Assembly: GCF_022869165.1 (NCBI RefSeq)
Contig: NZ_CP094929.1
Span: forward strand, 620,001-684,000
Source of the DNA: Sphaerochaeta associata
GTDB lineage: Bacteria; Spirochaetota; Spirochaetia; Sphaerochaetales; Sphaerochaetaceae
DNA length: 64,000 nt
Direction: 5' to 3'
The first letter of the stretch is position 1; each line of letters opens with the position of its first letter. The position numbers and the translations under genes are program-made. The notes below the pieces were generated by a model. The model did not search any database. It saw only the letters and a program-made list of their open reading frames with translations, and had not been told where the DNA came from. This document shows, piece by piece, positions 1-64,000 of the stretch.

Positions 1-1
1 T

Positions 2-529
2 GCCATCAAGCATCGCATCGCCCTCATTCCAGAGGACCGTAAGCGGGAGGGCTTGGTGTTGGTGCTTTCCATGGCACAGAACATGGTTTTGACGAGCATC
101 GATTTGGTTCAACGCTATGGGATTCTGATTAAGAAACAGTTCAACAAGGTAGTGAATTCCTATATCGAGGAGCTTTCAATTCGACCTGCACTTCCGAATC
201 GTAAGATTAAGGATTTCAGCGGCGGCAACCAGCAGAAAGTCGTGGTTGCCAAGTGGTTATCCAATAATCCACATATTGTAATTCTTGACGAACCTACCAG
301 GGGAATCGATGTCGGGGCCAAGGTCGAGATTTATAAATTGATCAATGCGTTGGCCCAGTCGGGTCTGGGAGTAATCTTCATCTCATCTGAACAGTTGGAG
401 GTGATCGGCATGTGTGACCGGGTGCTGGTCATGCACAACGGAAGGATGAGCGGAGAGTTTGAGAGGAGTCAGGTGACTGAAGAAGGTCTTATGGCCGCAG
501 CTGCCGGGCTTCGTGCACTGAATAAATAA
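2..529 (+). CDS. Sugar ABC transporter ATP-binding protein, C-terminal part (5' end outside window)
   Basis: The reading frame is open from base 2, so the gene begins left of the window. What remains is the end of the second nucleotide-binding domain of a tandem-domain importer ATPase of the RbsA/MglA (CUT2) type. It shows the IPEDRKREGL motif near the edge, the ABC signature FSGGNQQKVVVAKWL, the Walker B run IVILDEPTRGIDVG and an H-loop region FISSEQLEV. The protein would sit on the cytoplasmic face and power uptake of a monosaccharide or polyol. The stop is 10 nt before the aldehyde dehydrogenase start, so the two are probably co-transcribed. Permease and binding-protein partners must lie to the left. 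Confidence 0.93.
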   Translation, partial: AIKHRIALIPEDRKREGLVLVLSMAQNMVLTSIDLVQRYGILIKKQFNKVVNSYIEELSIRPALPNRKIKDFSGGNQQKVVVAKWLSNNPHIVILDEPTRGIDVGAKVEIYKLINALAQSGLGVIFISSEQLEVIGMCDRVLVMHNGRMSGEFERSQVTEEGLMAAAAGLRALNK

Positions 530-539
530 GGGGGATTCT

Positions 540-2036
540 ATGAAGCATTATGATTTGTTCATTGACAACAAGTGGGTGAAGAGCTCCATCGGTGAAACGT
601 TTACATCAACGTGTCCAGCTACCGGGGAGGTGCTTGCATCGTTTGAGGAAGCCGGTCTCGACGATGTTGACAAGGCCTGTCAGGTTGCCAGAAGAACGTT
701 CAATAGTGGTGTCTGGTCGAGAATGGAAAACAATGAGCGCGCCAAAATCATGCTCAAGGCTGCCGATATCATGCAGCGTCGTTGGGATGAGTTGTGCAGA
801 ATGGAAGCTCAGGATACCGGTAAGCCGATTCATGAAGTCGAAACAGGAGATATGCCCTATTCAATCTATGCATTTCGGTATTTTGCAAATATTGCACGTG
901 AGATAAACGGCGAACTCATCCCGGTTGCCAACGAACCCTACATGCATGACTACATGACATATGAGCCGTATGGAGTGGTTGCCATTATCAGTCCTTATAA
1001 CTTCCCGTTGCACCTGCTGACCCGCAGTCTTGCCCCGGCTTTGGCTGCAGGAAATACGACGGTATGCAAAGCTTCTTCCATGACTCCTTGGACAACCGCA
1101 GTGTTGGGTGAAATCATTGAAGAGGCAGGGTTTCCAGCCGGTGTGGTAAACATCATCTCCGGAAAAGGAAGTACTGTAGGTGAAGCATTGGCCTCTCATC
1201 GTGAGGTTGATGTTGTAGCACTTACCGGGTCCGAACAGGTAGGTCGGAGACTGTTGGAACTGTCCGCCAGGTCGGAGATTATTAAAAAGAATGTGCTTGA
1301 ACTGGGAGGAAAGGGACCTGTCATTGTGGAACCCGATTGCCGCTATGAGGACACCGTGGTTGGAGTGGCCGACGGACTGTTGCTGAACGGTGGGCAGGTA
1401 TGCTGTGCGCAGACCCGTCTGTTGCTCCATGAGTCGCTCTATGACCGCTTTATTGCAGATCTCTGCAAGGAACTTCAAAAACGCAAACCCGGTGACATCC
1501 TCGATCCAGAAACCCGATTGGGCTCTATGATCAACAGGGCCCAAATGGAAAAGGTCCACAAAACCGTCATGGATGCCGTCGCCGATGGTGCTACCTTGGT
1601 CTGTGGAGGCGAGCCGTTCAGTGGACCTCTCTTTGACAAGGGGTCTTTCTACAAACCGACCTTGCTGTGTGATGTACGAGAAGACATGAAATGCTACCGT
1701 GAGGAAATTTTCGGACCTGTGCTTGTGGTGATGAAGTACACATCCTTGAATGAGGCCATTGACTATGCAAACGCCTCAAAGTTTGGTTTGGGTGCAGGAA
1801 TTTTCTCGGAGAGCCATAAAACCATTCATTATGCAGCCCAACGCCTCAATGCAGGTTCGATCTTTGTGAATATGCCCAACACTGCTCGGATGAACGCTCC
1901 ATTCGGAGGGAACCGCAACAGTGGTATCGGGCGCGAATATGGGAAGACTGGATTGCACGAGTACCTGCGAACCAAGAATACCATATGGAATATGGCATTT
2001 GGCTACCCGCAGGAGCAGCGTGATATCTACTTCTGA
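540..2036 (+). CDS. NAD(P)-dependent aldehyde dehydrogenase
   Basis: A full-length ALDH-superfamily enzyme (498 aa) that should oxidise an aldehyde to the acid using NAD(P). The catalytic cysteine is C288 in NGGQVCCA, the general-base glutamate is E254 in LELGGKGP, and the oxyanion asparagine is N154 in SPYNFP. The closest general type is the betaine-aldehyde/ALDH9-like group rather than the CoA-acylating IolA type, but the substrate cannot be told from sequence. The start follows a GGGGG ribosome-binding site in TAAGGGGGATTCT. It directly follows a sugar ABC ATPase, so the aldehyde probably arises from the imported compound. Two hairpins follow the stop. Confidence 0.93.
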   Translation: MKHYDLFIDNKWVKSSIGETFTSTCPATGEVLASFEEAGLDDVDKACQVARRTFNSGVWSRMENNERAKIMLKAADIMQRRWDELCRMEAQDTGKPIHEVETGDMPYSIYAFRYFANIAREINGELIPVANEPYMHDYMTYEPYGVVAIISPYNFPLHLLTRSLAPALAAGNTTVCKASSMTPWTTAVLGEIIEEAGFPAGVVNIISGKGSTVGEALASHREVDVVALTGSEQVGRRLLELSARSEIIKKNVLELGGKGPVIVEPDCRYEDTVVGVADGLLLNGGQVCCAQTRLLLHESLYDRFIADLCKELQKRKPGDILDPETRLGSMINRAQMEKVHKTVMDAVADGATLVCGGEPFSGPLFDKGSFYKPTLLCDVREDMKCYREEIFGPVLVVMKYTSLNEAIDYANASKFGLGAGIFSESHKTIHYAAQRLNAGSIFVNMPNTARMNAPFGGNRNSGIGREYGKTGLHEYLRTKNTIWNMAFGYPQEQRDIYF

Positions 2037-2066
2037 GTTATACTAACTTCCTTTGCGTGGGAGTCC

Positions 2067-2097
2067 GTGTTGAGGTGGGGAAGACCCACCTCAACAC
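2067..2097 (+). terminator. Hairpin after aldehyde dehydrogenase gene
   Basis: A perfect 13-bp stem (GTGTTGAGGTGGG / CCCACCTCAACAC) with a 5-nt loop starts 31 nt after the aldehyde dehydrogenase stop. The T-run after it is short (ATTTGTGG), so termination efficiency is uncertain. It lies between two convergent genes. Confidence 0.65.
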
Positions 2098-2112
2098 ATT
2101 TGTGGATAGAAT

Positions 2113-2142
2113 AATGCCCTCTCAAATATCTGAGAGGGCATT
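2113..2142. terminator. Bidirectional hairpin between convergent genes
   Basis: A perfect 12-bp stem (AATGCCCTCTCA / TGAGAGGGCATT) with a 6-nt loop lies 11 nt beyond the iolE stop on the minus strand. On that strand it is followed by ATTCTAT. It probably terminates the iolGDE transcript and may stop readthrough from the left. Confidence 0.6.
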
Positions 2143-2153
2143 GGATGAATTTC

Positions 2154-3047
2154 CTAAATTCCTGCAGTAGTGCGGATATAGGCTCGTGCCTTCATTGCAT
2201 ATTCGAGGGGGTTGGCTTTTGCAGGATCCTGCTCGGCTTCCACCACCCACCAACCCTTGTAACCGGCTTTGATCAGTTCATCAAGAATAGGCTTGAAGTC
2301 GATGCAGCCATCACCAGGGACGGTGAATACGCCTTCAAGTACTCCCTTAAGGAACGACCACTTCGCAGAGATGGCCATCTGGCGCTTGTCTGCGCGCACA
2401 TCCTTGAGGTGTACGTGACGGATGCGGCTCATCCACTTGGTCAGCACTTCCATCGGATCCTCTCCGCTGAATACCAGGTGGCCGCTGTCGTAGAGCAGGC
2501 CCACCAGGTCAGGGTCGGTTTGTTCCATCAGGCGGTCGATTTCACCTCTGGTCTGCACCCCGGTTCCCATGTGGTGGTGGTAGGTGAGCTGCATTCCCAT
2601 CTCCTTGGCCTTGTTGCCAAGCTTGTTCAACCCTTCGGTCAGAAGTTTCCACTCTGCCTCGGTATTGACCGGCTTTGCATCGAAGACAGGCAGGTCCTGC
2701 CTGCCTTGGATGGAATTGCCCTGTTCGGCGACTCCGACGATGGTCGCCCCCATGGTCTTGAGGAATGTGCAGTGCTGTATAAAAGCCTTTTCCACTTCTT
2801 CGTAGCTTTGGGTGGTCAGATAGGTGCTGAACCAGGCGTTGCAAATCTGAAGGCCCCTGAGCTTCAGTGCTTTCTTAAGCACCTCGGTGTCCTTGGGATA
2901 CTTATTGCCCACTTCACTGCCGGTAAACCCAGCAAGTGCCATTTCACTGACACACTGTTCAAAGGTGATGTCGCCTCCAAGCTGCGGGAGGTCGTCATTG
3001 GTCCATCCGATCGGGGCTATTGCAAGTTTTATGGCCTCTTTGCTCAT
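2154..3047 (-). CDS. iolE: Myo-inosose-2 dehydratase IolE
   Basis: A 297-aa TIM-barrel protein of the AP-endonuclease-2/IolE type. IolE removes water from scyllo-inosose to give 3D-trihydroxycyclohexane-1,2-dione in cytoplasmic inositol breakdown. Visible family features are the N-terminal [10 protein letters not shown] (10-19), the H-rich YHHHMGT (157-163), YDSGH (186-190) and HVHLKDVR (211-218), which provide likely metal ligands. It is the last gene of iolG-iolD-iolE, 12 nt after iolD, and starts after an AAGGAA ribosome-binding site. The length is normal for the family. Assignment rests on these motifs and on the adjacent iolD and iolG. Confidence 0.92.
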
Positions 3048-3059
3048 ACTGTGTTCCTT

Positions 3060-4925
3060 TTAGAATTGTCGTGTCTTTGCAATCTCGGATTGCAATTCAG
3101 TCCAGGCTTCAACAACCTTGGGGTTGTTGGAAACCTCTGCAGTACCCACGCGCCACCAAGAGTCGTAGCCCTTGGTCATGGACTTGGGAGCCACATGGCA
3201 GTGGATCAACGTCGATACCTTCTCGGCCAAGGCCTGCTTCACAGCCTGCTCCAACTCCTCGATAGTATCGGCTCTCAAGCCAACCGCACCCCAGCTTTGA
3301 GCATTGAGTGCATAGTCGACCGAGAGGGAGGAACCGGTCAATCGACCCGTCTCATCCTCGCGCCGTCTCCACTCGTTGCCGTAGTGGACAATGCCCTGGC
3401 TGTTCTGCAGGTTGTCGATGCAGTGGAAACCGGCGTTGTCCAGCACCACTACAATAATTTTCCTTCCTTCCTGGATGGATGTAAGCAGTTCGGTGTGCAA
3501 CATGGTGTAGGCTCCATCGCCGATGATGGTCACTACTTCGCGGTCAGGATGGGCGATCTTTGCTCCAAGGGCCGCCGCCACTTCATATCCCATGCAGGAG
3601 AAGGCATACTCCATGTGATAGGTTCCCCGCACCCGCGTTCTCCATACCCGTTGCATATCGCTGGGAATCGAGCCTGAGCCGGAAACCACGATGGCCGAGG
3701 GTGGAAGCAGGCGGTCGTTGAGCTCGCCCAGCACCCGTGCCTGGGAGAGCGAAGAGGGAACAACTTCCTGATAGAGGCGGTCGACCTCTTCTTTCCACAG
3801 GTTTCGCTCCGTCTCAATGGCCCGGCCCCAACTACTCGTGTAGCCGGACAGCTGAGGCTGAGAGAGCAAAGCTTCCAAGGTGAGCTTGGCATCGGCAACG
3901 ATGGGAAGGCTGTTGAGTTTATAGGCATCGAAGGACGCAACGTTGATCGAGACAAACTCACATGCCGGGTTCTGGAAAAGCCACTTCGAGCAGGTGGTGA
4001 AGTCACCGAAACGGGTACCCACCCCTATGATCAGGTCACTTACCTTGGCCAAGCGGTTCGCCGCCTGGCTGCCGGTGGTCCCGATACCCGAAAGGTTGAA
4101 TGGATTATCCCAAAGGACGGTTCCTTTCCCAGCCTGTGTCTCGGCAAACGGAATGGCAAAACGCTGGCAGAACGCTGCCAATGCATCGCCGGCTTCGCTG
4201 TACCGTACACCGCCGCCGCAGATGACCAAGGGCTTGGTCGCCTTGGACAACAGCTTGGCGAGGCGATCGAGCTGGCTCTTCGTCGGTATTCTTCGCTCAA
4301 TATAATGCACCCGTTTGGCAAAGAATTCGAGGGGGTAGTCGTAGGCCATGCCCTGCACATCCTGGGGGAGGGCGATGGTCACTGCTCCAGTGTCGGCAGG
4401 GTCGGTGAGGGTGCGCATTGCGTTGAGCATGGCACTCATCAACTGCTCAGGACGATTGACCCGGTCCCAGTACCGTGATACCGAGCGGAATGCGTCATTG
4501 GCAGTGTTGGTGTAATCGACAGGGGTCTCAATTTGTTGAAGAACCGGGTCGGGCTGACGGGATGCAAAGACATCACCGGGAAGAAGGAGCACCGGAATGT
4601 GGTTTGCTGTCGCCGTACCGGCTCCTACCACCATATTCAATGCTCCGGGGCCGATGGAGCTGGTTACCGCCATGATTTTTCTTCGGTTGTGCTCCTTGGC
4701 AAACGCCGTTGCTGCGTGGACCGCTCCCTGTTCATTCTTTGCTTGATAGAAGGGCAATCCATTCTGCTCATCAGCCAAAGCTTCCCCGATGCCTACCACA
4801 CAGCCGTGGCCGAAGATGCCGAAGACACCCTCGACAAATTTGGATTCCTCTCCGTCGAACCAGATGTATTGGTTGTCCAGAAAGCGCAACAGGGCTTGCG
4901 CCATAGTCAGTCGTATCGTTGCCAT
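3060..4925 (-). CDS. iolD: 3D-(3,5/4)-trihydroxycyclohexane-1,2-dione hydrolase IolD
   Basis: A 621-aa thiamine-diphosphate enzyme that opens the inositol-derived ring dione to give 5-deoxy-glucuronate. It has the three-domain ThDP layout. The cofactor-activating glutamate is E65 in the N-terminal pyrimidine-binding domain. The middle domain has a GVGTRFGDF stretch near 301. The C-terminal ThDP/Mg motif is GDG at 469-471 with N497 in VVVLDNAGF. Length matches IolD rather than the shorter acetolactate synthases. It lies 10 nt after iolG and starts after AAGGAGAG. The presence of iolD is the strongest evidence that this locus handles an inositol or an inositol-like cyclitol. Confidence 0.95.
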   Translation of the reverse strand: MATIRLTMAQALLRFLDNQYIWFDGEESKFVEGVFGIFGHGCVVGIGEALADEQNGLPFYQAKNEQGAVHAATAFAKEHNRRKIMAVTSSIGPGALNMVVGAGTATANHIPVLLLPGDVFASRQPDPVLQQIETPVDYTNTANDAFRSVSRYWDRVNRPEQLMSAMLNAMRTLTDPADTGAVTIALPQDVQGMAYDYPLEFFAKRVHYIERRIPTKSQLDRLAKLLSKATKPLVICGGGVRYSEAGDALAAFCQRFAIPFAETQAGKGTVLWDNPFNLSGIGTTGSQAANRLAKVSDLIIGVGTRFGDFTTCSKWLFQNPACEFVSINVASFDAYKLNSLPIVADAKLTLEALLSQPQLSGYTSSWGRAIETERNLWKEEVDRLYQEVVPSSLSQARVLGELNDRLLPPSAIVVSGSGSIPSDMQRVWRTRVRGTYHMEYAFSCMGYEVAAALGAKIAHPDREVVTIIGDGAYTMLHTELLTSIQEGRKIIVVVLDNAGFHCIDNLQNSQGIVHYGNEWRRREDETGRLTGSSLSVDYALNAQSWGAVGLRADTIEELEQAVKQALAEKVSTLIHCHVAPKSMTKGYDSWWRVGTAEVSNNPKVVEAWTELQSEIAKTRQF

Positions 4926-4935
4926 GCGTCTCTCC

Positions 4936-5970
4936 TTAGAGCCCGAGCTCTTTCTTCATCTCTGCTATGGTAACCGGCTTTCCTTCCTTCAGGCTCTTGC
5001 CGGCGGCAAGGGCCGCAACCATATCCTCAAGACCATCCTCTCCGCTGACAAGTACGTCGGTATCTTCGACGATGGCCTGGGCGAAGGAGACAACCTCATC
5101 CACGAAGGCATCCTTGTACCGCTCAAGGAAGAAGTAGAGGGGTTTGTCGGCAGCTACATGCTCAACAGTTGAAAGGGTGACGGTCGAGGGGGTGTCGTTC
5201 TCTGCCTTTGCACACCCTTTGGAACCGAAGACTTCAACGCGTTGGTCGTAGCCATAGACCGCCTTGCGGGAGTTGTCGATGACACCGATCGCCCCATTGG
5301 CGAAGGTGAGGGTGACGATGGCGGTATCGACATCACCGGCCTTGCCGATCTCTGGATCGACAAGTACAGCTCCGGTTGCGTGTACACTGACAATCTCACT
5401 GCCTGCCTGGTAACGGGCCATATCAAAGTCATGAATCATCATATCGAGGAAAATTCCTCCCGACACTGCTGCATAGGCGGCTGTCGGAGGAGCCGGGTCG
5501 CGGCTGGTGATCTTGACAATGTGGACATCGCCGACCTTGCCGGTTTTGGTCAGCTCTCTCACCTGACGGAAATTGTGGTCGAAGCGGCGGTTGAAGCCGA
5601 GCTGTAGTTTTACCTTATGAGCTTTTGCTGCCTTGATGGCTTCCAAACCTTTCTTTACTGACAAGTCAATCGGCTTCTCACAGAAGATGTGCTTGCCTTC
5701 CTTTGCAGCAGCAATGGTATAGTCGGCATGGGTTGCAGTGGAACTGCAGACCATGATGGCGTCGATGTCGGGGTGCTTGATCAAATCCATGGCTTCCTTG
5801 GTGACAACCCGGATTCCCAAGCCCTTCGCCCAAGCTTCCATCTGCTCATTCATCAGGACATCGCTGATGCCCACCACCTCCACCGATTTTACGAATTTGG
5901 TGATATTCTCTGCATGCAGCTTGCCGATCCGGCCGGCTCCGATAATACCGATTCTCACAACCTTGCTCAT
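4936..5970 (-). CDS. iolG: Inositol 2-dehydrogenase IolG (Gfo/Idh/MocA family)
   Basis: A 344-aa NAD(P)-dependent oxidoreductase that should oxidise myo-inositol, or a related cyclitol, to the inosose. It has an N-terminal Rossmann motif GAGRIGKLHAE (11-21), the family EKP motif with K99, and the catalytic pair D176 and H180 in LDMMIHDFD. These match the lysine/aspartate/histidine triad known for IolG. It is first in the minus-strand operon. A promoter and a LacI-type operator lie 50-100 nt upstream, so expression is probably repressed when inositol is absent. Confidence 0.9.
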   Translation of the reverse strand: MSKVVRIGIIGAGRIGKLHAENITKFVKSVEVVGISDVLMNEQMEAWAKGLGIRVVTKEAMDLIKHPDIDAIMVCSSTATHADYTIAAAKEGKHIFCEKPIDLSVKKGLEAIKAAKAHKVKLQLGFNRRFDHNFRQVRELTKTGKVGDVHIVKITSRDPAPPTAAYAAVSGGIFLDMMIHDFDMARYQAGSEIVSVHATGAVLVDPEIGKAGDVDTAIVTLTFANGAIGVIDNSRKAVYGYDQRVEVFGSKGCAKAENDTPSTVTLSTVEHVAADKPLYFFLERYKDAFVDEVVSFAQAIVEDTDVLVSGEDGLEDMVAALAAGKSLKEGKPVTIAEMKKELGL

Positions 5971-6020
5971 CTATGATCTCCTCTCCACTTGGAAATTCCT
6001 GTACGATTTTCCCTACATTT

Positions 6021-6034
6021 TGAAAACGTTATCA
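6021..6034. promoter_or_regulatory. LacI-family operator (iolG side)
   Basis: TGAAAACGTTATCA is a near-perfect palindrome around a central CG, the classic GalR/LacI-family operator form. It sits just downstream of the iolGDE promoter. The same sequence recurs in inverted orientation at 6164-6177. The regulator encoded at 13731-14732 is the obvious candidate. Confidence 0.75.
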
Positions 6035-6045
6035 TGTATATGTTG

Positions 6046-6073
6046 AGTATACTACGCACCAGTTTTTTGTAAA
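6046..6073 (-). promoter_or_regulatory. Sigma-70-type promoter for iolGDE
   Basis: On the minus strand, TTTACA (6073-6068) is followed by a 16-nt spacer and TATACT (6051-6046). Transcription would start near 6039, so the operator at 6021-6034 would lie a few bases downstream of the start. Confidence 0.7.
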
Positions 6074-6126
6074 GAGTTTTTACGTGGTTGAGATATTTTT
6101 ATCCCTATTGGTACTGCAAAAAGTGT

Positions 6127-6154
6127 TTGACAAAGCACAAAAGTAGTGTAAACA
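6127..6154 (+). promoter_or_regulatory. Sigma-70-type promoter for the ABC operon
   Basis: A consensus TTGACA (6127-6132) is followed after 16 nt by TAAACA (6149-6154), a weak -10 that would fit regulated expression. The operator at 6164-6177 would start close to the transcription start. Confidence 0.55.
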
Positions 6155-6163
6155 TGTATTTGA

Positions 6164-6177
6164 TGGTAACGTTTTCA
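6164..6177. promoter_or_regulatory. LacI-family operator (ABC-operon side)
   Basis: TGGTAACGTTTTCA is the inverted counterpart of 6021-6034: its reverse complement TGAAAACGTTACCA differs from that site at one position. Placed at the start of the plus transcript, it would block transcription when occupied. Confidence 0.75.
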
Positions 6178-6274
6178 AGTGTCATGAGGAGTTTAAGAGG
6201 TTGTATCCACATGGATGCCGCCCATTGAGATATTACTGATAATGCAACTTAGCTTCTTCGAACAGGAGGGATAA

Positions 6275-7777
6275 GTGGACAAGTATACTCATCTCTTGGA
6301 GCTTCGAATGATAACCAAGCGCTATCCCGGCGTTCTTGCTTTGGATGAAGTAAGCATGGACGTCCGGGTGGGTGAGGTTCATGGTCTGGTTGGTGAGAAC
6401 GGGGCGGGCAAGTCGACCTTGATCAAAGTACTTGCAGGCGCCCATGCCCCCGATGGCGGAGAGATATTCTTTGACCAAGAAACGTTTACCTCCCTCACTC
6501 CTCATCAGGCAATGGACCTCGGTATAGCCTGTATTTATCAAGAGCTGAACCAGGTGCCGTACATGACCGTAGCCGAGAATATCTTTCTCGGCCGAGAACT
6601 GAAACGAAAATACTCTTTGCTCGATAGAAAAGCGCAACTTGAACAGGCTGCTTCCCTGCTTGCAGACTTTGAATTGGACATTAATCCCAATACGCCTGTC
6701 GGGTATTTAGGCGTCGGGCGCAGGCAGATGGTTGAAATCTGCAAAGCGGTTCACTCCCATGCCAAATTGATCATCATGGATGAACCGACAGCAAGCTTGA
6801 GTGAGAAAGAAACAGGCGAGCTGTTCAGGATCATAGAGAAGTTGAAGCAGCAAAAAGTAACTATGATATTCATCTCCCACCGACTGGAAGAGGTAAAGGC
6901 AATCTGCGATACCGTGACGGTGATGCGCGATGGAAAGGTCGTTGCGAACAGGGAGATTAACGAGGTGTCGGTCGACGACATCATCAAGCTGATGGTCGGT
7001 CGGGATATCAGTAATAAGTATCCGAAGAAACCTGTCGATCGAGGTGAGTTGGTGCTTGAGGCACGCGACTTGAAACGTGAAGGGATATTTGAAGGTATCA
7101 GCTTCTCGGTTCATGCAGGAGAGATTTTGGGCTTCTCAGGTCTTGTTGGGGCAGGTCGCACCGAAGTAATGCGAGCGCTTACCGGTGCAGATCGTCTGGA
7201 TGGTGGACAGTTGTTCATTCATGGCAAGCCTTTGACTATTAAGAATCCAAGGGATTCCATCCGCGCAGGCATCGCCTTCTTGACTGAGGATCGCAAAGGC
7301 CAAGGCTTGGTTCTACTCCAATCAGTGGAGTTCAACGCAACCTTGGTAAACCTCAAGGAGTTCCGTACCCATAAACCCTTCCTGGACCGGTTGAGAATAC
7401 GGGAATCGACACAAAAGATGGTTGAGGATCTGAGAATAAAAGTTCCTTCGGTTTTCACTTTGACCCGGCAACTCTCCGGCGGCAACCAGCAGAAAGTAGT
7501 CATTGCCAAGTGGCTCATGACTAAGGCAAAGATTTTCATTTTCGACGAACCCACCCGAGGAATTGATGTTGGTGCAAAAATTGAAGTGTACAACCTGATC
7601 AACAATCTGGTGGAGAACGGTGCTGCAGTGATTATGATCAGCAGCGAGATGGATGAGTGCATGGGGATGAGTGATCGAATCCTGGTCATGCATGAAGGAC
7701 GGCTGACCGGTGAGCTGACACGCGATGAGTTCAGTCAAGAACGAATCATGTACGCAGCATCGGGGATCAAAGCATAG
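6275..7777 (+). CDS. Sugar/cyclitol ABC transporter ATP-binding protein (tandem domains)
   Basis: A complete 500-aa CUT2-type ATPase with two nucleotide-binding domains, as in RbsA/MglA/XylG. Domain 1 has Walker A GENGAGKST (40-48) and Walker B LIIMDEPTAS. Domain 2 has the degenerate Walker A GLVGAGRTEV typical of this family, the signature LSGGNQQKVVIAKWL and Walker B DEPTRGIDVG. It starts with GTG at 6275, five bases after an AGGAGG ribosome-binding site. It is first in the plus operon and works with the permease at 8809 and binding protein at 9871. Co-regulation with iolGDE suggests a cyclitol or cyclitol-like substrate. Confidence 0.94.
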   Translation: MDKYTHLLELRMITKRYPGVLALDEVSMDVRVGEVHGLVGENGAGKSTLIKVLAGAHAPDGGEIFFDQETFTSLTPHQAMDLGIACIYQELNQVPYMTVAENIFLGRELKRKYSLLDRKAQLEQAASLLADFELDINPNTPVGYLGVGRRQMVEICKAVHSHAKLIIMDEPTASLSEKETGELFRIIEKLKQQKVTMIFISHRLEEVKAICDTVTVMRDGKVVANREINEVSVDDIIKLMVGRDISNKYPKKPVDRGELVLEARDLKREGIFEGISFSVHAGEILGFSGLVGAGRTEVMRALTGADRLDGGQLFIHGKPLTIKNPRDSIRAGIAFLTEDRKGQGLVLLQSVEFNATLVNLKEFRTHKPFLDRLRIRESTQKMVEDLRIKVPSVFTLTRQLSGGNQQKVVIAKWLMTKAKIFIFDEPTRGIDVGAKIEVYNLINNLVENGAAVIMISSEMDECMGMSDRILVMHEGRLTGELTRDEFSQERIMYAASGIKA

Positions 7778-7789
7778 AAGAGGTGGAGT

Positions 7790-8812
7790 ATGGAGCGGTT
7801 GCGTTGTGCAGTGATTGGTCTTGGTCGATTGGGATGGAGGCACGCTGTTCATTTGAAAGCGACAATCCCACAGGCGCAATTGGTGGCGGTTTCCGAAACA
7901 AATGACGAACAGCTTGGACGATTCATTGATTTGCATTCCGACGTGAAGCCGTATTCCTCCTATCAAGACTTACTTCAAGCACCTGATATCGACGCGGTGG
8001 TCATTGCCAGCTCAACCAACACACATACTGCGATGGTCAGGAGCGCCATTAAGGCCAAGAAAGCGATTTTCTGTGAAAAACCGCTGTCAATGGAACTTTC
8101 TGAAGCCCTCGAGATACAAGCGATGCTTTCAAAGGAGAGAACCTTTTTCCAACTCGGGTTCATGCGTCGTTTTGACCCGGCATACACATCTGCGATGAAC
8201 AGAATTGAACGTGGAGATGTGGGAAGCGCCATATCCCTTCGTGCCGTCAGCCGTGACCCCGGTTGCCCCCCTTTGGCATTTGCAAAGTCCAGCGGTGGTT
8301 TGGTCATGGACCTCTGTGTTCATGACTTGGATCTGTGTCGATGGTTCTCAAAGAGTGAGGCAACAGAAATCTATGCACGGGGATCTGCAATACGATACCC
8401 AGAGCTGGGAAGTCTGGGTGATATCGATCACGTAGACATCACACTCACCTTTGCAAACGGGTTTCTCGCCACTGTGGAGGGCAGTAGGAATTCCCAATAC
8501 GGCTATGATGTCAGAACCGAAATCGTCTGCACTCAGGGAGCTCTCTTTGTAGGAAAGCTAGAGGAGGATTCGCTTTTAACATTACGCTCAGAGGGGGTCT
8601 GTGTCCCCACTGTACCTGGATTTCTCCAGCGGTTTGAAACGGCGTATCGGCTGGAACTTGAAGCATTCGTATCTGATGTGTTGGAAAACAGACAGCCATC
8701 GGTGGGTGTCGAGGACGGAATCCATGCACAACGTTTGGCCGAGGCTGCAAATCAATCGCTTGTACGTGGAAAGCCGATTCGCTTGACCAACGAGAAGGAG
8801 GATGAGCAATGA
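7790..8812 (+). CDS. Gfo/Idh/MocA oxidoreductase, inositol dehydrogenase-like
   Basis: A 340-aa NAD(P)-dependent dehydrogenase placed between the ATPase and permease genes of the importer, which ties it to the imported compound. It has a Rossmann motif GLGRLGWRHA (10-19), the EKP motif with K97, and the pair D174/H178 in MDLCVHDLD. The full catalytic triad of IolG is therefore kept. It resembles the IolG at 4936 over its length but is clearly a separate copy. It may oxidise a different stereoisomer (for example scyllo- or chiro-inositol) or a different carbon. Its stop overlaps the permease start by 4 nt (ATGA), indicating translational coupling. Confidence 0.88.
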   Translation: MERLRCAVIGLGRLGWRHAVHLKATIPQAQLVAVSETNDEQLGRFIDLHSDVKPYSSYQDLLQAPDIDAVVIASSTNTHTAMVRSAIKAKKAIFCEKPLSMELSEALEIQAMLSKERTFFQLGFMRRFDPAYTSAMNRIERGDVGSAISLRAVSRDPGCPPLAFAKSSGGLVMDLCVHDLDLCRWFSKSEATEIYARGSAIRYPELGSLGDIDHVDITLTFANGFLATVEGSRNSQYGYDVRTEIVCTQGALFVGKLEEDSLLTLRSEGVCVPTVPGFLQRFETAYRLELEAFVSDVLENRQPSVGVEDGIHAQRLAEAANQSLVRGKPIRLTNEKEDEQ

Positions 8813-9801
8813 GTGATGTCGTGGAAGTGAAAGACGAGGTGAAGAAGAAGCGTCGAAAAAGCGAAGGTCGTAAAAGTCTGGGGATTTTGCTGAGTCTGAT
8901 AATTTTGTGTGCAATCATCTCTGTTCTTTCACCGCGATTCCTCACCATCGATAATCTACGCAATGTCACCAGTCAGGCAACCGTAAGTGCCATAGTCTCC
9001 ATCGGCCTATTCCTTGCAATTCTGACTGGGGGCATCGACCTTTCGGTTGGTTCGATACTCGCTCTTTCGATTATGATGATGGGCATTTTTCAAGTAAAGA
9101 TGGGAATCAACTCTTTCCTCTCCATGTTGCTCTGTCTCGGTGTCGGCAGCCTCATGGGTTTGATCAACGGACTTTTGCTCACTAAGCTCAAGCTTCCACA
9201 TCCCTTCATTTCCACCATGGGTACGCAGAAAATCGCTCGCGGGCTTTCACTTGCCGTTACTGCGGCGGCACCAATCAGTGGCTTTGCCGTACCGGTGCAA
9301 TTCCTCGGAAGCCGAACGATCGGACCGGTCCCTGCAAGTGTTCTTTTGGTAATTGTTCTCTATGTAATCATGTTCCTGTTTTTGACGCATACCGCCACTG
9401 GTCGGTACATCTACGCCGTTGGAGGCAACGTGGAGGCAAGCCGGCTCAGCGGCATCAATGTCGATCGGGTCTTGTGCATCGTCTATACCATCAGCGGGTT
9501 CATGGCTGCTCTTGCGGGCATTGTCTTGGTAGGGCGGGTGAATGCAGCCTACCCCTTGGCCGGACAGGACTACGAGACCGATGCGATAGCAGCAGTAATC
9601 ATCGGAGGTTCCAGTTTTTCAGGAGGAGTTGGAAAGATTTACAACACGGTCATCGGAGTACTCATCATCGCGGTGCTTCGCAACGGTCTGAATCTGCTCA
9701 ACGTCGACTCCGCTTGGCAGACCGTTGCAATCGGTGTGGTCATAATTCTGGCAGTGTATCTGGATGTAATCCGACAGAAGAAAGCTGTCATTTCGAAGTA
9801 G
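8809..9801 (+). CDS. Sugar/cyclitol ABC transporter permease (RbsC family)
   Basis: A 330-aa integral membrane protein of the CUT2 permease family. It has a short basic cytoplasmic N-terminus (KKKRRKSEGRKS) followed by many hydrophobic segments. Family landmarks are GGIDLSVGSI in the first half, TGRYIYAVGGN near two thirds and the AVIIGGSSFSGGVGK stretch near the C-terminus. It would form the homodimeric channel energised by the ATPase at 6275 and fed by the binding protein at 9871. It overlaps the preceding dehydrogenase by ATGA. Confidence 0.93.
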   Translation: MSDVVEVKDEVKKKRRKSEGRKSLGILLSLIILCAIISVLSPRFLTIDNLRNVTSQATVSAIVSIGLFLAILTGGIDLSVGSILALSIMMMGIFQVKMGINSFLSMLLCLGVGSLMGLINGLLLTKLKLPHPFISTMGTQKIARGLSLAVTAAAPISGFAVPVQFLGSRTIGPVPASVLLVIVLYVIMFLFLTHTATGRYIYAVGGNVEASRLSGINVDRVLCIVYTISGFMAALAGIVLVGRVNAAYPLAGQDYETDAIAAVIIGGSSFSGGVGKIYNTVIGVLIIAVLRNGLNLLNVDSAWQTVAIGVVIILAVYLDVIRQKKAVISK

Positions 9802-9870
9802 GCGTAATGAGGAGCTTTGCTCCCCTGGTTATATCTCGCGTTTTCATTAACTATCCAAAAGGAGGAAGAA

Positions 9871-10824
9871 ATGAAAAAGGTAAGTGTATTTGTCCTGATC
9901 TTGGTTCTAGTTCTGGTATCGGCAAATCTCTTCGCACAGGGAACCAGAGAAGAGGCCGCTGCAAGCGGGAAGATGAAGGTCGCAATGGTGCTCAAGACTC
10001 TCAGCAGTGAGTACTGGAAGCGTGTTGTAGCCGGTGCAGAGGAGGCAGCTGCCAAGTTCGACGTTGAGCTGATCAAGCTTGGCCCTCCGAGCGAGGATGC
10101 AGTCGAGCAGCAGATCAACATGGTGCAGGATGTGCTGACTTCCAACCCTGCCGCTCTCGTCTTCTCTCCATCCCAACCCCCTACCGCTGTAAACGTTTTG
10201 ATGAGTGCTAAATCAAAAGGCATTCCCGTCATTCTGGTTGACACTCCGATGCCCGATACCTTCACCGATTTTGTGACGTTCATCGGAACAGAGAACTACA
10301 CAGCCGGTAAGCTGGGTGCAGAGGCTATGATCAAGGTTCTGGGAAAGGGCAAACGTGCTGTCATCATCGAAGGTGCTCCGGGCAACCCCTCGACCACACA
10401 ACGTGCTGATGGAGCTCTCGAAGCCTTTACCGCAGCCGGGTATCAAATTATCTCCCGCCAGCCTGGTTACAGTGATCGTGAACGCGCCTACACAACCATG
10501 CAGAACATCCTGCAGGCCAATAAGAGCGTTGATGCAGTATTCTGCTCCAACGATGAGATGGCGCTCGGAGCCCTGCGTGCACTTGAGCAGGCGGGCGTCA
10601 AGGCTTTGGTCATGGGCACCGATGGAAACAAGGGAGCCTTGGAATCCATCCTTGCTGGAGGTCTCTTCGGCTCAGTTGCCCAGAAACCCGAAATGATGGG
10701 GTATATGGGTGTTGAGTATGCTATCAAGGTCGCAAAGGGTGAGAAGATCGACAAGCGTATTGACAGCGGTGTAGACATCATCACCAAGGAGAATGCCAAG
10801 GCAGCCTTGGAATCTCAAAATTAA
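9871..10824 (+). CDS. Sugar/cyclitol ABC transporter substrate-binding protein (periplasmic-binding-like family 4)
   Basis: The start is the ATG at 9871 after AAAAGGAGGAAGAA, giving 317 aa. An upstream in-frame TTG at 9817 has no ribosome-binding site. A signal peptide (KK then a VFVLILVLVLVSANLF core) ends at a LFAQG-type cleavage region. There is no lipobox cysteine, so the mature protein is probably soluble in the periplasm. The mature part has the two-lobe RbsB-like fold, with motifs such as MVQDVLTSNPAALVFSP and VDAVFCSNDEMALGALRAL. It selects the substrate for the importer. A 14-bp hairpin follows 11 nt after the stop. Confidence 0.93.
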   Translation: MKKVSVFVLILVLVLVSANLFAQGTREEAAASGKMKVAMVLKTLSSEYWKRVVAGAEEAAAKFDVELIKLGPPSEDAVEQQINMVQDVLTSNPAALVFSPSQPPTAVNVLMSAKSKGIPVILVDTPMPDTFTDFVTFIGTENYTAGKLGAEAMIKVLGKGKRAVIIEGAPGNPSTTQRADGALEAFTAAGYQIISRQPGYSDRERAYTTMQNILQANKSVDAVFCSNDEMALGALRALEQAGVKALVMGTDGNKGALESILAGGLFGSVAQKPEMMGYMGVEYAIKVAKGEKIDKRIDSGVDIITKENAKAALESQN

Positions 10825-10835
10825 GGACAATCGTT

Positions 10836-10866
10836 GAAGGAGGGCTTTCAAGGAAAGCCCTCCTTC
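10836..10866 (+). terminator. Hairpin after binding-protein gene (attenuator or RNA-stabilising)
   Basis: A perfect 14-bp stem (GAAGGAGGGCTTTC / GAAAGCCCTCCTTC) with an AAG loop sits between the binding-protein gene and the next gene of the same operon. There is no strong T-run. It may cause partial termination or protect the 3' end of the upstream message. Confidence 0.65.
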
Positions 10867-10886
10867 CTTCTCAAAAGGGGAACCGT

Positions 10887-11909
10887 ATGAATCGTAAACT
10901 ATCCGTTGGCGTCATAGGGACCGGCAGCATGGGAGAGAGCCATGTGCGGACACTCCGTTGCAGTTGCCCCTCGGTGATGGTTTCTGCAATAAGCGATACG
11001 GATGAAAACAGGATGAGAAGTCTTGCAGAAGACCTTGGGGGTTTAGACTGTTTCAGCAATCCGATGACCCTCATCGACCAAGTGGATGCGCTGGTAATTG
11101 CAAGTCCTGATGCTACCCACAGTACCTATGTCCTGGCAGCCCTTGAACAAAAGAAACCAGTTTTCTGTGAAAAGCCACTTGCCTCTACTGTTGAGGATGC
11201 TGTGGGTATTCTCCAAATGGAAGAGAGCCTTGGAATCAAGTTGGTAAGCGTCGGGTTCAATCGACGATTCGACAACCGACACACCGCTCTCAAACAACTG
11301 CTCGCCGATAGTGGATTCGGTCGTCCTCTCTTGTTCAAGGGGGAGCATAGGAATGCCCGGGCAATGTATCATACAGACGGTCCCTTCATACTCAACAACA
11401 GTGGCGGGCACGACGTAGACTCTGCATGCTGGTTGCTCGGCTCTATCCCGAAAGAGGTCTATTGCTACGGCATACGATCCCGTGAAAGTCTTGATGCGAT
11501 GGCATGCGACTTATTGGTGGTCAATTTGCTGATGGAAAACGGTAGTCGTGCCATAGCCGAAATTTATGTCAACGCAGCGTATGGGTATGAAGTAAATGCT
11601 CAGGTGGTGTGTCAGGAGGGGGTGCTCTCAACGGCAGGAGTCGAGTTGGTCACAGTTCGAAGGCAACAGAAACAATACAGCTGCGTTGGTGATGATTTCA
11701 GGGCGTATTTTGCTCACTCATATCGATTGGAAATGCAGAATTGGGTCCATAGTCTCACATCCAAGGTACCGTTTCAGGGTGCTGATGCATGGGATGGATA
11801 TCTTGCCTTGTTGACTACCAATATTGCTGGATACTCTCTGACCACCGGTACAATCTGTCCAATAGAACCGATGGCAAAACCATCCATCTATCAAGGAGAA
11901 ATCATATGA
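10887..11909 (+). CDS. Gfo/Idh/MocA oxidoreductase with altered catalytic aspartate
   Basis: A 340-aa family member with Rossmann motif GTGSMGESHV (11-20) and EKP with K96. The histidine expected from IolG is present (H175 in GGHDVD). However, the position four residues before it, an aspartate in the other two copies of this divergon, is asparagine (N171). The enzyme probably still binds NAD(P) and a polyol-like substrate, but its chemistry or substrate may differ. It starts after AAAGGGGAACCGT. Its stop overlaps the following TIM-barrel gene (ATGA), so the two products are likely made together and act in sequence. Confidence 0.86.
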   Translation: MNRKLSVGVIGTGSMGESHVRTLRCSCPSVMVSAISDTDENRMRSLAEDLGGLDCFSNPMTLIDQVDALVIASPDATHSTYVLAALEQKKPVFCEKPLASTVEDAVGILQMEESLGIKLVSVGFNRRFDNRHTALKQLLADSGFGRPLLFKGEHRNARAMYHTDGPFILNNSGGHDVDSACWLLGSIPKEVYCYGIRSRESLDAMACDLLVVNLLMENGSRAIAEIYVNAAYGYEVNAQVVCQEGVLSTAGVELVTVRRQQKQYSCVGDDFRAYFAHSYRLEMQNWVHSLTSKVPFQGADAWDGYLALLTTNIAGYSLTTGTICPIEPMAKPSIYQGEII

Positions 11910-12868
11910 ATGCACTGTGCCTGATGACAGATTCTCTTTCATCCCTTTCATTCGAGCGGATGGTGAAAACAGCACAAGCACTGGGATTCGAGCAGTTGGA
12001 GATTGCCACTGGGAATTGGTCGTCGGCTCCCCATCTTGATGTGGATCTTCTTTTGCAGTCCAGGGATGCACGGCAAGCATACCTAGGGACACTGAAGGAG
12101 CACCGACTTGTCCTTGCAGCATTGAATTGCAGCGGGAACCAACTTGCCCCCAATGCTTTAGGGGCTGAACATGCAACCGTAGTAGAAAAAACCTTTGCCC
12201 TTGCACCATTGCTCGGTGTTGCTAAAGTCGTGATGATGAGCGGTCTGCCCGGTGCTGGAAGTGGTGATACCCATCCTAACTGGATTACCACCAGCTGGCC
12301 GCCGGAAAATGAGGTTGTCTTGGACTATCAGTGGCGGCACTGCCTGCTGCCGTATTGGAAACAGTTGGTTAAGCGTGCACGTGATTGTCAGGTCGATCGG
12401 ATAGCGTTGGAGAATCATGGATGTCAACTCGTCTACAATGCACGCACACTGAAAATGTTGTGCTCTGAAATTGGCCCGACCGTGGGTATGAATCTTGATC
12501 CAAGCCACCTGTTCTGGATGGGAGGCGATCCAAGGGCCATGGCCCGCTCTCTTGGCCCTATGATTTATCATGTGCATGCCAAGGATGTTCGGTTTGAGGC
12601 AGGATTGTGGGAGGCGGATGGCTTGCTCGATACCTTGGGAATCGAGGAATTCGCACAGAGGAGTTGGAACTATGTCGCCCTTGGATATGGGCATGATGAG
12701 TCGTGGTGGAAGGAGTTCTTCAGCATATTGGTCATGGTAGGGTATACAGGCCCGGTGAGCCTTGAGATGGAGGACCGCACAATGGACCAACTGACAGGGG
12801 TGCTGAAGTCGTTGGATGTTCTGAAGGCTGCACTGCCGCGACGTTGGCAGGAGATTGAGGAGGTATGA
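11906..12868 (+). CDS. Sugar phosphate isomerase/epimerase-type TIM-barrel protein
   Basis: The start is the ATG at 11906, overlapping the upstream stop, giving 320 aa. The protein belongs to the xylose-isomerase-like/AP-endonuclease-2 TIM-barrel superfamily, which includes IolE, IolI and tagatose epimerases. Probable metal ligands are E169 in IALENHG, D198/H201 in NLDPSHL, and H222/H224/D227 in YHVHAKD. It probably isomerises, epimerises or dehydrates a ketose or inosose produced by the neighbouring dehydrogenases. The exact reaction is unknown. It overlaps the next gene by 4 nt. Confidence 0.85.
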   Translation: MNALCLMTDSLSSLSFERMVKTAQALGFEQLEIATGNWSSAPHLDVDLLLQSRDARQAYLGTLKEHRLVLAALNCSGNQLAPNALGAEHATVVEKTFALAPLLGVAKVVMMSGLPGAGSGDTHPNWITTSWPPENEVVLDYQWRHCLLPYWKQLVKRARDCQVDRIALENHGCQLVYNARTLKMLCSEIGPTVGMNLDPSHLFWMGGDPRAMARSLGPMIYHVHAKDVRFEAGLWEADGLLDTLGIEEFAQRSWNYVALGYGHDESWWKEFFSILVMVGYTGPVSLEMEDRTMDQLTGVLKSLDVLKAALPRRWQEIEEV

Positions 12869-13650
12869 TGAGATTCTCTGCCAATATTGAAATGCTTTGT
12901 AAAAACGAGTCGTTTGTAGATCGAATCAGGACAGCCAAGGCCTCCGGCTTTGACGGTATTGAGTTCTGGTCCTGGGAGAACAAGGACTTGAGGTCCATTG
13001 GCCTTCTTTGTCAGGAGCTCGGTTTGGGCATCAGCAGCATCAGCGGAGACAGCTGTGAGTATGCGCTCTGCGATGACACCCATTCACGGCCCTACATTGA
13101 GTATGCGAGAGCCTCATTCGAGGCTGCCGAACAGATAGGGTGTTCCATGGTGGTACTTCACTCCAACGCACTCGACAATGGGGTAGTGGTTGATTCATAT
13201 GAGAAAGTTCCTTCTCATCGGTTGTTCCTATCCATGGCGAAAACACTTACCGCTCTTTCCCCCTATGCGCAAAAAGCGGGCATTACCTGTGTGTTGGAGC
13301 CCCTGAACATACAGGTTGATCATCCTGGTTGCCTGCTTCACAGCCTCGCAGAAGCAGCATTGGTGGTGGAGTCTGTTGGGTCGCCTTCCATCAGATTGCT
13401 GTACGATTTGTATCATATGCAGATTGAGACTGGTAACCTTATTGCGAATTTTAATCGATTCCAGCCATTAATTGCCCATATTCACGCAGCCGATGTTCCC
13501 GGTCGACATGAGATGGGTACTGGTGAGATTAATTACACGACTGTATTTTCCCATCTCAGGAGCCGGGGATATGGGAATTGGGTTGCTTTCGAGCTAAGTC
13601 CGAGTGAAAGCTACGAAAAAGCCGTAAAGGCAATCATGGATATGAAATGA
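12865..13650 (+). CDS. Hydroxypyruvate isomerase-like TIM-barrel protein
   Basis: A 261-aa member of the Hyi branch of the same TIM-barrel superfamily. Characteristic features are LEPLNIQVDHPG with E145, LLYDLYHMQIETGNL with D181 and H184, AHIHAADVPGRHEMGTGEINY (about 204-224) and FELSPS with E243. The Hyi family interconverts hydroxypyruvate and tartronate semialdehyde, but many members act on other keto compounds. It is the last structural gene of the plus operon. It could act as the inosose isomerase (IolI-like) or on a downstream C3 fragment. The start overlaps the previous stop (ATGA). Confidence 0.82.
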   Translation: MMRFSANIEMLCKNESFVDRIRTAKASGFDGIEFWSWENKDLRSIGLLCQELGLGISSISGDSCEYALCDDTHSRPYIEYARASFEAAEQIGCSMVVLHSNALDNGVVVDSYEKVPSHRLFLSMAKTLTALSPYAQKAGITCVLEPLNIQVDHPGCLLHSLAEAALVVESVGSPSIRLLYDLYHMQIETGNLIANFNRFQPLIAHIHAADVPGRHEMGTGEINYTTVFSHLRSRGYGNWVAFELSPSESYEKAVKAIMDMK

Positions 13651-13730
13651 ATGGGAAAATACCTTGTTAGTGGGTTGTCTTACGCGATAAGATGACAACT
13701 GATTAGTCACTTGGCTTGAGGGAGATATGC

Positions 13731-14732
13731 ATGATAAGTATCAAGGACATAGCGAAATTAGCAGGGGTTTCTGTTTCCACCGTTTCACGGGTGCTCAACC
13801 AGCAGGACAACGTCAAGGCTGATAAGCGTGAACGTATACTTGCTGCGATCAAGCAGACCGGCTATGTCCCCAATCGTGCCGCACGCGATATGGTCAGCAA
13901 ACACACTTCCACCGTCGGCATCGTCATGCCGGGAACCTTCAATATGTTCCAGCGTCAGTTGTTCAGTATTGTGGAACACCATCTGGAGCAGTTCGGCTAC
14001 CATACCAGCTTCTATTTTGCCTCCACCGATGAGGATGGGGAGCTGGCTTGTCTCAAGCGACTGAAGGCCGACCGCCTGGATGGAATCATCATCCTCCACG
14101 AAGTCGCATTGCCCGAGTTCCGTGATCATCTGGAAGATAATCATATTCCCACTGTACTTGCCACCTTTGAGCGGGAAGGGTGGAAGGCTACTTCGATACA
14201 TATCAGTGAGGATGAAGCCGCCTTGCGTGCGGTCAGCTATCTGATCAAGCTCGGTCATCGCGATATAGCCTGCATCGGAGGAACGAAGTACAGCTTCTCC
14301 TCCCAACGCCTGCTGGGGTACCGCAAGGCGCTGGAACAGGCCGGTATTGCATACGATGAAAGAAAGGTTGCCTTCGCCGATGCCTACAACATGGAAGGGG
14401 GTGCTTTGGCCCTGAACCAGCTGATGGAATCGAATACCAACTTTACCGCATTGTTTGCCATCACCGATGAGTTGGCCCTTGGTTCAATCCGCGCTCTTGC
14501 CGACCACAACCTGAGCGTGCCCGGCGACGTTTCGGTTGTTGGATTTGACAACATCGAGCTCTCCTCGTTCTCCGTTCCCCGCCTGACGACCATCAGTCAA
14601 CCGCTGGTTGAAATGGGGCAGATGTCGGTAGCGCTGTTGCACTCCCTGATAACCAGCAAGAACGGGCTGCCGGTGAGCATTGCCCTTCCCTTCACCTTTG
14701 TCGAGCGTGATTCCACCGCTCAATTGAGATAA
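13731..14732 (+). CDS. LacI-family transcriptional regulator
   Basis: The ATG at 13731 is chosen over an in-frame TTG at 13716 because the ribosome-binding site GAGGGAG lies between them. This gives 333 aa. The N-terminal helix-turn-helix is ISIKDIAKLAGVSVSTVSRVL, followed by a hinge around PNRAARDM. The C-terminal two-lobe sensor ends with VVGFDNIELSSFSVPRLTTISQP. It would bind operators such as those at 6021 and 6164 and release them on binding a sugar or cyclitol. Lying directly after the plus operon, it is the most likely local repressor. The 3' end overlaps the convergent PHP gene by 13 bp. Confidence 0.93.
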   Translation: MISIKDIAKLAGVSVSTVSRVLNQQDNVKADKRERILAAIKQTGYVPNRAARDMVSKHTSTVGIVMPGTFNMFQRQLFSIVEHHLEQFGYHTSFYFASTDEDGELACLKRLKADRLDGIIILHEVALPEFRDHLEDNHIPTVLATFEREGWKATSIHISEDEAALRAVSYLIKLGHRDIACIGGTKYSFSSQRLLGYRKALEQAGIAYDERKVAFADAYNMEGGALALNQLMESNTNFTALFAITDELALGSIRALADHNLSVPGDVSVVGFDNIELSSFSVPRLTTISQPLVEMGQMSVALLHSLITSKNGLPVSIALPFTFVERDSTAQLR

Positions 14733-16006
14733 ACTGGGTTGGTCAGAGCCGCCAGCAGCTCAATCCCAAGGGTTTTTCGATAGAGCTCAATTCGGTAGAA
14801 TTTTCGTCTTTCCACCGGGAATATGAAGGTTAGAGAGCCATCGTACTCGGCATTCCAACTCTTTTCGATACCCATGTCACTTACAAGAGTCAATCGGTCA
14901 CCCTGCTTTGCCCGTTCTACCGAGGCCTCTCCTTCAAGCCCGTCATTCCAAGGGCTGGTTTCTCCAAGGCCTGAGCTGCCGAGATAGAGGTCAAGTCGGG
15001 CTCCATCGGCGGTTGCCGTTATGAAGGACCTTCCTTGCACCAAGGCATCCAGAATATCCTTGGGAGCACAAGAGAGCGCATGCACATACGTGGTAGGCGT
15101 TCCATGGCTGCGCCCCTGCTCGATACGATGGGTATCGGAGCCTCCGACGGCAGCCAGATGACGGCCTTCCGCCAATCGTTGGTGCCACCAAGCGATCGCC
15201 TGCATGTCTGAAGGCTTGATAAAGCCGTTCCATACCTCGATTAGGTCGTAGGGAATGTCGAAACCGAGAACCCAAGGGCAGCCTGTGTCACAGATGTGGT
15301 TGAGCGAGACAATGGCATTTCTTCGCTTTGCCTCTGCGATGGTGGCCTGCATCTCTTCCGAGGTGTTTGAGAGCGGGTTTGCAGTAAAGATTCCGTCATC
15401 GGTGAAGAAGAAGTTTGCGTGACCGCCATAGTTGGTATACTCCATCCCTGCGATTACCGTAATTCCGTCAGGATTGCCGATTTCCTTGTTCTGCTCGGTA
15501 TTGTTGTGGTCGGTGAGGGCTATGAAGTCCAGCTTGGCATGCTTGGCATAGGTGATGACCTCATCTGTGGTGTAGATGCCGTCGCTGTTGAGGGTGTGCA
15601 TGTGCAAGTCGCCTTTCAGCCAACGCCTCTGTTTGGGAACAAGTCGTATGGTGAGCTGCACCTCGACGCTGGTCTCAACTTTATAAATTCCCAAGGCAAC
15701 CTGCCAGGTTCCCCTTCGTATCGGGAGCCGGCGGTACCCGGCAGTACTGTTGTGTTCACTGACAACGACTGAAAGCCGTTCTGAGCCTGACCAGCCGCAA
15801 AGCTGCCCCTGCTCATCGAACAGCCCCAGATCGATGATGTTGATCTCCCTCTTCTCCTCTCCATACGGTGTTTGCCGCTGTTTATGGCGCAAATAAGCAT
15901 ATGATATCTCAATACGCTCTATGTTCTCTCCCACCTCGAAGGGGATGCGAAGGTACTGTTTCTGCTCTTCACTGGTATAGGTCCTGCTCAAGCGAATCTC
16001 TTCCAT
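14720..16006 (-). CDS. PHP-domain metal-dependent hydrolase (CehA/McbA-like)
   Basis: A 428-aa protein. Its first 130 residues are beta-rich and of unknown role, followed by a PHP phosphoesterase domain. Metal-binding motifs are GDLHMHTLNSDG (H135, H137, D142), LTDHNN (D166, H167), GMEY (E189), GGHANFF (H196), SLNHICD and GGSDTH. Such enzymes hydrolyse phosphoesters or similar bonds. It is the last gene of a CUT1 importer operon, after the binding-protein gene and an intervening hairpin. The imported compound may therefore be a phosphorylated or esterified glycan fragment, but that is inference. Confidence 0.85.
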   Translation of the reverse strand: MEEIRLSRTYTSEEQKQYLRIPFEVGENIERIEISYAYLRHKQRQTPYGEEKREINIIDLGLFDEQGQLCGWSGSERLSVVVSEHNSTAGYRRLPIRRGTWQVALGIYKVETSVEVQLTIRLVPKQRRWLKGDLHMHTLNSDGIYTTDEVITYAKHAKLDFIALTDHNNTEQNKEIGNPDGITVIAGMEYTNYGGHANFFFTDDGIFTANPLSNTSEEMQATIAEAKRRNAIVSLNHICDTGCPWVLGFDIPYDLIEVWNGFIKPSDMQAIAWWHQRLAEGRHLAAVGGSDTHRIEQGRSHGTPTTYVHALSCAPKDILDALVQGRSFITATADGARLDLYLGSSGLGETSPWNDGLEGEASVERAKQGDRLTLVSDMGIEKSWNAEYDGSLTFIFPVERRKFYRIELYRKTLGIELLAALTNPVYLN

Positions 16007-16023
16007 GTCGTTTCCTGCAAGAA

Positions 16024-16045
16024 GGGCGCAGCAGTTGCTGCGCCC
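16024..16045 (-). terminator. Hairpin after binding-protein gene (minus strand)
   Basis: GGGCGCAGC / GCTGCGCCC (9 bp with an AGTT loop) lies 21 nt beyond the binding-protein stop and before the PHP gene on the minus strand. There is no clear T-run. It is one of five such elements in the window. Confidence 0.6.
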
Positions 16046-16066
16046 GAATCTGATACTACCGTATCA

Positions 16067-17476
16067 TCAGTCGATGAGCTTGTTGGTCCTCAGCTCGTTC
16101 TCAGCACCCTTCATGGCGGCCTCGGCGGTGGTTTTTCCCATCACGCATTCGGTCATCCACTTGGACATGATATCATAGTACTTGCGGGCGTCCAGCTCTC
16201 CGTTGGCATATCCCATCGGGGCAACCTGTACATCGGCTCTCCTGCCGATCGATACCGATTCCAAGACACCAGGGTTCATCTCGCCCAGGACGGTAAGGTC
16301 GAAAAGCTTGGAAATCGGGAACGGAGCCCCGTGGTCCTTTGCGTGGGCCTTTCCGGCTTCGGTGTATTCGATCTTTCCATCCTTGAGATTGTAGTCATGT
16401 CCCTCGATGCCTGCTGAGAGCAACAGTGCTCCTTCCTTGGTGGCCATGTACTCGATGATCTTGAAAGCTTCATCGGGATTCTTGGCGTTGGCGGGAATCG
16501 CCCACAGCGATGCTCCGCCCTGTTCGAGCATGTACGTGCCGTTCGGCCCCTTGGTCCCGGGAAGTCCGACTACATTGACCTTTGCAGGATACGTCCCTGC
16601 CGTGCGGGCGTTGTTGTTGTACAAACCAGTCCAAGCAGCCCAGTCGACGTCCATGACAATGTCCTGACTCTGCCACATCTTGGAGCGCATGTCGCCGGTT
16701 TTTCCGGTGAAGGAAGTGGGATCCATCAAGCCTTCACGATAAAGCTTGGCAAGCCATTCCCAGACGACCTTGGCCTTAGGATCGACATACGGGGCGTACT
16801 TTTTGCCGTTTGCATCCACAAAAACACCACGTCTGAGACCGACCGAGCTGAACCACGGCTGCAGATCCCAGATGTCCGGCATGTAGGTGAAGAACGGATA
16901 GTAGGGCTTGCGTCCTTCAGTCTGCTCCATGTAGGTCTTCACCTTTTTCAGCATCTGATAGTAATCATCCAAGGTGGAGAGCTTGCTCAAGTCGATGCCC
17001 ACCTTGTCGGTGATGGCCTTGTTGACGTTGACCAAGGGGAACACCTCAAGCTTGTTGAAGCCGGCGTAGTACTTGCCGTTGAACTGGATTTTCTCAAGTT
17101 CGGCCTTGTCTACGTTTTCTGCATAGACCTTCGAGGCTGCTATCCTGGCCGTCAGGTCCATCAATGCTCCTTGTTTGCCCAGGGTGTACATCTGGAACTG
17201 GTTGAGGTAGATCAGGTCGTACTGCTCACCGGCTCCAAGCTTCTGCATCAGGACCTGGTCATACCCGGAGGGTACCTTCTCCCAGGTGATGTTCAGACCG
17301 GTTCCTTTTTCCATGGCCTCTTCGAACAACTTGTTCTCAGCGTCATCCTTTCCGCCGGTTACTCCGGCCAGCACCTTTACCTCCACCGCAGCCTTGTCAA
17401 CCTGACCTTGGGCGAACAGCGTGAGGCTGATGGTCAGAAGCACCACCAACATTACCAATACGCGAGTACGTTTCAT
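16067..17476 (-). CDS. Extracellular solute-binding protein, family 1 (CUT1 importer)
   Basis: The start is the ATG at 17476, six bases after AGGAGG; another ATG at 17482 directly abuts the ribosome-binding site and is too close. The protein is 469 aa. A signal peptide (KRTR, then VLVMLVVLLTISLTLF) ends at FAQGQV, with no lipobox cysteine. The mature chain resembles family-1 oligosaccharide-binding proteins. Recognisable stretches are EQYDLIYLNQFQMYTLG and AIPANAKNPDEAFKIIEYMATKEGA. It would capture an oligosaccharide for the permeases at 17540 and 18413. It is third in a minus-strand operon and ends before a hairpin. Confidence 0.91.
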   Translation of the reverse strand: MKRTRVLVMLVVLLTISLTLFAQGQVDKAAVEVKVLAGVTGGKDDAENKLFEEAMEKGTGLNITWEKVPSGYDQVLMQKLGAGEQYDLIYLNQFQMYTLGKQGALMDLTARIAASKVYAENVDKAELEKIQFNGKYYAGFNKLEVFPLVNVNKAITDKVGIDLSKLSTLDDYYQMLKKVKTYMEQTEGRKPYYPFFTYMPDIWDLQPWFSSVGLRRGVFVDANGKKYAPYVDPKAKVVWEWLAKLYREGLMDPTSFTGKTGDMRSKMWQSQDIVMDVDWAAWTGLYNNNARTAGTYPAKVNVVGLPGTKGPNGTYMLEQGGASLWAIPANAKNPDEAFKIIEYMATKEGALLLSAGIEGHDYNLKDGKIEYTEAGKAHAKDHGAPFPISKLFDLTVLGEMNPGVLESVSIGRRADVQVAPMGYANGELDARKYYDIMSKWMTECVMGKTTAEAAMKGAENELRTNKLID

Positions 17477-17539
17477 ATGCATCCTCCTTTTGGATTCATG
17501 GTACGTAATATCGTTTGTCTCTTCTGTACAAGAAGAGTG

Positions 17540-18409
17540 TCATTCCTTGACGGACCCGATCATAATTCCGCTTGAGAAGAATGACTGGGTGAAAAAGTAC
17601 AGGACGATCAAGGGAAGGGCGGTCATCACCACCGCAGCCATTTTTGCATTGGCGAAAATATAGCTGGTTCCCGAAGTGGAAGTCTGGTCGAACAGGATGA
17701 AGCGCAGAACCACCGGCAGCGTCCACTTCTTCATGTCGCTGATGAGGGTGATGGTCATGGTGATATTGTTCCAGCGCCGGATCAACTCAAGGGTCCCGAT
17801 GGTCATCAACCCGGAAACCGAAAGACGCAGGTAGATGGAGGAGAAGATTCGCCATTCCCCCGATCCGTCGATGCGTGCCGACTCTGCAAGGGAGAGGGGA
17901 ATGGCCTGGAAGTAGTTGCGCATCAGAAAGACGCTGAAACCGCTGACCATGCCGTTGACGATAAGGCCGGTATAGGTATTGGTGAGCCCGAGGTCCCTGT
18001 TCACTGCGTAGATGCCGATCATCGTAAGCTCATAAGGTACGGTCATGGTGAGCAGGATGAAGGTTGTCATCGCCTTGCGAAACGGCAGCTTGCTTTGGCA
18101 GAGGATGTAGCCGGCAAGAGAGGCCATCAGCACATGCAGGACCGTTCCCACCACCGAGACGTAGACGGTGTTGAAGAAGGGGCGGGGAAGGTTTGTGTGC
18201 TTCCAAATGAAAGTGTACCCTTCGAAGGTGGGCGGAGCGGGAAGCAGCACCAGACCGGGGGAGTCGCTTTTGGCTTGGGTGGAGAGGGAGACGGCAAGAA
18301 CGTTGAGCATGGGAAGTCCCATCAGCACCACGACAAGGACCAGCAGCAGGATGCTCAGCAACCGTAGTGCAAGGGGTAGATCGTCTTTCTTGCTGAGTCG
18401 ATTTTTCAT
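17540..18409 (-). CDS. Carbohydrate ABC transporter permease (MalG-like)
   Basis: A 289-aa inner-membrane protein with about six hydrophobic segments and the cytoplasmic coupling (EAA) loop ESARIDGSGEWRIFSSIYLRLS. The usual I-x-L-P end of that loop reads IYLRLS here, so the ATPase contact is slightly atypical. It pairs with the permease at 18413 to form the channel. The start lies 3 nt after that gene's stop. No ATPase gene is in the operon, so a shared MsmX/UgpC-type ATPase from elsewhere is required. Confidence 0.92.
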   Translation of the reverse strand: MKNRLSKKDDLPLALRLLSILLLVLVVVLMGLPMLNVLAVSLSTQAKSDSPGLVLLPAPPTFEGYTFIWKHTNLPRPFFNTVYVSVVGTVLHVLMASLAGYILCQSKLPFRKAMTTFILLTMTVPYELTMIGIYAVNRDLGLTNTYTGLIVNGMVSGFSVFLMRNYFQAIPLSLAESARIDGSGEWRIFSSIYLRLSVSGLMTIGTLELIRRWNNITMTITLISDMKKWTLPVVLRFILFDQTSTSGTSYIFANAKMAAVVMTALPLIVLYFFTQSFFSSGIMIGSVKE

Positions 18410-18412
18410 CGT

Positions 18413-19297
18413 CTACTCCTTGTCGTAGCCGATGAACTTTCTCATCAGGCCGGTGATCAAGAGGGTGCCAGCCATCACCAGGGTCGCCCCTGCCGATGCA
18501 GTTCCTGTCTGGAAGTTGAGAATACCGGTTTCATACACATAGAGAAGCAAGGTGCTGATCAGCCTCCGGTTGGCGGGATTGACCATGACGTAGATTTCGT
18601 CGAAGTGGGTGAGCACACCGATGGAGAGCAGCACGATGATCGTCTTCATGGTGGGAATCAAGGAAGGGAGGATGATCTTGCGGATTTGCATCAAGCGCGA
18701 GGCCCCATCGATGCGTGCAGCTTCATAGAGCTGACCCTCGATATTCATGATTGCCACCGTAAAGAGCAGGGCGAAGTAGCCCATGGAGCGCCACACCCCC
18801 ATGGCGATGATCAGAGGACGAGCATAGGCGGGGTCCGCGAGAAAGAAGATGGGTTCGGTTCCGAATAGGGAGAGGAATTGGTTGACCAAGCCCTGCAGAT
18901 CGAAGATAAGGACCCAGACGCCTCCGATGACCGCCCAGCTGAAAAGATAGGGAATATAGGCGATGGTCTGGATGCTCTGCTTGATCGTTCGCTGGACAAG
19001 TTCGTTGAGGATGAGAGCAAAACCCAGGGAGAAGAGGAAGTAGAGGACCATGTCCCAAAGGCCGATGATCAGCGAGTTGGCGACCGCTGCAAGGAAGTTT
19101 GAGTCCTTGACGACAAACCGGTAGTTGGCAAGGCCTGAGAACGGCCGATTACCCAAGAGCCTGTTCTCCTGGAAACTCATGATAAGGCCGCGAAGGAATG
19201 GATAGTAGGTGAATACGATGAAGTAGATAGCTACAGGGATGAACATGAGGTAGAATATTCGGTATTTCTTGAGCTGTCTTCCCAATGGTGTATTCAT
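18413..19297 (-). CDS. Carbohydrate ABC transporter permease (MalF-like)
   Basis: The likely start is the ATG at 19297 after AGGGAGC, giving 294 aa. The 27 in-frame codons upstream encode a charged, cysteine-containing stretch not expected in this family. The protein begins LKKYRIFYLMFIPVAIYFIVF and contains the EAA loop EAARIDGASRLMQIRKIILPSL. It is first in the minus-strand operon, 253 nt downstream of the AraC-family gene, and heterodimerises with the product of 17540-18409. Confidence 0.91.
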   Translation of the reverse strand: MNTPLGRQLKKYRIFYLMFIPVAIYFIVFTYYPFLRGLIMSFQENRLLGNRPFSGLANYRFVVKDSNFLAAVANSLIIGLWDMVLYFLFSLGFALILNELVQRTIKQSIQTIAYIPYLFSWAVIGGVWVLIFDLQGLVNQFLSLFGTEPIFFLADPAYARPLIIAMGVWRSMGYFALLFTVAIMNIEGQLYEAARIDGASRLMQIRKIILPSLIPTMKTIIVLLSIGVLTHFDEIYVMVNPANRRLISTLLLYVYETGILNFQTGTASAGATLVMAGTLLITGLMRKFIGYDKE

Positions 19298-19550
19298 ACT
19301 GCTCCCTAATTCGTTCGTCTCGACTCTCTGCAGCGTACGTTGTTCAAACGCACCCTCCTTGCAGGGGCAGTATACCATGGATTATAAAAAATAGACAAAT
19401 AAAAAGTTTTACGAATTTCAATTTTTAGACATTTTTAACACTATTTGGTATGACTAAAAGTAATAAAACTATACAATATAGTAAAAAGAGGTTATAAGAC
19501 TATGAATTTTCAGTCAGAAGTTAATTTTTTATTTGTAAATTTTTGGACAT
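19298..19550. promoter_or_regulatory. AT-rich control region upstream of the CUT1/PHP operon
   Basis: This 253-bp gap between the AraC gene and the permease genes (all minus strand) is strikingly AT-rich. It contains two near-identical 15-mers: AATTTTTGGACATTT at 19538-19552 and AATTTTTAGACATTT at 19420-19434. A weaker copy (AAAAAATAGACAAAT) is at 19386-19400. Direct repeats like these are typical AraC-family binding sites. No single promoter stands out. Confidence 0.5.
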
Positions 19551-20450
19551 TTAGGTATGATGTATATCGAGCTTCTCCAGAATCTGCTCACGATATGCAC
19601 CAGGGGTTACTCCCTCGGTTTTTCGAAAAACCGTGTTGAAGTAACTGGTGGTGGAAAAGCCCAGTTCCTTGGAGATCTCAACCAAGGAGTATGAGGTGGA
19701 TGTGAGCATTTTCTTGGCCTGCTCGATTTTTGCCAGGGTGATGAAGCGTTTGGTCGAATATCCCTCCGAGGCAAACACAATACGGGAAACTTGTTTCTCG
19801 CTCAGGTTCATGAAGGCGGCGATATCGGCAGGACTGATGGGTCTGAAGAGATTGTCCTCGACGAAATCGGCGATCATATCCATCCTGCTTTTCTCTTTGG
19901 TGGTGGTGAGGCTGTTGCTTAAGCCCATGCTTCTGGCCGCGGCAACCAGTATGGAAGGAACAAGGGAGTGAATGACTATCGAATACCCGGGTTTCAGGGC
20001 AAGCGCCTCGTTGAGGGCTTGATCGAACAGTGCAATGACACCGCTGGTGTCCTTGACGGGAAGACAGGCACAGGAGAGGAAGAACTCATGAAGCTCTACC
20101 CATTCGCTCGGAGAACCGATGCTCTCTTTCCGTGGGCGGAAGGTGCAGTCGAGGCTGTACTCGACCAGATCCTCCTCGGACCGGGACCATTGCTGGTGGT
20201 AGACACCCGGTGCGGTAAGGTAAAAGCTACCCGCTTCGGCTACGAAGGAACGAGTGTCCGTGGCGACTTTGCAGGAGCCTCGGGCAATGATATGGAATTC
20301 AAAACTGGAGTGGGCATGACGTTCAATCTCCCACTGCCCCGATTTCTGCATGACGCGCAGCCACTGCACATCGATGGTGAAGCCGGAAAGTTCAATGCTG
20401 ATGGGAAGCTCAGACAAACGCCTGGAAGCTTTGTTCAGTTCGGTGTCCAC
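19551..20450 (-). CDS. AraC-family transcriptional regulator
   Basis: A 299-aa regulator with an N-terminal cupin-like sensor (HAHSSFEFHIIARGSCKVATD, then APGVYHQQWS) and a C-terminal pair of helix-turn-helix motifs (ADIAAFMNLSEKQVSRIVFASEG and LVEISKELGFSTTSYFNTVFRKTEGVTPGAYRE). It probably senses a sugar and activates the adjacent importer operon, whose upstream gap carries direct repeats. It is divergent from the DUF5054 gene at 20519 with 68 bp between them, so it may control that gene too. Confidence 0.91.
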   Translation of the reverse strand: MDTELNKASRRLSELPISIELSGFTIDVQWLRVMQKSGQWEIERHAHSSFEFHIIARGSCKVATDTRSFVAEAGSFYLTAPGVYHQQWSRSEEDLVEYSLDCTFRPRKESIGSPSEWVELHEFFLSCACLPVKDTSGVIALFDQALNEALALKPGYSIVIHSLVPSILVAAARSMGLSNSLTTTKEKSRMDMIADFVEDNLFRPISPADIAAFMNLSEKQVSRIVFASEGYSTKRFITLAKIEQAKKMLTSTSYSLVEISKELGFSTTSYFNTVFRKTEGVTPGAYREQILEKLDIHHT

Positions 20451-20518
20451 GGTAAATCCTCTTTACGCAGTATGCCTTCGTTGTTGTCTTCATGCAAGCA
20501 TAAGGAGAGAATCTAAGT

Positions 20519-22579
20519 ATGATCAAAACCGTACACGTGGTTTTCAAGACACATCTGGACATTGGTTTCACTGATTTTGCTGCAAGAACCATCGAACGGT
20601 ATCACAAGCAATTCATTCCTCAGGCGATCGAGGTGGCAAAGCAGCTTCGACGAAGGGGAGGAAAAGAACGCTTGGTGTGGACCACCGGCAGTTGGCTGGT
20701 GAAGGACTACCTCGAGGCATCGGGTCCTGAGGAGAAGGCCTTGTTCGTCGACGCGGTCGAGGCGGGCGACATCACCTGGCACGCCCTGCCGTTCACCACT
20801 CATACCGAGTTGATGAGCGGCCCTTTGGTTGAATACGCGCTCTCCTTATCACAGAACCTTGATGCACGATTCGGCCACACTACCATAGCTGCAAAAATGA
20901 CCGATGTGCCGGGCCATACCCTTGCCTTGGTACCTTTCCTTGCCAAGGCCGGGGTGCAGTTTCTTCACATCGGAGTGAATGGAGGGTCTCCCTTGCCAGA
21001 TGTACCTCCGCTTTTTGTCTGGCGGGCTCCCACCGGCGAAGAAGTGCTTGTTCAGTACGATGCCTCCTACGGCTCATCCGAGCCCATCGGCGAACTGGAG
21101 GATGTACTGGTCATCGAAAACAGCGCGGATAATGCAGGACCTCCCAAAGCCGAGGAGGTATATGCCGTATTCGAGAAATTGGAGAAGAAGTATCCCGGCT
21201 CGGTCATTATGGCAAGCGACCTTAGTTCCTACGCACGTGCAATCCTGCCGTTCAAGCATACACTCCCAGTTGTGAAGGGAGAAATCGGGGATACCTGGAT
21301 TCATGGTATCGGCAGCGATCCTTACAAAGTCAGCTGCCTCAAGCGCCTGCTAGCCTGGGCGCAGACTAACGTCGAGGTATTGGGCAACGACCGCTTCATG
21401 GATCGGCTCTTGATGATCTGCGAACATACCTGGGGCATGGACTTCAAGAAGTACCTGGGCGATTACACCAACTATGCAATCGAGGATTTTCACCGGGCAA
21501 GGGAACAGGATATAGTCGCTGCTTCGGCGGTGCCTCCCGCCTACCGGTTCATCGAGGCGTTCGCCCAAAAAGAGTATGCCCATATTTTCGGTGAGCAGGA
21601 CCAAAGGCGAAAGACGCGCAGGTACTCGCTCTTTTCTGCAAGCCATCAGGAGCAGCGCTCGTATGTCGAGCAGGCAATCGCTTCTCTTCCTCCTCTGTTG
21701 CGCCAACAAGCACCTGATAGTCTGAAACCACGGAATACTTCAATCGATCGCAAAGAAAAACCTGCTTATAGGTTATCGTCCAATACCCCTATACAGATTG
21801 GATCGGTACAGGTGGTCATTGCCGATGACGGCAGCATATCCTCGCTTCTGACCTCTGAGGGAAGACAGATGGCCAAAGGGGAGGGTATCGGCGTGTACCG
21901 CTATGAGAGCTTCAGCTCCGCTGATTACGACCGGTTCCATCATCAGTACAACCGCAACTTTGAGTCAGGAAGGGATTGGATTCTTGCCGATTATGGAAAG
22001 CCGGGGATGGAGGCCTTGCAACCTGCGCCCGAGCATCGCTTGTGCAAGGCCCGGCTCACGGATTTGGTCCGCTGTGATGCAAAGGATATCGTACAAATCC
22101 GTGCGAGCCTTGAGGCTGACGAAGAGAGTCCCAGGGGTGCTCCGAAGCATATACACATACTGTATTGCTTCAGCAAGGCAGGAACCCTTGTTGAGATTAC
22201 GCTTGCTTGGAACGAAAAGGAGGCGACGCGGCTTCCCGAGGCTTTGTGGCTTTCAATAGGGCTCAACACTGAAGAGGGGGGAACCTGGCGAATGCGAAAG
22301 CTCGGGCAATCGCTGCCTCTGGACACCACGGTATCGAAGGGGGCGCGCAGTATTCACGCTGTTGAAGGCCTTGCCTATGAGCATGCAACAAAGCCTCTTC
22401 TCATCGAGAACCTTGATTCACCGTTGGTTTCGCTTGGTCAGCGCAAACTGCTGTGCTTTGATGATGAGCTGCCCCGAAACGACGGGGTCTTTCACTTCAA
22501 CCTGTACAACAACATCTGGAATACCAATTTCCCCCTCTGGTGTGAGGAGGATGGTAGGAGCACGCTTCGATTTACCTAG
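20519..22579 (+). CDS. DUF5054-family, GH38-like glycoside hydrolase
   Basis: A 686-aa protein with no signal peptide. The N-terminal half resembles the catalytic domain of alpha-mannosidase-type (GH38) enzymes. It shows H12 and D14 in KTHLDIGF (the HxD zinc-ligand motif), WTTGSWLV, MTDVPGHTLALVPFLAKAG (a probable nucleophile-loop aspartate) and WIHGIGSDP. The C-terminal half is beta-rich and unassigned. It starts after AAGGAGAGAA. It would act in the cytoplasm on imported oligosaccharides. The specific sugar is unknown. It is divergent from the AraC gene and ends overlapping the convergent 22576 gene by 4 bp. Confidence 0.8.
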   Translation: MIKTVHVVFKTHLDIGFTDFAARTIERYHKQFIPQAIEVAKQLRRRGGKERLVWTTGSWLVKDYLEASGPEEKALFVDAVEAGDITWHALPFTTHTELMSGPLVEYALSLSQNLDARFGHTTIAAKMTDVPGHTLALVPFLAKAGVQFLHIGVNGGSPLPDVPPLFVWRAPTGEEVLVQYDASYGSSEPIGELEDVLVIENSADNAGPPKAEEVYAVFEKLEKKYPGSVIMASDLSSYARAILPFKHTLPVVKGEIGDTWIHGIGSDPYKVSCLKRLLAWAQTNVEVLGNDRFMDRLLMICEHTWGMDFKKYLGDYTNYAIEDFHRAREQDIVAASAVPPAYRFIEAFAQKEYAHIFGEQDQRRKTRRYSLFSASHQEQRSYVEQAIASLPPLLRQQAPDSLKPRNTSIDRKEKPAYRLSSNTPIQIGSVQVVIADDGSISSLLTSEGRQMAKGEGIGVYRYESFSSADYDRFHHQYNRNFESGRDWILADYGKPGMEALQPAPEHRLCKARLTDLVRCDAKDIVQIRASLEADEESPRGAPKHIHILYCFSKAGTLVEITLAWNEKEATRLPEALWLSIGLNTEEGGTWRMRKLGQSLPLDTTVSKGARSIHAVEGLAYEHATKPLLIENLDSPLVSLGQRKLLCFDDELPRNDGVFHFNLYNNIWNTNFPLWCEEDGRSTLRFT

Positions 22580-23352
22580 GCTTCGACACCCCAGACTTCA
22601 ATCTGGGTGAGGGCCGGGAAGGGGGACGGGTCGCGCTCGTCCTTCTTCAGGTCATGCAAGGTAAGGCTGGTTACCACTTTTTCCTTGATCGGAAAGCGTT
22701 GTGGAAGGGCGTCCTTCTGTAGTGCCAAGGTATAGGTCTCACCTGTATCATCGGTAACCGAGGCTTCGGTCCACCAGCTGTCATGCGGCCAATCAGCACG
22801 GAGGGTGAGCCTGATCTCATCAATGCGCACCGGTCTGCCGAAATCGAGGGTGAGCTCGGCTTTGGGGTCGCGGTTTATCCCCCAGCTCTCAAACGGGTAA
22901 TTCCCATGGCTATGGTTTGCAAAGTTCCCGTCAATCGCATTGCGTGCTGCAAATACCATCTCCCCGCGGGTCTCCACATTTGCCTTGGCCTGGGGGAATA
23001 TTCCTTGGGTGTGATGATGGTCGTACGGGTTGAGTGCGAGGTTTCTTCGGCAGGTTTGCTCCACCTTTGCAAGGGTAAGCAGGTGCATCGAACCTAGAAA
23101 AGCCTGGACTGGATAGCAGGTGCGCAGTGCAGGCTGCAGGGGAATGGCATAGCGGGCTTCCTTCTCAAGGTAGACCACCTGGTTGCCCAGCGTCTCATCA
23201 AGTTGAATCTGATAGAGGCCGCCCTGGGGAACATGGATGACGATCTGGTCTCCTTCATTGTAGGCAGCCTGATGGACCAAGGCGCAGCCATAGCCGCAGT
23301 CGACGCTCTGTCTGATAATGTTTTGATCCCTGTCCTGAATTTCGATGTGCAT
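22576..23352 (-). CDS. Carbohydrate-binding-like protein (F5/8 type C-like domain)
   Basis: A 258-aa protein without an evident signal peptide. The N-terminal 80 residues are unassigned. The C-terminal half looks like a discoidin/F5-8C-type beta-sandwich, with FAARNAIDGNFANHSHG, SWGINRDPKAELTLDFGRPVRIDEIRLTLRAD and TQIEVWGVE. Such domains usually bind sugars. A cytoplasmic location would be unusual for one. It is monocistronic and convergent with the DUF5054 gene. Function is not known. Confidence 0.6.
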   Translation of the reverse strand: MHIEIQDRDQNIIRQSVDCGYGCALVHQAAYNEGDQIVIHVPQGGLYQIQLDETLGNQVVYLEKEARYAIPLQPALRTCYPVQAFLGSMHLLTLAKVEQTCRRNLALNPYDHHHTQGIFPQAKANVETRGEMVFAARNAIDGNFANHSHGNYPFESWGINRDPKAELTLDFGRPVRIDEIRLTLRADWPHDSWWTEASVTDDTGETYTLALQKDALPQRFPIKEKVVTSLTLHDLKKDERDPSPFPALTQIEVWGVEA

Positions 23353-23402
23353 TTGCTTCCTCCTGCCAGCCTACTATAGCATATACGTCCTGTCTTGACA
23401 GC

Positions 23403-24113
23403 ATGCTTTTGTTCGTCCATGGTTATGGTATGGATTGTACATATATAGGTCACAGCACCTTTCTCCTTGAGACAGAGCATGTGTTGCTTCTTTTCGATTA
23501 CACCGGAGGCCCGTTGGAAGTTAAGGACGGAAAGAAGAGCCTGCTGGTGTTTTCCAGCCACCGTCACACAGATCACTTCAATGAAACGATTTTCTCTCTT
23601 GCACGACGGGAAGGGAATACCGTTTTCATTCTCTCCTCGGACATCGCCACCCATCTCGTCCCACAGAACGTACAGGTTCGTTGGATGGGCCCGTATGAGG
23701 AGGTGAGTATCGACGAAGTGGCCGTCAGGACGTTGAAGTCGACGGACGAGGGTGTTGCATTTGTTCTGCAGGTTGATGGAAAGACCATCTACTATGCAGG
23801 GGATTTGAACCATTGGCATTGGGAGGGGGAGAGCGAGGCCTACAACCTGCAGATGAAGCGCGACTACTACGCCGAATTGAGATTGCTTCCCGCCAAACTC
23901 GACATTGCCTTCGTGCCTGTAGACCCCAGGCTCGGTCCTTTCTACAGTCTGGGTGCGAAAGACCTGGTGGAGAGAGTGAAGGTTAAAACACTCATCCCCA
24001 TGCACTTTTGGAAGGACCACTCGGTATGTGAAAAGCTGAAAGCCGAGCTCAAGGATACGGACGTCACGGTAGTACAACTCACCCATGAAAATCAAACTTG
24101 GAGGATTCTATGA
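23403..24113 (+). CDS. MBL-fold metal-dependent hydrolase
   Basis: A 236-aa protein of the metallo-beta-lactamase fold, UlaG/YtnP-like in outline. It has the metal motif SSHRHTDHF (H53, H55, D57, H58), a YYAGDLNHWHWEG stretch providing the bridging aspartate, and a C-terminal IPMHFWKD histidine. An in-frame ATG at codon 10 (23430) may be the true start, because neither site has a clear ribosome-binding site. The gene overlaps the next one (ATGA), so it is coupled to a glyoxalase-I-like enzyme. It could hydrolyse a thioester or lactone made by its partner. Confidence 0.8.
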   Translation: MLLFVHGYGMDCTYIGHSTFLLETEHVLLLFDYTGGPLEVKDGKKSLLVFSSHRHTDHFNETIFSLARREGNTVFILSSDIATHLVPQNVQVRWMGPYEEVSIDEVAVRTLKSTDEGVAFVLQVDGKTIYYAGDLNHWHWEGESEAYNLQMKRDYYAELRLLPAKLDIAFVPVDPRLGPFYSLGAKDLVERVKVKTLIPMHFWKDHSVCEKLKAELKDTDVTVVQLTHENQTWRIL

Positions 24114-24484
24114 AGTTTACCTTTACACACAATAATTTCAATGTCACCGATCTTGAGAAGTCGCTTGCGTTCTACAAAGAGGCTTTGGGCTTGGTGGAGG
24201 TTCGACGCAAGGTTGCCACCGACAATTCCTTTATTCTTGTCTTCCTCGGTGACGGAGTGTCCAAGCACCAGCTCGAGCTTACGTGGCTGCGCAACTGGGA
24301 GAAAGGCACCTACAACTTGGGGGACAATGAGTTCCATCTGGCTTTCGAGGTGGACGACATGGAAGCCGCCCGTGCCAAGCATCGCGAGATGGGGTGCATC
24401 TGTTACGAGAATGCCAACATGGGCATCTATTTCATTGTGGACCCTGATGGATACTGGTTGGAGATTGTCCCCAAGAGGCAATGA
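24110..24484 (+). CDS. gloA: Lactoylglutathione lyase-like protein (VOC family)
   Basis: The start is the ATG at 24110, preceded by GGAGGATTCT and overlapping the MBL stop. An in-frame TTG upstream lies in the ribosome-binding site. The protein is 124 aa, a standard glyoxalase I length. The two beta-alpha-beta-beta-beta modules carry the expected metal ligands: a histidine near 7 (THNNFNV), a glutamate in QLELTW, a histidine in NEFHLAFEVDD and a glutamate in WLEIVPK. Glyoxalase I converts the methylglyoxal-thiol hemithioacetal to a lactoyl thioester, which would protect a cell with heavy sugar flux. A non-glutathione thiol is possible. Confidence 0.85.
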   Translation: MKFTFTHNNFNVTDLEKSLAFYKEALGLVEVRRKVATDNSFILVFLGDGVSKHQLELTWLRNWEKGTYNLGDNEFHLAFEVDDMEAARAKHREMGCICYENANMGIYFIVDPDGYWLEIVPKRQ

Positions 24485-24570
24485 GACGGGCCTTTCAGTC
24501 TCTTGAGCTTGTGAGCCTAAAGTTCTATGCTTGGCCTGCATTCATATGAACGTATGTGGGGGTGGGTGGG

Positions 24571-26199
24571 ATGCGTAAAGCTGATAGTCCAAAACAAGCT
24601 ACATTTATTTCCGACTTGAAAGGTGAATTCTCCTCGTATTCGGCGGCCTCGTTTTCCAAGGACCTGTTGGCAGGTCTGACGGTGACAGCCGTCGCCCTGC
24701 CGCTGGCTCTTGCCTTCGGAGTGAGCTCCGGCCTGGATGCCGCCAGCGGTCTGATTACAGCAATTCTGGCAGGCCTGATCATTGGGGCCCTGGGTGGGGC
24801 CTCTTTTCAGATTTCCGGGCCAACCGGTGCCATGGCTGCCATTCTAGTCAGTCTGGTCGTCCGCCACGGTACCGAAGGTGTATTCATCGCCGGGTTCCTC
24901 AGCGGCCTCATTCTTCTGGCTGCAGCCTACCTGAAAGTGGGAGCCTTGGTGTCTTACATTCCCAGCCCTGTTGTTACCGGATTTACCAGTGGAATCGCCG
25001 TCATCATCGCTTTGGGCCAGATTGACAACTTTTTCGGCACATCCAGCAGTGGAGAGGGTGCGCTGGCCAAGCTGTTCTCCTATACTTCTCTTGGATTTCC
25101 CATCGACCTCGCCACCTTGGGGTATGGCTTGTTTGTGGTGCTGTTGATGATTCTGTGGCCCAAAAAATGGAATGCTCGATTCCCTGCAAGTCTGCTGGGT
25201 ATAATCATTACCTTGGTCGTACAAATGCTTCTGGACCTTCCGGTGAAGGAAGTCGGCATGATCCCCCGTTCCTTGTTGGGAGAGAACAGGCTGCATATTT
25301 TCGCGCTTCCCCTATCCGAGTTGTCCCAGTATATCTCCCCGGCGATTTCCATTGCAGCGCTTGGCATGGTCGAGAGTCTGCTTTGCGGAAGTTCTGCAGG
25401 AAAGATGAAGGGGGAGAAACTCAATGCCACCCGGGAGCTGTATGCCCAGGGCATCGGTAATGTAATCATTCCCTTCTTCGGAGGCATCCCTGCTACTGCG
25501 GCCATCGCCCGTACCTCAGTGGCGATCAAGAGCGGACAGCAGACCCGCCTGACCGGCATCATTCATGCAATCGGACTGCTCGCTTCGATGTTCCTCCTCT
25601 CCCCGTACATGAGCAGGATTCCTCTGGCTTCATTGGCCGGGGTGTTGATGGTTACCGCGTGGAGGATGAATGAGTGGCACTCCATTCGCCAGATTTTCTC
25701 CAAGAAAATCAAGACATCGATGGCCCAATTCCTTATAACCATGGTGGCTACCGTAGTTTTCGACCTTACCATCGCCATTCTCATCGGTCTGATTTTCTCA
25801 ATGGTGATGTTCATCATCCGCAGTCATCATATTTCCATTGAAGTTGATCCCGTAACTGCTGAGCTCGGATCCTATGATGCAACAACCAAGGTTGTCTATG
25901 TTGATGGTTCGCTGTTCTTCGGCAGCCAGGAACAACTTACCAGGACGGTGGAGGGCCTGCTTTCTGAGGGGGTGGATCGTATTATTTTCAGCCTTCGCGG
26001 AGTTGCCACCATCGACCACAGCTCGATCAATGAGTTCGTTGAAATCGTGCAGATGTGCAGAAAGCAATCGGTGGAAGTACTGTTTTGCGGTGTGCAACCT
26101 TCGGTTCAGTCTCTGATGAAGCGCCTGGATTTCTACTCCCTGGTGGGAGAGGAGAAGTTCTTCTCCTCTGCTGTGACCGCCTTGGAGTCGCTTAGGTAA
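24571..26199 (+). CDS. SulP-family anion transporter with C-terminal STAS domain
   Basis: Taken from the ATG at 24571 (542 aa). An in-frame GTG at 24556 would add five residues, and the G-rich run between them makes the choice uncertain. Ten or more hydrophobic segments carry the SulP signature region ALPLALAFGVSSGLDAASGL and SGPTGAMAA. From about residue 430 there is a cytoplasmic STAS domain (VVYVDGSLFFGSQ, RGVATIDHSSINEFVEI). Family members move sulfate, bicarbonate or other anions. Substrate is unknown here. It stands alone, convergent with the next AraC gene and overlapping it by 8 bp. Confidence 0.9.
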   Translation: MRKADSPKQATFISDLKGEFSSYSAASFSKDLLAGLTVTAVALPLALAFGVSSGLDAASGLITAILAGLIIGALGGASFQISGPTGAMAAILVSLVVRHGTEGVFIAGFLSGLILLAAAYLKVGALVSYIPSPVVTGFTSGIAVIIALGQIDNFFGTSSSGEGALAKLFSYTSLGFPIDLATLGYGLFVVLLMILWPKKWNARFPASLLGIIITLVVQMLLDLPVKEVGMIPRSLLGENRLHIFALPLSELSQYISPAISIAALGMVESLLCGSSAGKMKGEKLNATRELYAQGIGNVIIPFFGGIPATAAIARTSVAIKSGQQTRLTGIIHAIGLLASMFLLSPYMSRIPLASLAGVLMVTAWRMNEWHSIRQIFSKKIKTSMAQFLITMVATVVFDLTIAILIGLIFSMVMFIIRSHHISIEVDPVTAELGSYDATTKVVYVDGSLFFGSQEQLTRTVEGLLSEGVDRIIFSLRGVATIDHSSINEFVEIVQMCRKQSVEVLFCGVQPSVQSLMKRLDFYSLVGEEKFFSSAVTALESLR

Positions 26200-27133
26200 A
26201 GCGACTGGTGAAAATCCGCTGGTACTGCTTGGGGCTCATTGCCATGACCTTGCGGAACTGGCGGGAGAAATAATTGGGGTCCTTGAAGCCGCACGCCTCA
26301 CTCACCTGACCCATGGAAAGGCCTCGCTCCTGGATGAGCGAGCATGCGTGGGCAATGCGCTTGTGGATGTGGAACTCTATAGGTGAAAGGCCTGTACTCT
26401 GCTTGAAACAGCGGTTGAGCGTGCTGGTGCTCATGTTTGCTATTGCGACAAGGTCTTCGGTGGTGAGGGCCTTGTCAAGGTTCCCGTCCATATAGGAGAT
26501 CACCTCCCATAATCTGCGGGCGGTCTGGTTTGTCTCACGGGGAATCTGGTCGTAAATGCGTGATATTTGGACAAGAAGCTCGATGAGGTAGGCGTAGGCA
26601 AGGGTTCTTGAACCAGAGCCGTAGCTTTGGTCGTCTGCTTCCTTTTCCATGAGCTGGACCAGAGGTATGAGTTCGGCGATTTGGGATGGGGAGAGCGTAA
26701 GCCCCACGATGTGTTCTGATTGCAGGAAAATGGTACAAAAGCCGGGCAATTCGGTCAGATCCAAGGCATGACGGGTGATGAGATTCCTTCCATAGAGAAT
26801 GTTGTACAGTACGAGGTTTTCGACATCCTTGTACCCGTGTTCGACTCCCGGGGGAATGAAAAACACCGAACCCTCGCGCAGCGGTATCTGTTCGGTTGCG
26901 GTAAAGTTAATGCCCCTGCCGCTGATGACAATTACAAGTTCATGAAACTCATGGCTGTGGAGCCGGTAGGGGAGCTCCGGGTCACGCTTGATCACCTTCA
27001 GCTGCATCGTAGGCTCATAGAAGAAGGAATTTTCAGTAAGGATGGTCTCACTCATGCCGAAATGGTTGTCCATCCCCCACTGTTTGTCAAGAACCATTGG
27101 TAGGGAGTTGTCCAGTTTTGTATTGTGTGACAC
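26192..27133 (-). CDS. AraC-family transcriptional regulator (RhaS-like)
   Basis: A protein of up to 313 aa with an N-terminal cupin (RLHSHEFHELVIVISGRG, FFIPPGVEHGYKDVE) and C-terminal AraC helices (TEDLVAIANMSTSTLNRCFKQSTGLSP, SMGQVSEACGFKDPNYFSRQFRKVM). The GTG start at 27133 lacks a ribosome-binding site and leaves only 21 bp to the divergent gene at 27155. A start at ATG 27055, just before the cupin, is more plausible and would leave about 100 bp for promoters. It probably responds to a sugar and may control the transaldolase-like gene. Confidence 0.87.
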   Translation of the reverse strand: MSHNTKLDNSLPMVLDKQWGMDNHFGMSETILTENSFFYEPTMQLKVIKRDPELPYRLHSHEFHELVIVISGRGINFTATEQIPLREGSVFFIPPGVEHGYKDVENLVLYNILYGRNLITRHALDLTELPGFCTIFLQSEHIVGLTLSPSQIAELIPLVQLMEKEADDQSYGSGSRTLAYAYLIELLVQISRIYDQIPRETNQTARRLWEVISYMDGNLDKALTTEDLVAIANMSTSTLNRCFKQSTGLSPIEFHIHKRIAHACSLIQERGLSMGQVSEACGFKDPNYFSRQFRKVMAMSPKQYQRIFTSRFT

Positions 27134-27154
27134 ACTGGCTACAGAGGTATTGCC

Positions 27155-27832
27155 ATGGATTTATTGCTTGATACTGCAGATCTTGCAGAAGTGGAACATG
27201 CACTCCAATATTATCCCATCAAGGGAGTTACCACCAATCCAACGATGCTCTCCCGCTTGGAGCAGACTCATGTGCTGTCACACTTGAAAGCTATTCGGGC
27301 TCTTATCGGTGATGAACGGGACTTGCATGTGCAACTGATGGCACGCGACCGAGAGACGATGATCAGGGAAGCCCACCACCTTGCAACACAGTTGGGCGAG
27401 CAGACCTTCATCGCTGTTCCTGTAACCGAGGTGGGTCTTTCGGTCATCAAACAGCTCGCCCAAGAGGGCCTCAATATCACCGCTTCAACGGTTTTCTCCA
27501 CCATCCAAGGGATTCTCGCGATGCTCAGCGGGGCACGCTATGTCGCTGTCTTTTACGACAGGATGCTCAATCTCGACATCGATGCGGGCAGGGTCATCAA
27601 AGAGCTTGCCGGTTTGCTTTGGACGAACACTAGTTCCACCCAGGTCCTTGCTGCGAGTTTTCGCAACGTGGCCGAGGTCACCAATGCCTACGCCAGCGGA
27701 GCCGGAAGCTGCACCGTGCGGCCGGAGCTTCTTTCAACCGGCCTTGCCATGCCCTCGATCAAGAAGGCGGTGCAGGATTTTGCCGATGATTGGAAGAAGG
27801 TCTACGGGGACAAGACTCTCCTGGAGCTTTAG
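27155..27832 (+). CDS. Transaldolase/fructose-6-phosphate aldolase-family protein lacking the Schiff-base lysine
   Basis: A 225-aa protein collinear with short transaldolases (FSA/TalC). It keeps D6 (LLLDTAD) and N28 (GVTTNPT), as well as VPVTEVGL, ITASTVFS.. QG, and VLAASFRN. The residue matching the Schiff-base lysine of FSA (the K of KIPVT) is A87, encoded by GCT in TTCATCGCTGTTCCTGTA. Without this lysine normal aldolase or transaldolase chemistry is not expected. The gene is divergent from an AraC regulator and convergent with the kinase operon (4-bp overlap). It may be a binding or regulatory homologue, or use a displaced lysine. Confidence 0.85.
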   Translation: MDLLLDTADLAEVEHALQYYPIKGVTTNPTMLSRLEQTHVLSHLKAIRALIGDERDLHVQLMARDRETMIREAHHLATQLGEQTFIAVPVTEVGLSVIKQLAQEGLNITASTVFSTIQGILAMLSGARYVAVFYDRMLNLDIDAGRVIKELAGLLWTNTSSTQVLAASFRNVAEVTNAYASGAGSCTVRPELLSTGLAMPSIKKAVQDFADDWKKVYGDKTLLEL

Positions 27833-29301
27833 CAAGAGAGGGCCTTCCCCACCGCTTTCTGCCAACCCAGGTATAGTCTGTCTCGCTCCTTGCTGTCCAT
27901 GCCTGCATGATAGAGTGCCTTCGGTGGTCTGTCGAAAGCCGTCTGTTCATCCAAAATGCCCAGCTTCAACAATGCAAGCAACGCCGGCCCTTGTCCGCTC
28001 AACTCCTCAAGATTCGCCACCCGCACTTCGCTTTGCAATATGTCGGATTGGAACTGCATCAGGAATGTGTCGTTGGTAGGCCCTCCATCGACTCTGAGGC
28101 TCATAATGTCCTTGTGACTGTGTTTCTGCATGAGAAAGAGTATGTCGGCTATTTGATAGGCTATCGCTTCCTCTGCTGCTTTCACTAATTCAGCTTTTCC
28201 TGTTCGGCGGTCCATGCCGATGATCAGGGCTCTGGCATTTGCATCCCAATAGGGGGCACCCAGTCCGGAGAAAGCCGGTACCATGTACAGTCCTTCAACC
28301 ACCCTGGCCGATTGTGCCATTTTACCAGCTTCCTTTGAACTGGCAATGAGACCCAGATCATCGACCAAGTAGGAGATGGTCGCTCCGCTGTAGTTTATAT
28401 TGCCTTCCAGGACATACGTTATGTTTCCATCCATTCCCCAGGCCACACTGGTTACCAAATCCTCACACAACACTGCCTCAGAACCAATATTCATCATGAT
28501 CGAGGAACCGGTGCCATACGTTGCCTTGGTCAATCCCTCCCGGAGGCAGCCTTGTGCAAACAAGGCGCCTTGGGAGTCCCCGAGCACTCCGCATAGAGGA
28601 ACAGACGATTGCAACAAACCTCCGATGGTGGTATGAGCGAAGACTGCGTTGGAGTCGCACACCTCGGGCAGGCAATCGAGAGGGATGCCGAATAATTGGG
28701 CCACCTCAATGTCCCAGTCGAGCTTCACAAGGTTCAGCAGCTGGGTTCGTGATGCATTGGAATAATCGGTTTTCACTACCTTCTCCTCACTGAGATGGTG
28801 AAGAAGGAAGCTGTCCATGGTGGAGAGTACAAGCTGTTGATTCTCTGCGGCCTGCCTGACCTGTTCTACATGGTTCAGCAGCCAAGAGAACTTGGCTGCG
28901 CTGAAGTAGGGGGAGAGGTGCAGTCCGGTATGGCTGTGGATCAATGTTTTTTGGTCGCTCAGATTATTGCAGATCTCCTGGGCACGTCCGCACTGCCAGA
29001 CGATGGCGTTGTAAAGCGGATTGCCGGTGGTTCGGTCCCAAGCCAGGGCTGTCTCCCTCTGGTTGGAGATTGAGACGGCCTTGATGCAATTACGGTCAAC
29101 TCCGGTTTGAAGGAGCAACTGTTCCGCCGCCTTGAAGACATTGGCAAGAATCTCCTGTGCATCGTGTTCCACCCATCCCTGGTCGTTGATGATTTGTCGG
29201 TGAGGGATGTCCGCTCTGCCAACCAATGCCGCGTTCCGGTCAAACAGGAGGGCTTTGGTTGTAGAAGTGCTTTGGTCGAAACTGAGAATATATTGGTTCA
29301 T
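27829..29301 (-). CDS. FGGY-family carbohydrate kinase
   Basis: The start is the ATG at 29301 after AGAGGAAG, giving 490 aa. A GTG one codon upstream is also in frame. N-terminal phosphate loop DQSTSTTKALLFD, then SNQRETALAWDRTTGNPLYNAIVWQC, GVLGDSQGALFAQG, YGTGSSIMMNIG and FSGLGAPYWDANARA show a glycerol-kinase-like FGGY enzyme with both actin-like domains complete. It phosphorylates a sugar or polyol. Its place after a FucI-like isomerase and two transketolase halves suggests a ketose substrate (such as apulose or a pentulose) rather than glycerol. The start touches the stop of the transketolase C-terminal gene. Confidence 0.92.
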   Translation of the reverse strand: MNQYILSFDQSTSTTKALLFDRNAALVGRADIPHRQIINDQGWVEHDAQEILANVFKAAEQLLLQTGVDRNCIKAVSISNQRETALAWDRTTGNPLYNAIVWQCGRAQEICNNLSDQKTLIHSHTGLHLSPYFSAAKFSWLLNHVEQVRQAAENQQLVLSTMDSFLLHHLSEEKVVKTDYSNASRTQLLNLVKLDWDIEVAQLFGIPLDCLPEVCDSNAVFAHTTIGGLLQSSVPLCGVLGDSQGALFAQGCLREGLTKATYGTGSSIMMNIGSEAVLCEDLVTSVAWGMDGNITYVLEGNINYSGATISYLVDDLGLIASSKEAGKMAQSARVVEGLYMVPAFSGLGAPYWDANARALIIGMDRRTGKAELVKAAEEAIAYQIADILFLMQKHSHKDIMSLRVDGGPTNDTFLMQFQSDILQSEVRVANLEELSGQGPALLALLKLGILDEQTAFDRPPKALYHAGMDSKERDRLYLGWQKAVGKALSC

Positions 29302-30251
29302 CACCGCTTCCTCTGAAGAAGTTTTCTTGCTGATTCTGCTATTCCTTTTGCATCGAGGCCATACTCGCTAAACAGCTCAAGGCTGGTTCCTGTCACCAAG
29401 TACTCATCGGGAAGACCCAAGGTGGTTACGGGAACTGGATGATTCGCACAGACTATCTGGCTTACCGTAGCACCCAGCCCCCCATTGATGCTGTGTTCTT
29501 CCACGGTCAGGATTGCCCCGGTTTCCCCGGCGGCTTTGATGATCGCTTCTTCATCGAACGGCTTGAGTGTGGCCATGTCCAGAACACGGGCTTCAATGCC
29601 CTGAGTCTTGAGCAATGTTGCCGCTTCAAGAGCATGATACACCATCTCCCCGCAGGCGACCAAGGTCAGGTCGCAGCCTTCCTTGAGCGTATTGGCCTTA
29701 CCGAATACAAAGGGTTCCATGCCCAATTCCTCAGTGTACACTGCTGGAACCTTCTCCCTTCCTATACGAAAGAAGACAGCGTCCTTTGTCTGGGCCACTG
29801 AGCGCAGGGCTGCTGCAGTCTGAATGGCATCACAGGGAATGATGAGTGTAAGATCGGGGATGCAGCGAAGAGCTGCAATATCGTGCAGGGTATGGTGGCT
29901 TGCTCCCAAGGCACCGTAACTGATTCCTCCGCTGACTCCCAGAATTTTTACATTCTGATGGGAGTAGGCTACATCCACTTTGATTTGTTCGAGACTACGG
30001 GCCGTCAGGAAGCAGGCGGGAGCGCAGACATAGGGTTTCTTTCCGACCACCGACAGCCCGGCTGCAACGCCAATTTCATTCTGTTCGGCGATTCCAATTT
30101 CCACAAACTGGTCGGGCAGTGTTTTTACATAGGTGTTCAACGAGCATGATCCACGGGCGTCACTGCTGATGACGATGATATCAGGATCGTTTTTGGCCAG
30201 CTCGAGCAGGACCGTCGTATATGCCTCTCGGCATGCTTTAGAGTTTGGCAT
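29301..30251 (-). CDS. Transketolase, C-terminal subunit
   Basis: The start is the ATG at 30251, which overlaps the N-terminal-subunit gene by 14 bp; the 16 codons upstream are ignored. At 316 aa it holds the pyrimidine-binding and C-terminal domains. Recognisable stretches are VISSDARGSCSLNTYV, VEIGIAEQNEIGVAAGLSVVGKKPYV (with the cofactor-activating glutamate E) and ILTVEEHSINGGLGATVSQ. It joins the product of 30238-31077 to form a split ThDP transketolase that moves a two-carbon ketol unit. Split transketolases are common in bacterial accessory sugar pathways. Confidence 0.92.
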   Translation of the reverse strand: MPNSKACREAYTTVLLELAKNDPDIIVISSDARGSCSLNTYVKTLPDQFVEIGIAEQNEIGVAAGLSVVGKKPYVCAPACFLTARSLEQIKVDVAYSHQNVKILGVSGGISYGALGASHHTLHDIAALRCIPDLTLIIPCDAIQTAAALRSVAQTKDAVFFRIGREKVPAVYTEELGMEPFVFGKANTLKEGCDLTLVACGEMVYHALEAATLLKTQGIEARVLDMATLKPFDEEAIIKAAGETGAILTVEEHSINGGLGATVSQIVCANHPVPVTTLGLPDEYLVTGTSLELFSEYGLDAKGIAESARKLLQRKR

Positions 30252-31077
30252 TGCGAAGTTCCTCCTCAAGGCGTGTAAAAGCAGCCATAGCCTCTTCATA
30301 GAGTCCCTTGTTCGGAACCCCGTGGTGCCAGGACGCTACGTTCTCCATCGCCTTCACGCCTTTGCCTTTGATGGTATGGGCGATGATCAACGTTGGTTTT
30401 TCCGGCTTCAGGGGCGTGGACGTCAAGGCTTGAACAACCTCATCCATGGCATTGCCGTCGATCTCCTTGACCTCCCAACCAAAGCTCTCCCATCGGGCTG
30501 CCAGCGGCTCCAAGCTCATGACATCTTCGGTCGAGCCCGAAATCTGCAGATGGTTGCGATCGATGATCGCCACCAGGTTGTCCAACTTGTAGTGGCCTGC
30601 CGCCATAGCAGCTTCCCACACCGAGCCTTCGGCCTGTTCGCCGTCACCCATAAGGGTGAAGACGCGATTGGTCTTGCGGTCTTTTTTTAGTCCAATGGCC
30701 ATCCCCACGGAAATGGACAATCCGTGTCCAAGTGCTCCTGTATTCATCTCGATGCCGGGAATTTTGTTGTTGGGATGTCCAATGAGGCGGCTTTTGAATC
30801 TGCTGAAGGTCTCCAGCTCTTCGGGGGGGAAGAAACCTCGTTCGGCCAGGACTGCAAGATACCCTTCGACGCAATGGCCCTTGGAGAGAATGAAGTAATC
30901 CCTCTCCTCCCAGAATGGGTTGGAAGGGTCCAACTTGAGAACATGGAAAAAGAGTGCGGTCATAATATCGGCGGAGGACAAGGCCCCGCCGGTATGGCCT
31001 GTCTTTGCATGATAAATCATCGATAGCAGGGCCTTGCGTGTCTGCACGGCTTGCACCTTGAGTTCTTGTAGTGTCAT
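30238..31077 (-). CDS. Transketolase, N-terminal subunit
   Basis: The start is the ATG at 31077, preceded by TGAGGAACC; an upstream ATG at 31089 has no ribosome-binding site. The subunit is 279 aa. It binds thiamine diphosphate through GDGEQAEGSVWEAAMAAGHYKLDN..IIDRN, and has the phosphate-binding HAKTGHTGGALSSADI and SKGHCVEGY. It is the second gene of the FucI-like isomerase operon. The catalytic centre is shared with the C-terminal subunit. Confidence 0.92.
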   Translation of the reverse strand: MTLQELKVQAVQTRKALLSMIYHAKTGHTGGALSSADIMTALFFHVLKLDPSNPFWEERDYFILSKGHCVEGYLAVLAERGFFPPEELETFSRFKSRLIGHPNNKIPGIEMNTGALGHGLSISVGMAIGLKKDRKTNRVFTLMGDGEQAEGSVWEAAMAAGHYKLDNLVAIIDRNHLQISGSTEDVMSLEPLAARWESFGWEVKEIDGNAMDEVVQALTSTPLKPEKPTLIIAHTIKGKGVKAMENVASWHHGVPNKGLYEEAMAAFTRLEEELRNAKL

Positions 31078-31089
31078 CTGGTTCCTCAT

Positions 31090-32511
31090 TTACTGCATCG
31101 AGGGGACATCTTCACCCCGGAGGTAGGCTTTCACATCCTCCTCAATCGGATCATAGAAGTCTGGTTCCACGTTGATGTACTTGCAAGCCTCATACAGCAC
31201 GGGAACGATGTTCTGATGGATGCCTACACAGTGGTGGATGTACGGACCGGTGACAATCTTATGTTCAAGCCTCTTGATGTTCTCCACCTCGATCCACAAG
31301 TAGGTCCCCATGCACTTCGGGCCGTCGGTCCCTTCTGCGGTGCCGAGCAGGAGGGAATAGTGTCCATTGTCCCCATCGAATCGACACAGTGTGACCTTTC
31401 CGCTTTTAGCTTCGGCAGTGAGACTTCCAGGATGGTCGAAGGCCAGCGGATAGCCGAGAATCGGCTTCTCCTTTGCCACCGAAACCGGCCAGGGGCCGCA
31501 ATGCTGCAAGAGCTCGCCGTTTGGAATATCGGGGTGTCGGATGGTCCAGTCGGCAAAGAAGGAACGATTCTTTCCCATCCCAGCGGCTTCCACCAACAAG
31601 GCTGTAATAGCTCCATGGATATCGGTCTCACACACTACCGGAATTCCTTCGTCATTCATAAGTGCATTGGCTGCACAAGGCATGATGCCCAATTCAGACT
31701 GCAAGGCGTTCCAGCACTGGATGGCCACCGCCTGACACCCATAGTGGGATGCCAGCTTGGTCATAGCCACTTTCAGCGCTGCAATAACTTCCAGCTGCTC
31801 GTCGGTGACCTGGATGATCATGCTCTCTTTTACATACTGGATCACCTTCTGGATTTCTTGTCGATCAGTTTTCTGACAGTCTCTGATCGTCTGGATCAGT
31901 TCGGGCATGGGGATCGGGGCGAGCTGGACATTGTACTTCTCCAAGAGCTCGCCTTCATTGCACATGGTAGTAAGAAAATCGAAGGGGCGGGTGGATATCT
32001 GCAGGATTCTGATAGACTTGAAGGTCTTTACGACATTGCAGACAGCGAGGAAGTCACGAAGTCCGCGTTCGAACACAGGGTCGCTGAGTCTGCAGTTGGT
32101 CATATAGGTGAAAGGAACCTGGAAGCGTCTGAGAACCTTTCCGGTTGCAAACAGTCCGCACTGGGTGTCGCGCAGTCTCACTCCGTCAGGTTCCGGCCGT
32201 TCATCGAGCGGGCCCCACAGCAGTACAGGCACCCCCATTTCTTTTGCAAGACGGGCGACTACATATTCGGTGCCGAAGTTGCAGTGGGGAAGAAAGAGGC
32301 CGTCGACGCCCTCAGCCTTGAACTTTTGGGCTATTCGCTGCATGTCATGATCGTCATAGAGCAGTCCTTCTTCATTGATATCGGTGATATCGACGAACTC
32401 AATACCCAATTCAAGAAGACGATCGCGGGTAAGGTTGCGGTATTTAATTGCATCGGGTGCACTGAAAATGCTTCTTCGGGTGGGCGCATAGCCCAATTTG
32501 ATGGTAGGCAT
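31090..32511 (-). CDS. L-fucose/L-arabinose isomerase-family protein (COG2407-like)
   Basis: The start is the ATG at 32511 after AAGGAG, giving 473 aa; the 16 codons before it have no support. The fold resembles FucI/AraA-type aldose-ketose isomerases. The likely catalytic metal site is VVCETDIHGAITALLVE (glutamate and aspartate), together with the late histidines in HHCVGIHQNIVP. It heads an operon with the split transketolase and an FGGY kinase, so it probably turns an aldose into the ketose that the kinase phosphorylates. The actual sugar is unknown. Confidence 0.85.
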   Translation of the reverse strand: MPTIKLGYAPTRRSIFSAPDAIKYRNLTRDRLLELGIEFVDITDINEEGLLYDDHDMQRIAQKFKAEGVDGLFLPHCNFGTEYVVARLAKEMGVPVLLWGPLDERPEPDGVRLRDTQCGLFATGKVLRRFQVPFTYMTNCRLSDPVFERGLRDFLAVCNVVKTFKSIRILQISTRPFDFLTTMCNEGELLEKYNVQLAPIPMPELIQTIRDCQKTDRQEIQKVIQYVKESMIIQVTDEQLEVIAALKVAMTKLASHYGCQAVAIQCWNALQSELGIMPCAANALMNDEGIPVVCETDIHGAITALLVEAAGMGKNRSFFADWTIRHPDIPNGELLQHCGPWPVSVAKEKPILGYPLAFDHPGSLTAEAKSGKVTLCRFDGDNGHYSLLLGTAEGTDGPKCMGTYLWIEVENIKRLEHKIVTGPYIHHCVGIHQNIVPVLYEACKYINVEPDFYDPIEEDVKAYLRGEDVPSMQ

Positions 32512-32782
32512 GATGACACTCCTTATAGGATTTATCTCGTTAAGCCCATGGTATTCCAAGTTTTCGTATTCGTCAATGAAAAATATTTCGATTGTTTTCT
32601 TTTGGCTTTCTTTTGTTTACAGTTAAAAAGGTGGTCTCTGAAATATCCAGCTATTGTGAGCAAGATAATTTGTACTTTCAAGCTTCGAACTTGCGATATT
32701 TCGTTAGGATTCAAAAACAAACCTTTTCTTTTCATTTGTTTCCGAGTATGATACCAAAGGAATACGACGAGAGGGTGAAAGC
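32512..32782. promoter_or_regulatory. Divergent control region between FucI-like operon and deoR-type gene
   Basis: A 271-bp AT-rich gap. It contains TTTCGATTGTTTTC near 32586 and other TTCGAA or TTTCG elements (for example CAAGCTTCGAACTTG near 32680), similar to TTCGAAAAC boxes at 33744 and 33761. These are plausible DeoR-family binding sites. A TATGAT (about 32746) may be the -10 of the deoR gene. No firm minus-strand promoter was identified. Confidence 0.45.
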
Positions 32783-33544
32783 ATGTTTCAAGATCAACGG
32801 AGAGAGAAAATCCTGCAGCTGTTGCAGGAAAACGGCAGCTGCCGCGTACAGGAGCTCAAGGAGCTGTTCAAGGTATCGGAGCCCACCATTCGAGGTGATT
32901 TGGAGAGTTTGGAAAAACATGGCTTAATCACCCGCCAGCATGGGGGTGCCTTCATCAATTCGCTTGCTTCGGCAAATCTTCCGCTCACTCCGCCGCGCCG
33001 CGGCCATGAGGAAGAGAAGGCCAGGATTGGGAAAAAGGCTGCTGAATTTGTCAGCAATGGGGATAACATCATCCTCGATTCGGGAACAACAGTCACGGAA
33101 ATGGTCAAGCATCTGGGAGACCGGACCAACCTTAATATTGTTACAAATGCCCTCAATATTGCCCTGCATCTGGGTATGGAGCCTTCAAATCGCGTTTTGG
33201 TGGTGGGTGGGGAGTTCAAACCCCCTACGCTCTCGCTTACAGGAGAGAAGGGGCTTCTCCTCTTTGAAAACCTCTATGTGGAAAAACTCTTTTTGGCAAC
33301 CGGTGGCTTCAGTTTGGACGCCGGTCTTACCTATCCCTCCTTCAGCGACATCGCCCTCAAGCGTGCCATGATTGCATCAGCAAAGACGGTCTACCTGCTT
33401 GCAGATTCCAGCAAGCTCGAGAAAGTCCAGTTTGCTTCGCTTGGGTGTGTAGACAAGATCAAGTATCTGCTTACCGACAGCGGTATCGACAGCGAGTATG
33501 CAAAACGCCTGAGAAATGCAGGGATCAATGTGATCATTTGCTAA
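32783..33544 (+). CDS. DeoR/GlpR-family transcriptional regulator
   Basis: A 253-aa repressor-type protein. The N-terminal winged helix is REKILQLLQENGSCRVQELKELFKVSEPTIRGDLESLEKHGLI. The C-terminal DeoR sensor has ILDSGTTVTEMVKHL, TNALNIALHL, VVGGEF and LLADSSKLEKVQFASL. Such sensors bind phosphorylated sugars. Divergent from the isomerase-transketolase-kinase operon and just before a CUT1 importer, it likely controls both. It starts after GAGAGGGTGAAAGC and ends before a strong terminator. Confidence 0.93.
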   Translation: MFQDQRREKILQLLQENGSCRVQELKELFKVSEPTIRGDLESLEKHGLITRQHGGAFINSLASANLPLTPPRRGHEEEKARIGKKAAEFVSNGDNIILDSGTTVTEMVKHLGDRTNLNIVTNALNIALHLGMEPSNRVLVVGGEFKPPTLSLTGEKGLLLFENLYVEKLFLATGGFSLDAGLTYPSFSDIALKRAMIASAKTVYLLADSSKLEKVQFASLGCVDKIKYLLTDSGIDSEYAKRLRNAGINVIIC

Positions 33545-33565
33545 GCAGCTTCCAAACACTGCCTG

Positions 33566-33598
33566 ACACCTTCGGTTTTTCGGAGGTGTTTTTCTTTT
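33566..33598 (+). terminator. Rho-independent terminator of the deoR-type gene
   Basis: ACACCTTCG / CGGAGGTGT forms a 9-bp stem with one G-T pair and a T-rich loop, followed by TTTTCTTTT. It is a textbook intrinsic terminator 22 nt after the stop. Confidence 0.85.
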
Positions 33599-33677
33599 GG
33601 TGAAAGCGGTACGAAAAAAAACTGGAAGGTAGTAATTACTGACAAATAATTACGATTACATTCGAATCATGCACAAA

Positions 33678-33772
33678 TTTTCGTGTAATCAACGAAAAGT
33701 TTTCATTGCATTCTTCATAACCCTGTTATACACTACTATTGGGTTCGAAAACAAAAGCATTCGAAACAAAAA
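33678..33772. promoter_or_regulatory. Promoter and operator-like repeats upstream of the CUT1 importer at 33799
   Basis: A 7-bp inverted repeat TTTTCGT-N7-ACGAAAA (33678-33698) is followed by a possible promoter, TTGCAT (33706) with a 17-nt spacer and TACACT (33729-33734). Downstream are two direct repeats, TTCGAAAACAAAA (33744-33756) and TTCGAAACAAAAA (33760-33772), spaced 16 nt apart. The repeats fit DeoR-family operators just after the transcription start. Confidence 0.5.
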
Positions 33773-33798
33773 GAAAAATTATAGTAGGAAGGTATGAC

Positions 33799-35067
33799 AT
33801 GAAAAGAAAGTCTATCGTGCTTCTGTCCCTTGTGTTGGCCTGTTCCATGGCTCTTGCATTTGCTGCAGGCGCCAAGGAAAGTGCAGGTGCCGCACAAGAA
33901 GTGAAGACCATCAAGTTCTACGGCTCTGATGCCCAGTATAACAAGAACATCATTGCAAAATTTGAAGCTGAAAATCCTGATGTAAAGGTTCAGATTGTGC
34001 CCATCGATTTTGACAACGCAGAGCAGATCATCAAAACGGGTATTGCCTCTGGTAATCCTGTCGATGTCTCCTTCTTCTGGGGAAGCCAGATCAGCGCATT
34101 CGTTTCCAGCGGAATGGCATTAGATCTGACTCCGTATCTTACTGCAGACAACAATGCATGGATGAATACGTTTGTTCCCAAGTACATCGATGCAGGAAAA
34201 ATTGACGGCAAGTACTATGCAGTCAGCTACCAGCCGGTTATCGAAACGCTGTTCGTCAATGAAACGATTTTTGCTGAGAACAACCTGCAGGTTCCCACCA
34301 CCTGGGATGAACTGCTGGTTGTTGCAGAACAGTTGAAGCAGAAGGGCATCTATGCACTTGGCAACTGGTCCGGCCAGAACCACCAGCTGTTGGTGTTTGC
34401 CTACCAGGTCATGGCTAACAATGGCGTACTTGAGCAGGCTGCAGCCGGCAAGCTTCCGTTTGCTGGTTCGAATGAGGCTCCCGGCCTGAGAACGGCGCTT
34501 GAATTGCTGCGTGATGTCTATAAGAAGGGTTACTGGTATCCAGGTGAAGGCGCTCTTACTGCAACCAAGGACCAGGTACAGGCTGCGTTCTTCCAGGGCA
34601 GAATCGCCATGCTCTTCGATGCAGGCTCCAACGTCGGCCAGTATGAGAAAGATGCTCCGTTCAAAGTCGGCGTAGCCAAGTTCCCCTTGGTGGAGAAGGG
34701 TGGCAAGTATGGTGTGAACGTAGTAACTAATGCACTCTTTGTTCCAATAAATGCTGCACATAAGGAAGAAGCTGTGCGCTTCATCAAGTTCTATACCAGC
34801 GAAGCCGGCCAGAGCGAGACCATGGCTACCGGCAGACTTCCTTCGATCAAGGCCAAGCAGGACAAGATCGACAACAAGCTGATGCAGGCGCTGATGAACA
34901 CCACCACCGGTGACAACGTAGTCAGCTACCGCCACATGCAGAATATCTCCCCTGAAGTAAACAGCTATTTGCAGAACGACTTGGTCGGCGCAGTCTGTGC
35001 CGGCGAATCCATCGATTCCGCACTAGCCAAGCTTGAAGCTTTGCGCGTCAAGGCAATGGGCAAGTAA
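33799..35067 (+). CDS. Sugar ABC transporter substrate-binding protein (CUT1)
   Basis: The start is the ATG at 33799 after AGGAAGG; 20 in-frame upstream codons are excluded. The protein is 422 aa. The signal peptide (KRKS, then IVLLSLVLACSMALAFAAG) contains a cysteine within LACSMA that could be a poor lipobox, but cleavage after AFA is more likely. The mature part is family-1 (IKFYGSDAQYNKNIIAKFEAENPDVKV, VPTTWDELLVVAEQLKQKGI). It serves the permeases at 35147 and 36039. An inverted repeat follows the stop. Confidence 0.91.
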   Translation: MKRKSIVLLSLVLACSMALAFAAGAKESAGAAQEVKTIKFYGSDAQYNKNIIAKFEAENPDVKVQIVPIDFDNAEQIIKTGIASGNPVDVSFFWGSQISAFVSSGMALDLTPYLTADNNAWMNTFVPKYIDAGKIDGKYYAVSYQPVIETLFVNETIFAENNLQVPTTWDELLVVAEQLKQKGIYALGNWSGQNHQLLVFAYQVMANNGVLEQAAAGKLPFAGSNEAPGLRTALELLRDVYKKGYWYPGEGALTATKDQVQAAFFQGRIAMLFDAGSNVGQYEKDAPFKVGVAKFPLVEKGGKYGVNVVTNALFVPINAAHKEEAVRFIKFYTSEAGQSETMATGRLPSIKAKQDKIDNKLMQALMNTTTGDNVVSYRHMQNISPEVNSYLQNDLVGAVCAGESIDSALAKLEALRVKAMGK

Positions 35068-35083
35068 GGACGATTCTCTGGAT

Positions 35084-35116
35084 GGAAGGCCCTCCCCGAT
35101 TGGGAACGGGCCTTCC
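35084..35116 (+). terminator. Hairpin after binding-protein gene
   Basis: GGAAGGCCC and GGGCCTTCC form a 9-bp stem, with an inner CCC/GGG pairing possible. It lies 16 nt after the binding-protein stop and before the first permease. A pyrimidine-rich tail (TGTCTTTCTC) may allow partial termination. Confidence 0.65.
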
Positions 35117-35146
35117 TGTCTTTCTCTCGTTATGTTGGAGTGTAGT

Positions 35147-36049
35147 ATGGCATCACAACCCGGCAACGCACTGAAGCGGTCGTATATGATCAAGGGCTTT
35201 CTCTTTTTGCTGCCCGCAACCTTGGTCTACCTCTTTTTTGCAGTTATCCCCTTTTTCGATAATCTGGTACTCTCCTTCCAAGACTGGAATGGGTTTAGTG
35301 CACGAGTGTTTGCAGGCTTTGACAATTATCTGGAGTCGTTTCGCGATGCAAATTTTCTTCTTGCCATCAAGAATTCCGTCTATCTGGGTGTTGTCTCTTC
35401 CATCATCAGCGTTGTTATTGGAGTGTTGCTTGCTTGGTTGTTGCTCTTCGTTGGAAAACGAAGCGGTGGCTTTTTCAGAACCATTCTGTTCTCTCCCAGC
35501 ATGATTCCTGCCGTCATTACGGCCTTGATCTTCTCCTTTGTGTATGAGCCGGAGATCGGAGTGCTGAACCAGCTTCTGAAAGTCCTTAATCTTGGGAGTC
35601 TGCAGACGGCATGGCTTACCAACCGCACTACCGTGCTCAACAGTATTTTGTTTGTATCCGCCTGGAAACAGGTCGGCCTGACCATGGTGCTCTGTTTTGC
35701 CGGAATGCAGGCAATCTCGCCCTCCTTGTTGGAATCAGCGCGGCTTGAGGGAGCAGGGGATTGGGCGATCCTGAGAAAAATCATCCTCCCCTTGATTATG
35801 AGCTTTGTTCAGCTCAGCGCCATCTTTGCGCTTATGTCCGGTTTGAAAATCTACGACACTGTATTGGCCCTCACCAACGGCGGCCCTGGAAAATTCTCCG
35901 TCGTCATGCCGATGTGGATCATGCAGAATGCCTTCTCGTTCAATCAATACGGATATGGGGCGGCAATGTCTGTCATTTTTGTGTTGATCGTACTTGCAGG
36001 CATGCTGCTTACCAAGCGCTTGATCAAGGGGGACAGCTATGAGCTCTAA
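35147..36049 (+). CDS. Sugar ABC transporter permease (MalF-like)
   Basis: The start is the ATG at 35147 after TTGGAGTG, giving 300 aa; the longer frame reads back through the hairpin and is rejected. Six hydrophobic segments begin with GFLFLLPATLVYLFFAVIPFF. The coupling loop is ESARLEGAGDWAILRKIILPLI. It overlaps the next permease gene by 11 bp, so the two channel subunits are co-translated. Confidence 0.92.
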   Translation: MASQPGNALKRSYMIKGFLFLLPATLVYLFFAVIPFFDNLVLSFQDWNGFSARVFAGFDNYLESFRDANFLLAIKNSVYLGVVSSIISVVIGVLLAWLLLFVGKRSGGFFRTILFSPSMIPAVITALIFSFVYEPEIGVLNQLLKVLNLGSLQTAWLTNRTTVLNSILFVSAWKQVGLTMVLCFAGMQAISPSLLESARLEGAGDWAILRKIILPLIMSFVQLSAIFALMSGLKIYDTVLALTNGGPGKFSVVMPMWIMQNAFSFNQYGYGAAMSVIFVLIVLAGMLLTKRLIKGDSYEL

Positions 36050-36890
36050 GAACACAATTCTCTACAATAATAAACCTTTGGTCATCATTGCCTATACGAT
36101 TCTCATTTTGGGAACTTTGCTGGTAGCCTATCCGATTCTGTTTCTGTTTTTCACCTCGTTGAAATCAACCAGCGAATTCTATGTCAATTTATTCGGCTTC
36201 CCCAAAGAGCCGGTCTGGGCCAACTATGCTGCAGCCTGGTCTACCGGACATTTGGGGGATTATTTTTTCAATTCCGTCTTCGTAACCGTCATTGCTGTAC
36301 TGTTGACCACCGTCCTGACAACCTTGGGCGGGTATGCACTGGGAAGAATGAACCTGCCCAAGAGCGAGCTGATCATCATGGCTTTCATGACGTTCAACTT
36401 CATTCCCGGCATCGCCATCTACATCTCATTGTATAAAATGATGGCCTCGGCAAGTCTGCTTACCAGTCATGCCGCCCTGATCCTTCCCTATACCGCCTGG
36501 CAGATTCCGTTCAGCATGTATATTTTCAAGAAATATTTTGAGACCATTCCCATGGATATTATTGAATCGGCACGCATCGACGGATGTTCGGAGCTCACCA
36601 CCTTCTTGCGTATCGTCATGCCTCTGATCACCCCCGCCGTTGCAACCGTCATTGTCTTTACCTTCATCGGCAACTGGGGCGAACTTATGTGGGCCCAGAT
36701 TACCACCGCGAGTTCGATGAATCTCAAGACGCTGCCGGTCGGTTTGTTGAACTTCAAGACGGAGATGGGTGTACAGTGGGGACAGTATGCTGCCGGCCTG
36801 AGCTTGGTCACCGTTCCCTTGTTGCTGATATTCGGATACTTTCAAAAATACTTTGTTGCCGGACTGACCCAGGGTGCGGTCAAAGGCTGA
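36039..36890 (+). CDS. Sugar ABC transporter permease (MalG-like)
   Basis: A 283-aa permease with six predicted membrane segments and a canonical coupling loop, ESARIDGCSELTTFLRIVMPLI. It partners the product of 35147-36049. No ATPase gene is present in this operon. The stop lies 11 nt before the nucleoside-hydrolase-like gene, indicating one transcript. Confidence 0.92.
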   Translation: MSSKNTILYNNKPLVIIAYTILILGTLLVAYPILFLFFTSLKSTSEFYVNLFGFPKEPVWANYAAAWSTGHLGDYFFNSVFVTVIAVLLTTVLTTLGGYALGRMNLPKSELIIMAFMTFNFIPGIAIYISLYKMMASASLLTSHAALILPYTAWQIPFSMYIFKKYFETIPMDIIESARIDGCSELTTFLRIVMPLITPAVATVIVFTFIGNWGELMWAQITTASSMNLKTLPVGLLNFKTEMGVQWGQYAAGLSLVTVPLLLIFGYFQKYFVAGLTQGAVKG

Positions 36891-36901
36891 TAGGAGTCAC
36901 C

Positions 36902-37825
36902 ATGCGTTATACCTCATATGCATTCCAGGTTCCCGAAGAGAAAATCGTGCGGGTCATCACCAATACTGATGCAAAAAACGAGGCGGACGACCAGTTTGCC
37001 ATCGTGCATGCACTGCTCAGTCCCAAGTTTGAGAATGTCGGATTCATTGCCGCCCACTATGGCATCACCCGTCATCAGGACAGCATGCAGCAGAGCTACC
37101 GGGAACTTGAGACAATCTTCGAGAAGATGGGCTTTCCTTCGGACGGTCTGCTGTTTCATGGCTGCGAACGGCCGCTTGCGTCCAAGACGGAACTACTCCC
37201 CAGTGAAGGCGCTTCCCTGATCATCGAGGAGGCGATGAAGGACGACCCCAGGCCCTTGTATGTGCTCTTCCTTGGTCCCTTGACCGACTTGGCCAGTGCG
37301 TACCTGCAGGAACCGCGTATCGCAAACCGGCTTACTGCCATTTGGATCGGTGGGGGCGCCTATCCATCGGGGAGCATCGAGTACAATCTGAGCAACGATA
37401 TCCATGCGGCGAATGTAGTGTTCAGTTCCACGATTCCGGTATGGCAGGTTCCCAAGAACGTGTACGAGATGATTCCTGTCTCGCTCGCGGAATTGGAGCA
37501 GAAGGTGTATCCTCATGGAGAAATCGGGGCGTATCTGCTGGATCAGTTGAACGAGCACGCCCATGAGGAGGGCCCCCGTAAGAGTGCCTTCCGCAGCGGT
37601 GAAACCTGGGTGCTTGGGGACTCTCCCGCCGTCGGCTTGGTGCTCTACGAACACCGCTATGAGTTCGATTGGGTGCCGGCTCCTATGATCGGCATGGACA
37701 TGCAGTATGTCCATACCGGTCTGAATCGACCGATACGGGTATACCGTAGAATCGACCCGCGTCTAATTCTTGAGGATTTCTACTCCAAGCTGGCGCTGTT
37801 TGCCTCTACAACCGCTCGTACTTGA
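36902..37825 (+). CDS. Nucleoside hydrolase-like protein
   Basis: The start is the ATG at 36902 after TAGGAGTCACC, giving 307 aa. The N-terminal calcium motif reads NTDAKNEADDQFAIVHALL, a variant of the family DxDPGxDD in which two residues are inserted before the paired aspartates. Further family stretches are LFLGPLTDLASAYL and GGGAYPSGSIEYNLSNDIHAANVVF. Nucleoside hydrolases cleave N-ribosyl bonds, so this importer could carry a ribosylated compound. Relatives with the variant motif may act on other glycosides. It overlaps the convergent GH43 gene by 20 bp. Confidence 0.85.
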   Translation: MRYTSYAFQVPEEKIVRVITNTDAKNEADDQFAIVHALLSPKFENVGFIAAHYGITRHQDSMQQSYRELETIFEKMGFPSDGLLFHGCERPLASKTELLPSEGASLIIEEAMKDDPRPLYVLFLGPLTDLASAYLQEPRIANRLTAIWIGGGAYPSGSIEYNLSNDIHAANVVFSSTIPVWQVPKNVYEMIPVSLAELEQKVYPHGEIGAYLLDQLNEHAHEEGPRKSAFRSGETWVLGDSPAVGLVLYEHRYEFDWVPAPMIGMDMQYVHTGLNRPIRVYRRIDPRLILEDFYSKLALFASTTART

Positions 37826-39341
37826 GATGGGAAAAGTCTGCATGGATGCCATCACCGGCCAGGTCCTGGCATCCAATGCCAACCATTGCACCGGTGAAGC
37901 CATTGCCCTGGATGTACTCGTCACTGAGATGGCGCATATCCAGGGCTTCTGTATGCAGGTCGACAAATGCTATTCCATCGAGACTGTAGGAGAAGATCAG
38001 GGAATTGTCTCTGACTGTGGCGCGAAGGTATACAGGCGAGCTTATCTCTAGGTGAATGGGTTCTCCGACCTGCCTGATTGCCGTATTGTCCATCTCAACA
38101 ACACCCAGGATTGGCTGCTTCTTGTCATCAGTACTCTGGTAGGCATAGAAATAGTTGTCGGCATTGTAGTAGGCAAGCAGTCCCGCCATGTGCCATGGCG
38201 ACCGGGGTTTGAAGTCAAGCAGTGTTGTCGCCTGGTACTCCAGGGTTTCTTGACTGATCGCCATAAGGTGCTGACGCGCTCTCGAGGAGAGTGAGTTGCC
38301 CCCATGGATTCGCAGCCATCCCTCTCGGCTGGTTACGTCCACACCGCAGTTGGCCAACGGTTCTCTCAGCGTTTTCATACGATGGTCGATATGATCGAAA
38401 TGGAGAACCAAAGGCGCCTCTTGTGCCTTTGGCAGTGAAGGAACTTCCAGCTGAGGACTGTGACTTCCCTCGGGATAGAGAACCGGCCATCCTTCACTAT
38501 TCCACACGACTTCAGCCAAGGCGGTCTCTCGGCCAAGGATTGAGTAGGCATGGTCCACCGAACGTGAGCACAGGTAGGCAAGGTAGGTTCTTCCATCCTT
38601 GGTGTTCACCAGCGAGCCGTGACCGGCACGCTGCAGTTCATCATCACTCCTGCTTTTGATCAGGGGATTGCAGGGGCTTTGCTCGTACGGTCCAATCAGG
38701 GAGGATGAGCGCAACACGCTTACCTGATGGCCGAATTCCGTTCCTCCTTCTGCCAAAAGCATATAGTATAAGCCGTTGTGCTTATAGAGGTTGGGTGCTT
38801 CCGTACTTCCGGTCGCCGTACCTGCGGTCAGGTAATGAACATCGCCTACAAGGCATTTCTTTCGTAGATCCAATTCCTGCAGGATGACTCCTGCGAAGCG
38901 ATTCTTGTCAGGTCTCCAATCGAGCAGCATGTTGATGAGATAACACGTTCCATCTTCGAAAAAGAGGGAGGGGTCCCATCCGCTGTTGTTGAGGAATACC
39001 GGATCGGTCCATGGCCCCTCCATCGAAGGGGCGCTGATGATGAAATTATGCGGATCCTTGAACCTGCGTCTGTTTGTCTCAACAACCGTACAGACTATAT
39101 GGAACTGATGGTCATGATAACTCAAATTCGGAGCCCAGATGCCGCATGAGGAGTCGAGTCCACGCAAGTCCAGGTGCTGAATCGGGGAGGCTATCTGCTC
39201 CCAATCGGAAAGATTGGTCGAGCGAAACAGGTTGATCGGAGGATACCATTCGAAGGTGGAGGTTGCGATATAGTACGTATCCTCCACCCTGAGAATGGAT
39301 GGGTCGGGTTTGAAACCTTTGAGTATTGGATTTTTCAGCAT
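37806..39341 (-). CDS. Glycoside hydrolase family 43 (beta-xylosidase/alpha-L-arabinofuranosidase type)
   Basis: The start is the ATG at 39341, two bases beyond the upstream GH106-like stop; the 39-codon longer frame overlaps that gene and is rejected. At 511 aa it has an N-terminal five-bladed propeller. Probable catalytic residues are the aspartate in GFKPDPSILRV (base), the aspartate in SGWDPSLFFEDGTCYL and the glutamate in GSTEAPNLYKHNGLYYML (acid). A C-terminal beta-sandwich (FKPRSPWHMAGLLAYYNADNYFYAY) follows. No signal peptide, so it acts inside the cell on imported oligosaccharides containing xylose or arabinose. Last gene of the minus operon. Confidence 0.91.
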   Translation of the reverse strand: MLKNPILKGFKPDPSILRVEDTYYIATSTFEWYPPINLFRSTNLSDWEQIASPIQHLDLRGLDSSCGIWAPNLSYHDHQFHIVCTVVETNRRRFKDPHNFIISAPSMEGPWTDPVFLNNSGWDPSLFFEDGTCYLINMLLDWRPDKNRFAGVILQELDLRKKCLVGDVHYLTAGTATGSTEAPNLYKHNGLYYMLLAEGGTEFGHQVSVLRSSSLIGPYEQSPCNPLIKSRSDDELQRAGHGSLVNTKDGRTYLAYLCSRSVDHAYSILGRETALAEVVWNSEGWPVLYPEGSHSPQLEVPSLPKAQEAPLVLHFDHIDHRMKTLREPLANCGVDVTSREGWLRIHGGNSLSSRARQHLMAISQETLEYQATTLLDFKPRSPWHMAGLLAYYNADNYFYAYQSTDDKKQPILGVVEMDNTAIRQVGEPIHLEISSPVYLRATVRDNSLIFSYSLDGIAFVDLHTEALDMRHLSDEYIQGNGFTGAMVGIGCQDLAGDGIHADFSHLKYERL

Positions 39342-39342
39342 G

Positions 39343-42300
39343 CTAGAACCCGAACCGAACAAAGGTGTAGCTGTCCTTCCAGTAACTCTTATCGACCAGG
39401 CTTCTATCGATCGCAACCGCCTCGGTAGGCCGTTCACACCAGCTGAAGACACCTTCAAAACTCTGGGGCCCCACGCTGTAGTTCTCCCCGCTGATATGGT
39501 GGTGGGGACCGAGCATATTGCGGTTGCTTGCGTAGAGTGTCATGGTGATGGTATTTTCCCCCTCATGCACATAAGGCGTGATATCCACTTCCCACGGTGC
39601 CCAAAGGAAGTTCTTGACCAATGCTCCATTGATCCAGAGCTTTGCCATCTGCAGTCTCGGGTTTCCCAAGGAGAGCATCATCGGCTGATCCTCCCTTTTC
39701 TTGATGAGCATTGTTTGGCTGATGGTGAGCTTGCCGGCAAAACACAGGAGGCCCTGCTCGGTAAAACTTTGATGGGTGAGCTTGCTTGGTCGTGTGGTGA
39801 TTACAAACGGACCATCAGTTTCCAAAGCCTCGCGCTCACCTTTGGTGAACGGGCTCTTGCTGTATACCCCGAAATTCCCCAGGATATACATGCTCTCAAG
39901 CTCCATGTCGTAGGTCAGTTTGTTCAGCTCAGTTTCATACATGTTCTTGCCGAACAGCGTGTCGTAGACATGCTGTGACTGAAAGAATGTGCCTTCGATG
40001 GAAATGGTATTCTCTCCCTCCACCACAGCGTCTGTTATCAGAAGTTTCTCAAAGGCACGATCCTTATACCAACCGGTCGGCTGGGAAAGTTGGGTGCCAT
40101 TGACGGTGATGTTGAAGTGCTTGCTGTCCTCCATGACCAGGTAGAGATCAGCTGGTATACTGTCTCGGTCCTGGATGGTGAAGGAGAACTCGAGCTCGAT
40201 CGAGCACGAGCGTTTGAGGGTCAACAACTCTTTCATAATCCTGATGACAGCCTTCTTCTGTTGCCACTCGCCCTTATCGATTCTGTATCGGCAGGTATCC
40301 AAGGTAAGGACATTCTCATCCATGTGCTGGATTTCCCACATCGGGTTGGGAGTGATGAAAACTACATCAGCATCCCGGTTTGAAGCCATTGTTCTTGATT
40401 GTACAGGAGGCTCAAGCAGGTAGACACGCCCTTCCATTGCCTCGAAGGATGTTAGAAGATGTTGAACAGAATCAGCAAGCTTGGTGCGGGTGTTTGTCTG
40501 TAGGTCGAGCAGGCTTACCTGATATGGGCGACCCAAGTCGATGGTTGCGCCCCCCACACGTTCTGTTTTGCTGTTGTTCACAATATAGAGGCTCACACAC
40601 TCACCTTGGTCATGCATGCAGCAGGTCAGCCGCTTCTCTTCCTTGTTGTCAACAAGCAGTTTGACTGGATGGGTGAGTCTACTCTTTATTTCGTCCAGGA
40701 TTGCCTGGTCATCGGGAAGTCTTGTGATGACTTGCTTGAGTTTTGCAAGTACCGCTTTGTTTTCTCTTCCGCTGATCAAGAGAGGCCCTTCTCCCATGCT
40801 GTAGAGTCTCCCTCCTGCTTGTGCAAATGAAACCAAAAGATCAGCGGTATGCTCATCGATGCTCAGCAGCGAGGGGAGGACTACCGTTTGGTAGGAGTAC
40901 AAACCAACCTGCAAAGCATCGTTCTCTACGTTTGCATACTCCTTGAGAATCGTTTCATCGCCCAGGTGGTAGTCGATATGCAGAGCGCTCAAGGTCTTGG
41001 TTGCTTCGCTGAATGCAGCATCGTAGTGCTGGATGGTTGGGTTGTTTGTTCCATCGTAGGTGATCCAACCGGTATGCATCGGGTGCAACAGCAAGACTTC
41101 GACAATCTTCTTTCCTTCGATGAGCAGCGTGCTCAGCCTGGCCATGTAGTCGTTGAAGTGGTGGTATTCATCCCACCAGCTCTGCTGCGTGAACAACGAA
41201 GGTGGGTAGTCCCGCTTGCGAAATCCTTTCAGTGAGTAAGCCTGGAGGTGTTGGCAGATGATGTTCACTCCGTTGACAAACTGCCAGTTGAGAATCCAAC
41301 GCATTTCCTCAAAGTTCAAATCCCAACCGCTGAGAGCAAAACTTTCGGAAATCACCCGCTTTGTTCCCAGCTGCTCGGCCACCGAGCTGACCTGCTTGGG
41401 CATGCGGGGGTCGTGGATCATGCGTCTGAGAGAATCGATGCCGGGCATGTGGAAGAAGGGGTAGAAGGGCATGCTGCCACTGGTTCCTGTCATCTGGCTG
41501 TACAGGCCTTCCTCCATCATCATATGGCCGGTGAGCTTGATGTGGTGCTTCTCGCACCACAGGTACAGCTGCTCCATGTAGGAGTGGACGAACAACCTGC
41601 TAACCGTTGCCCAGAAGTCTGTCCGAACCGCTTCAAACCCTTCACAGGGAAGGTAGAGGGACGGCAGAACATCAAGCAGTTCATAGCCATGGTCGTTTCT
41701 GAACTCATCTTCCATGATGTAGGACCAAGGAATCGGGCCTTCTGAGAGCCTGGGTTCATCGGTGAAGAATCCTTCGGGCATTTGGTCGCCGAACTGCTCG
41801 TAGTAAGCTTCATGCGTTGCCTCGATGAAGGCCTTGGTGGTAATAGGGTTGAGGATGTCGATGTAGTAGGGTGACACCGAATGGGTCATGACGATGTAGC
41901 CGGTGATGACAGCATCCGAAGGAACCTTATCCAGCGCATATACATGGGTAAAGTCCTGGGTGTGTGCATACAGACCTAGGACATTTTCTGCCTGTTCGAG
42001 CTCTTCTTTTGTTTGGGCTTTCTGCATCCTCAGCCCTCTGGCATGGTAGGCATCACCGAGTGCGGTTACCTTGCCTCCTGCAAACCCACTGGGCCAGCCT
42101 TCCTCGTCATACGCCCAAGGGTGCAGGCCTTCCTTGCGGCCTTCGTCAAGACCTGCTGCAATGGCTTCAAACCAAGGTTTGCCGAGATAGGTGGTCTTCA
42201 GCCCGCTGCGGGCGTGCATGAAGTAGCCGCCGACTTTCGCCTTTGCCATCTCCCGGATCTGGGCCCTGAGCTCCTCGGGATCGAGTACATCATTCCAGGA

Positions 42301-42360
42301 CCAGAATGGGATGCTTCGGTTTTCTGCTGGGGGATTGGAGAGTCTCTGAGAGATTTGCAT
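39343..42360 (-). CDS. GH106-like alpha-L-rhamnosidase-type glycosyl hydrolase
   Basis: A 1005-aa protein with no signal peptide, starting after AAAAGGAATCG. The N-terminal region (PFWSWNDVLDPEELRAQI, GGYFMHARSGLKTTYLG, WAYDEEGWPSGFAGG) matches the GH106-like family. TDEPRLSEG and KLTGHMMMEEGLYSQ follow, with acidic residues that may be catalytic. The C-terminal third is beta-rich and likely carbohydrate-binding. GH106 enzymes remove L-rhamnose from plant polysaccharides, but related proteins have other or unknown specificities. It sits between GH127 and GH43 genes in an importer operon. Confidence 0.78.
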   Translation of the reverse strand: MQISQRLSNPPAENRSIPFWSWNDVLDPEELRAQIREMAKAKVGGYFMHARSGLKTTYLGKPWFEAIAAGLDEGRKEGLHPWAYDEEGWPSGFAGGKVTALGDAYHARGLRMQKAQTKEELEQAENVLGLYAHTQDFTHVYALDKVPSDAVITGYIVMTHSVSPYYIDILNPITTKAFIEATHEAYYEQFGDQMPEGFFTDEPRLSEGPIPWSYIMEDEFRNDHGYELLDVLPSLYLPCEGFEAVRTDFWATVSRLFVHSYMEQLYLWCEKHHIKLTGHMMMEEGLYSQMTGTSGSMPFYPFFHMPGIDSLRRMIHDPRMPKQVSSVAEQLGTKRVISESFALSGWDLNFEEMRWILNWQFVNGVNIICQHLQAYSLKGFRKRDYPPSLFTQQSWWDEYHHFNDYMARLSTLLIEGKKIVEVLLLHPMHTGWITYDGTNNPTIQHYDAAFSEATKTLSALHIDYHLGDETILKEYANVENDALQVGLYSYQTVVLPSLLSIDEHTADLLVSFAQAGGRLYSMGEGPLLISGRENKAVLAKLKQVITRLPDDQAILDEIKSRLTHPVKLLVDNKEEKRLTCCMHDQGECVSLYIVNNSKTERVGGATIDLGRPYQVSLLDLQTNTRTKLADSVQHLLTSFEAMEGRVYLLEPPVQSRTMASNRDADVVFITPNPMWEIQHMDENVLTLDTCRYRIDKGEWQQKKAVIRIMKELLTLKRSCSIELEFSFTIQDRDSIPADLYLVMEDSKHFNITVNGTQLSQPTGWYKDRAFEKLLITDAVVEGENTISIEGTFFQSQHVYDTLFGKNMYETELNKLTYDMELESMYILGNFGVYSKSPFTKGEREALETDGPFVITTRPSKLTHQSFTEQGLLCFAGKLTISQTMLIKKREDQPMMLSLGNPRLQMAKLWINGALVKNFLWAPWEVDITPYVHEGENTITMTLYASNRNMLGPHHHISGENYSVGPQSFEGVFSWCERPTEAVAIDRSLVDKSYWKDSYTFVRFGF

Positions 42361-42377
42361 ACGAACGATTCCTTTTC

Positions 42378-44330
42378 TTATGATAGATAGAGCGGGTGCC
42401 AGATTTTCATACCCCCAAGGCCGCGGTTGTCCCAGGCGTAATAGGGTATGAGCGAGAGTGTAGTCGGTTCAGCCTTGAGACCGGAGGCGTCTTGGTAGAG
42501 GCCACCCGTTTCCCAGGTTAGTGATTGATAGGCTACGCCGTCTTCGGTTTGGAGGCAGAGCATGGACTCTCCTCCAATAGTTCGCGTTACCGTAGTAAAG
42601 TGTGCATTCTGGCGCAGTCCGAGGCTTGCCCAGTTCACCTGGGGATGGTCGACCTGTTCGCTGCAGTATACCAAGGGGCCGCGCATGACGGCAACTTGGT
42701 GGGTGCACTCCTCGATCAAGGGGTGGGCCAAGAGGACTCGAGCCTCCATTGCAAACTCGATGGTGATCACATCGCCTTGCTTCCAACCAGAGCGAAGCGG
42801 CAGGTACGTGTCAGCCATTTCAGCAGTAATTGCTTGATTCTGTATACGTCCTTGCCTGACCCAGGAGGGGATGCGGACATATAGGGTGAACGGGGTGCCG
42901 TCGGTCTCTGCAATGGTAATCGTAATTGGACCGTCGAAGGGGTAGGCTGTGGTTTGTTCAAGTACCACATGGTTGTTGCCCACCTGAAGAGAGGCTCTGC
43001 TTTGGCCGTACATGACGGTATAGATTCCATCTTCAGCCTGTGAATATGCATACTCGCTGCTTTGTGAGAGCACGCGCAGCATGTTGGGAGGGCAGCAGAA
43101 CGAGGAAAGATACTCACTGCGGCTTCTCTCCCACTTTAGATGGAAGGGAAGCTGTTTCTCTTCCCGGGCAAGGGGGTTGGAGTAGAAGTAGCGCAGGCCG
43201 TCTCGGCTGACCGAGGCAAGCACCAGATTGTAGAAGGATTGTTCAATACGGTCGGCGTGGGCTGCCCGAGCATTCAGATGAAGGAGTCTCCAATTGAGAA
43301 AGATGTTGCCGATGGACGCACATGTCTCGTTGTATCCGGTAAGATTCGGCAGTTGGTACGGCCTTCCGAAGGCTTGGTGGGTCCGTGCCAGATTGGGGTG
43401 GTCGCCGGCATAGCCGGAGGGAGAAACTCCGTCATAAAGGGCGCCGCATCCGCTGTTGATGTACATTTTTGTGTACTCTTCGCTCTCCCAGACCTTCATC
43501 AAGGTAGTACGATACGTTTCATCCCCTGTCTCTGCGACCAGGTCGGCAAGCCCGCTGTAGAGGTAGGTTGCCCGCACTGCATGGCCGAGCATCTCGGTAT
43601 GGTCTGCAAGTTTCAGCCTGTCCTGGTTGTCGTCGGTTCCTCCGACCACTTCATCGCGCAGCCTGATCGCAAGCTCTGCCGTATCCAGGTGTGTCTTGTC
43701 TCCGGTAAGGCGATACAGGTCGATGAGAGCCATGTAGTGGGAGGGACAGATGGCTGTCTTGGCCGTATGGGTTTTCTCAGCTTCCTCGAAAAGAGCCTTA
43801 AGGCAACGTGCTGCTTTGAGCCCCAAATCCAGAAGGGATCGTTCGCCGGTGGTCCTTGCGTGGACACAAGCCGCAGTGATGAGATGGCCGAGGTTGTAGG
43901 CCTCAAAATTGAGGCTGTTGCCAAGCTTCTCTTCGTTTGTTCCCTGCTGGAGTCTTATGGTGTATTGGGTGAAGATGTAGCCGTCTTCTCGCTGCACCGA
44001 GGCGATGAGCTCGATCGCCTCATCGATTTGGTTCTTTAATTTTTCATTCTTGGTTACTCCATACACATAGGAGGCGGCTTCGAGCCACTTGTAGAAATCG
44101 CCGTCACCGAACGGAGGACCCTGATGCGCGCCCTCTTGTCTGCCTGCGGCGATGCGGAAATTGGCGATGCAGTGGCTGATGGCATCGGAATCGAAAAGGT
44201 GGAAGATATTCGGCAGGATGGTATCGGAACACAGCTCAAACTGCCTTAGCCAAAATCCGCCGGTCCAATGAGTGCTGTGCAAGGGCGGTCGCTTCAAGGC
44301 GGTATAGCTACTCTCTACTTCTGTTTGCAT
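42378..44330 (-). CDS. Glycoside hydrolase family 127 (beta-L-arabinofuranosidase, DUF1680)
   Basis: The start is the ATG at 44330 after AGGAGCG, giving 650 aa, a normal family length. Residues 85 and beyond of the longer frame were rejected as upstream non-coding. It carries the characteristic zinc and nucleophile motifs: GYNETCASIGNIF (glutamate and cysteine) and SSFCCPPNMLRVLSQ (the paired cysteines). Known members remove beta-L-arabinofuranose through a cysteine nucleophile. No signal peptide, so cytoplasmic. It follows the importer permeases directly, so arabinose-containing oligosaccharides are the probable cargo. Confidence 0.92.
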   Translation of the reverse strand: MQTEVESSYTALKRPPLHSTHWTGGFWLRQFELCSDTILPNIFHLFDSDAISHCIANFRIAAGRQEGAHQGPPFGDGDFYKWLEAASYVYGVTKNEKLKNQIDEAIELIASVQREDGYIFTQYTIRLQQGTNEEKLGNSLNFEAYNLGHLITAACVHARTTGERSLLDLGLKAARCLKALFEEAEKTHTAKTAICPSHYMALIDLYRLTGDKTHLDTAELAIRLRDEVVGGTDDNQDRLKLADHTEMLGHAVRATYLYSGLADLVAETGDETYRTTLMKVWESEEYTKMYINSGCGALYDGVSPSGYAGDHPNLARTHQAFGRPYQLPNLTGYNETCASIGNIFLNWRLLHLNARAAHADRIEQSFYNLVLASVSRDGLRYFYSNPLAREEKQLPFHLKWERSRSEYLSSFCCPPNMLRVLSQSSEYAYSQAEDGIYTVMYGQSRASLQVGNNHVVLEQTTAYPFDGPITITIAETDGTPFTLYVRIPSWVRQGRIQNQAITAEMADTYLPLRSGWKQGDVITIEFAMEARVLLAHPLIEECTHQVAVMRGPLVYCSEQVDHPQVNWASLGLRQNAHFTTVTRTIGGESMLCLQTEDGVAYQSLTWETGGLYQDASGLKAEPTTLSLIPYYAWDNRGLGGMKIWHPLYLS

Positions 44331-44341
44331 GAAATACGCTC

Positions 44342-45166
44342 CTAACCTTTCACCGCACCGGTGGTAAGACCGGCGATGATGTGTTTTTGTAATAGTGCAT
44401 AGACGACCAGGACCGGGAGGATGACCATCATCATGAATGCGAACACCGTGCCCCAGTTTGTATAGTACTGGGAAGCAAAATTGTAGACGCTGATGACGAT
44501 CGGCCATTTCTTGCTGTCGCTGATCAGGTAGAAGGGGGCCGAAAAATCGTTCCAGACTGCGGTGACGGTAACGATGGTGCATGTTACCAGCGGGGTACGA
44601 AGCAGAGGGATGATCAACTGGGCGAAGAGCCTCGGGTAGCTGCAGCCTTCGATCATGGCGGCTTCGTCGATCTCCCGTGGTACCGTCTTCATGAAGCCTG
44701 TAAGCAAAAAGACTGAAAACGGCAGGTTTACCGCCCCATAGAAGAGAATGATGCCCAGATAGGTATTGTGAATCCTGCTCTGCATCATCAATTGGATGGT
44801 AGGAATGATCGATACCGGAACAATGATGCCCGCGAAAAGAATGAAGTAGAGGGCATTGCCCAGCTTTCCATTCTTGCGCTGGATGACAAATGCCGCCATC
44901 GCAGCCGACCCGTTCACGAGAACCGTTGCCAGCGTGGTAACGATCAGGCTGTTGCGCAAGCCCCTCCAGAAGTAAGCTTTGGAGAGGACGGTGATATAGT
45001 TCTCGAGCGTCGGTGCTGCAGGAAGCGTCAATTTGAAGAGAGCCGACTCACGGATATCCTTGAAGGAGTTGACCAGCATCATGGCAAACGGAACGAGGAT
45101 GATGACCGATAGTACAATGCACAGAAGGTACAGCAGTCCATGGTAGGTGCGTTCTCTACGTGTCAT
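44342..45166 (-). CDS. Carbohydrate ABC transporter permease (MalG-like)
   Basis: The start is the ATG at 45166, overlapping the upstream permease stop by 4 bp. It gives 274 aa; the 93-codon extension is the other permease read out of frame. The coupling loop is EAAMIEGCSYPRLFAQLIIPLL. It forms the channel with the product of 45163-46047. Confidence 0.92.
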   Translation of the reverse strand: MTRRERTYHGLLYLLCIVLSVIILVPFAMMLVNSFKDIRESALFKLTLPAAPTLENYITVLSKAYFWRGLRNSLIVTTLATVLVNGSAAMAAFVIQRKNGKLGNALYFILFAGIIVPVSIIPTIQLMMQSRIHNTYLGIILFYGAVNLPFSVFLLTGFMKTVPREIDEAAMIEGCSYPRLFAQLIIPLLRTPLVTCTIVTVTAVWNDFSAPFYLISDSKKWPIVISVYNFASQYYTNWGTVFAFMMMVILPVLVVYALLQKHIIAGLTTGAVKG

Positions 45167-46047
45167 AGTTCGACCTCCCGTTTCTTGAGGAAGAGCAGCA
45201 CCGGTAGTGCTATGACAATGATCAAGAAACTCAGAATGATGTTTGCCGCCGTTCCACTGCCGTACAGTCCTAGGCTGAAGGTACTCATAATGTAGGTGTT
45301 TATGACTTCGGTGGCATAGCCCGGCCCGCCGTTGGTGAGCACGAGGATCATGACGAAGACTTTCATGGTGCCGATCAAGGCGAGGACCACGTTGATGGTG
45401 ATGGATGGGGCAAGCAGGGGGATGGTGACGTTGGTGAGTTTCCATCGACCGTTCGCGCCGTCAATCTCGGCGCTTTCATAGAGTTCATGGGGTATGGCCT
45501 GCAGTCCTGCAAGGTAAATGACCATGCTGAAACCGGTGGTCCTCCACACGTCGGTCATGATGGTAGAGAAGAGGGCGATGTTGGGGTCGTTCAGCCAATC
45601 CTGGGCTAGGAAACCCATACCGAATGCACGAAGCGATTGGTTGAGAATGCCTTGGGCGGGATTGTAGATGGCGGTGAACAGGTAGCCGATGACCACAGGG
45701 GCGATGACATACGGAAGGAATATGATGGTTCTGAACAGGTTTCGGCCTTTCAATTGTGCATTGTTCAACAGGATGGCCAAAAAGAGTCCAAGAAAATTTC
45801 TGACAAAGGTGACGCTGAAGGAGTACGTCAGGGTATTGCCCAGCGTTGAGCGGAACTTGACATCAGAGAACAACTCCCTGAAGTTCTCCAAGCCGATGAA
45901 GGAGATCACCCTTCGGTTGATGTTCCAGTCGGTGAGGCTATAGTAGAAGCTGGTAAGTGTGGGGATAACAAATAAAAATCCGAATATCAGGATGGTTGGA
46001 AGCAGGAACCAGTTGGGATATCGGGAGCGTTGCATGGAGCGCATCAT
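45163..46047 (-). CDS. Carbohydrate ABC transporter permease (MalF-like)
   Basis: A 294-aa permease beginning near RYPNWFLLPTILIFGFLFVIP, with coupling loop ESAEIDGANGRWKLTNVTIPLL. It starts after a GAGG ribosome-binding site. A 10-bp hairpin separates it from the binding-protein gene upstream. The operon has no ATPase gene. Confidence 0.92.
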   Translation of the reverse strand: MMRSMQRSRYPNWFLLPTILIFGFLFVIPTLTSFYYSLTDWNINRRVISFIGLENFRELFSDVKFRSTLGNTLTYSFSVTFVRNFLGLFLAILLNNAQLKGRNLFRTIIFLPYVIAPVVIGYLFTAIYNPAQGILNQSLRAFGMGFLAQDWLNDPNIALFSTIMTDVWRTTGFSMVIYLAGLQAIPHELYESAEIDGANGRWKLTNVTIPLLAPSITINVVLALIGTMKVFVMILVLTNGGPGYATEVINTYIMSTFSLGLYGSGTAANIILSFLIIVIALPVLLFLKKREVEL

Positions 46048-46081
46048 AGAAACCTCGGCTTTTACATGTCTAGGATAGGAA

Positions 46082-46105
46082 GCACCAGGCCTTGCGGCCT
46101 GGTGC
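46082..46105 (-). terminator. Hairpin after binding-protein gene (minus strand)
   Basis: GCACCAGGCC / GGCCTGGTGC is a perfect 10-bp stem with a 4-nt loop (TTGC on the plus strand). It lies 19 nt beyond the binding-protein stop and before the permeases on the minus strand. Confidence 0.65.
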
Positions 46106-46124
46106 AGGATTACAAGGATCGGTT

Positions 46125-47405
46125 TTAGAAGCCGGGAAGAGCGCGGGCTTTTCCGGTTCTGCGGAAGTTCTCATCCAACAAATCGAGAGCTCCATCGACA
46201 TCGCTGGTGATCAAGAGGTTCTGCAGGATCTTCGGGAAATCAGTAAAGGAAGATGAGAGCCTGTTCTGTACGTTGATCTTGGCCTTCCCTGCCTGGTCAT
46301 AGGCAAGTACGTCCATTTCGTACGGCAGCAGCTTCTTCTCGACTCCCTTGTACACGGGGATGCCTGCATTGTACTCAAAGTAGATGTTCTGATTCTCCAC
46401 CTTGGTCATATAGCGGACGAGGTCCATGGCAAACTCGGTGTTCTTGCCATCACGAGGAACAAGAATCTGGTGTGCCGGGGTGAGCATGGCCACACCCTTG
46501 TCAGTGTCGGACGGAAGGGGGAACCAGCCGATTTTCTCTGAAACATAATCCTGGCCGAACTTAGCCATCAACGAGGGGATGAAGTTGCTGATCTGGAAGG
46601 CGACAGCCGCCTTGCCGGTTGCAAGCAGTTCCATCTGCTCATCGTAGGTGCCGCTCTGATAGCCGTTCTGGAAGAGACCTGCATCCCTGAGGGCGACATA
46701 GCGGGAGAATACATCCTTGAGGGCGGGAATCTGGTTCAGCCTCAGCTCATTTCTCTCCAGCTTCTGCACACCTTCATCACCGATTTTCGGATCGACAAAG
46801 GTCGGCCAAGCAATCAGGGAGAAAACCTGAAGGGGCCATTCGGTCTTTGCGGCTTCATAGACAGGGATGTATCCGCTTGCCTTGGCTTTCTTGAGAATGT
46901 TCAAGAAATCTGCATAATTCTTAGGAACATCAGCACCGATTGCCTTGAAGACGTCCTTGTTGTAGTAGACGCCGTAGGTGCCGGTACCTCCCCAGGGAGC
47001 CCCATAAAGCTTGCCCTGGTAGCGCTGGAAGTCAAGTGAAGCTTCCAGTACGTTGTCAAACAGCTTGTCTCCGGTCATTTCCAACAAGCGGTCGATACCG
47101 AACTTGGTGTATTGCTTGGTACCGGGGTCCATTGTGAAGAGATCGGGATAATCCTTGGTTGCGAAGCGGGTCTGCAAAAGACGGCCGTACTCCTCACCTG
47201 CAGGAAGAGCCTGGATTTCCACTTTGATCCCGGTCTCAGCTGTGTAGTTGGCGAAAATTCTTTCCAATGGATCCAAAATGGTTGTGTTGGGTACCACGAC
47301 AGTGAGCGAGGCGGGTTTCTTCGGGCCTGCTTCAGCCGTCGGGGCAGCAAAAGTCAGCGATGCAATCACGACAAGCATCAACGTTGCTACAAATGCCTTT
47401 TTCAT
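46125..47405 (-). CDS. Sugar ABC transporter substrate-binding protein (CUT1)
   Basis: The start is the ATG at 47405, shortly after CCAAGGAGG, giving 426 aa. Signal peptide: KKA followed by FVATLMLVVIASLTFAAP; no lipobox. The mature chain is a family-1 binding protein (LTVVVPNTTILDPLERIFANYTAETGI, WGGTGTYGVYYNKDVFKAIGADVPKNYADF). It is first in the operon with two permeases, GH127, GH106-like and GH43. It therefore probably binds an arabinose- or rhamnose-containing oligosaccharide. A consensus promoter lies at 47479-47507. Confidence 0.91.
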   Translation of the reverse strand: MKKAFVATLMLVVIASLTFAAPTAEAGPKKPASLTVVVPNTTILDPLERIFANYTAETGIKVEIQALPAGEEYGRLLQTRFATKDYPDLFTMDPGTKQYTKFGIDRLLEMTGDKLFDNVLEASLDFQRYQGKLYGAPWGGTGTYGVYYNKDVFKAIGADVPKNYADFLNILKKAKASGYIPVYEAAKTEWPLQVFSLIAWPTFVDPKIGDEGVQKLERNELRLNQIPALKDVFSRYVALRDAGLFQNGYQSGTYDEQMELLATGKAAVAFQISNFIPSLMAKFGQDYVSEKIGWFPLPSDTDKGVAMLTPAHQILVPRDGKNTEFAMDLVRYMTKVENQNIYFEYNAGIPVYKGVEKKLLPYEMDVLAYDQAGKAKINVQNRLSSSFTDFPKILQNLLITSDVDGALDLLDENFRRTGKARALPGF

Positions 47406-47478
47406 GTTTCCTCCTTGGTTTAAACTCCTCCGCATGTGGTGATGGAATCTAAACATCATACGTATTATCTCTATATCC

Positions 47479-47507
47479 AGTAGAGCATGAGTTCTTGGGT
47501 TTGTCAA
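47479..47507 (-). promoter_or_regulatory. Promoter of the GH127/GH106/GH43 importer operon
   Basis: On the minus strand, TTGACA (47507-47502), a 17-nt spacer and TCTACT (47484-47479). An upstream inverted repeat GATTGTTT-N12-AAACAATC (47521-47548) could be a regulator site centred about 60 nt before the transcription start. Confidence 0.65.
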
Positions 47508-47624
47508 ATAAAACTCTTTTGATTGTTTAGTTCATTGCGAAAACAATCTTTTGATTCATAATGTTGTATTTCATTTGTTTACGTTTTTGTATAATATTTG
47601 TTTCAAATGGAAAAATAAGAAAGC

Positions 47625-48422
47625 TTAGAATTTCAGCATACCCCATCGTCCGATGGTCTCAAAGCCGAGGCGGTGATAGATTGCGCCTGCCAAGGGATTG
47701 TCATAGAACAGGCAGAGAAAACTCAGGCCGTCGGAAAAGCATTGGGAGCACAGCCTGCTCATTACCTGGGATGCATAGCCGCGGCTGCGGTAGGAAGGGT
47801 GGGTTGCCACTCCGATGATCATGGCCCCGCTTTTTGTTTTTGCTGTTATCGTTGCCATGCAGACAAGATTTTCCTCATTGAAGATACCGAATCCCAGGCC
47901 TCCATTCTCTAAAAGTTCCCGTGTCTGCTTCAGTTTGTCCTGTTCATGCTCAATATAGGGCCTGGCAAACTCCTCAATCTGCTTGTACAGGTCGATGATG
48001 GACCGGGAATCATCGGCAGTCAGTCGAACTACCGCCTTATCCGAGAAAGCCTTGGATGTGAAATGTTCCTTATCGAGTCTGCACAGGTACGTACCCTGCA
48101 CCTTGGCCTGGGGGAAGTACTGTTGGATTTCCAATAAAATATCTTCTTTTGCACTCAAGCAAAGCATGTTCTGCTGTTTCAGGAATGCTGCAACTTCTGC
48201 CAAGTCCCCACCAGGTTTGTTGGTCGTGACCATATAGTTCTCATAGTAGCGCAGGACCAGATAATCCCATGCATCACCGAAGGCGTACATGGTTACGATG
48301 TCTCCCTCGAGACCGTAGTTCTCGATATCGCCTTCGATGAAGAGATTCAACTCTTTCTCTTCGGCGATGTAGTCAAGGACTGCCGGGATATCCTTGTTCG
48401 TCAACGTATATGGAATATTCAT
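47625..48422 (-). CDS. GNAT-family N-acetyltransferase
   Basis: A 265-aa protein counted from the ATG at 48422; ten further in-frame codons reach 48452 without better signals. The C-terminal domain holds the acetyl-CoA-binding stretch MIIGVATHPSYRSRGYASQVMSRL and the typical FYDNPLAGAIYHRLGFETIGRWGML. The N-terminal half (about 1-130) is a second, more divergent GNAT-like lobe. It would acetylate an amine in the cytoplasm. The substrate is unknown. Divergent from the OadB-type gene. Confidence 0.85.
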   Translation of the reverse strand: MNIPYTLTNKDIPAVLDYIAEEKELNLFIEGDIENYGLEGDIVTMYAFGDAWDYLVLRYYENYMVTTNKPGGDLAEVAAFLKQQNMLCLSAKEDILLEIQQYFPQAKVQGTYLCRLDKEHFTSKAFSDKAVVRLTADDSRSIIDLYKQIEEFARPYIEHEQDKLKQTRELLENGGLGFGIFNEENLVCMATITAKTKSGAMIIGVATHPSYRSRGYASQVMSRLCSQCFSDGLSFLCLFYDNPLAGAIYHRLGFETIGRWGMLKF

Positions 48423-48481
48423 GGAGCTACTATACGATGGTATTCGGTGCAATTCAATTGTCTGTATCCTGTGGTATTTGT

Positions 48482-48510
48482 TTGACCAAACGACTTGGAC
48501 ATCCTATGAT
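48482..48510 (+). promoter_or_regulatory. Promoter of the OadB-type gene
   Basis: TTGACC (48482-48487), a 17-nt spacer and TATGAT (48505-48510), about 75 nt before the start codon at 48586. Confidence 0.65.
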
Positions 48511-48585
48511 GGACTTTGTTGGGGGAGCTTCATTGCCATCGTGCGAAGTCAACTTCTCCCCCCATTCTTATACTGGAGGTTCTGT

Positions 48586-49722
48586 ATGGACTTCTTGTTG
48601 GACGGGCTGCTCGCCACTACTTGGAAGCAACTGGTTATGTTCGGCGTCGGCGGTCTTCTCATCTATCTTGCAATAGCAAAGAAACTCGAACCCTCGTTGT
48701 TGCTTCCCATGGGATTCGGGGCGATTCTGGTAAACCTGCCGTTCAGTGGGGCCGTCACCCAGATGATGGTGGGCATCGGGGAAGTTCCGGGCATTCTCGA
48801 CTGGCTCTTCCATCTTGGCATCGAGGCGGCCGAGGCCATGCCCCTGCTGCTCTTCATCGGCATCGGGGCGATGATCGACTTCGGGCCGCTTCTGGCCAAT
48901 CCGAAGCTCATCCTCTTTGGGGCCGCAGCCCAATGGGGGATTTTCGCTACGATCAGCCTGGCCACCCTGATGGGCTTCAGCCTCGTCGATGCAGCGTCCA
49001 TCGGCATTATCGGGGCCGCGGACGGGCCGACATCGATATTGGTCTCCCAGGTGCTGGGAAGCACGTACATCGGGCCCATCGCCATCGCCGCCTACTCGTA
49101 TATGGCCTTGGTCCCGATCATCCAGCCGTTTGCCATCAGGCTGGTGACAACCAAGAAAGAGCGGATGATCAGAATGCCGTACAATCCCCGTTCGGTATCC
49201 AAACGCTCCAAGATTCTCTTTCCGATCATCGTCACCGTGGTTGCCGGCTATGTTGCCCCTGCCTCCGTATCGCTTGTGGGAATGCTGATGTTCGGCAACC
49301 TCATTCGTGAATGCACGGTACTGGACACCCTGTCCACTGCGGCCCAGACGGTTCTTGTCAATCTCGTCACCCTGCTTCTGGGTATCACCATCGCTTCGAC
49401 TATGAAAGCTGATGCTTTTGTGACGGTGCAGACAGTCATGATCATGGCCCTGGGCCTTCTGGCTTTCGTTTTCGATACGATAGCAGGAGTGGTCTTTGCC
49501 AAGATCCTGAACCTGTTTGTCAAGCAAAAGGTCAACCCGATGGTAGGGGCCGCCGGTATCTCAGCCTTTCCGATGTCGGCGCGTGTCATTCAGAGAATGG
49601 GCCAGCAGGCCGATCCTCAGAACCACCTTTTGATGCATGCAGTCGGGGCGAACGTCGCCGGGCAGATTGCCTCGGTCATCGCCGGTGGAGTGATCCTGGG
49701 CTTGGTCCCGGGTCTGTTGTAA
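48586..49722 (+). CDS. Sodium-translocating decarboxylase beta subunit (OadB/GcdB/MmdB family)
   Basis: The start is the ATG at 48586 after CTGGAGG, giving 378 aa, which matches the family. The membrane protein couples decarboxylation of a carboxybiotin intermediate to sodium export. Conserved stretches are LLLFIGIGAMIDFGPLLANP, IIGAADGPTSILVSQVL (the DGP aspartate region that binds sodium) and GISAFPMSARVIQRMG followed by NHLLMHAVGANVAGQIAS. No alpha (carboxyltransferase) or biotin-carrier gene is next to it, so the rest of the pump must be elsewhere. It is followed by a 41-aa OadG-like gene. Confidence 0.93.
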   Translation: MDFLLDGLLATTWKQLVMFGVGGLLIYLAIAKKLEPSLLLPMGFGAILVNLPFSGAVTQMMVGIGEVPGILDWLFHLGIEAAEAMPLLLFIGIGAMIDFGPLLANPKLILFGAAAQWGIFATISLATLMGFSLVDAASIGIIGAADGPTSILVSQVLGSTYIGPIAIAAYSYMALVPIIQPFAIRLVTTKKERMIRMPYNPRSVSKRSKILFPIIVTVVAGYVAPASVSLVGMLMFGNLIRECTVLDTLSTAAQTVLVNLVTLLLGITIASTMKADAFVTVQTVMIMALGLLAFVFDTIAGVVFAKILNLFVKQKVNPMVGAAGISAFPMSARVIQRMGQQADPQNHLLMHAVGANVAGQIASVIAGGVILGLVPGLL

Positions 49723-49732
49723 GGAGGGAAGC

Positions 49733-49858
49733 ATGAATACGCTGTTTGGTAAGTCCTTGACCCTCATGGCACAGGGGATGACGGGCATTTTCGTTGTGAT
49801 TCTCATCATCTTCTTTGTGTTGTTGGCTTTGGGAAAGAACAAGACAAAGAAAGAGTAA
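49733..49858 (+). CDS. Small OadG-like membrane protein (putative gamma subunit)
   Basis: A 41-codon gene beginning at ATG 49733 after a strong AAGGAGGG. The protein has a short polar N-terminus (MNTLFGKSLTLMAQGMTG), one membrane segment (IFVVILIIFFVLLALG) and a basic tail (KNKTKKE). This matches the layout of decarboxylase gamma subunits, whose single helix anchors and assembles the complex. It follows the beta subunit by 10 nt, so they are surely co-transcribed. Family membership rests on layout and context, since such short proteins carry little sequence signal. Confidence 0.75.
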   Translation: MNTLFGKSLTLMAQGMTGIFVVILIIFFVLLALGKNKTKKE

Positions 49859-49865
49859 TTTTTCT

Positions 49866-49895
49866 TAAGAGAGGGAAGCGATATTCCCTCTCTTA
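49866..49895 (+). terminator. Hairpin after the OadB-OadG pair
   Basis: TAAGAGAGGGAA / TTCCCTCTCTTA, a perfect 12-bp stem with a 6-nt loop, 7 nt after the stop. It lacks a trailing T-run. Confidence 0.6.
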
Positions 49896-49985
49896 TAACC
49901 TATATCGATAACTGGATATCGATATGTTTATACGCTATAAGAAATTTGTAACAAAAAGTTGTTGACATCCCGTACTTGTATGATA

Positions 49986-49999
49986 ACTCAAAGTTCGCA
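49986..49999 (+). repeat. Left terminal inverted repeat of the IS4-family element
   Basis: ACTCAAAGTTCGCA, the exact reverse complement of 51594-51607. Confidence 0.85.
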
Positions 50000-50043
50000 T
50001 ACTGCTAGGCCCTAGAATTTTGGATGAAAAGCAAAGGAAAAAT

Positions 50044-50104
50044 TTGGAGATTAATTAATAATTACATATAATATATAGACATAAGCTCGAATATCTCGTA
50101 TAAT
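50044..50104 (+). promoter_or_regulatory. Tandem promoters of the transposase gene
   Basis: Promoter 1: TTGGAG (50044-50049), 17 nt, TATAAT (50067-50072). Promoter 2: TAGACA (50076-50081), 17 nt, TATAAT (50099-50104). Both have perfect -10 elements and ideal spacing. The surrounding DNA is very AT-rich. Confidence 0.7.
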
Positions 50105-50139
50105 GGATGTACTATAAACCTATACAAGACAAGGAGCTT

Positions 50140-51588
50140 ATGCCTAACATGTTGAGGGATTTTACCAACAATACCGATGCCATTACAAGTCAAGTCAGTG
50201 TTTTTTCCCAGAGATTTAAAGTCGGAGCCATCCTTCGCCATTGTGGTGCACACAAACAAAAGGGCATAGAAGTCCGGAAGGTCTTCTCCTACCTGTGTAC
50301 CCTGCTGTTCTGTGGAATATCCATGAACAGGGATCAAAAAACCCGCAAGTACGGGAACATGGTGAAAAAGGATACAAGCCATCGGTTCCTCCAATCCATG
50401 AAGATGGACTGGAACCGGTTCCTTTCCCTGCTGGCCAAAGAGATCATCGACAAGGATTTCCGCCCGATATGCCGCAACGATTGCAAGGGAGTGCAAAAGC
50501 CTTTTTTCCTGGTGGCCGATGACAGCAGCTACTGTCGCAACAGGTCCAAGAAGGTGGAGCTGAGCGCCAAGAACTGGGACCATGCCCTCAAACGCTACTA
50601 CAAGGGATTCAGGATGCTTACCCTTGCCTGGACCGATGGCGTATCGGTCCTTCCCGTATCTTTTTGCAATATGAGCACATGCGACGATACGAAGGTGCTC
50701 AGGGGATCCAAAGGGCTTACCGCCAAAGAAAAGGAAACCTTTGGCTTCAAGATACGCAAGCTGGCAAAACAGAAGATGAACGACACGCTGCTGGACCTTC
50801 TGGATGTCGCTGCAGCGGCGAATCTCCAGGCCCGGTACCTGCTGTGCGACAAGTGGTTCGCCAACCCCGTCACCATCTTCGCCATCAGAGACAAGGGATA
50901 CGAGGTGATCTGCATGCTGAAAAACTCCTCCACCTATTATCTCTACAAGGGAGAAAGGAGAAAGCTCAGCCAGATTTTCCGCATGTGCGCCAAGGAGGAG
51001 AGGCTCCAGCGCAAACTGGACCGAAAGGCCGGAAATGACGACTCGAAAGGCAGGAAATTCCTGTTCTCCGCTGCCATCTCACTGATCAACAAGGATGAGA
51101 AACCCAACCAAGAATCGAAAATCGTGTTCGTCAGGAACAGGAACAAGAAGAGTGAATACCTGGCGATTCTCTGCACAGACAACAGCCTGTCAGAGGACCA
51201 GATAGTTGAATATTACTGCAGCCGATGGGGGATAGAAACAATGTTCCATACCTGCAAGTCATTCCTGCGCCTGCAAAAGAGCACCCAATCGCTGGATTAT
51301 TCAGAAATCCATGCCAGCACCGCCATAGTCATGTTCCAATATGCGATGCTCTCCTGGCTGAACCGCCAGAACTCTGATGAAATAGGTTTCGGTGAACTGT
51401 TCTACCAACTCCTGGAAGAGGTCCAAGATACTGCTCTCTTTCATGCCATTGAACTGGTGTTGACATTGTTCGTCGAGACCCTCGCTTCTGAATATGCCAT
51501 GCCACCGGGAAAGCTCAATGAAGCGATGAACAAATTCCTCAAGCAACTGCCTGAGAGGCTGAAAACCTGTCTGGATCTAGCTGCTTAG
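50140..51588 (+). CDS. IS4-family transposase
   Basis: The start is the ATG at 50140 after CAAGGAGCTT, giving 482 aa. The DDE catalytic residues are visible: the first aspartate in LVADDSSYCRN, the second in LLCDKWFANP, and the glutamate in the IS4 signature YYCSRWGIETMFHTCK, which fits Y-x2-R-x3-E-x6-K exactly. The full-length frame and intact motifs suggest a working enzyme that cuts and pastes the element between the repeats at 49986 and 51607. An unspecific DNA-binding region is expected N-terminally. Confidence 0.93.
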   Translation: MPNMLRDFTNNTDAITSQVSVFSQRFKVGAILRHCGAHKQKGIEVRKVFSYLCTLLFCGISMNRDQKTRKYGNMVKKDTSHRFLQSMKMDWNRFLSLLAKEIIDKDFRPICRNDCKGVQKPFFLVADDSSYCRNRSKKVELSAKNWDHALKRYYKGFRMLTLAWTDGVSVLPVSFCNMSTCDDTKVLRGSKGLTAKEKETFGFKIRKLAKQKMNDTLLDLLDVAAAANLQARYLLCDKWFANPVTIFAIRDKGYEVICMLKNSSTYYLYKGERRKLSQIFRMCAKEERLQRKLDRKAGNDDSKGRKFLFSAAISLINKDEKPNQESKIVFVRNRNKKSEYLAILCTDNSLSEDQIVEYYCSRWGIETMFHTCKSFLRLQKSTQSLDYSEIHASTAIVMFQYAMLSWLNRQNSDEIGFGELFYQLLEEVQDTALFHAIELVLTLFVETLASEYAMPPGKLNEAMNKFLKQLPERLKTCLDLAA

Positions 51589-51593
51589 GCATG

Positions 51594-51607
51594 TGCGAAC
51601 TTTGAGT
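51594..51607 (-). repeat. Right terminal inverted repeat of the IS4-family element
   Basis: TGCGAACTTTGAGT, beginning 6 nt beyond the transposase stop. It is the exact reverse complement of the left repeat. Confidence 0.85.
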
Positions 51608-51712
51608 CAATAACACATATGAAAAGCCTATGAAGGATATTCAAATCCGATGTGAACAGCCTCATACTGAGGTCCTGCTTTGTTATAGGGCAGCATCTTT
51701 CAAGGAGCAGTT

Positions 51713-52438
51713 ATGACGGATAAAAAAGCTCTCTTGTTGGTTGGTGGCTGGGATGGCCATCAACCTGAATTGGTTGCAAAGCGTTTTTCCACGTTTCTGG
51801 AAGAAGCGGGTTTTGAAGTACAGCTCGAACGTTCACTCGATATCCTTCAGGAACGGGAGTATCTGTTCAGTCTCGACCTGTTCGTTCCCATCTGGACGAT
51901 GGGGGAACTGCATTCCAAGCTGACTAACCATCTAGCCGATGCAATCGGCAGCGGTGTGGGGGTGGCAGGTTGTCATGGGGGCATGTGTGATGCATTCCGC
52001 ACCAACGTGCTGTGGCAGTTCATCATGGGAGGCAACTGGGTCGCACACCCGGGCTCCGATGGTGTTCCCTATCAGGTACATATCAAGCAGAGCTCAAGCG
52101 AACTGACGCGGGACGTCAAGGATTTTTCCGTATCGAGCGAGCAGTACTACCTGCATGTCGATCCAGTGGTGGAAGTCCTTGCCACGACCACCTTTCCAAC
52201 CGTCGATTGGTATCACAGCACCAACGGAAGGGTTGAAATGCCGGTGGTATGGACAAAGAAGTGGGGACACGGGCGAGTGTTCTACAACTCGCTGGGACAC
52301 CACGATGACATATTCGATATTCCCGAGGCTTGGACGTTGATGAAACGGGGTCTCTTATGGGCGGCAGAAGGGAGGCAGATTGCTCAAGAGCAAGGTCTGA
52401 CCATCGAGCGATTCGCCAGTGAAAGGAAGATGTTCTGA
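51713..52438 (+). CDS. ThuA-like domain protein
   Basis: A 241-aa cytoplasmic protein starting after CAAGGAGCAGTT. It has the class-I glutamine-amidotransferase-like fold of ThuA, with LLLVGGWDGHQPE at the N-terminus, GVGVAGCHGGMCDAFR, MPVVWTKKWGHGRVFYNSLGHHDD and EAWTLMKRGLLWAAEG. ThuA is linked to trehalose and disaccharide use in rhizobia, usually beside Gfo/Idh/MocA enzymes that make 3-keto sugars. The same pairing occurs here with the gene at 52440, 1 nt downstream. The reaction is not established. Confidence 0.88.
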   Translation: MTDKKALLLVGGWDGHQPELVAKRFSTFLEEAGFEVQLERSLDILQEREYLFSLDLFVPIWTMGELHSKLTNHLADAIGSGVGVAGCHGGMCDAFRTNVLWQFIMGGNWVAHPGSDGVPYQVHIKQSSSELTRDVKDFSVSSEQYYLHVDPVVEVLATTTFPTVDWYHSTNGRVEMPVVWTKKWGHGRVFYNSLGHHDDIFDIPEAWTLMKRGLLWAAEGRQIAQEQGLTIERFASERKMF

Positions 52439-52439
52439 T

Positions 52440-53516
52440 ATGAAAAAACTGAGAGTTGGAATTATAGGGCTGGGAAAAATCAGCGGAATCTATCTTGAGA
52501 ACCTGACCAAGATGTTCTCCAATACGGTGGAACTGGTCGGGGTTGTCGACCTGGTGGCAGAGCGATCGGCTGCAGTTGCAGAGCAGTACAAGGTCAAGCG
52601 GTATGCCGATGCAGAAGAAATTCTTGGCGATCCATCCATCGATCTGGTACTCAATCTCACCACGCCGCAAAGCCATTACAACCTGTGCAAACGGGCCTTG
52701 GAAGCAGGCAAGCACGTCTATGTGGAGAAACCGCTCTCCCTCACTGTAGAGCAGGCGGGTGAGCTTGTAGACTTGGCTGGTGAAAAGCAGTTACTGCTCG
52801 GCGGAGCTCCAGACACCTTCTTGGGAGCAGGAATCCAAACCTGCCGAAAACTCATCGATGATGGATGGATCGGAAGACCCATTGCCGCCTCTGCCTTCAT
52901 GATGAACCACGGACATGAGAGCTGGCATCCAGATCCCGAATTCTACTACAAGAGGGGCGGCGGCCCGTTGTTCGATATGGGACCGTATTATATAACCGCC
53001 ATGGTGAATCTGCTTGGGCCTGTCGACTCGGTTACCGGTTATGCTCAAAAAAGCTTTGAGAGGCGGACCATCACCAGCGAACCCAAGCATGGGGATGTCA
53101 TCGATGTCGAGGTTGCAACCCATATTGCAGGAGTGCTTCACTTCGAGGGGGGTGCTGTTGCAACGCTGGTGACCAGCTTCGATGTTTGGCATCACAGCAT
53201 GCCCCGGTTGGATATCTATGGGACTGAAGGCTCGTTGCAGGTCCCCGATCCCAATACCTTCGGTGGCCCCATCCTCTTTTGCAGGAAGGGAACAAAGGAG
53301 TGGAAGGAGCTTCCTTTGCTCTTCGACTATGAGCAAAACTCCCGGGGGTTGGGGGTTGCCGACATCGCCCTCTCTCTTGCCGAGGCAAAGAAAAACCGGG
53401 CCAGCGGAGAACTAGCCCGGCATGTTGTTGAGGTGATGAGCAGTCTGCTCTCTTCTGCGGATACAAAACAACAGGTGGCGATCAAGCACTCCTGTCAAAG
53501 ACCTCAGCCTAGATAA
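52440..53516 (+). CDS. Gfo/Idh/MocA oxidoreductase (ThuB-like)
   Basis: The start is the ATG at 52440, one base after the ThuA-like stop, giving 358 aa. The Rossmann motif is GIIGLGKISGIYLEN, the EKP motif is VYVEKPLSLT, and the catalytic region is RGGGPLFDMGPYYITAMVNLLG, where tyrosine replaces the histidine seen in IolG. This form is typical of the branch that oxidises sugars to 3-keto sugars. Paired with the ThuA-like gene, it probably processes a disaccharide or glycoside. It ends 8 bp inside the convergent asparaginase gene. Confidence 0.88.
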   Translation: MKKLRVGIIGLGKISGIYLENLTKMFSNTVELVGVVDLVAERSAAVAEQYKVKRYADAEEILGDPSIDLVLNLTTPQSHYNLCKRALEAGKHVYVEKPLSLTVEQAGELVDLAGEKQLLLGGAPDTFLGAGIQTCRKLIDDGWIGRPIAASAFMMNHGHESWHPDPEFYYKRGGGPLFDMGPYYITAMVNLLGPVDSVTGYAQKSFERRTITSEPKHGDVIDVEVATHIAGVLHFEGGAVATLVTSFDVWHHSMPRLDIYGTEGSLQVPDPNTFGGPILFCRKGTKEWKELPLLFDYEQNSRGLGVADIALSLAEAKKNRASGELARHVVEVMSSLLSSADTKQQVAIKHSCQRPQPR

Positions 53517-54012
53517 GGGTCTCGAAGATTCCCTTCTCCTTGTTCTTGCGGCAGTTGTCCCAGCTGAAGATTCTCCCGCTCATGGTCAGGTAGACCCCGG
53601 GCGGGAGCAGCTGGACAGACGCAATGGCTGTTCCCAGGTTGAAAATGGCATCCGATCCTTCCAGGGAGTAAGGAATCATGGCTCCGGTGAGTACCACCGT
53701 CTTGGTGTTCTCCTTGCCAAGTGTCTCGGCAATTACCTTTGCAGTGTTGCACATGGTATCGGTACCGTGGACGACGATGATTTTATCCTCGGCACTATGC
53801 AGGCAGGTTTTTGCCACTTCATGACGCTGCTCCTCGGTCATGTAGAGGCTGTCCACCGCAAGAGGACCCTCCAGATGGACGGTCAGGGTGCAACGTGACT
53901 GGCCCAGAATCCTCGGCAGCTGGGACTCACGGAACGTAAGCTCCCCGCTTATCGCATCGTACTGCTTGTCGAAGGTTCCCCCGGTTGTGATGATTCTCAA
54001 ATCTTGTGCCAT
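53509..54012 (-). CDS. Single-domain asparaginase-like protein
   Basis: A 167-aa protein covering only the N-terminal domain of the L-asparaginase family (normally about 330 aa with two domains). The catalytic positions are present: T13 in TTGGTFD, T84 and D85 in VVHGTDTM, and a lysine at about K156 in CRKNKEKG. The reading frame ends cleanly, with no remains of a second domain downstream, so this is a short form rather than a fresh truncation. It could hydrolyse an amide, although the C-terminal domain normally completes the active site across the dimer. It starts after AAGAGGATCACATC. Confidence 0.85.
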   Translation of the reverse strand: MAQDLRIITTGGTFDKQYDAISGELTFRESQLPRILGQSRCTLTVHLEGPLAVDSLYMTEEQRHEVAKTCLHSAEDKIIVVHGTDTMCNTAKVIAETLGKENTKTVVLTGAMIPYSLEGSDAIFNLGTAIASVQLLPPGVYLTMSGRIFSWDNCRKNKEKGIFETLI

Positions 54013-54270
54013 GATGTGATCCTCTTATGTAAGAATCCTGCATAATATTACTCAGTGTGTACGATGTACAGTATATCACGCAAAATTCCTTCATGCGTGA
54101 AAATTGTCTGAGGAATGCAAGGGTGAAGACGTTTTCTGGATGTTTGCCAGGGAGCAACGCTGCAGTCTGCGGGGTGGAAAACAACCCCAATATTGCTTTC
54201 AATTCTCTTTGCTTAAGGATTTGCAAAGTCTGAATCGGTATGTAATACTCGAGTCTTGAGGGAGTGGTGT
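54013..54270. promoter_or_regulatory. Divergent region between asparaginase-like and AI-2E transporter-like genes
   Basis: A 258-bp gap. A perfect 7-bp inverted repeat TCACGCA-N11-TGCGTGA (54076-54100) overlaps a TATACT (minus strand, about 54075) that may be the -10 of the asparaginase-like gene. A factor bound there would repress it. Nothing else distinct was seen. Confidence 0.4.
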
Positions 54271-55359
54271 ATGGACAAGCATACCTATCGGAAGATTCTG
54301 CAGTTACTGATAATCGGGGCGGTGTTTGCCTTGCTGGTTGTGTACTTCCCTGTGGCACTGCAAGTCGTATCAAAGCTCATGCAGTTGCTGACACCGTTGC
54401 TTCTTGGTGTAGTAATCGCCTACCTTGTTGATATTCCCGCAAGGAAACTGGAGACAAGGTTTCTGAAGCGGATCAAGAAACCAATGGTAGGCCGGGTTTT
54501 GGCAACCCTCATTTCCCTCTTCCTTTTTCTGCTGATCATCACCGGGGTATTGGTACTCCTGCTTCCCCAACTCGGGGTTGCAATCAAGCAGTTCGGGACC
54601 AACCTGCCGGTTCTCTATCAAGAGAGCGTACAGTCGCTAGAGCAGTTGATGAGCCGCAGGCCTGAGCTTGCACAAGGCTTCGCCTTTCTCGAAACATATG
54701 CTACTGCCGCCATCGAGCAGGTCAAAGCCTCATCACCCAAGATTGCAGACTATACCATCTCCTTGCTCGGAGGGGCTGTAAGCGGTGTTGCAACAAGCCT
54801 CATCGCCCTGATCTTCAGTTTATATCTGCTCTTCGGCAAGCATCGGCTGGTGGGCCAGCTCTCCTATCTGTCCGACCGCTTCATCCCCGAGCAGTACAAC
54901 CGCAAGCTCATGGCAGTCCTGTCTGTCGCTAACACGACTTTCTCCAAGTTCTTCACCGGCCAGTTTTTGGAAGCGGTGATTCTCGGAACGTTGTGTACCC
55001 TGGGCATGCTGCTTTTCCGATTCCCGTATGCCCTTACCGTCGGCTCTGTGGTAGGCATGACCGCCCTCATTCCCTTGGTGGGAGCATACCTTGGCGGGGC
55101 CATCGGCTTTGTGCTCATTTTCGGTCAAAGCCTGCGCCTTGCGCTCTTCTTTTTACTGTTCCTGGTCATTCTCCAACAGCTGGAAGGCAACATCATCTAT
55201 CCCCGCGTGGTCGGCGGCTCGGTAGGCTTGCCCGGCGTCTGGGTCTTTGCCTCGGTGCTGCTCGGTGCAGGCCTGTTTGGAATTCCCGGAGTCCTCTTTG
55301 GAGTTCCCTTGGCGGCAACAGTGTATCAGTTGCTGAAGCAGCAAAAGGAAGCCTCCTAA
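54271..55359 (+). CDS. AI-2E family transporter (PerM-like)
   Basis: The start is the ATG at 54271 after GAGGGAG, giving 362 aa. The protein has two N-terminal membrane segments, a soluble middle region (about 85-150), then further segments. The family motif region GQFLEAVILGTLCTLGMLLFRFPYALTVG, GMTALIPLVGAYLGG and EGNIIYPRVVGGSVGLPGVWVF is well kept. Members are called AI-2 exporters but are also known as sodium/proton antiporters or permeases of unclear role. It appears to be monocistronic. Confidence 0.92.
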   Translation: MDKHTYRKILQLLIIGAVFALLVVYFPVALQVVSKLMQLLTPLLLGVVIAYLVDIPARKLETRFLKRIKKPMVGRVLATLISLFLFLLIITGVLVLLLPQLGVAIKQFGTNLPVLYQESVQSLEQLMSRRPELAQGFAFLETYATAAIEQVKASSPKIADYTISLLGGAVSGVATSLIALIFSLYLLFGKHRLVGQLSYLSDRFIPEQYNRKLMAVLSVANTTFSKFFTGQFLEAVILGTLCTLGMLLFRFPYALTVGSVVGMTALIPLVGAYLGGAIGFVLIFGQSLRLALFFLLFLVILQQLEGNIIYPRVVGGSVGLPGVWVFASVLLGAGLFGIPGVLFGVPLAATVYQLLKQQKEAS

Positions 55360-55376
55360 GGTAGGGTTTTCCCCCT

Positions 55377-55405
55377 TGCGTAGAATAAAGTGCTTAATCT
55401 ACGCA
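55377..55405. promoter_or_regulatory. Palindrome 1 upstream of the Fic gene
   Basis: Arms TGCGTAGAATAA (55377-55388) and TTAATCTACGCA (55394-55405) pair at 11 of 12 positions around a 5-bp centre. The same 12-mer recurs in palindrome 2 at 55422-55450, so this looks like a true protein-binding site. Confidence 0.6.
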
Positions 55406-55421
55406 TAAAATGCGGTAATTA

Positions 55422-55450
55422 TGCGTATAATAGATTGCTTATTCTACGCA
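55422..55450. promoter_or_regulatory. Palindrome 2 overlapping a Fic-gene promoter
   Basis: Arms TGCGTATAATAG (55422-55433) and TTATTCTACGCA (55439-55450). The left arm contains a perfect TATAAT (55426-55431), so protein bound here would occlude the promoter. A second possible promoter, TTGCTT-N17-TAGTAT (55435-55463), would give an almost leaderless message. Confidence 0.6.
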
Positions 55451-55469
55451 TGTGCTCTAGTATGCTGGT

Positions 55470-56570
55470 ATGAGCACCTATATTTGGCAACGACCAGACT
55501 GGCCGCACATTTTCTATGATGCACATTCTTTGCTCTCCTCCATCAATGAAATTGCTCATGCACAGGGGAGGCTGGAAACTTTGCTCACCCAATTAGGTAT
55601 TTCGAATCTTAAGGATTTTGAGGCGCGGACCTTCACCGATGAAATCTATCATTCACATGAAATAGAAGGGGAAATCCTTGAGCAGCAGAAAATCTACTCG
55701 TCAATCTGCAGAAGGCTCCAAGTTCCCAATGCATCGATGCAGCTTTCGGGACCTCATATTGAAGGTGTTGTCAAAACGTTGTTGGAAGCTTTGGAATGTG
55801 CACAGTCGCCGCTTTCGCACCAGAGACTGTGGTCTTGGCACAGAACCTTGTTCCCACACAATCTGAGTGGACCCTTTCCCATTCATGCAGGAGCGTACAG
55901 AACAGATGCCATTGCAGTGATTTCTGGATCCTCCAAGAATCAGGAAGTTCTGTTTGAAGCACCCTCCGCAGATCTTGTACCTCAAGAAATGGAGGCTTTC
56001 ATCGCATGGATCAATGAGATTAGCGACATCCCCGATTCAATTCACAGTGCGATAGCTCATCTTTGGTTTCTGACCATCCATCCATTTGAGGACGGAAATG
56101 GAAGGATGGCAAGAATCATCGGAGATTATACGTTCAATAGGCACCATACGAACAACCAAGTCTTATTCAGCCTTGCTACCCAGCTCAAGAAGCATCAGGG
56201 CGAGTATTATGAACAGCTTCGCCAAGCACAAACGGGTAGTCTTGATTGCACCAACTGGATACGCTGGTATCTTGGACAGATTCGTGAAGCCCAAGAACGA
56301 GCAATCCAGAGTTGTGAAAAGACGCTGTATGTAAGACACTTGTTTGAGCGACTGACTTTCAATGAACGCCAACGTTCCATGATCGTGCGGTTGACTACGG
56401 ATTTTTATGGATCCTTGACAACCCAGAAATGGGCGAAACTCATGCATTGCAGCCATGATACTGCAATGCGTGACATCAAGGATCTGATGAATAAAGGGGT
56501 GCTCAAGCAATCCGAACACGGAGGAAGAAGCACCAGTTATGTTCTGGTGCTCCCAGAGTCCCTTCAATAG
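55470..56570 (+). CDS. Fic-family protein with autoinhibitory motif and C-terminal winged helix
   Basis: A 366-aa Fic (AMPylation-type) protein. The N-terminus (about 1-80) is of the DUF4172 kind. An inhibitory motif of the S/TxxxEG form is present at S62-G67 (SHEIEG). The Fic core is HPFEDGNGRMAR (H204-R215), with all catalytic and phosphate-binding residues. The C-terminus (about 310-366) resembles a winged helix (TQKWAKLMHCSHDTAMRDIKDLMNKGVLKQ). It may transfer AMP to a target and also bind DNA. Palindromic boxes over the promoter suggest autoregulation. No toxin-antitoxin partner gene adjoins it. Confidence 0.92.
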   Translation: MSTYIWQRPDWPHIFYDAHSLLSSINEIAHAQGRLETLLTQLGISNLKDFEARTFTDEIYHSHEIEGEILEQQKIYSSICRRLQVPNASMQLSGPHIEGVVKTLLEALECAQSPLSHQRLWSWHRTLFPHNLSGPFPIHAGAYRTDAIAVISGSSKNQEVLFEAPSADLVPQEMEAFIAWINEISDIPDSIHSAIAHLWFLTIHPFEDGNGRMARIIGDYTFNRHHTNNQVLFSLATQLKKHQGEYYEQLRQAQTGSLDCTNWIRWYLGQIREAQERAIQSCEKTLYVRHLFERLTFNERQRSMIVRLTTDFYGSLTTQKWAKLMHCSHDTAMRDIKDLMNKGVLKQSEHGGRSTSYVLVLPESLQ

Positions 56571-57637
56571 CGGATCGGTCTTCCTTCTTTCTGGCTGCGG
56601 TACATGCCCTCGATGAGCTTTACCGTCTCTCTTCCTTCCTCTCCGCTGCTGATTAATTTCTCTTTGCCCAGGATTGCTTGGGCAAAGTGTTCCTGCTGTT
56701 TGGTGAAGAAGTATGCTACTGCATCGATCGAACCGAAGAAGGCGGTATCCTCCTCCTTCCACCGGCTCAGGTTCTGTTGCTCGCCTTCGATGGTCCACAG
56801 GTCGTTGACCGGAGGCTCAAGGATGCCGCTGCGTCCTGCGATGAACATAGCCCCTCCATCGGTCTGCACCCCGACCGAGTAGGCCGAGGAGCCGTGGACA
56901 TGCACTTTTGCATGGATGCCGGGCTTTTGCGAGTTGGAAACAAGAATGGAAGCCATGGCGCCGCTTTCAAAGCGCACAACCGCAACGGCGCTGTCCTCCA
57001 CCTCGATGTATGGGTGATTGATGTTCTCCCACTGGGCGTACACTTCCTTGACCGGGCCGAGAAACCAGTGCAGCAGGTCCAGCTGATGAGGTGCCTGATT
57101 TATCAGGACACCGCCGCCCTCAAGGCTCCAGCTGCCACGCCACGGGTCGCTCTTGTAGTACTCCTCGTCGCGCCAGCCAAGCATGGTGACCTGTCCGAGC
57201 ATCGGCTTTCCCAACTTGCCATCGATGATGGCATCGTGAATGCGCCGACTTGCAGGATACCACCGCCTCTGACTGATCACCGAAAGCAGTTTTTTCTCTG
57301 CCTTTGCAGTCTCGATCATGGCATCGCAGTCGCTGACGGTAAGTGCCATCGGCTTTTCCACCAATACATGGGCGCCGGCTTTCAGTGCCGCTATCGAGTG
57401 TTCCTTGTGCAGGGGATGCGGGGTGGTGATGATTACTGCATCAACCTTTGCTTCGGACACCATGATGTTTATATCGGTGTACGGCAGAATCCCGAACTCC
57501 TGGGCGAAGGCTTGTGCCTTCTCCTCAGACCGACCCCAGACAGCCACCAAAAGACTGTCCTTGGCATTCTTAAGGGCCTTGGCATGGACCTTGGCCACTT
57601 TCCCGTACCCGATCAGGGCATATCGTATCGTACTCAC
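56564..57637 (-). CDS. Gfo/Idh/MocA oxidoreductase
   Basis: A 357-aa NAD(P)-dependent dehydrogenase, with a GTG start after AGAAAGAGG. The Rossmann motif is GYGKVAKVHAKAL, the EKP motif is VLVEKPMALT, and the second-domain catalytic stretch is GGGVLINQAPHQLDLLHWFLG. In that last stretch asparagine precedes a histidine four residues later, the common alternative to IolG's aspartate. It is the last gene in the RpiR-Gnd-PfkB-MDR operon and probably oxidises the imported sugar or a derivative. Confidence 0.88.
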   Translation of the reverse strand: MSTIRYALIGYGKVAKVHAKALKNAKDSLLVAVWGRSEEKAQAFAQEFGILPYTDINIMVSEAKVDAVIITTPHPLHKEHSIAALKAGAHVLVEKPMALTVSDCDAMIETAKAEKKLLSVISQRRWYPASRRIHDAIIDGKLGKPMLGQVTMLGWRDEEYYKSDPWRGSWSLEGGGVLINQAPHQLDLLHWFLGPVKEVYAQWENINHPYIEVEDSAVAVVRFESGAMASILVSNSQKPGIHAKVHVHGSSAYSVGVQTDGGAMFIAGRSGILEPPVNDLWTIEGEQQNLSRWKEEDTAFFGSIDAVAYFFTKQQEHFAQAILGKEKLISSGEEGRETVKLIEGMYRSQKEGRPIRY

Positions 57638-57654
57638 TACAAGCCTCTTTCTTC

Positions 57655-58689
57655 TCAGGGAACCAGGACAACCTTCAGCAGGTTATCCTCTCGGTTGTAC
57701 AGTTTGTCGAACCAGATCTTGCCTTCCTTCAGGGGGGCAACCTTGCTGATCAAGTCGGTGACGTCAAGCTTCTTGTCCGCCATCATCTTCAGTACGGTCG
57801 GATACTCGCCGTTGATGGCACACGAGCCCTGCAGCCTGACCTGCCGGGTTACCACACTCTGCAACGGCAGCTCGATCGTCGGGGTGATGTTTCCCACCAG
57901 GACCACCGTCCCCCCTTTTCGTACCAGCGTTATGGCTGTGTTGATCGGGCTGCTCGCTCCAACCGCCTCGTAGACAAGGGGAAGCATTTCGCCGTTTGTG
58001 ATGGTTCCAACCTTTGCAAGCAATTGGGGATCGCCGGGATCGAGGGCGACATCGGCGCCAATCTCGAGTGCTTTCTTTCTTCGTTGTTCATCCATCTCGA
58101 TGGCGATGATGGTGCCGCTGGTCATGGTTCTGAGCAGCTTGATGACAAGCAGGCCGATCAAGCCGGCCCCTACAACCGCCACATCCTCTCCAAGCTTCGG
58201 CTCTGCCAAGCTGATGGCATGAGCCGCCACTCCTGCAGGCTCTGCCATGGCGGCCTCCTCGAAGGAGAGGCCGTCGGGAAGGTGGAAGAGCACGCGCTCT
58301 TCAATGAGGGCGTACTCGGCAAAAATTCCATCCTGATGATAATCACTGCAGCTCACTCCGAGTACCCTGCGGTTATTGCACAAGTTGAACAAGCCCTGCT
58401 TGCAGAATGAGCAAGTCCCGCAGTAGATGGTCGAGTCGAAGGTCACCCGGTCGCCGACCTTGAAATTGGTTACCAGTGAGCCCGTTTGCTCGATAATTCC
58501 GCTACCCTCATGGCCCATGATGACCGGCGGCCTGCGCCTGCCCGTAGACCCATCATAGCCATGCACATCGCTGCCGCAGATCGAGGCGGCCTTGATGCGC
58601 ACCAAAACCTGCGTGGGGGAGAGCAGTTCGGGTTTTGCTACCTCCTGCATCTCCAGATTCTTATATGCCGTCAATACGAGTGCCTGCAT
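57655..58689 (-). CDS. Zinc-dependent medium-chain alcohol/polyol dehydrogenase
   Basis: A 344-aa MDR enzyme of the sorbitol/iditol/galactitol-phosphate dehydrogenase type. Catalytic zinc ligands are C38 (SICGSDVHG) and H60/E61 (MGHEGSG). The structural zinc cysteines are C90, C93, C96 and C104. The NAD-binding motif is GAGLIGLLVIK near 175. It oxidises a secondary alcohol of a polyol or sugar. It lies 3 nt after the PfkB-type kinase gene and 17 nt before the final dehydrogenase. Confidence 0.92.
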   Translation of the reverse strand: MQALVLTAYKNLEMQEVAKPELLSPTQVLVRIKAASICGSDVHGYDGSTGRRRPPVIMGHEGSGIIEQTGSLVTNFKVGDRVTFDSTIYCGTCSFCKQGLFNLCNNRRVLGVSCSDYHQDGIFAEYALIEERVLFHLPDGLSFEEAAMAEPAGVAAHAISLAEPKLGEDVAVVGAGLIGLLVIKLLRTMTSGTIIAIEMDEQRRKKALEIGADVALDPGDPQLLAKVGTITNGEMLPLVYEAVGASSPINTAITLVRKGGTVVLVGNITPTIELPLQSVVTRQVRLQGSCAINGEYPTVLKMMADKKLDVTDLISKVAPLKEGKIWFDKLYNREDNLLKVVLVP

Positions 58690-58692
58690 GTT

Positions 58693-59784
58693 TTACCTCT
58701 GTATACGGGCACTGCCGCCTTGGGCCAGTGCTTCGACCTGAGAGAGCGTCGCCATGGTGGTATCCCCTGGGTAACTGGTCAAGAGGGCCCCATGAGCCCA
58801 GCCGAGTCTGAGCGCCTCTTGTGGATTCCTGCCTTCCAAAAGGCCGTAGATCAGGCCGCTGGCAAAACCGTCGCCGCCTCCGACGCGGTCATACACGTCG
58901 AGTTCGCAGGTAGGTGCCTGATAGCCTTTTCCATCAAGATAGAGCACTGCGCTCCAACGGTGTCGATTGGTCGACTGGACCTCCCGCATCGTCGTGGCGA
59001 CAGCCTTGATGGAAGGAAAGCGCTTTTGCACCGACTCCATCATACTGTAGAAGGAGGAAGGGTCGAGCTTGTCGGTCTTCACCACCTCAGGACCTTTCAA
59101 TCCAAGTCCAAGTTGCAGATCCTCTTCGTTTCCGATCAAGACATCAACGTGCTCGACGATGGAGGAGAGGACCTTTTGTGCATGCTCCTGAGGTTTGTCG
59201 GAGAGCGATTTCCAGAGCTTTTCACGGTAGTTGAGGTCGAAGGAGACCACCGCCCCCTGCTGTTTTGCTTTGTTCATCGCCTTGATGATCAAGGCAGGAG
59301 TGGAAGGGGAGAGCGCGGAGAAAATACCTCCGCTGTGAAACCAGCGGACGCCGCCTGCAAGCAGGGCGTCCCAGTCGAAGCTTTTTTCGTCCAACAGGGC
59401 TGCTGCTTCATTGCTCCGGTTGTAGAACACGACCGGGGCCCTCAGACCTTGTCCTCGGTTGCTGTAGACGTGAGCCATATTCGGACCACGTACTCCATCG
59501 TGGGCAAAGCGTTTGTAGAAGGAAGCAACCCCCATTCGACGTACCTCTGCTTCAATCTTCAATCCGATGGGGTAATCGACCATGGCACTGGCAATGGCCG
59601 TACGCTGACCGAACGCCCTGCTGAGGTTCGCAGCTACATTGAACTCCCCGCCGGAGACATGAAGGTCAAGCTGGGAAGCATATTCGAACGGAATGACTCC
59701 CGGGTCAAAGCGGACCACCAGAGCTCCGAGAGAGAGCAAATCCAGATGGGCATGCTCCTTGGGCATGAGTGCAAGCTGAGCCAT
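58693..59784 (-). CDS. PfkB-family sugar kinase (2-keto-3-deoxygluconate kinase-like)
   Basis: A 363-aa ribokinase-fold kinase. The N-terminal substrate motif is VSGGEFNVAANLSRAFG and the C-terminal PfkB signature is DVYDRVGGGDGFASGLIYGLL, with the catalytic aspartate in GGGDGF. The SGGEFNVAANL segment and overall length resemble KdgK. Next to a 6-phosphogluconate dehydrogenase, it may phosphorylate a keto-aldonate such as 2-keto-3-deoxygluconate or a ketogluconate. It starts after AGGAGG. Confidence 0.88.
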   Translation of the reverse strand: MAQLALMPKEHAHLDLLSLGALVVRFDPGVIPFEYASQLDLHVSGGEFNVAANLSRAFGQRTAIASAMVDYPIGLKIEAEVRRMGVASFYKRFAHDGVRGPNMAHVYSNRGQGLRAPVVFYNRSNEAAALLDEKSFDWDALLAGGVRWFHSGGIFSALSPSTPALIIKAMNKAKQQGAVVSFDLNYREKLWKSLSDKPQEHAQKVLSSIVEHVDVLIGNEEDLQLGLGLKGPEVVKTDKLDPSSFYSMMESVQKRFPSIKAVATTMREVQSTNRHRWSAVLYLDGKGYQAPTCELDVYDRVGGGDGFASGLIYGLLEGRNPQEALRLGWAHGALLTSYPGDTTMATLSQVEALAQGGSARIQR

Positions 59785-59799
59785 AACAACCTCCTCAGG

Positions 59800-61245
59800 T
59801 CAAATGCTATACGTAGTGGAAGCGGTGTTGCCTCCACGGCCGGTCCAATTGGTATGGAAGAACTGTCCACGAGGACTGTCGACCCGTTCATAGGTGTGAG
59901 CCCCAAAGTAGTCTCTCTGAGCCTGCAGCAGGTTGGCCGGCAGGTTCTCGGTCCGATAGCTGTCGAACCAAGAGAGTGCTGCGCCAAGCGACGGGGTGGG
60001 AACGCCGTTGAGAGCGGCAGCTGCAACCACTTCGCGCAGTTGCTGCTGGGTTTCGGTCAGGATTCTGGAGAAGTAGGGGTCCAGGATGAGGTTCTTCAGT
60101 GAAGGATCCTTGCTGAAGGCCTGACTGATCTTATCCAGGAAGGCCGAGCGGATGATGCATCCACCCCTCCACAGAAGCGCGATGCCTCCCAGGTTCAGAT
60201 TCCATTTGTTCTCCTCTCCTGCCGTTTTGATCAGGGAGAAACCTTGGGCGTAACTGATGATCTTCGCCGCATACAATGCAGAGCGCAGTGCCTCGATGAA
60301 ATCCTTCCTATCTGCAACAGGAGCTGATGGATTGAAGTCGAATACCTTGCTTGCCGCAACGCGCTCTTCCTTCTGGCTTGAGACGCTGCGGGCAAAAACC
60401 GATTCAACGATCAAGGTAAGAGGAACACCGGCGTGCAAGGCGCTGATGCCGGTCCATTTACCGGTACCCTTCTGTCCGGCGGTATCGAGGATCTTATCCA
60501 GAAGAGCCGAACCGTCCTCCTCGCGGTACCCCAGGATGTCACGCGTGATTTCTATAAGGTAGGAGTCGAGCTCACCCTTGTTCCACTCCGAGAAGACAGC
60601 CTGCATTTCGTCGTTGGAGAGCTTGAGAAGCCTTCTCATCAGGTCATAGACCTCTCCGATAAGCTGCATGTCACCGTATTCGATGCCGTTGTGCACCATT
60701 TTTACAAAGTGACCCGCTCCGCCGCTTCCAATCCAATCGCAGCAGGGAATTCCATCAACGTGGGCGGAAATGCTCTGCAGGATCGGTTTTACCTGCTCCC
60801 AGGCTTCAACTGAACCTCCTGGCATGATGGACGGACCCTTCAAGGCTCCTTCTTCTCCACCGGACACACCGGTTCCGATATACCAAAGGCCTTGGTTTTC
60901 CACATAGGCCATCCGTCTCTGGCTGTCCTCGTAGTTGGAGTTCCCTCCATCGATGATGATGTCACCCTTGTCCAGCAGTGGCAGCAACGTCTCGATGGTG
61001 TCGTCCACCGCCTGGCCTGCCTTGACCATCATCATCACCTTGCGCGGTGTCTGAAGTGCCTCGACGAGCTGGCGGAGGCTATGGGTGCCGATGATTTGCT
61101 TTCCATTCGCCCTGCCGGCGATGAAGGAATCTACTTTGTCGATGCTTCGGTTGTATACTGCAACACTGAATCCCTTGCTCTCGAGGTTGAGTACAAGGTT
61201 CTCCCCCATTACTGCGAGGCCGATCAGTCCGATGGTTGCTTTCAT
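59800..61245 (-). CDS. gnd: 6-phosphogluconate dehydrogenase, decarboxylating
   Basis: A 481-aa enzyme that oxidises and decarboxylates 6-phosphogluconate to ribulose-5-phosphate. It has the NADP motif GLAVMGENLVLN with NRS (32-34), the SGGEEGALKGPSIMPGG loop and the catalytic residues K182, H185/N186 and E189 in FVKMVHNGIEYGDMQ. Length and C-terminal tail are normal for the dimeric long form. It sits 12 nt after the rpiR-type gene and before a sugar kinase, so it serves a gluconate-type accessory pathway here rather than being in a central-metabolism cluster. Confidence 0.95.
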   Translation of the reverse strand: MKATIGLIGLAVMGENLVLNLESKGFSVAVYNRSIDKVDSFIAGRANGKQIIGTHSLRQLVEALQTPRKVMMMVKAGQAVDDTIETLLPLLDKGDIIIDGGNSNYEDSQRRMAYVENQGLWYIGTGVSGGEEGALKGPSIMPGGSVEAWEQVKPILQSISAHVDGIPCCDWIGSGGAGHFVKMVHNGIEYGDMQLIGEVYDLMRRLLKLSNDEMQAVFSEWNKGELDSYLIEITRDILGYREEDGSALLDKILDTAGQKGTGKWTGISALHAGVPLTLIVESVFARSVSSQKEERVAASKVFDFNPSAPVADRKDFIEALRSALYAAKIISYAQGFSLIKTAGEENKWNLNLGGIALLWRGGCIIRSAFLDKISQAFSKDPSLKNLILDPYFSRILTETQQQLREVVAAAALNGVPTPSLGAALSWFDSYRTENLPANLLQAQRDYFGAHTYERVDSPRGQFFHTNWTGRGGNTASTTYSI

Positions 61246-61257
61246 GATAATTCTCCT

Positions 61258-62100
61258 CTAGATGCGTCGTTTTGCGATGACACTTCTCATTTTATTTAAA
61301 TTCTCGACCCCGGTCTCTCCAATGTGCTCAAGCACCTCCACATAAAGGACGTCGATGAGCACAAGACTGGTGATTCTTGTAGAAAAGGACTCGGCCACCA
61401 CCGATGAGGTGGGGTTGCTGACACTGAGCACCAGATTCCCCAGCTTTGCCAGCGGAGAACGAATGTTGCTGGTCAGGATAATCAAAAAGCAGCCGTTATT
61501 GCGAAGCTCCTCGGCAAGGGCCAGGGTGTCGTGGCCTGCTCCCGTGTGTGAGATGAGCAGGGCCGCATCGCCTTCACCTGCCTGGCTTGCAAGCATCAGC
61601 TGCATATGGTAGTCGGAGGCGTACTGGCAGTTCAGCCCGGTTCTGATGAGCTTGTGATAGGCATCCTGTGCCAGGATGTTCGATCCACCGAGGCCCATTA
61701 GAAAGAGGGTGTGGGAGAGTGCAAACCGCTTGGCCGCCTCCTTGAGGACGTTGCGGTCAAGCTTGGCGTAGGTCTCTTCGAGGTTTTTTCTTGCATTGGC
61801 AAAGACCATGTCGGCGGGATCCTCTCCTTCCGATACTTCCGTCTCGAAGAGTTGTTCGCTTGATGGGATGGTCTCACGTGCCAGGGCGATGCGAAAGCGT
61901 TGGTATCCGGTATACCCGAGTTTTCTGGCAAAGCGCACCATCGTCGATTCGCTGATGCCGATACGCTCGGCCAGCTCCTCGATGCTTGGGTTCACCGACT
62001 CCTTGGGATGCTCGAGGATGAAGTCGGCAATCTTCTTCTCCTTGGCGCTGAGTGTTGCATACTTGGTGCGAATGGTGTAGATGGCACTGACTTCCTGCAT
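61258..62100 (-). CDS. MurR/RpiR-family transcriptional regulator
   Basis: A 280-aa protein with an N-terminal helix-turn-helix (SIEELAERIGISESTMVRFARKLGY) and a C-terminal SIS sugar-phosphate-binding domain (FLMGLGGSNILAQDAYHKLIRTG, ALLISHTGAGHDTLALAEEL). It likely senses a phosphorylated aldonate or ketose. It is first in the minus operon with gnd and divergent from the CUT1 importer at 62242, and probably controls both. Palindromic AT-rich sites lie in the 141-bp gap. Confidence 0.93.
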   Translation of the reverse strand: MQEVSAIYTIRTKYATLSAKEKKIADFILEHPKESVNPSIEELAERIGISESTMVRFARKLGYTGYQRFRIALARETIPSSEQLFETEVSEGEDPADMVFANARKNLEETYAKLDRNVLKEAAKRFALSHTLFLMGLGGSNILAQDAYHKLIRTGLNCQYASDYHMQLMLASQAGEGDAALLISHTGAGHDTLALAEELRNNGCFLIILTSNIRSPLAKLGNLVLSVSNPTSSVVAESFSTRITSLVLIDVLYVEVLEHIGETGVENLNKMRSVIAKRRI

Positions 62101-62241
62101 CGGCTTCCCCTTGTATCACAGTATAGTATGAAAAAAATATTCAGGCAATCAGAAATAAATATTCATTTATCGCTTCACTTCTGGAAAAAACGGGGTATAC
62201 TAAGAGAAAGGTTGTACAAATCAAAAGGAGTGTAGTGTAGT
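62101..62241. promoter_or_regulatory. Divergent control region between rpiR-type gene and importer
   Basis: It contains TGAAAAAAATATTCA (62129-62143) and the near-palindrome AAATAAATATTCATTT (62153-62168), sharing AATATTCA and spaced about two helical turns apart. A plus-strand promoter is TTCACT (62174-62179), 16 nt, TATACT (62196-62201). The sites are candidates for the RpiR-type regulator. Confidence 0.55.
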
Positions 62242-63516
62242 ATGAAAACAAGAAACGTACTGGTTGTATTGGCACTGGTATTCTGCTTGGCTTTCCCCCT
62301 GTTTGCACAGGGTGCTGTTGAGGCAGCCCCAAAGCAGGAAATCCGCGTTCTCTTGGCGAACCATCCGTATGGTGAGCTCTTGAAGACCAAGATTCCTGAA
62401 TTCGAAGCAAAGACCGGCATCAAGGTCAACTATGAGAGTCTGCAGGAGAGCCAGCTGACCAACAAGCTCACCACCGAGTTTGCCACCAAGAGCTCGACGG
62501 TCGATGTATTCATGACTCGTCCGTTGCAGGAAGGTCTGATGTTCATCAAGAACGGTTGGTATGAAGGTTTGGACAGTTACAACTTTGCAGATTATCCGAC
62601 CAACTCGGTTGATATCGGTAGAAAGGACGGCAAAGCCTACATCGTACCGCTGGTAACCGAATGGCAGGTGCTCTACTATCGCAAGGACCTGTTCAAGAAA
62701 GCCGGTCTCTCCGTTCCCACCAACTTCACCGAACTCGAAGCCGCCGCCAAAGCCCTGAACAAGGATGGCGTTGCTGGTTTTGCATCCCGCGGAAAGGGAG
62801 CGGCTGCAGTCACCCAGCTTTCCAGCTATGTGTATAACTTTGGCGGCAGGTACCTGGACGGCGGAAAGGCTGTATTCGACAGCCCCGAAGCTCTTGAGGC
62901 CATCCGCTACTACGGCAGACTTTTGGGTAATTATGGACCTCAGGGTGTGACCAGCATGTCTTGGGAAAATGTCATGCCTGTCTTCCAGGCCGGCAAGGTA
63001 GCCATGTGGACTGATGCTTCAGTCTTCTACGGCCAGATCGTCGATCCCGCCAAGACGCAGATTCCTGCCGCCGACATCGGTGTTGCACAGCTTCCCAGAG
63101 GCCCGAAGGGCGACAGTCCGTTCATCGTAGTCTCCTGGGGTATGGCTATGTCCTCTGCTTCCAAGAACAAGGATGCTGCCAAGCAGTTCCTCGATTGGGC
63201 GACCAGCAAGGAACTTGCCATCGAAGGTATGCTTTCCAATATCACCATGGCCCGCGACAGTGCTTGGGCTGATGCTGAAGTCCGCAAGATCATGAACCCC
63301 GGTTTGGTTGAGACCCAGGCACACGCAGCAAAGAACGGCTATCCGTACGACCGTCCGTTCATGAGCTCCGTCGGCCAGGCCCGCGACCTTATCGGTGAAG
63401 TGATCATCGAGTCCATCAATACGAAGGGTACCAGTGCCAAGCTCGCTTCGCTTGCACAAGAGAAAGTGAAGGCGGTTGACGAGCTGCTTAAGACCGACGG
63501 TGAGTACGGTCTCTAG
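62242..63516 (+). CDS. Sugar ABC transporter substrate-binding protein (CUT1)
   Basis: A 424-aa protein with a signal peptide (KTRN, then VLVVLALVFCLAFPLFAQG) ending in the same LFAQG form as the protein at 9871. The mature family-1 part contains IRVLLANHPYGELLKTKIPEFEAKTGI, VPTNFTELEAAAKALNKDG and AMSSASKNKDAAKQFLDWATSKE. It starts after AAAAGGAGTGTAGTGTAGT. It feeds the permease at 63584. Co-location with gnd and a keto-aldonate-type kinase suggests an oligosaccharide that yields a hexonate or uronate. Confidence 0.92.
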   Translation: MKTRNVLVVLALVFCLAFPLFAQGAVEAAPKQEIRVLLANHPYGELLKTKIPEFEAKTGIKVNYESLQESQLTNKLTTEFATKSSTVDVFMTRPLQEGLMFIKNGWYEGLDSYNFADYPTNSVDIGRKDGKAYIVPLVTEWQVLYYRKDLFKKAGLSVPTNFTELEAAAKALNKDGVAGFASRGKGAAAVTQLSSYVYNFGGRYLDGGKAVFDSPEALEAIRYYGRLLGNYGPQGVTSMSWENVMPVFQAGKVAMWTDASVFYGQIVDPAKTQIPAADIGVAQLPRGPKGDSPFIVVSWGMAMSSASKNKDAAKQFLDWATSKELAIEGMLSNITMARDSAWADAEVRKIMNPGLVETQAHAAKNGYPYDRPFMSSVGQARDLIGEVIIESINTKGTSAKLASLAQEKVKAVDELLKTDGEYGL

Positions 63517-63534
63517 ACCTGGATGAGATGTATT

Positions 63535-63561
63535 TGGCCGACCGAGTAGATCGGTCGGCCA
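63535..63561 (+). terminator. Hairpin after binding-protein gene
   Basis: TGGCCGACCGA / TCGGTCGGCCA is a perfect 11-bp stem with a GTAGA loop, 18 nt after the binding-protein stop and 22 nt before the permease start. Confidence 0.65.
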
Positions 63562-63583
63562 CTTGTGCTACAAGGAGCTTTCT

Positions 63584-64000
63584 ATGGTTCGACAAGGATT
63601 CTTCGAGAAAAACCTACGGTATATTTTCCCGCTTCCAGCAGTCCTGTTTGTAGTTGTCCTGATGGTATTTCCTGTGGCATATACCTTCTTTCTCAGCTTT
63701 ACGGATTGGACGCTCACCAGCGGCAGGCCGCTGTCGGTAGTCGGCCTGAAAAGTTATCTGCAGGTTCTGAAGGAGCCTCGGTTCCTGGAAGCCTTGGGTA
63801 GAACCTTCTATTTCACCTTCGGCTCGGTAATCGTTGAGATGTTGCTGGGCACTGCCCTGGCTTTGATCCTCAATCGCTCGTTCAAGGGCAAGGGCGTGGT
63901 CAAGACGCTGCTTCTGCTTCCCTTGGTCGCCACGCCGGTTGCAATCGGCATTGTGTGGAACCTGTTTTATGACCCGACCATTGGTATCCTCAACTATGTT
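63584..64000 (+). CDS. Sugar ABC transporter permease (MalF-like), 3' end outside window
   Basis: The frame from ATG 63584, 6 nt after AAGGAG, stays open to the window edge (139 codons). It reads NLRYIFPLPAVLFVVVLMVFP, then FFLSFTDWTLTSGRPLSVVGL, and later FYFTFGSVIVEMLLGTALALI and LLLLPLVATPVAIGIVWNLFY, which match the first half of a MalF-type permease. It is the partner of the binding protein at 62242. A MalG-type gene is expected to the right. Confidence 0.9.
   Translation, partial: MVRQGFFEKNLRYIFPLPAVLFVVVLMVFPVAYTFFLSFTDWTLTSGRPLSVVGLKSYLQVLKEPRFLEALGRTFYFTFGSVIVEMLLGTALALILNRSFKGKGVVKTLLLLPLVATPVAIGIVWNLFYDPTIGILNYV

Follow-up and report, generated by a model that had tools for sequence, protein, structure and literature searches.

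The transaldolase acid-base arrangement is a Glu at position 59 together with Phe131 (residue numbers here and below follow E. coli fructose-6-phosphate aldolase, FSA, unless marked as window numbering). FSA becomes inactive when its covalent catalyst, Lys85, is mutated, and its protons are shuttled mainly by Tyr131 (PMC13259622). Engineered proteins that carry one or the other substitution have been crystallised, namely the K86A form of Thermoplasma transaldolase (3s1w, together with glycerol and citrate) and the Y131F form of E. coli FSA (4rxf). Thus, such proteins fold, and the K86A form still holds ligands. These are man-made single mutants rather than members of natural clades.

A lysine-less FSA/TalC-type paralogue

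The window, by which we mean the whole 64-kb stretch of DNA that was analysed (G000:C1:620001-684000), is part of a complete 3.55-Mb genome. It encodes an FSA/TalC-type paralogue that lacks the Schiff-base lysine, referred to here as TALX. The translation of the open reading frame contains QTFIAVPVTEVG, and the features of interest within the gene are as follows.

27155..27832, + strand: lysine-less FSA/TalC-type paralogue (TALX), 225 aa, ATG start, with A87 for the Schiff-base lysine and F133 for the catalytic tyrosine (window numbering)
27413..27415, + strand: codon GCT, A87, at the position of the Schiff-base lysine (FSA K85) in the alignment to E. coli FSA
27551..27553, + strand: codon TTT, F133, at the position of the proton shuttle (FSA Tyr131) in the alignment to E. 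coli FSA

TALX is a member of TAL_FSA (PF00923; 128.4 bits in the family profile search, where the cut-off is 27) and also scores above the cut-off of NCBIfam NF009299/PRK12656, "fructose-6-phosphate aldolase" (245.9 bits vs 214). With the latter FSA/TalC subfamily (reference structure E. coli FsaA, 1l6w) it shares the fold, the length and the C-terminal helix, as well as D6, T26, N28, Q59, A129, R134 and S166 (D6, T26, N28, Q60, A131, R136 and S168 in window numbering), but it lacks Lys85 (A/S in its place) and the proton-shuttle Tyr131 (F). Where FSA reads KVPVT, TALX reads AVPVT, and A87 is the equivalent of Lys85. The numbering of the E. coli FSA sequence that served as the ruler matches the residues of PMC13259622 and the alignment to 1l6w-type chains.

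The original prediction, made from the sequence of the window, placed A87 (GCT) at the Schiff-base position and had D6 and N28 kept, and both points were confirmed by the alignment. The replacement of Tyr131 by F133 was not part of that prediction and was found on aligning to E. coli FSA. Judged from this alignment, TALX has neither residue of the catalytic dyad, and the loss of the proton shuttle in addition to the lysine makes a loss of aldolase activity much firmer. Q at 59 with F at 131 corresponds to neither the FSA nor the transaldolase arrangement. To the extent that sequence can decide the matter, Schiff-base aldol chemistry is excluded, and we infer that aldolase activity has been lost. 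Despite the NF009299 match, TALX is almost certainly not a fructose-6-phosphate aldolase. Because that match would label it as one, Sphaerochaeta metabolic models would carry a false reaction.

Clade, distribution and selection

Homologues were drawn from searches of the genus, the family, the phylum Spirochaetota and GTDB contigs, and the named relatives recovered with the TALX protein come from Sphaerochaeta and Spirochaetales assemblies. We identified 15 distinct full-length lysine-less proteins, none of which has the Schiff-base lysine on beta4: position 85 is A in 13 (A87 in the window) and S in two, and position 131 is F in all 15. A 16th lysine-less protein, which is truncated, combines S85 with F131. 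Both K and Y are present in all 19 of the closest lysine-bearing homologues, and a Ligilactobacillus plasmid homologue also retains them. In the tree, the lysine-less proteins are united in a single branch with support of 100/100, which sits inside the lysine-bearing proteins of Sphaerochaeta. Thus, the gene arose by duplication within the genus. Whether A87 is common to a clade, a question left by the original prediction, is answered by this branch with A or S in 15/15. A sequencing error, which it had named as one possible refutation, is ruled out because the 15 full-length proteins are distinct and their assemblies are independent.

The lysine-less clade is under strong purifying selection. 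Pairwise dN/dS values range from 0.017 to 0.085 and are indistinguishable from those of the active paralogue (0.031-0.118). TALX has the attributes of a pseudoenzyme: its clade is monophyletic and constrained, its fold is intact and its catalytic residues are missing.

The lysine-less gene occurs in 17 of the 26 genus genomes and is missing from nine. A lysine-bearing copy is present in 16/17 genomes with TALX and in 3/9 without (Fisher p=0.002, uncorrected for phylogeny), a co-occurrence that is confounded by shared ancestry. The lysine-bearing paralogue of the window genome (L002, G000:C1:2629360-2630034) has K and Y intact, is 56% identical to TALX and lies about 2 Mb from it. The two types share genomes and are nearest relatives by the tree. 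L002 differs in keeping K and Y and in its position beside a Peripla_BP_3 + AraC-HTH regulator; it has no linkage to the AraC gene that adjoins TALX. A third TAL_FSA match in the same genome lies at 65725-66495, within a 351-aa frame. TALX would represent the conversion of an enzyme into a protein without catalysis inside a single genus. As the active parent copy persists in these genomes, it may offer a clean system for asking why a dead aldolase is retained.

The locus and its neighbours

Upstream of TALX lie a divergent regulator, candidate promoters for both genes and several conserved neighbours.

22576-23352, - strand: F5/8-type-C-like protein, older conserved neighbour
23403-24113, + strand: metallo-beta-lactamase-fold hydrolase, older conserved neighbour
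24098-24484, + strand: glyoxalase-fold VOC protein, older conserved neighbour
24556-26199, + strand: presumably a SulP-type transporter, older conserved neighbour
26192..27055, - strand: AraC/RhaS-type regulator (cupin + HTH_18), divergent, adjoining the lysine-less gene in mapped loci
27055..27090, - strand: promoter-like sequence of the AraC gene, TTGACA-N17-AACCAT, with a six-base gap to the ATG, putative on the basis of conservation
27108..27136, + strand: candidate promoter of the lysine-less gene (TTGTCC-N17-CACACT), with a function suggested by conservation

The site before TALX follows the pattern TTGTYC-N17-CACWMT, which 11 of 13 loci match exactly (TTGCCC stands in the remaining two) and which occurs once in the 64-kb window. 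On the AraC side, the geometry TTGACA-N17-hexamer-N6-ATG is found in all 13 aligned loci and in G003, G004 and G022, which have no lysine-less gene. Only six bases separate the -10 hexamer from the ATG, and we therefore predict a near-leaderless AraC transcript. The probable start codon of the regulator is the ATG at 27055 (287 aa), the GTG at 27133 being too early. In-frame TAG codons were also noted in a second AraC paralogue; in the one example read, from G000, the TAG is upstream of the probable ATG and thus an alignment artefact.

In the mapped loci the lysine-less gene adjoins the divergent AraC gene, beyond which come the SulP (missing in one subgroup), glyoxalase-fold, metallo-beta-lactamase-fold and F5/8-C-like genes. 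The opposite flank is occupied by a GNAT gene or by a split transketolase / FGGY kinase / fucose-isomerase-like operon. The AraC-SulP-VOC-MBL cluster is also present in G003, G004 and G022, all without the lysine-less gene. Thus, the aldolase copy moved in beside an existing regulator, and since AraC is older at the locus than the aldolase copy, the linkage may reflect regulation only.

The window genome has the operon type of flank. The operon (27829-32559, - strand) encodes a glycerol-kinase-like FGGY kinase, a transketolase split into C and N halves, and a 489-aa protein that distantly resembles sulfoquinovose isomerase SftI (104.9 bits vs a cut-off of 700), and a DeoR regulator and an ABC transporter lie next to it. 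It is possibly a pathway for an unusual sugar. A functional tie between TALX and this transketolase/FGGY-kinase/isomerase operon was considered and is unsupported: the isomerase occurs in 11/17 genomes with TALX and 2/9 without, sometimes elsewhere in the genome. Beyond the F5/8-type-C-like gene, positions 20519-22579 (+ strand) encode a 686-aa protein with DUF5054 (PF16477).

Pocket, fold and possible roles

The residues that would hold a substrate are conserved. Asp6 and Asn28, which bind the donor, are invariant in 15/15 clade members, as are Arg134 and Ser166 of the phosphate site, where position 168 is R or K. L163 is kept, and T109 is S or T. Overall, 10 of 13 pocket positions are invariant in the clade compared with 103 of the 225 residues of the protein (p=0.02, for 13 chosen positions), a conservation that would also fit a new catalytic activity. 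Near the mouth, changes specific to the clade were identified (N133->D in 13/15, Y112->F and A110->T). Window residue 189, directly after beta8, is R or K throughout the clade (R in 10/15), and residue 190 is always P. Position 189 is mostly P in the paralogues of the genus and is basic in some distant lysine-bearing homologues.

An AlphaFold2 model made for the TALX monomer (mean pLDDT 94, pTM 0.87) is an ordinary FSA barrel. Among solved structures it is closest to FSA and FSA-type transaldolases (Z about 30), and the matches include the engineered 3s1w and 4rxf (Z 29-30). Each of these has one of the two substitutions, whereas the natural TALX unites both.

We consider it fairly probable that TALX is a Sphaerochaeta-specific pseudo-aldolase that binds a sugar phosphate and has a regulatory or scaffold role. 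In this reading, a PRK12656-type FSA/TalC gene was duplicated inside the genus, and the copy landed in front of the existing AraC regulator. In the duplicate, A or S took the place of the Schiff-base lysine and F that of the proton-shuttle tyrosine, with the donor/phosphate pocket (D6, T26, N28, Q59, R134, S166 and the basic 168) and the C-terminal helix held by purifying selection. The intact fold, the conserved pocket, the strong selection and the gene's own promoter-like site together suggest that the protein functions by binding. Most likely, its ligand is a phosphate of a ketose or aldose, which is not turned over. TALX might join the active paralogue in mixed rings, as a subunit without catalysis or as their modulator; alternatively, it might be free and serve the circuit of the divergent AraC regulator as a sensor of, or sink for, sugar phosphate. 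Within the pseudo-aldolase reading, co-assembly with the paralogue and a free sensor are about equally probable. Tentatively, TALX could be a sugar-phosphate-responsive regulatory subunit of the paralogue rings (or a sensor feeding the AraC switch), or could support lysine-independent chemistry in the TAL/FSA fold; we regard this proposal as possible and give it somewhat less than even weight. From the intact fold, the original prediction had suggested binding, regulation, a different reaction or a relocated lysine. The fold and the loss of the Schiff base stood up, a binding or regulatory role is what the sequence and model suggest, and the relocated lysine fell.

The main rival is that TALX is a re-tasked enzyme, acting on a phosphorylated sugar without need of a lysine, as in isomerisation, epimerisation or phosphate-ester chemistry, by means of D6, N28, Q59 and a remodelled beta8 loop. 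It would account for the invariance of D6, N28, Q59, R134 and S166 and for the fixed changes at the mouth, including the basic residue 189 and P190. However, polar catalytic groups were lost (K->A/S, Y->F), no general base or metal site was obviously gained except through N133->D, residue 189 is basic in some lysine-bearing homologues too, and no lysine-independent TAL_FSA enzyme was found in the searches of the present analysis. We judge this explanation unlikely, yet a serious one.

A narrower form of the favoured explanation is that the pseudo-aldolase, on binding a sugar phosphate, contacts or sequesters AraC. In its favour, about 100 bp separate the divergent genes of the mapped loci, and the promoter-like sites between them are paired and conserved. 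The regulator, however, owns a cupin ligand domain and occurs without the pseudo-aldolase in the three genomes named above, and divergent placement alone would be enough for transcriptional control. A direct partnership is doubtful.

That TALX is still an aldolase, through a lysine on another strand, would have precedent in general, as the strand that bears the lysine varies between families of class I aldolases. Among the 15 clade members, however, no alignment column has lysine throughout. All nine lysines of TALX (23, 45, 99, 149, 203, 204, 214, 215 and 220 in window numbering) are on helices or loops of the model and none is on a barrel strand. K23 is S or R in three deep clade members, residue 189 is R in 10/15, and the proton shuttle is lost as well. 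These observations make relocation of the Schiff-base lysine very unlikely. Least credible is a decaying, functionless pseudogene or an assembly error, which would fit the lost catalytic residues and the absence of the gene from 9/26 genus genomes but can hardly be reconciled with an open reading frame intact in every full-length copy, dN/dS of about 0.05 over dS >1, a conserved promoter-like site and a single clade across many independent assemblies.

We found no description of lysine-less transaldolase/FSA homologues in a collection of open-access papers, which is weak evidence of absence. The Sphaerochaetaceae do contain other TAL_FSA members without the Schiff-base lysine. They are on tree branches separate from the TALX clade (some deep branches are weakly supported), and these at least two further losses suggest that lysine loss is a recurrent outcome for the FSA subfamily. 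Unlike in TALX, their pockets are remodelled or destroyed, and their neighbourhoods differ. In L111:300-974 (- strand) and L112:332-1006 (- strand), K->R is accompanied by D6N, N28C, Y131E and S166G. Beside a K->R homologue lie genes for proteins of 454 aa (L122:8408-9769, - strand) and 483 aa (L122:11771-13219, + strand), for which neither Pfam (at 0.001) nor NCBIfam (at 1e-10) gave a match. In L108:307-981 (- strand), K->E occurs together with R134->E; this gene is part of a rhamnulokinase-type operon, the syntenic counterpart of which in G106 keeps K.
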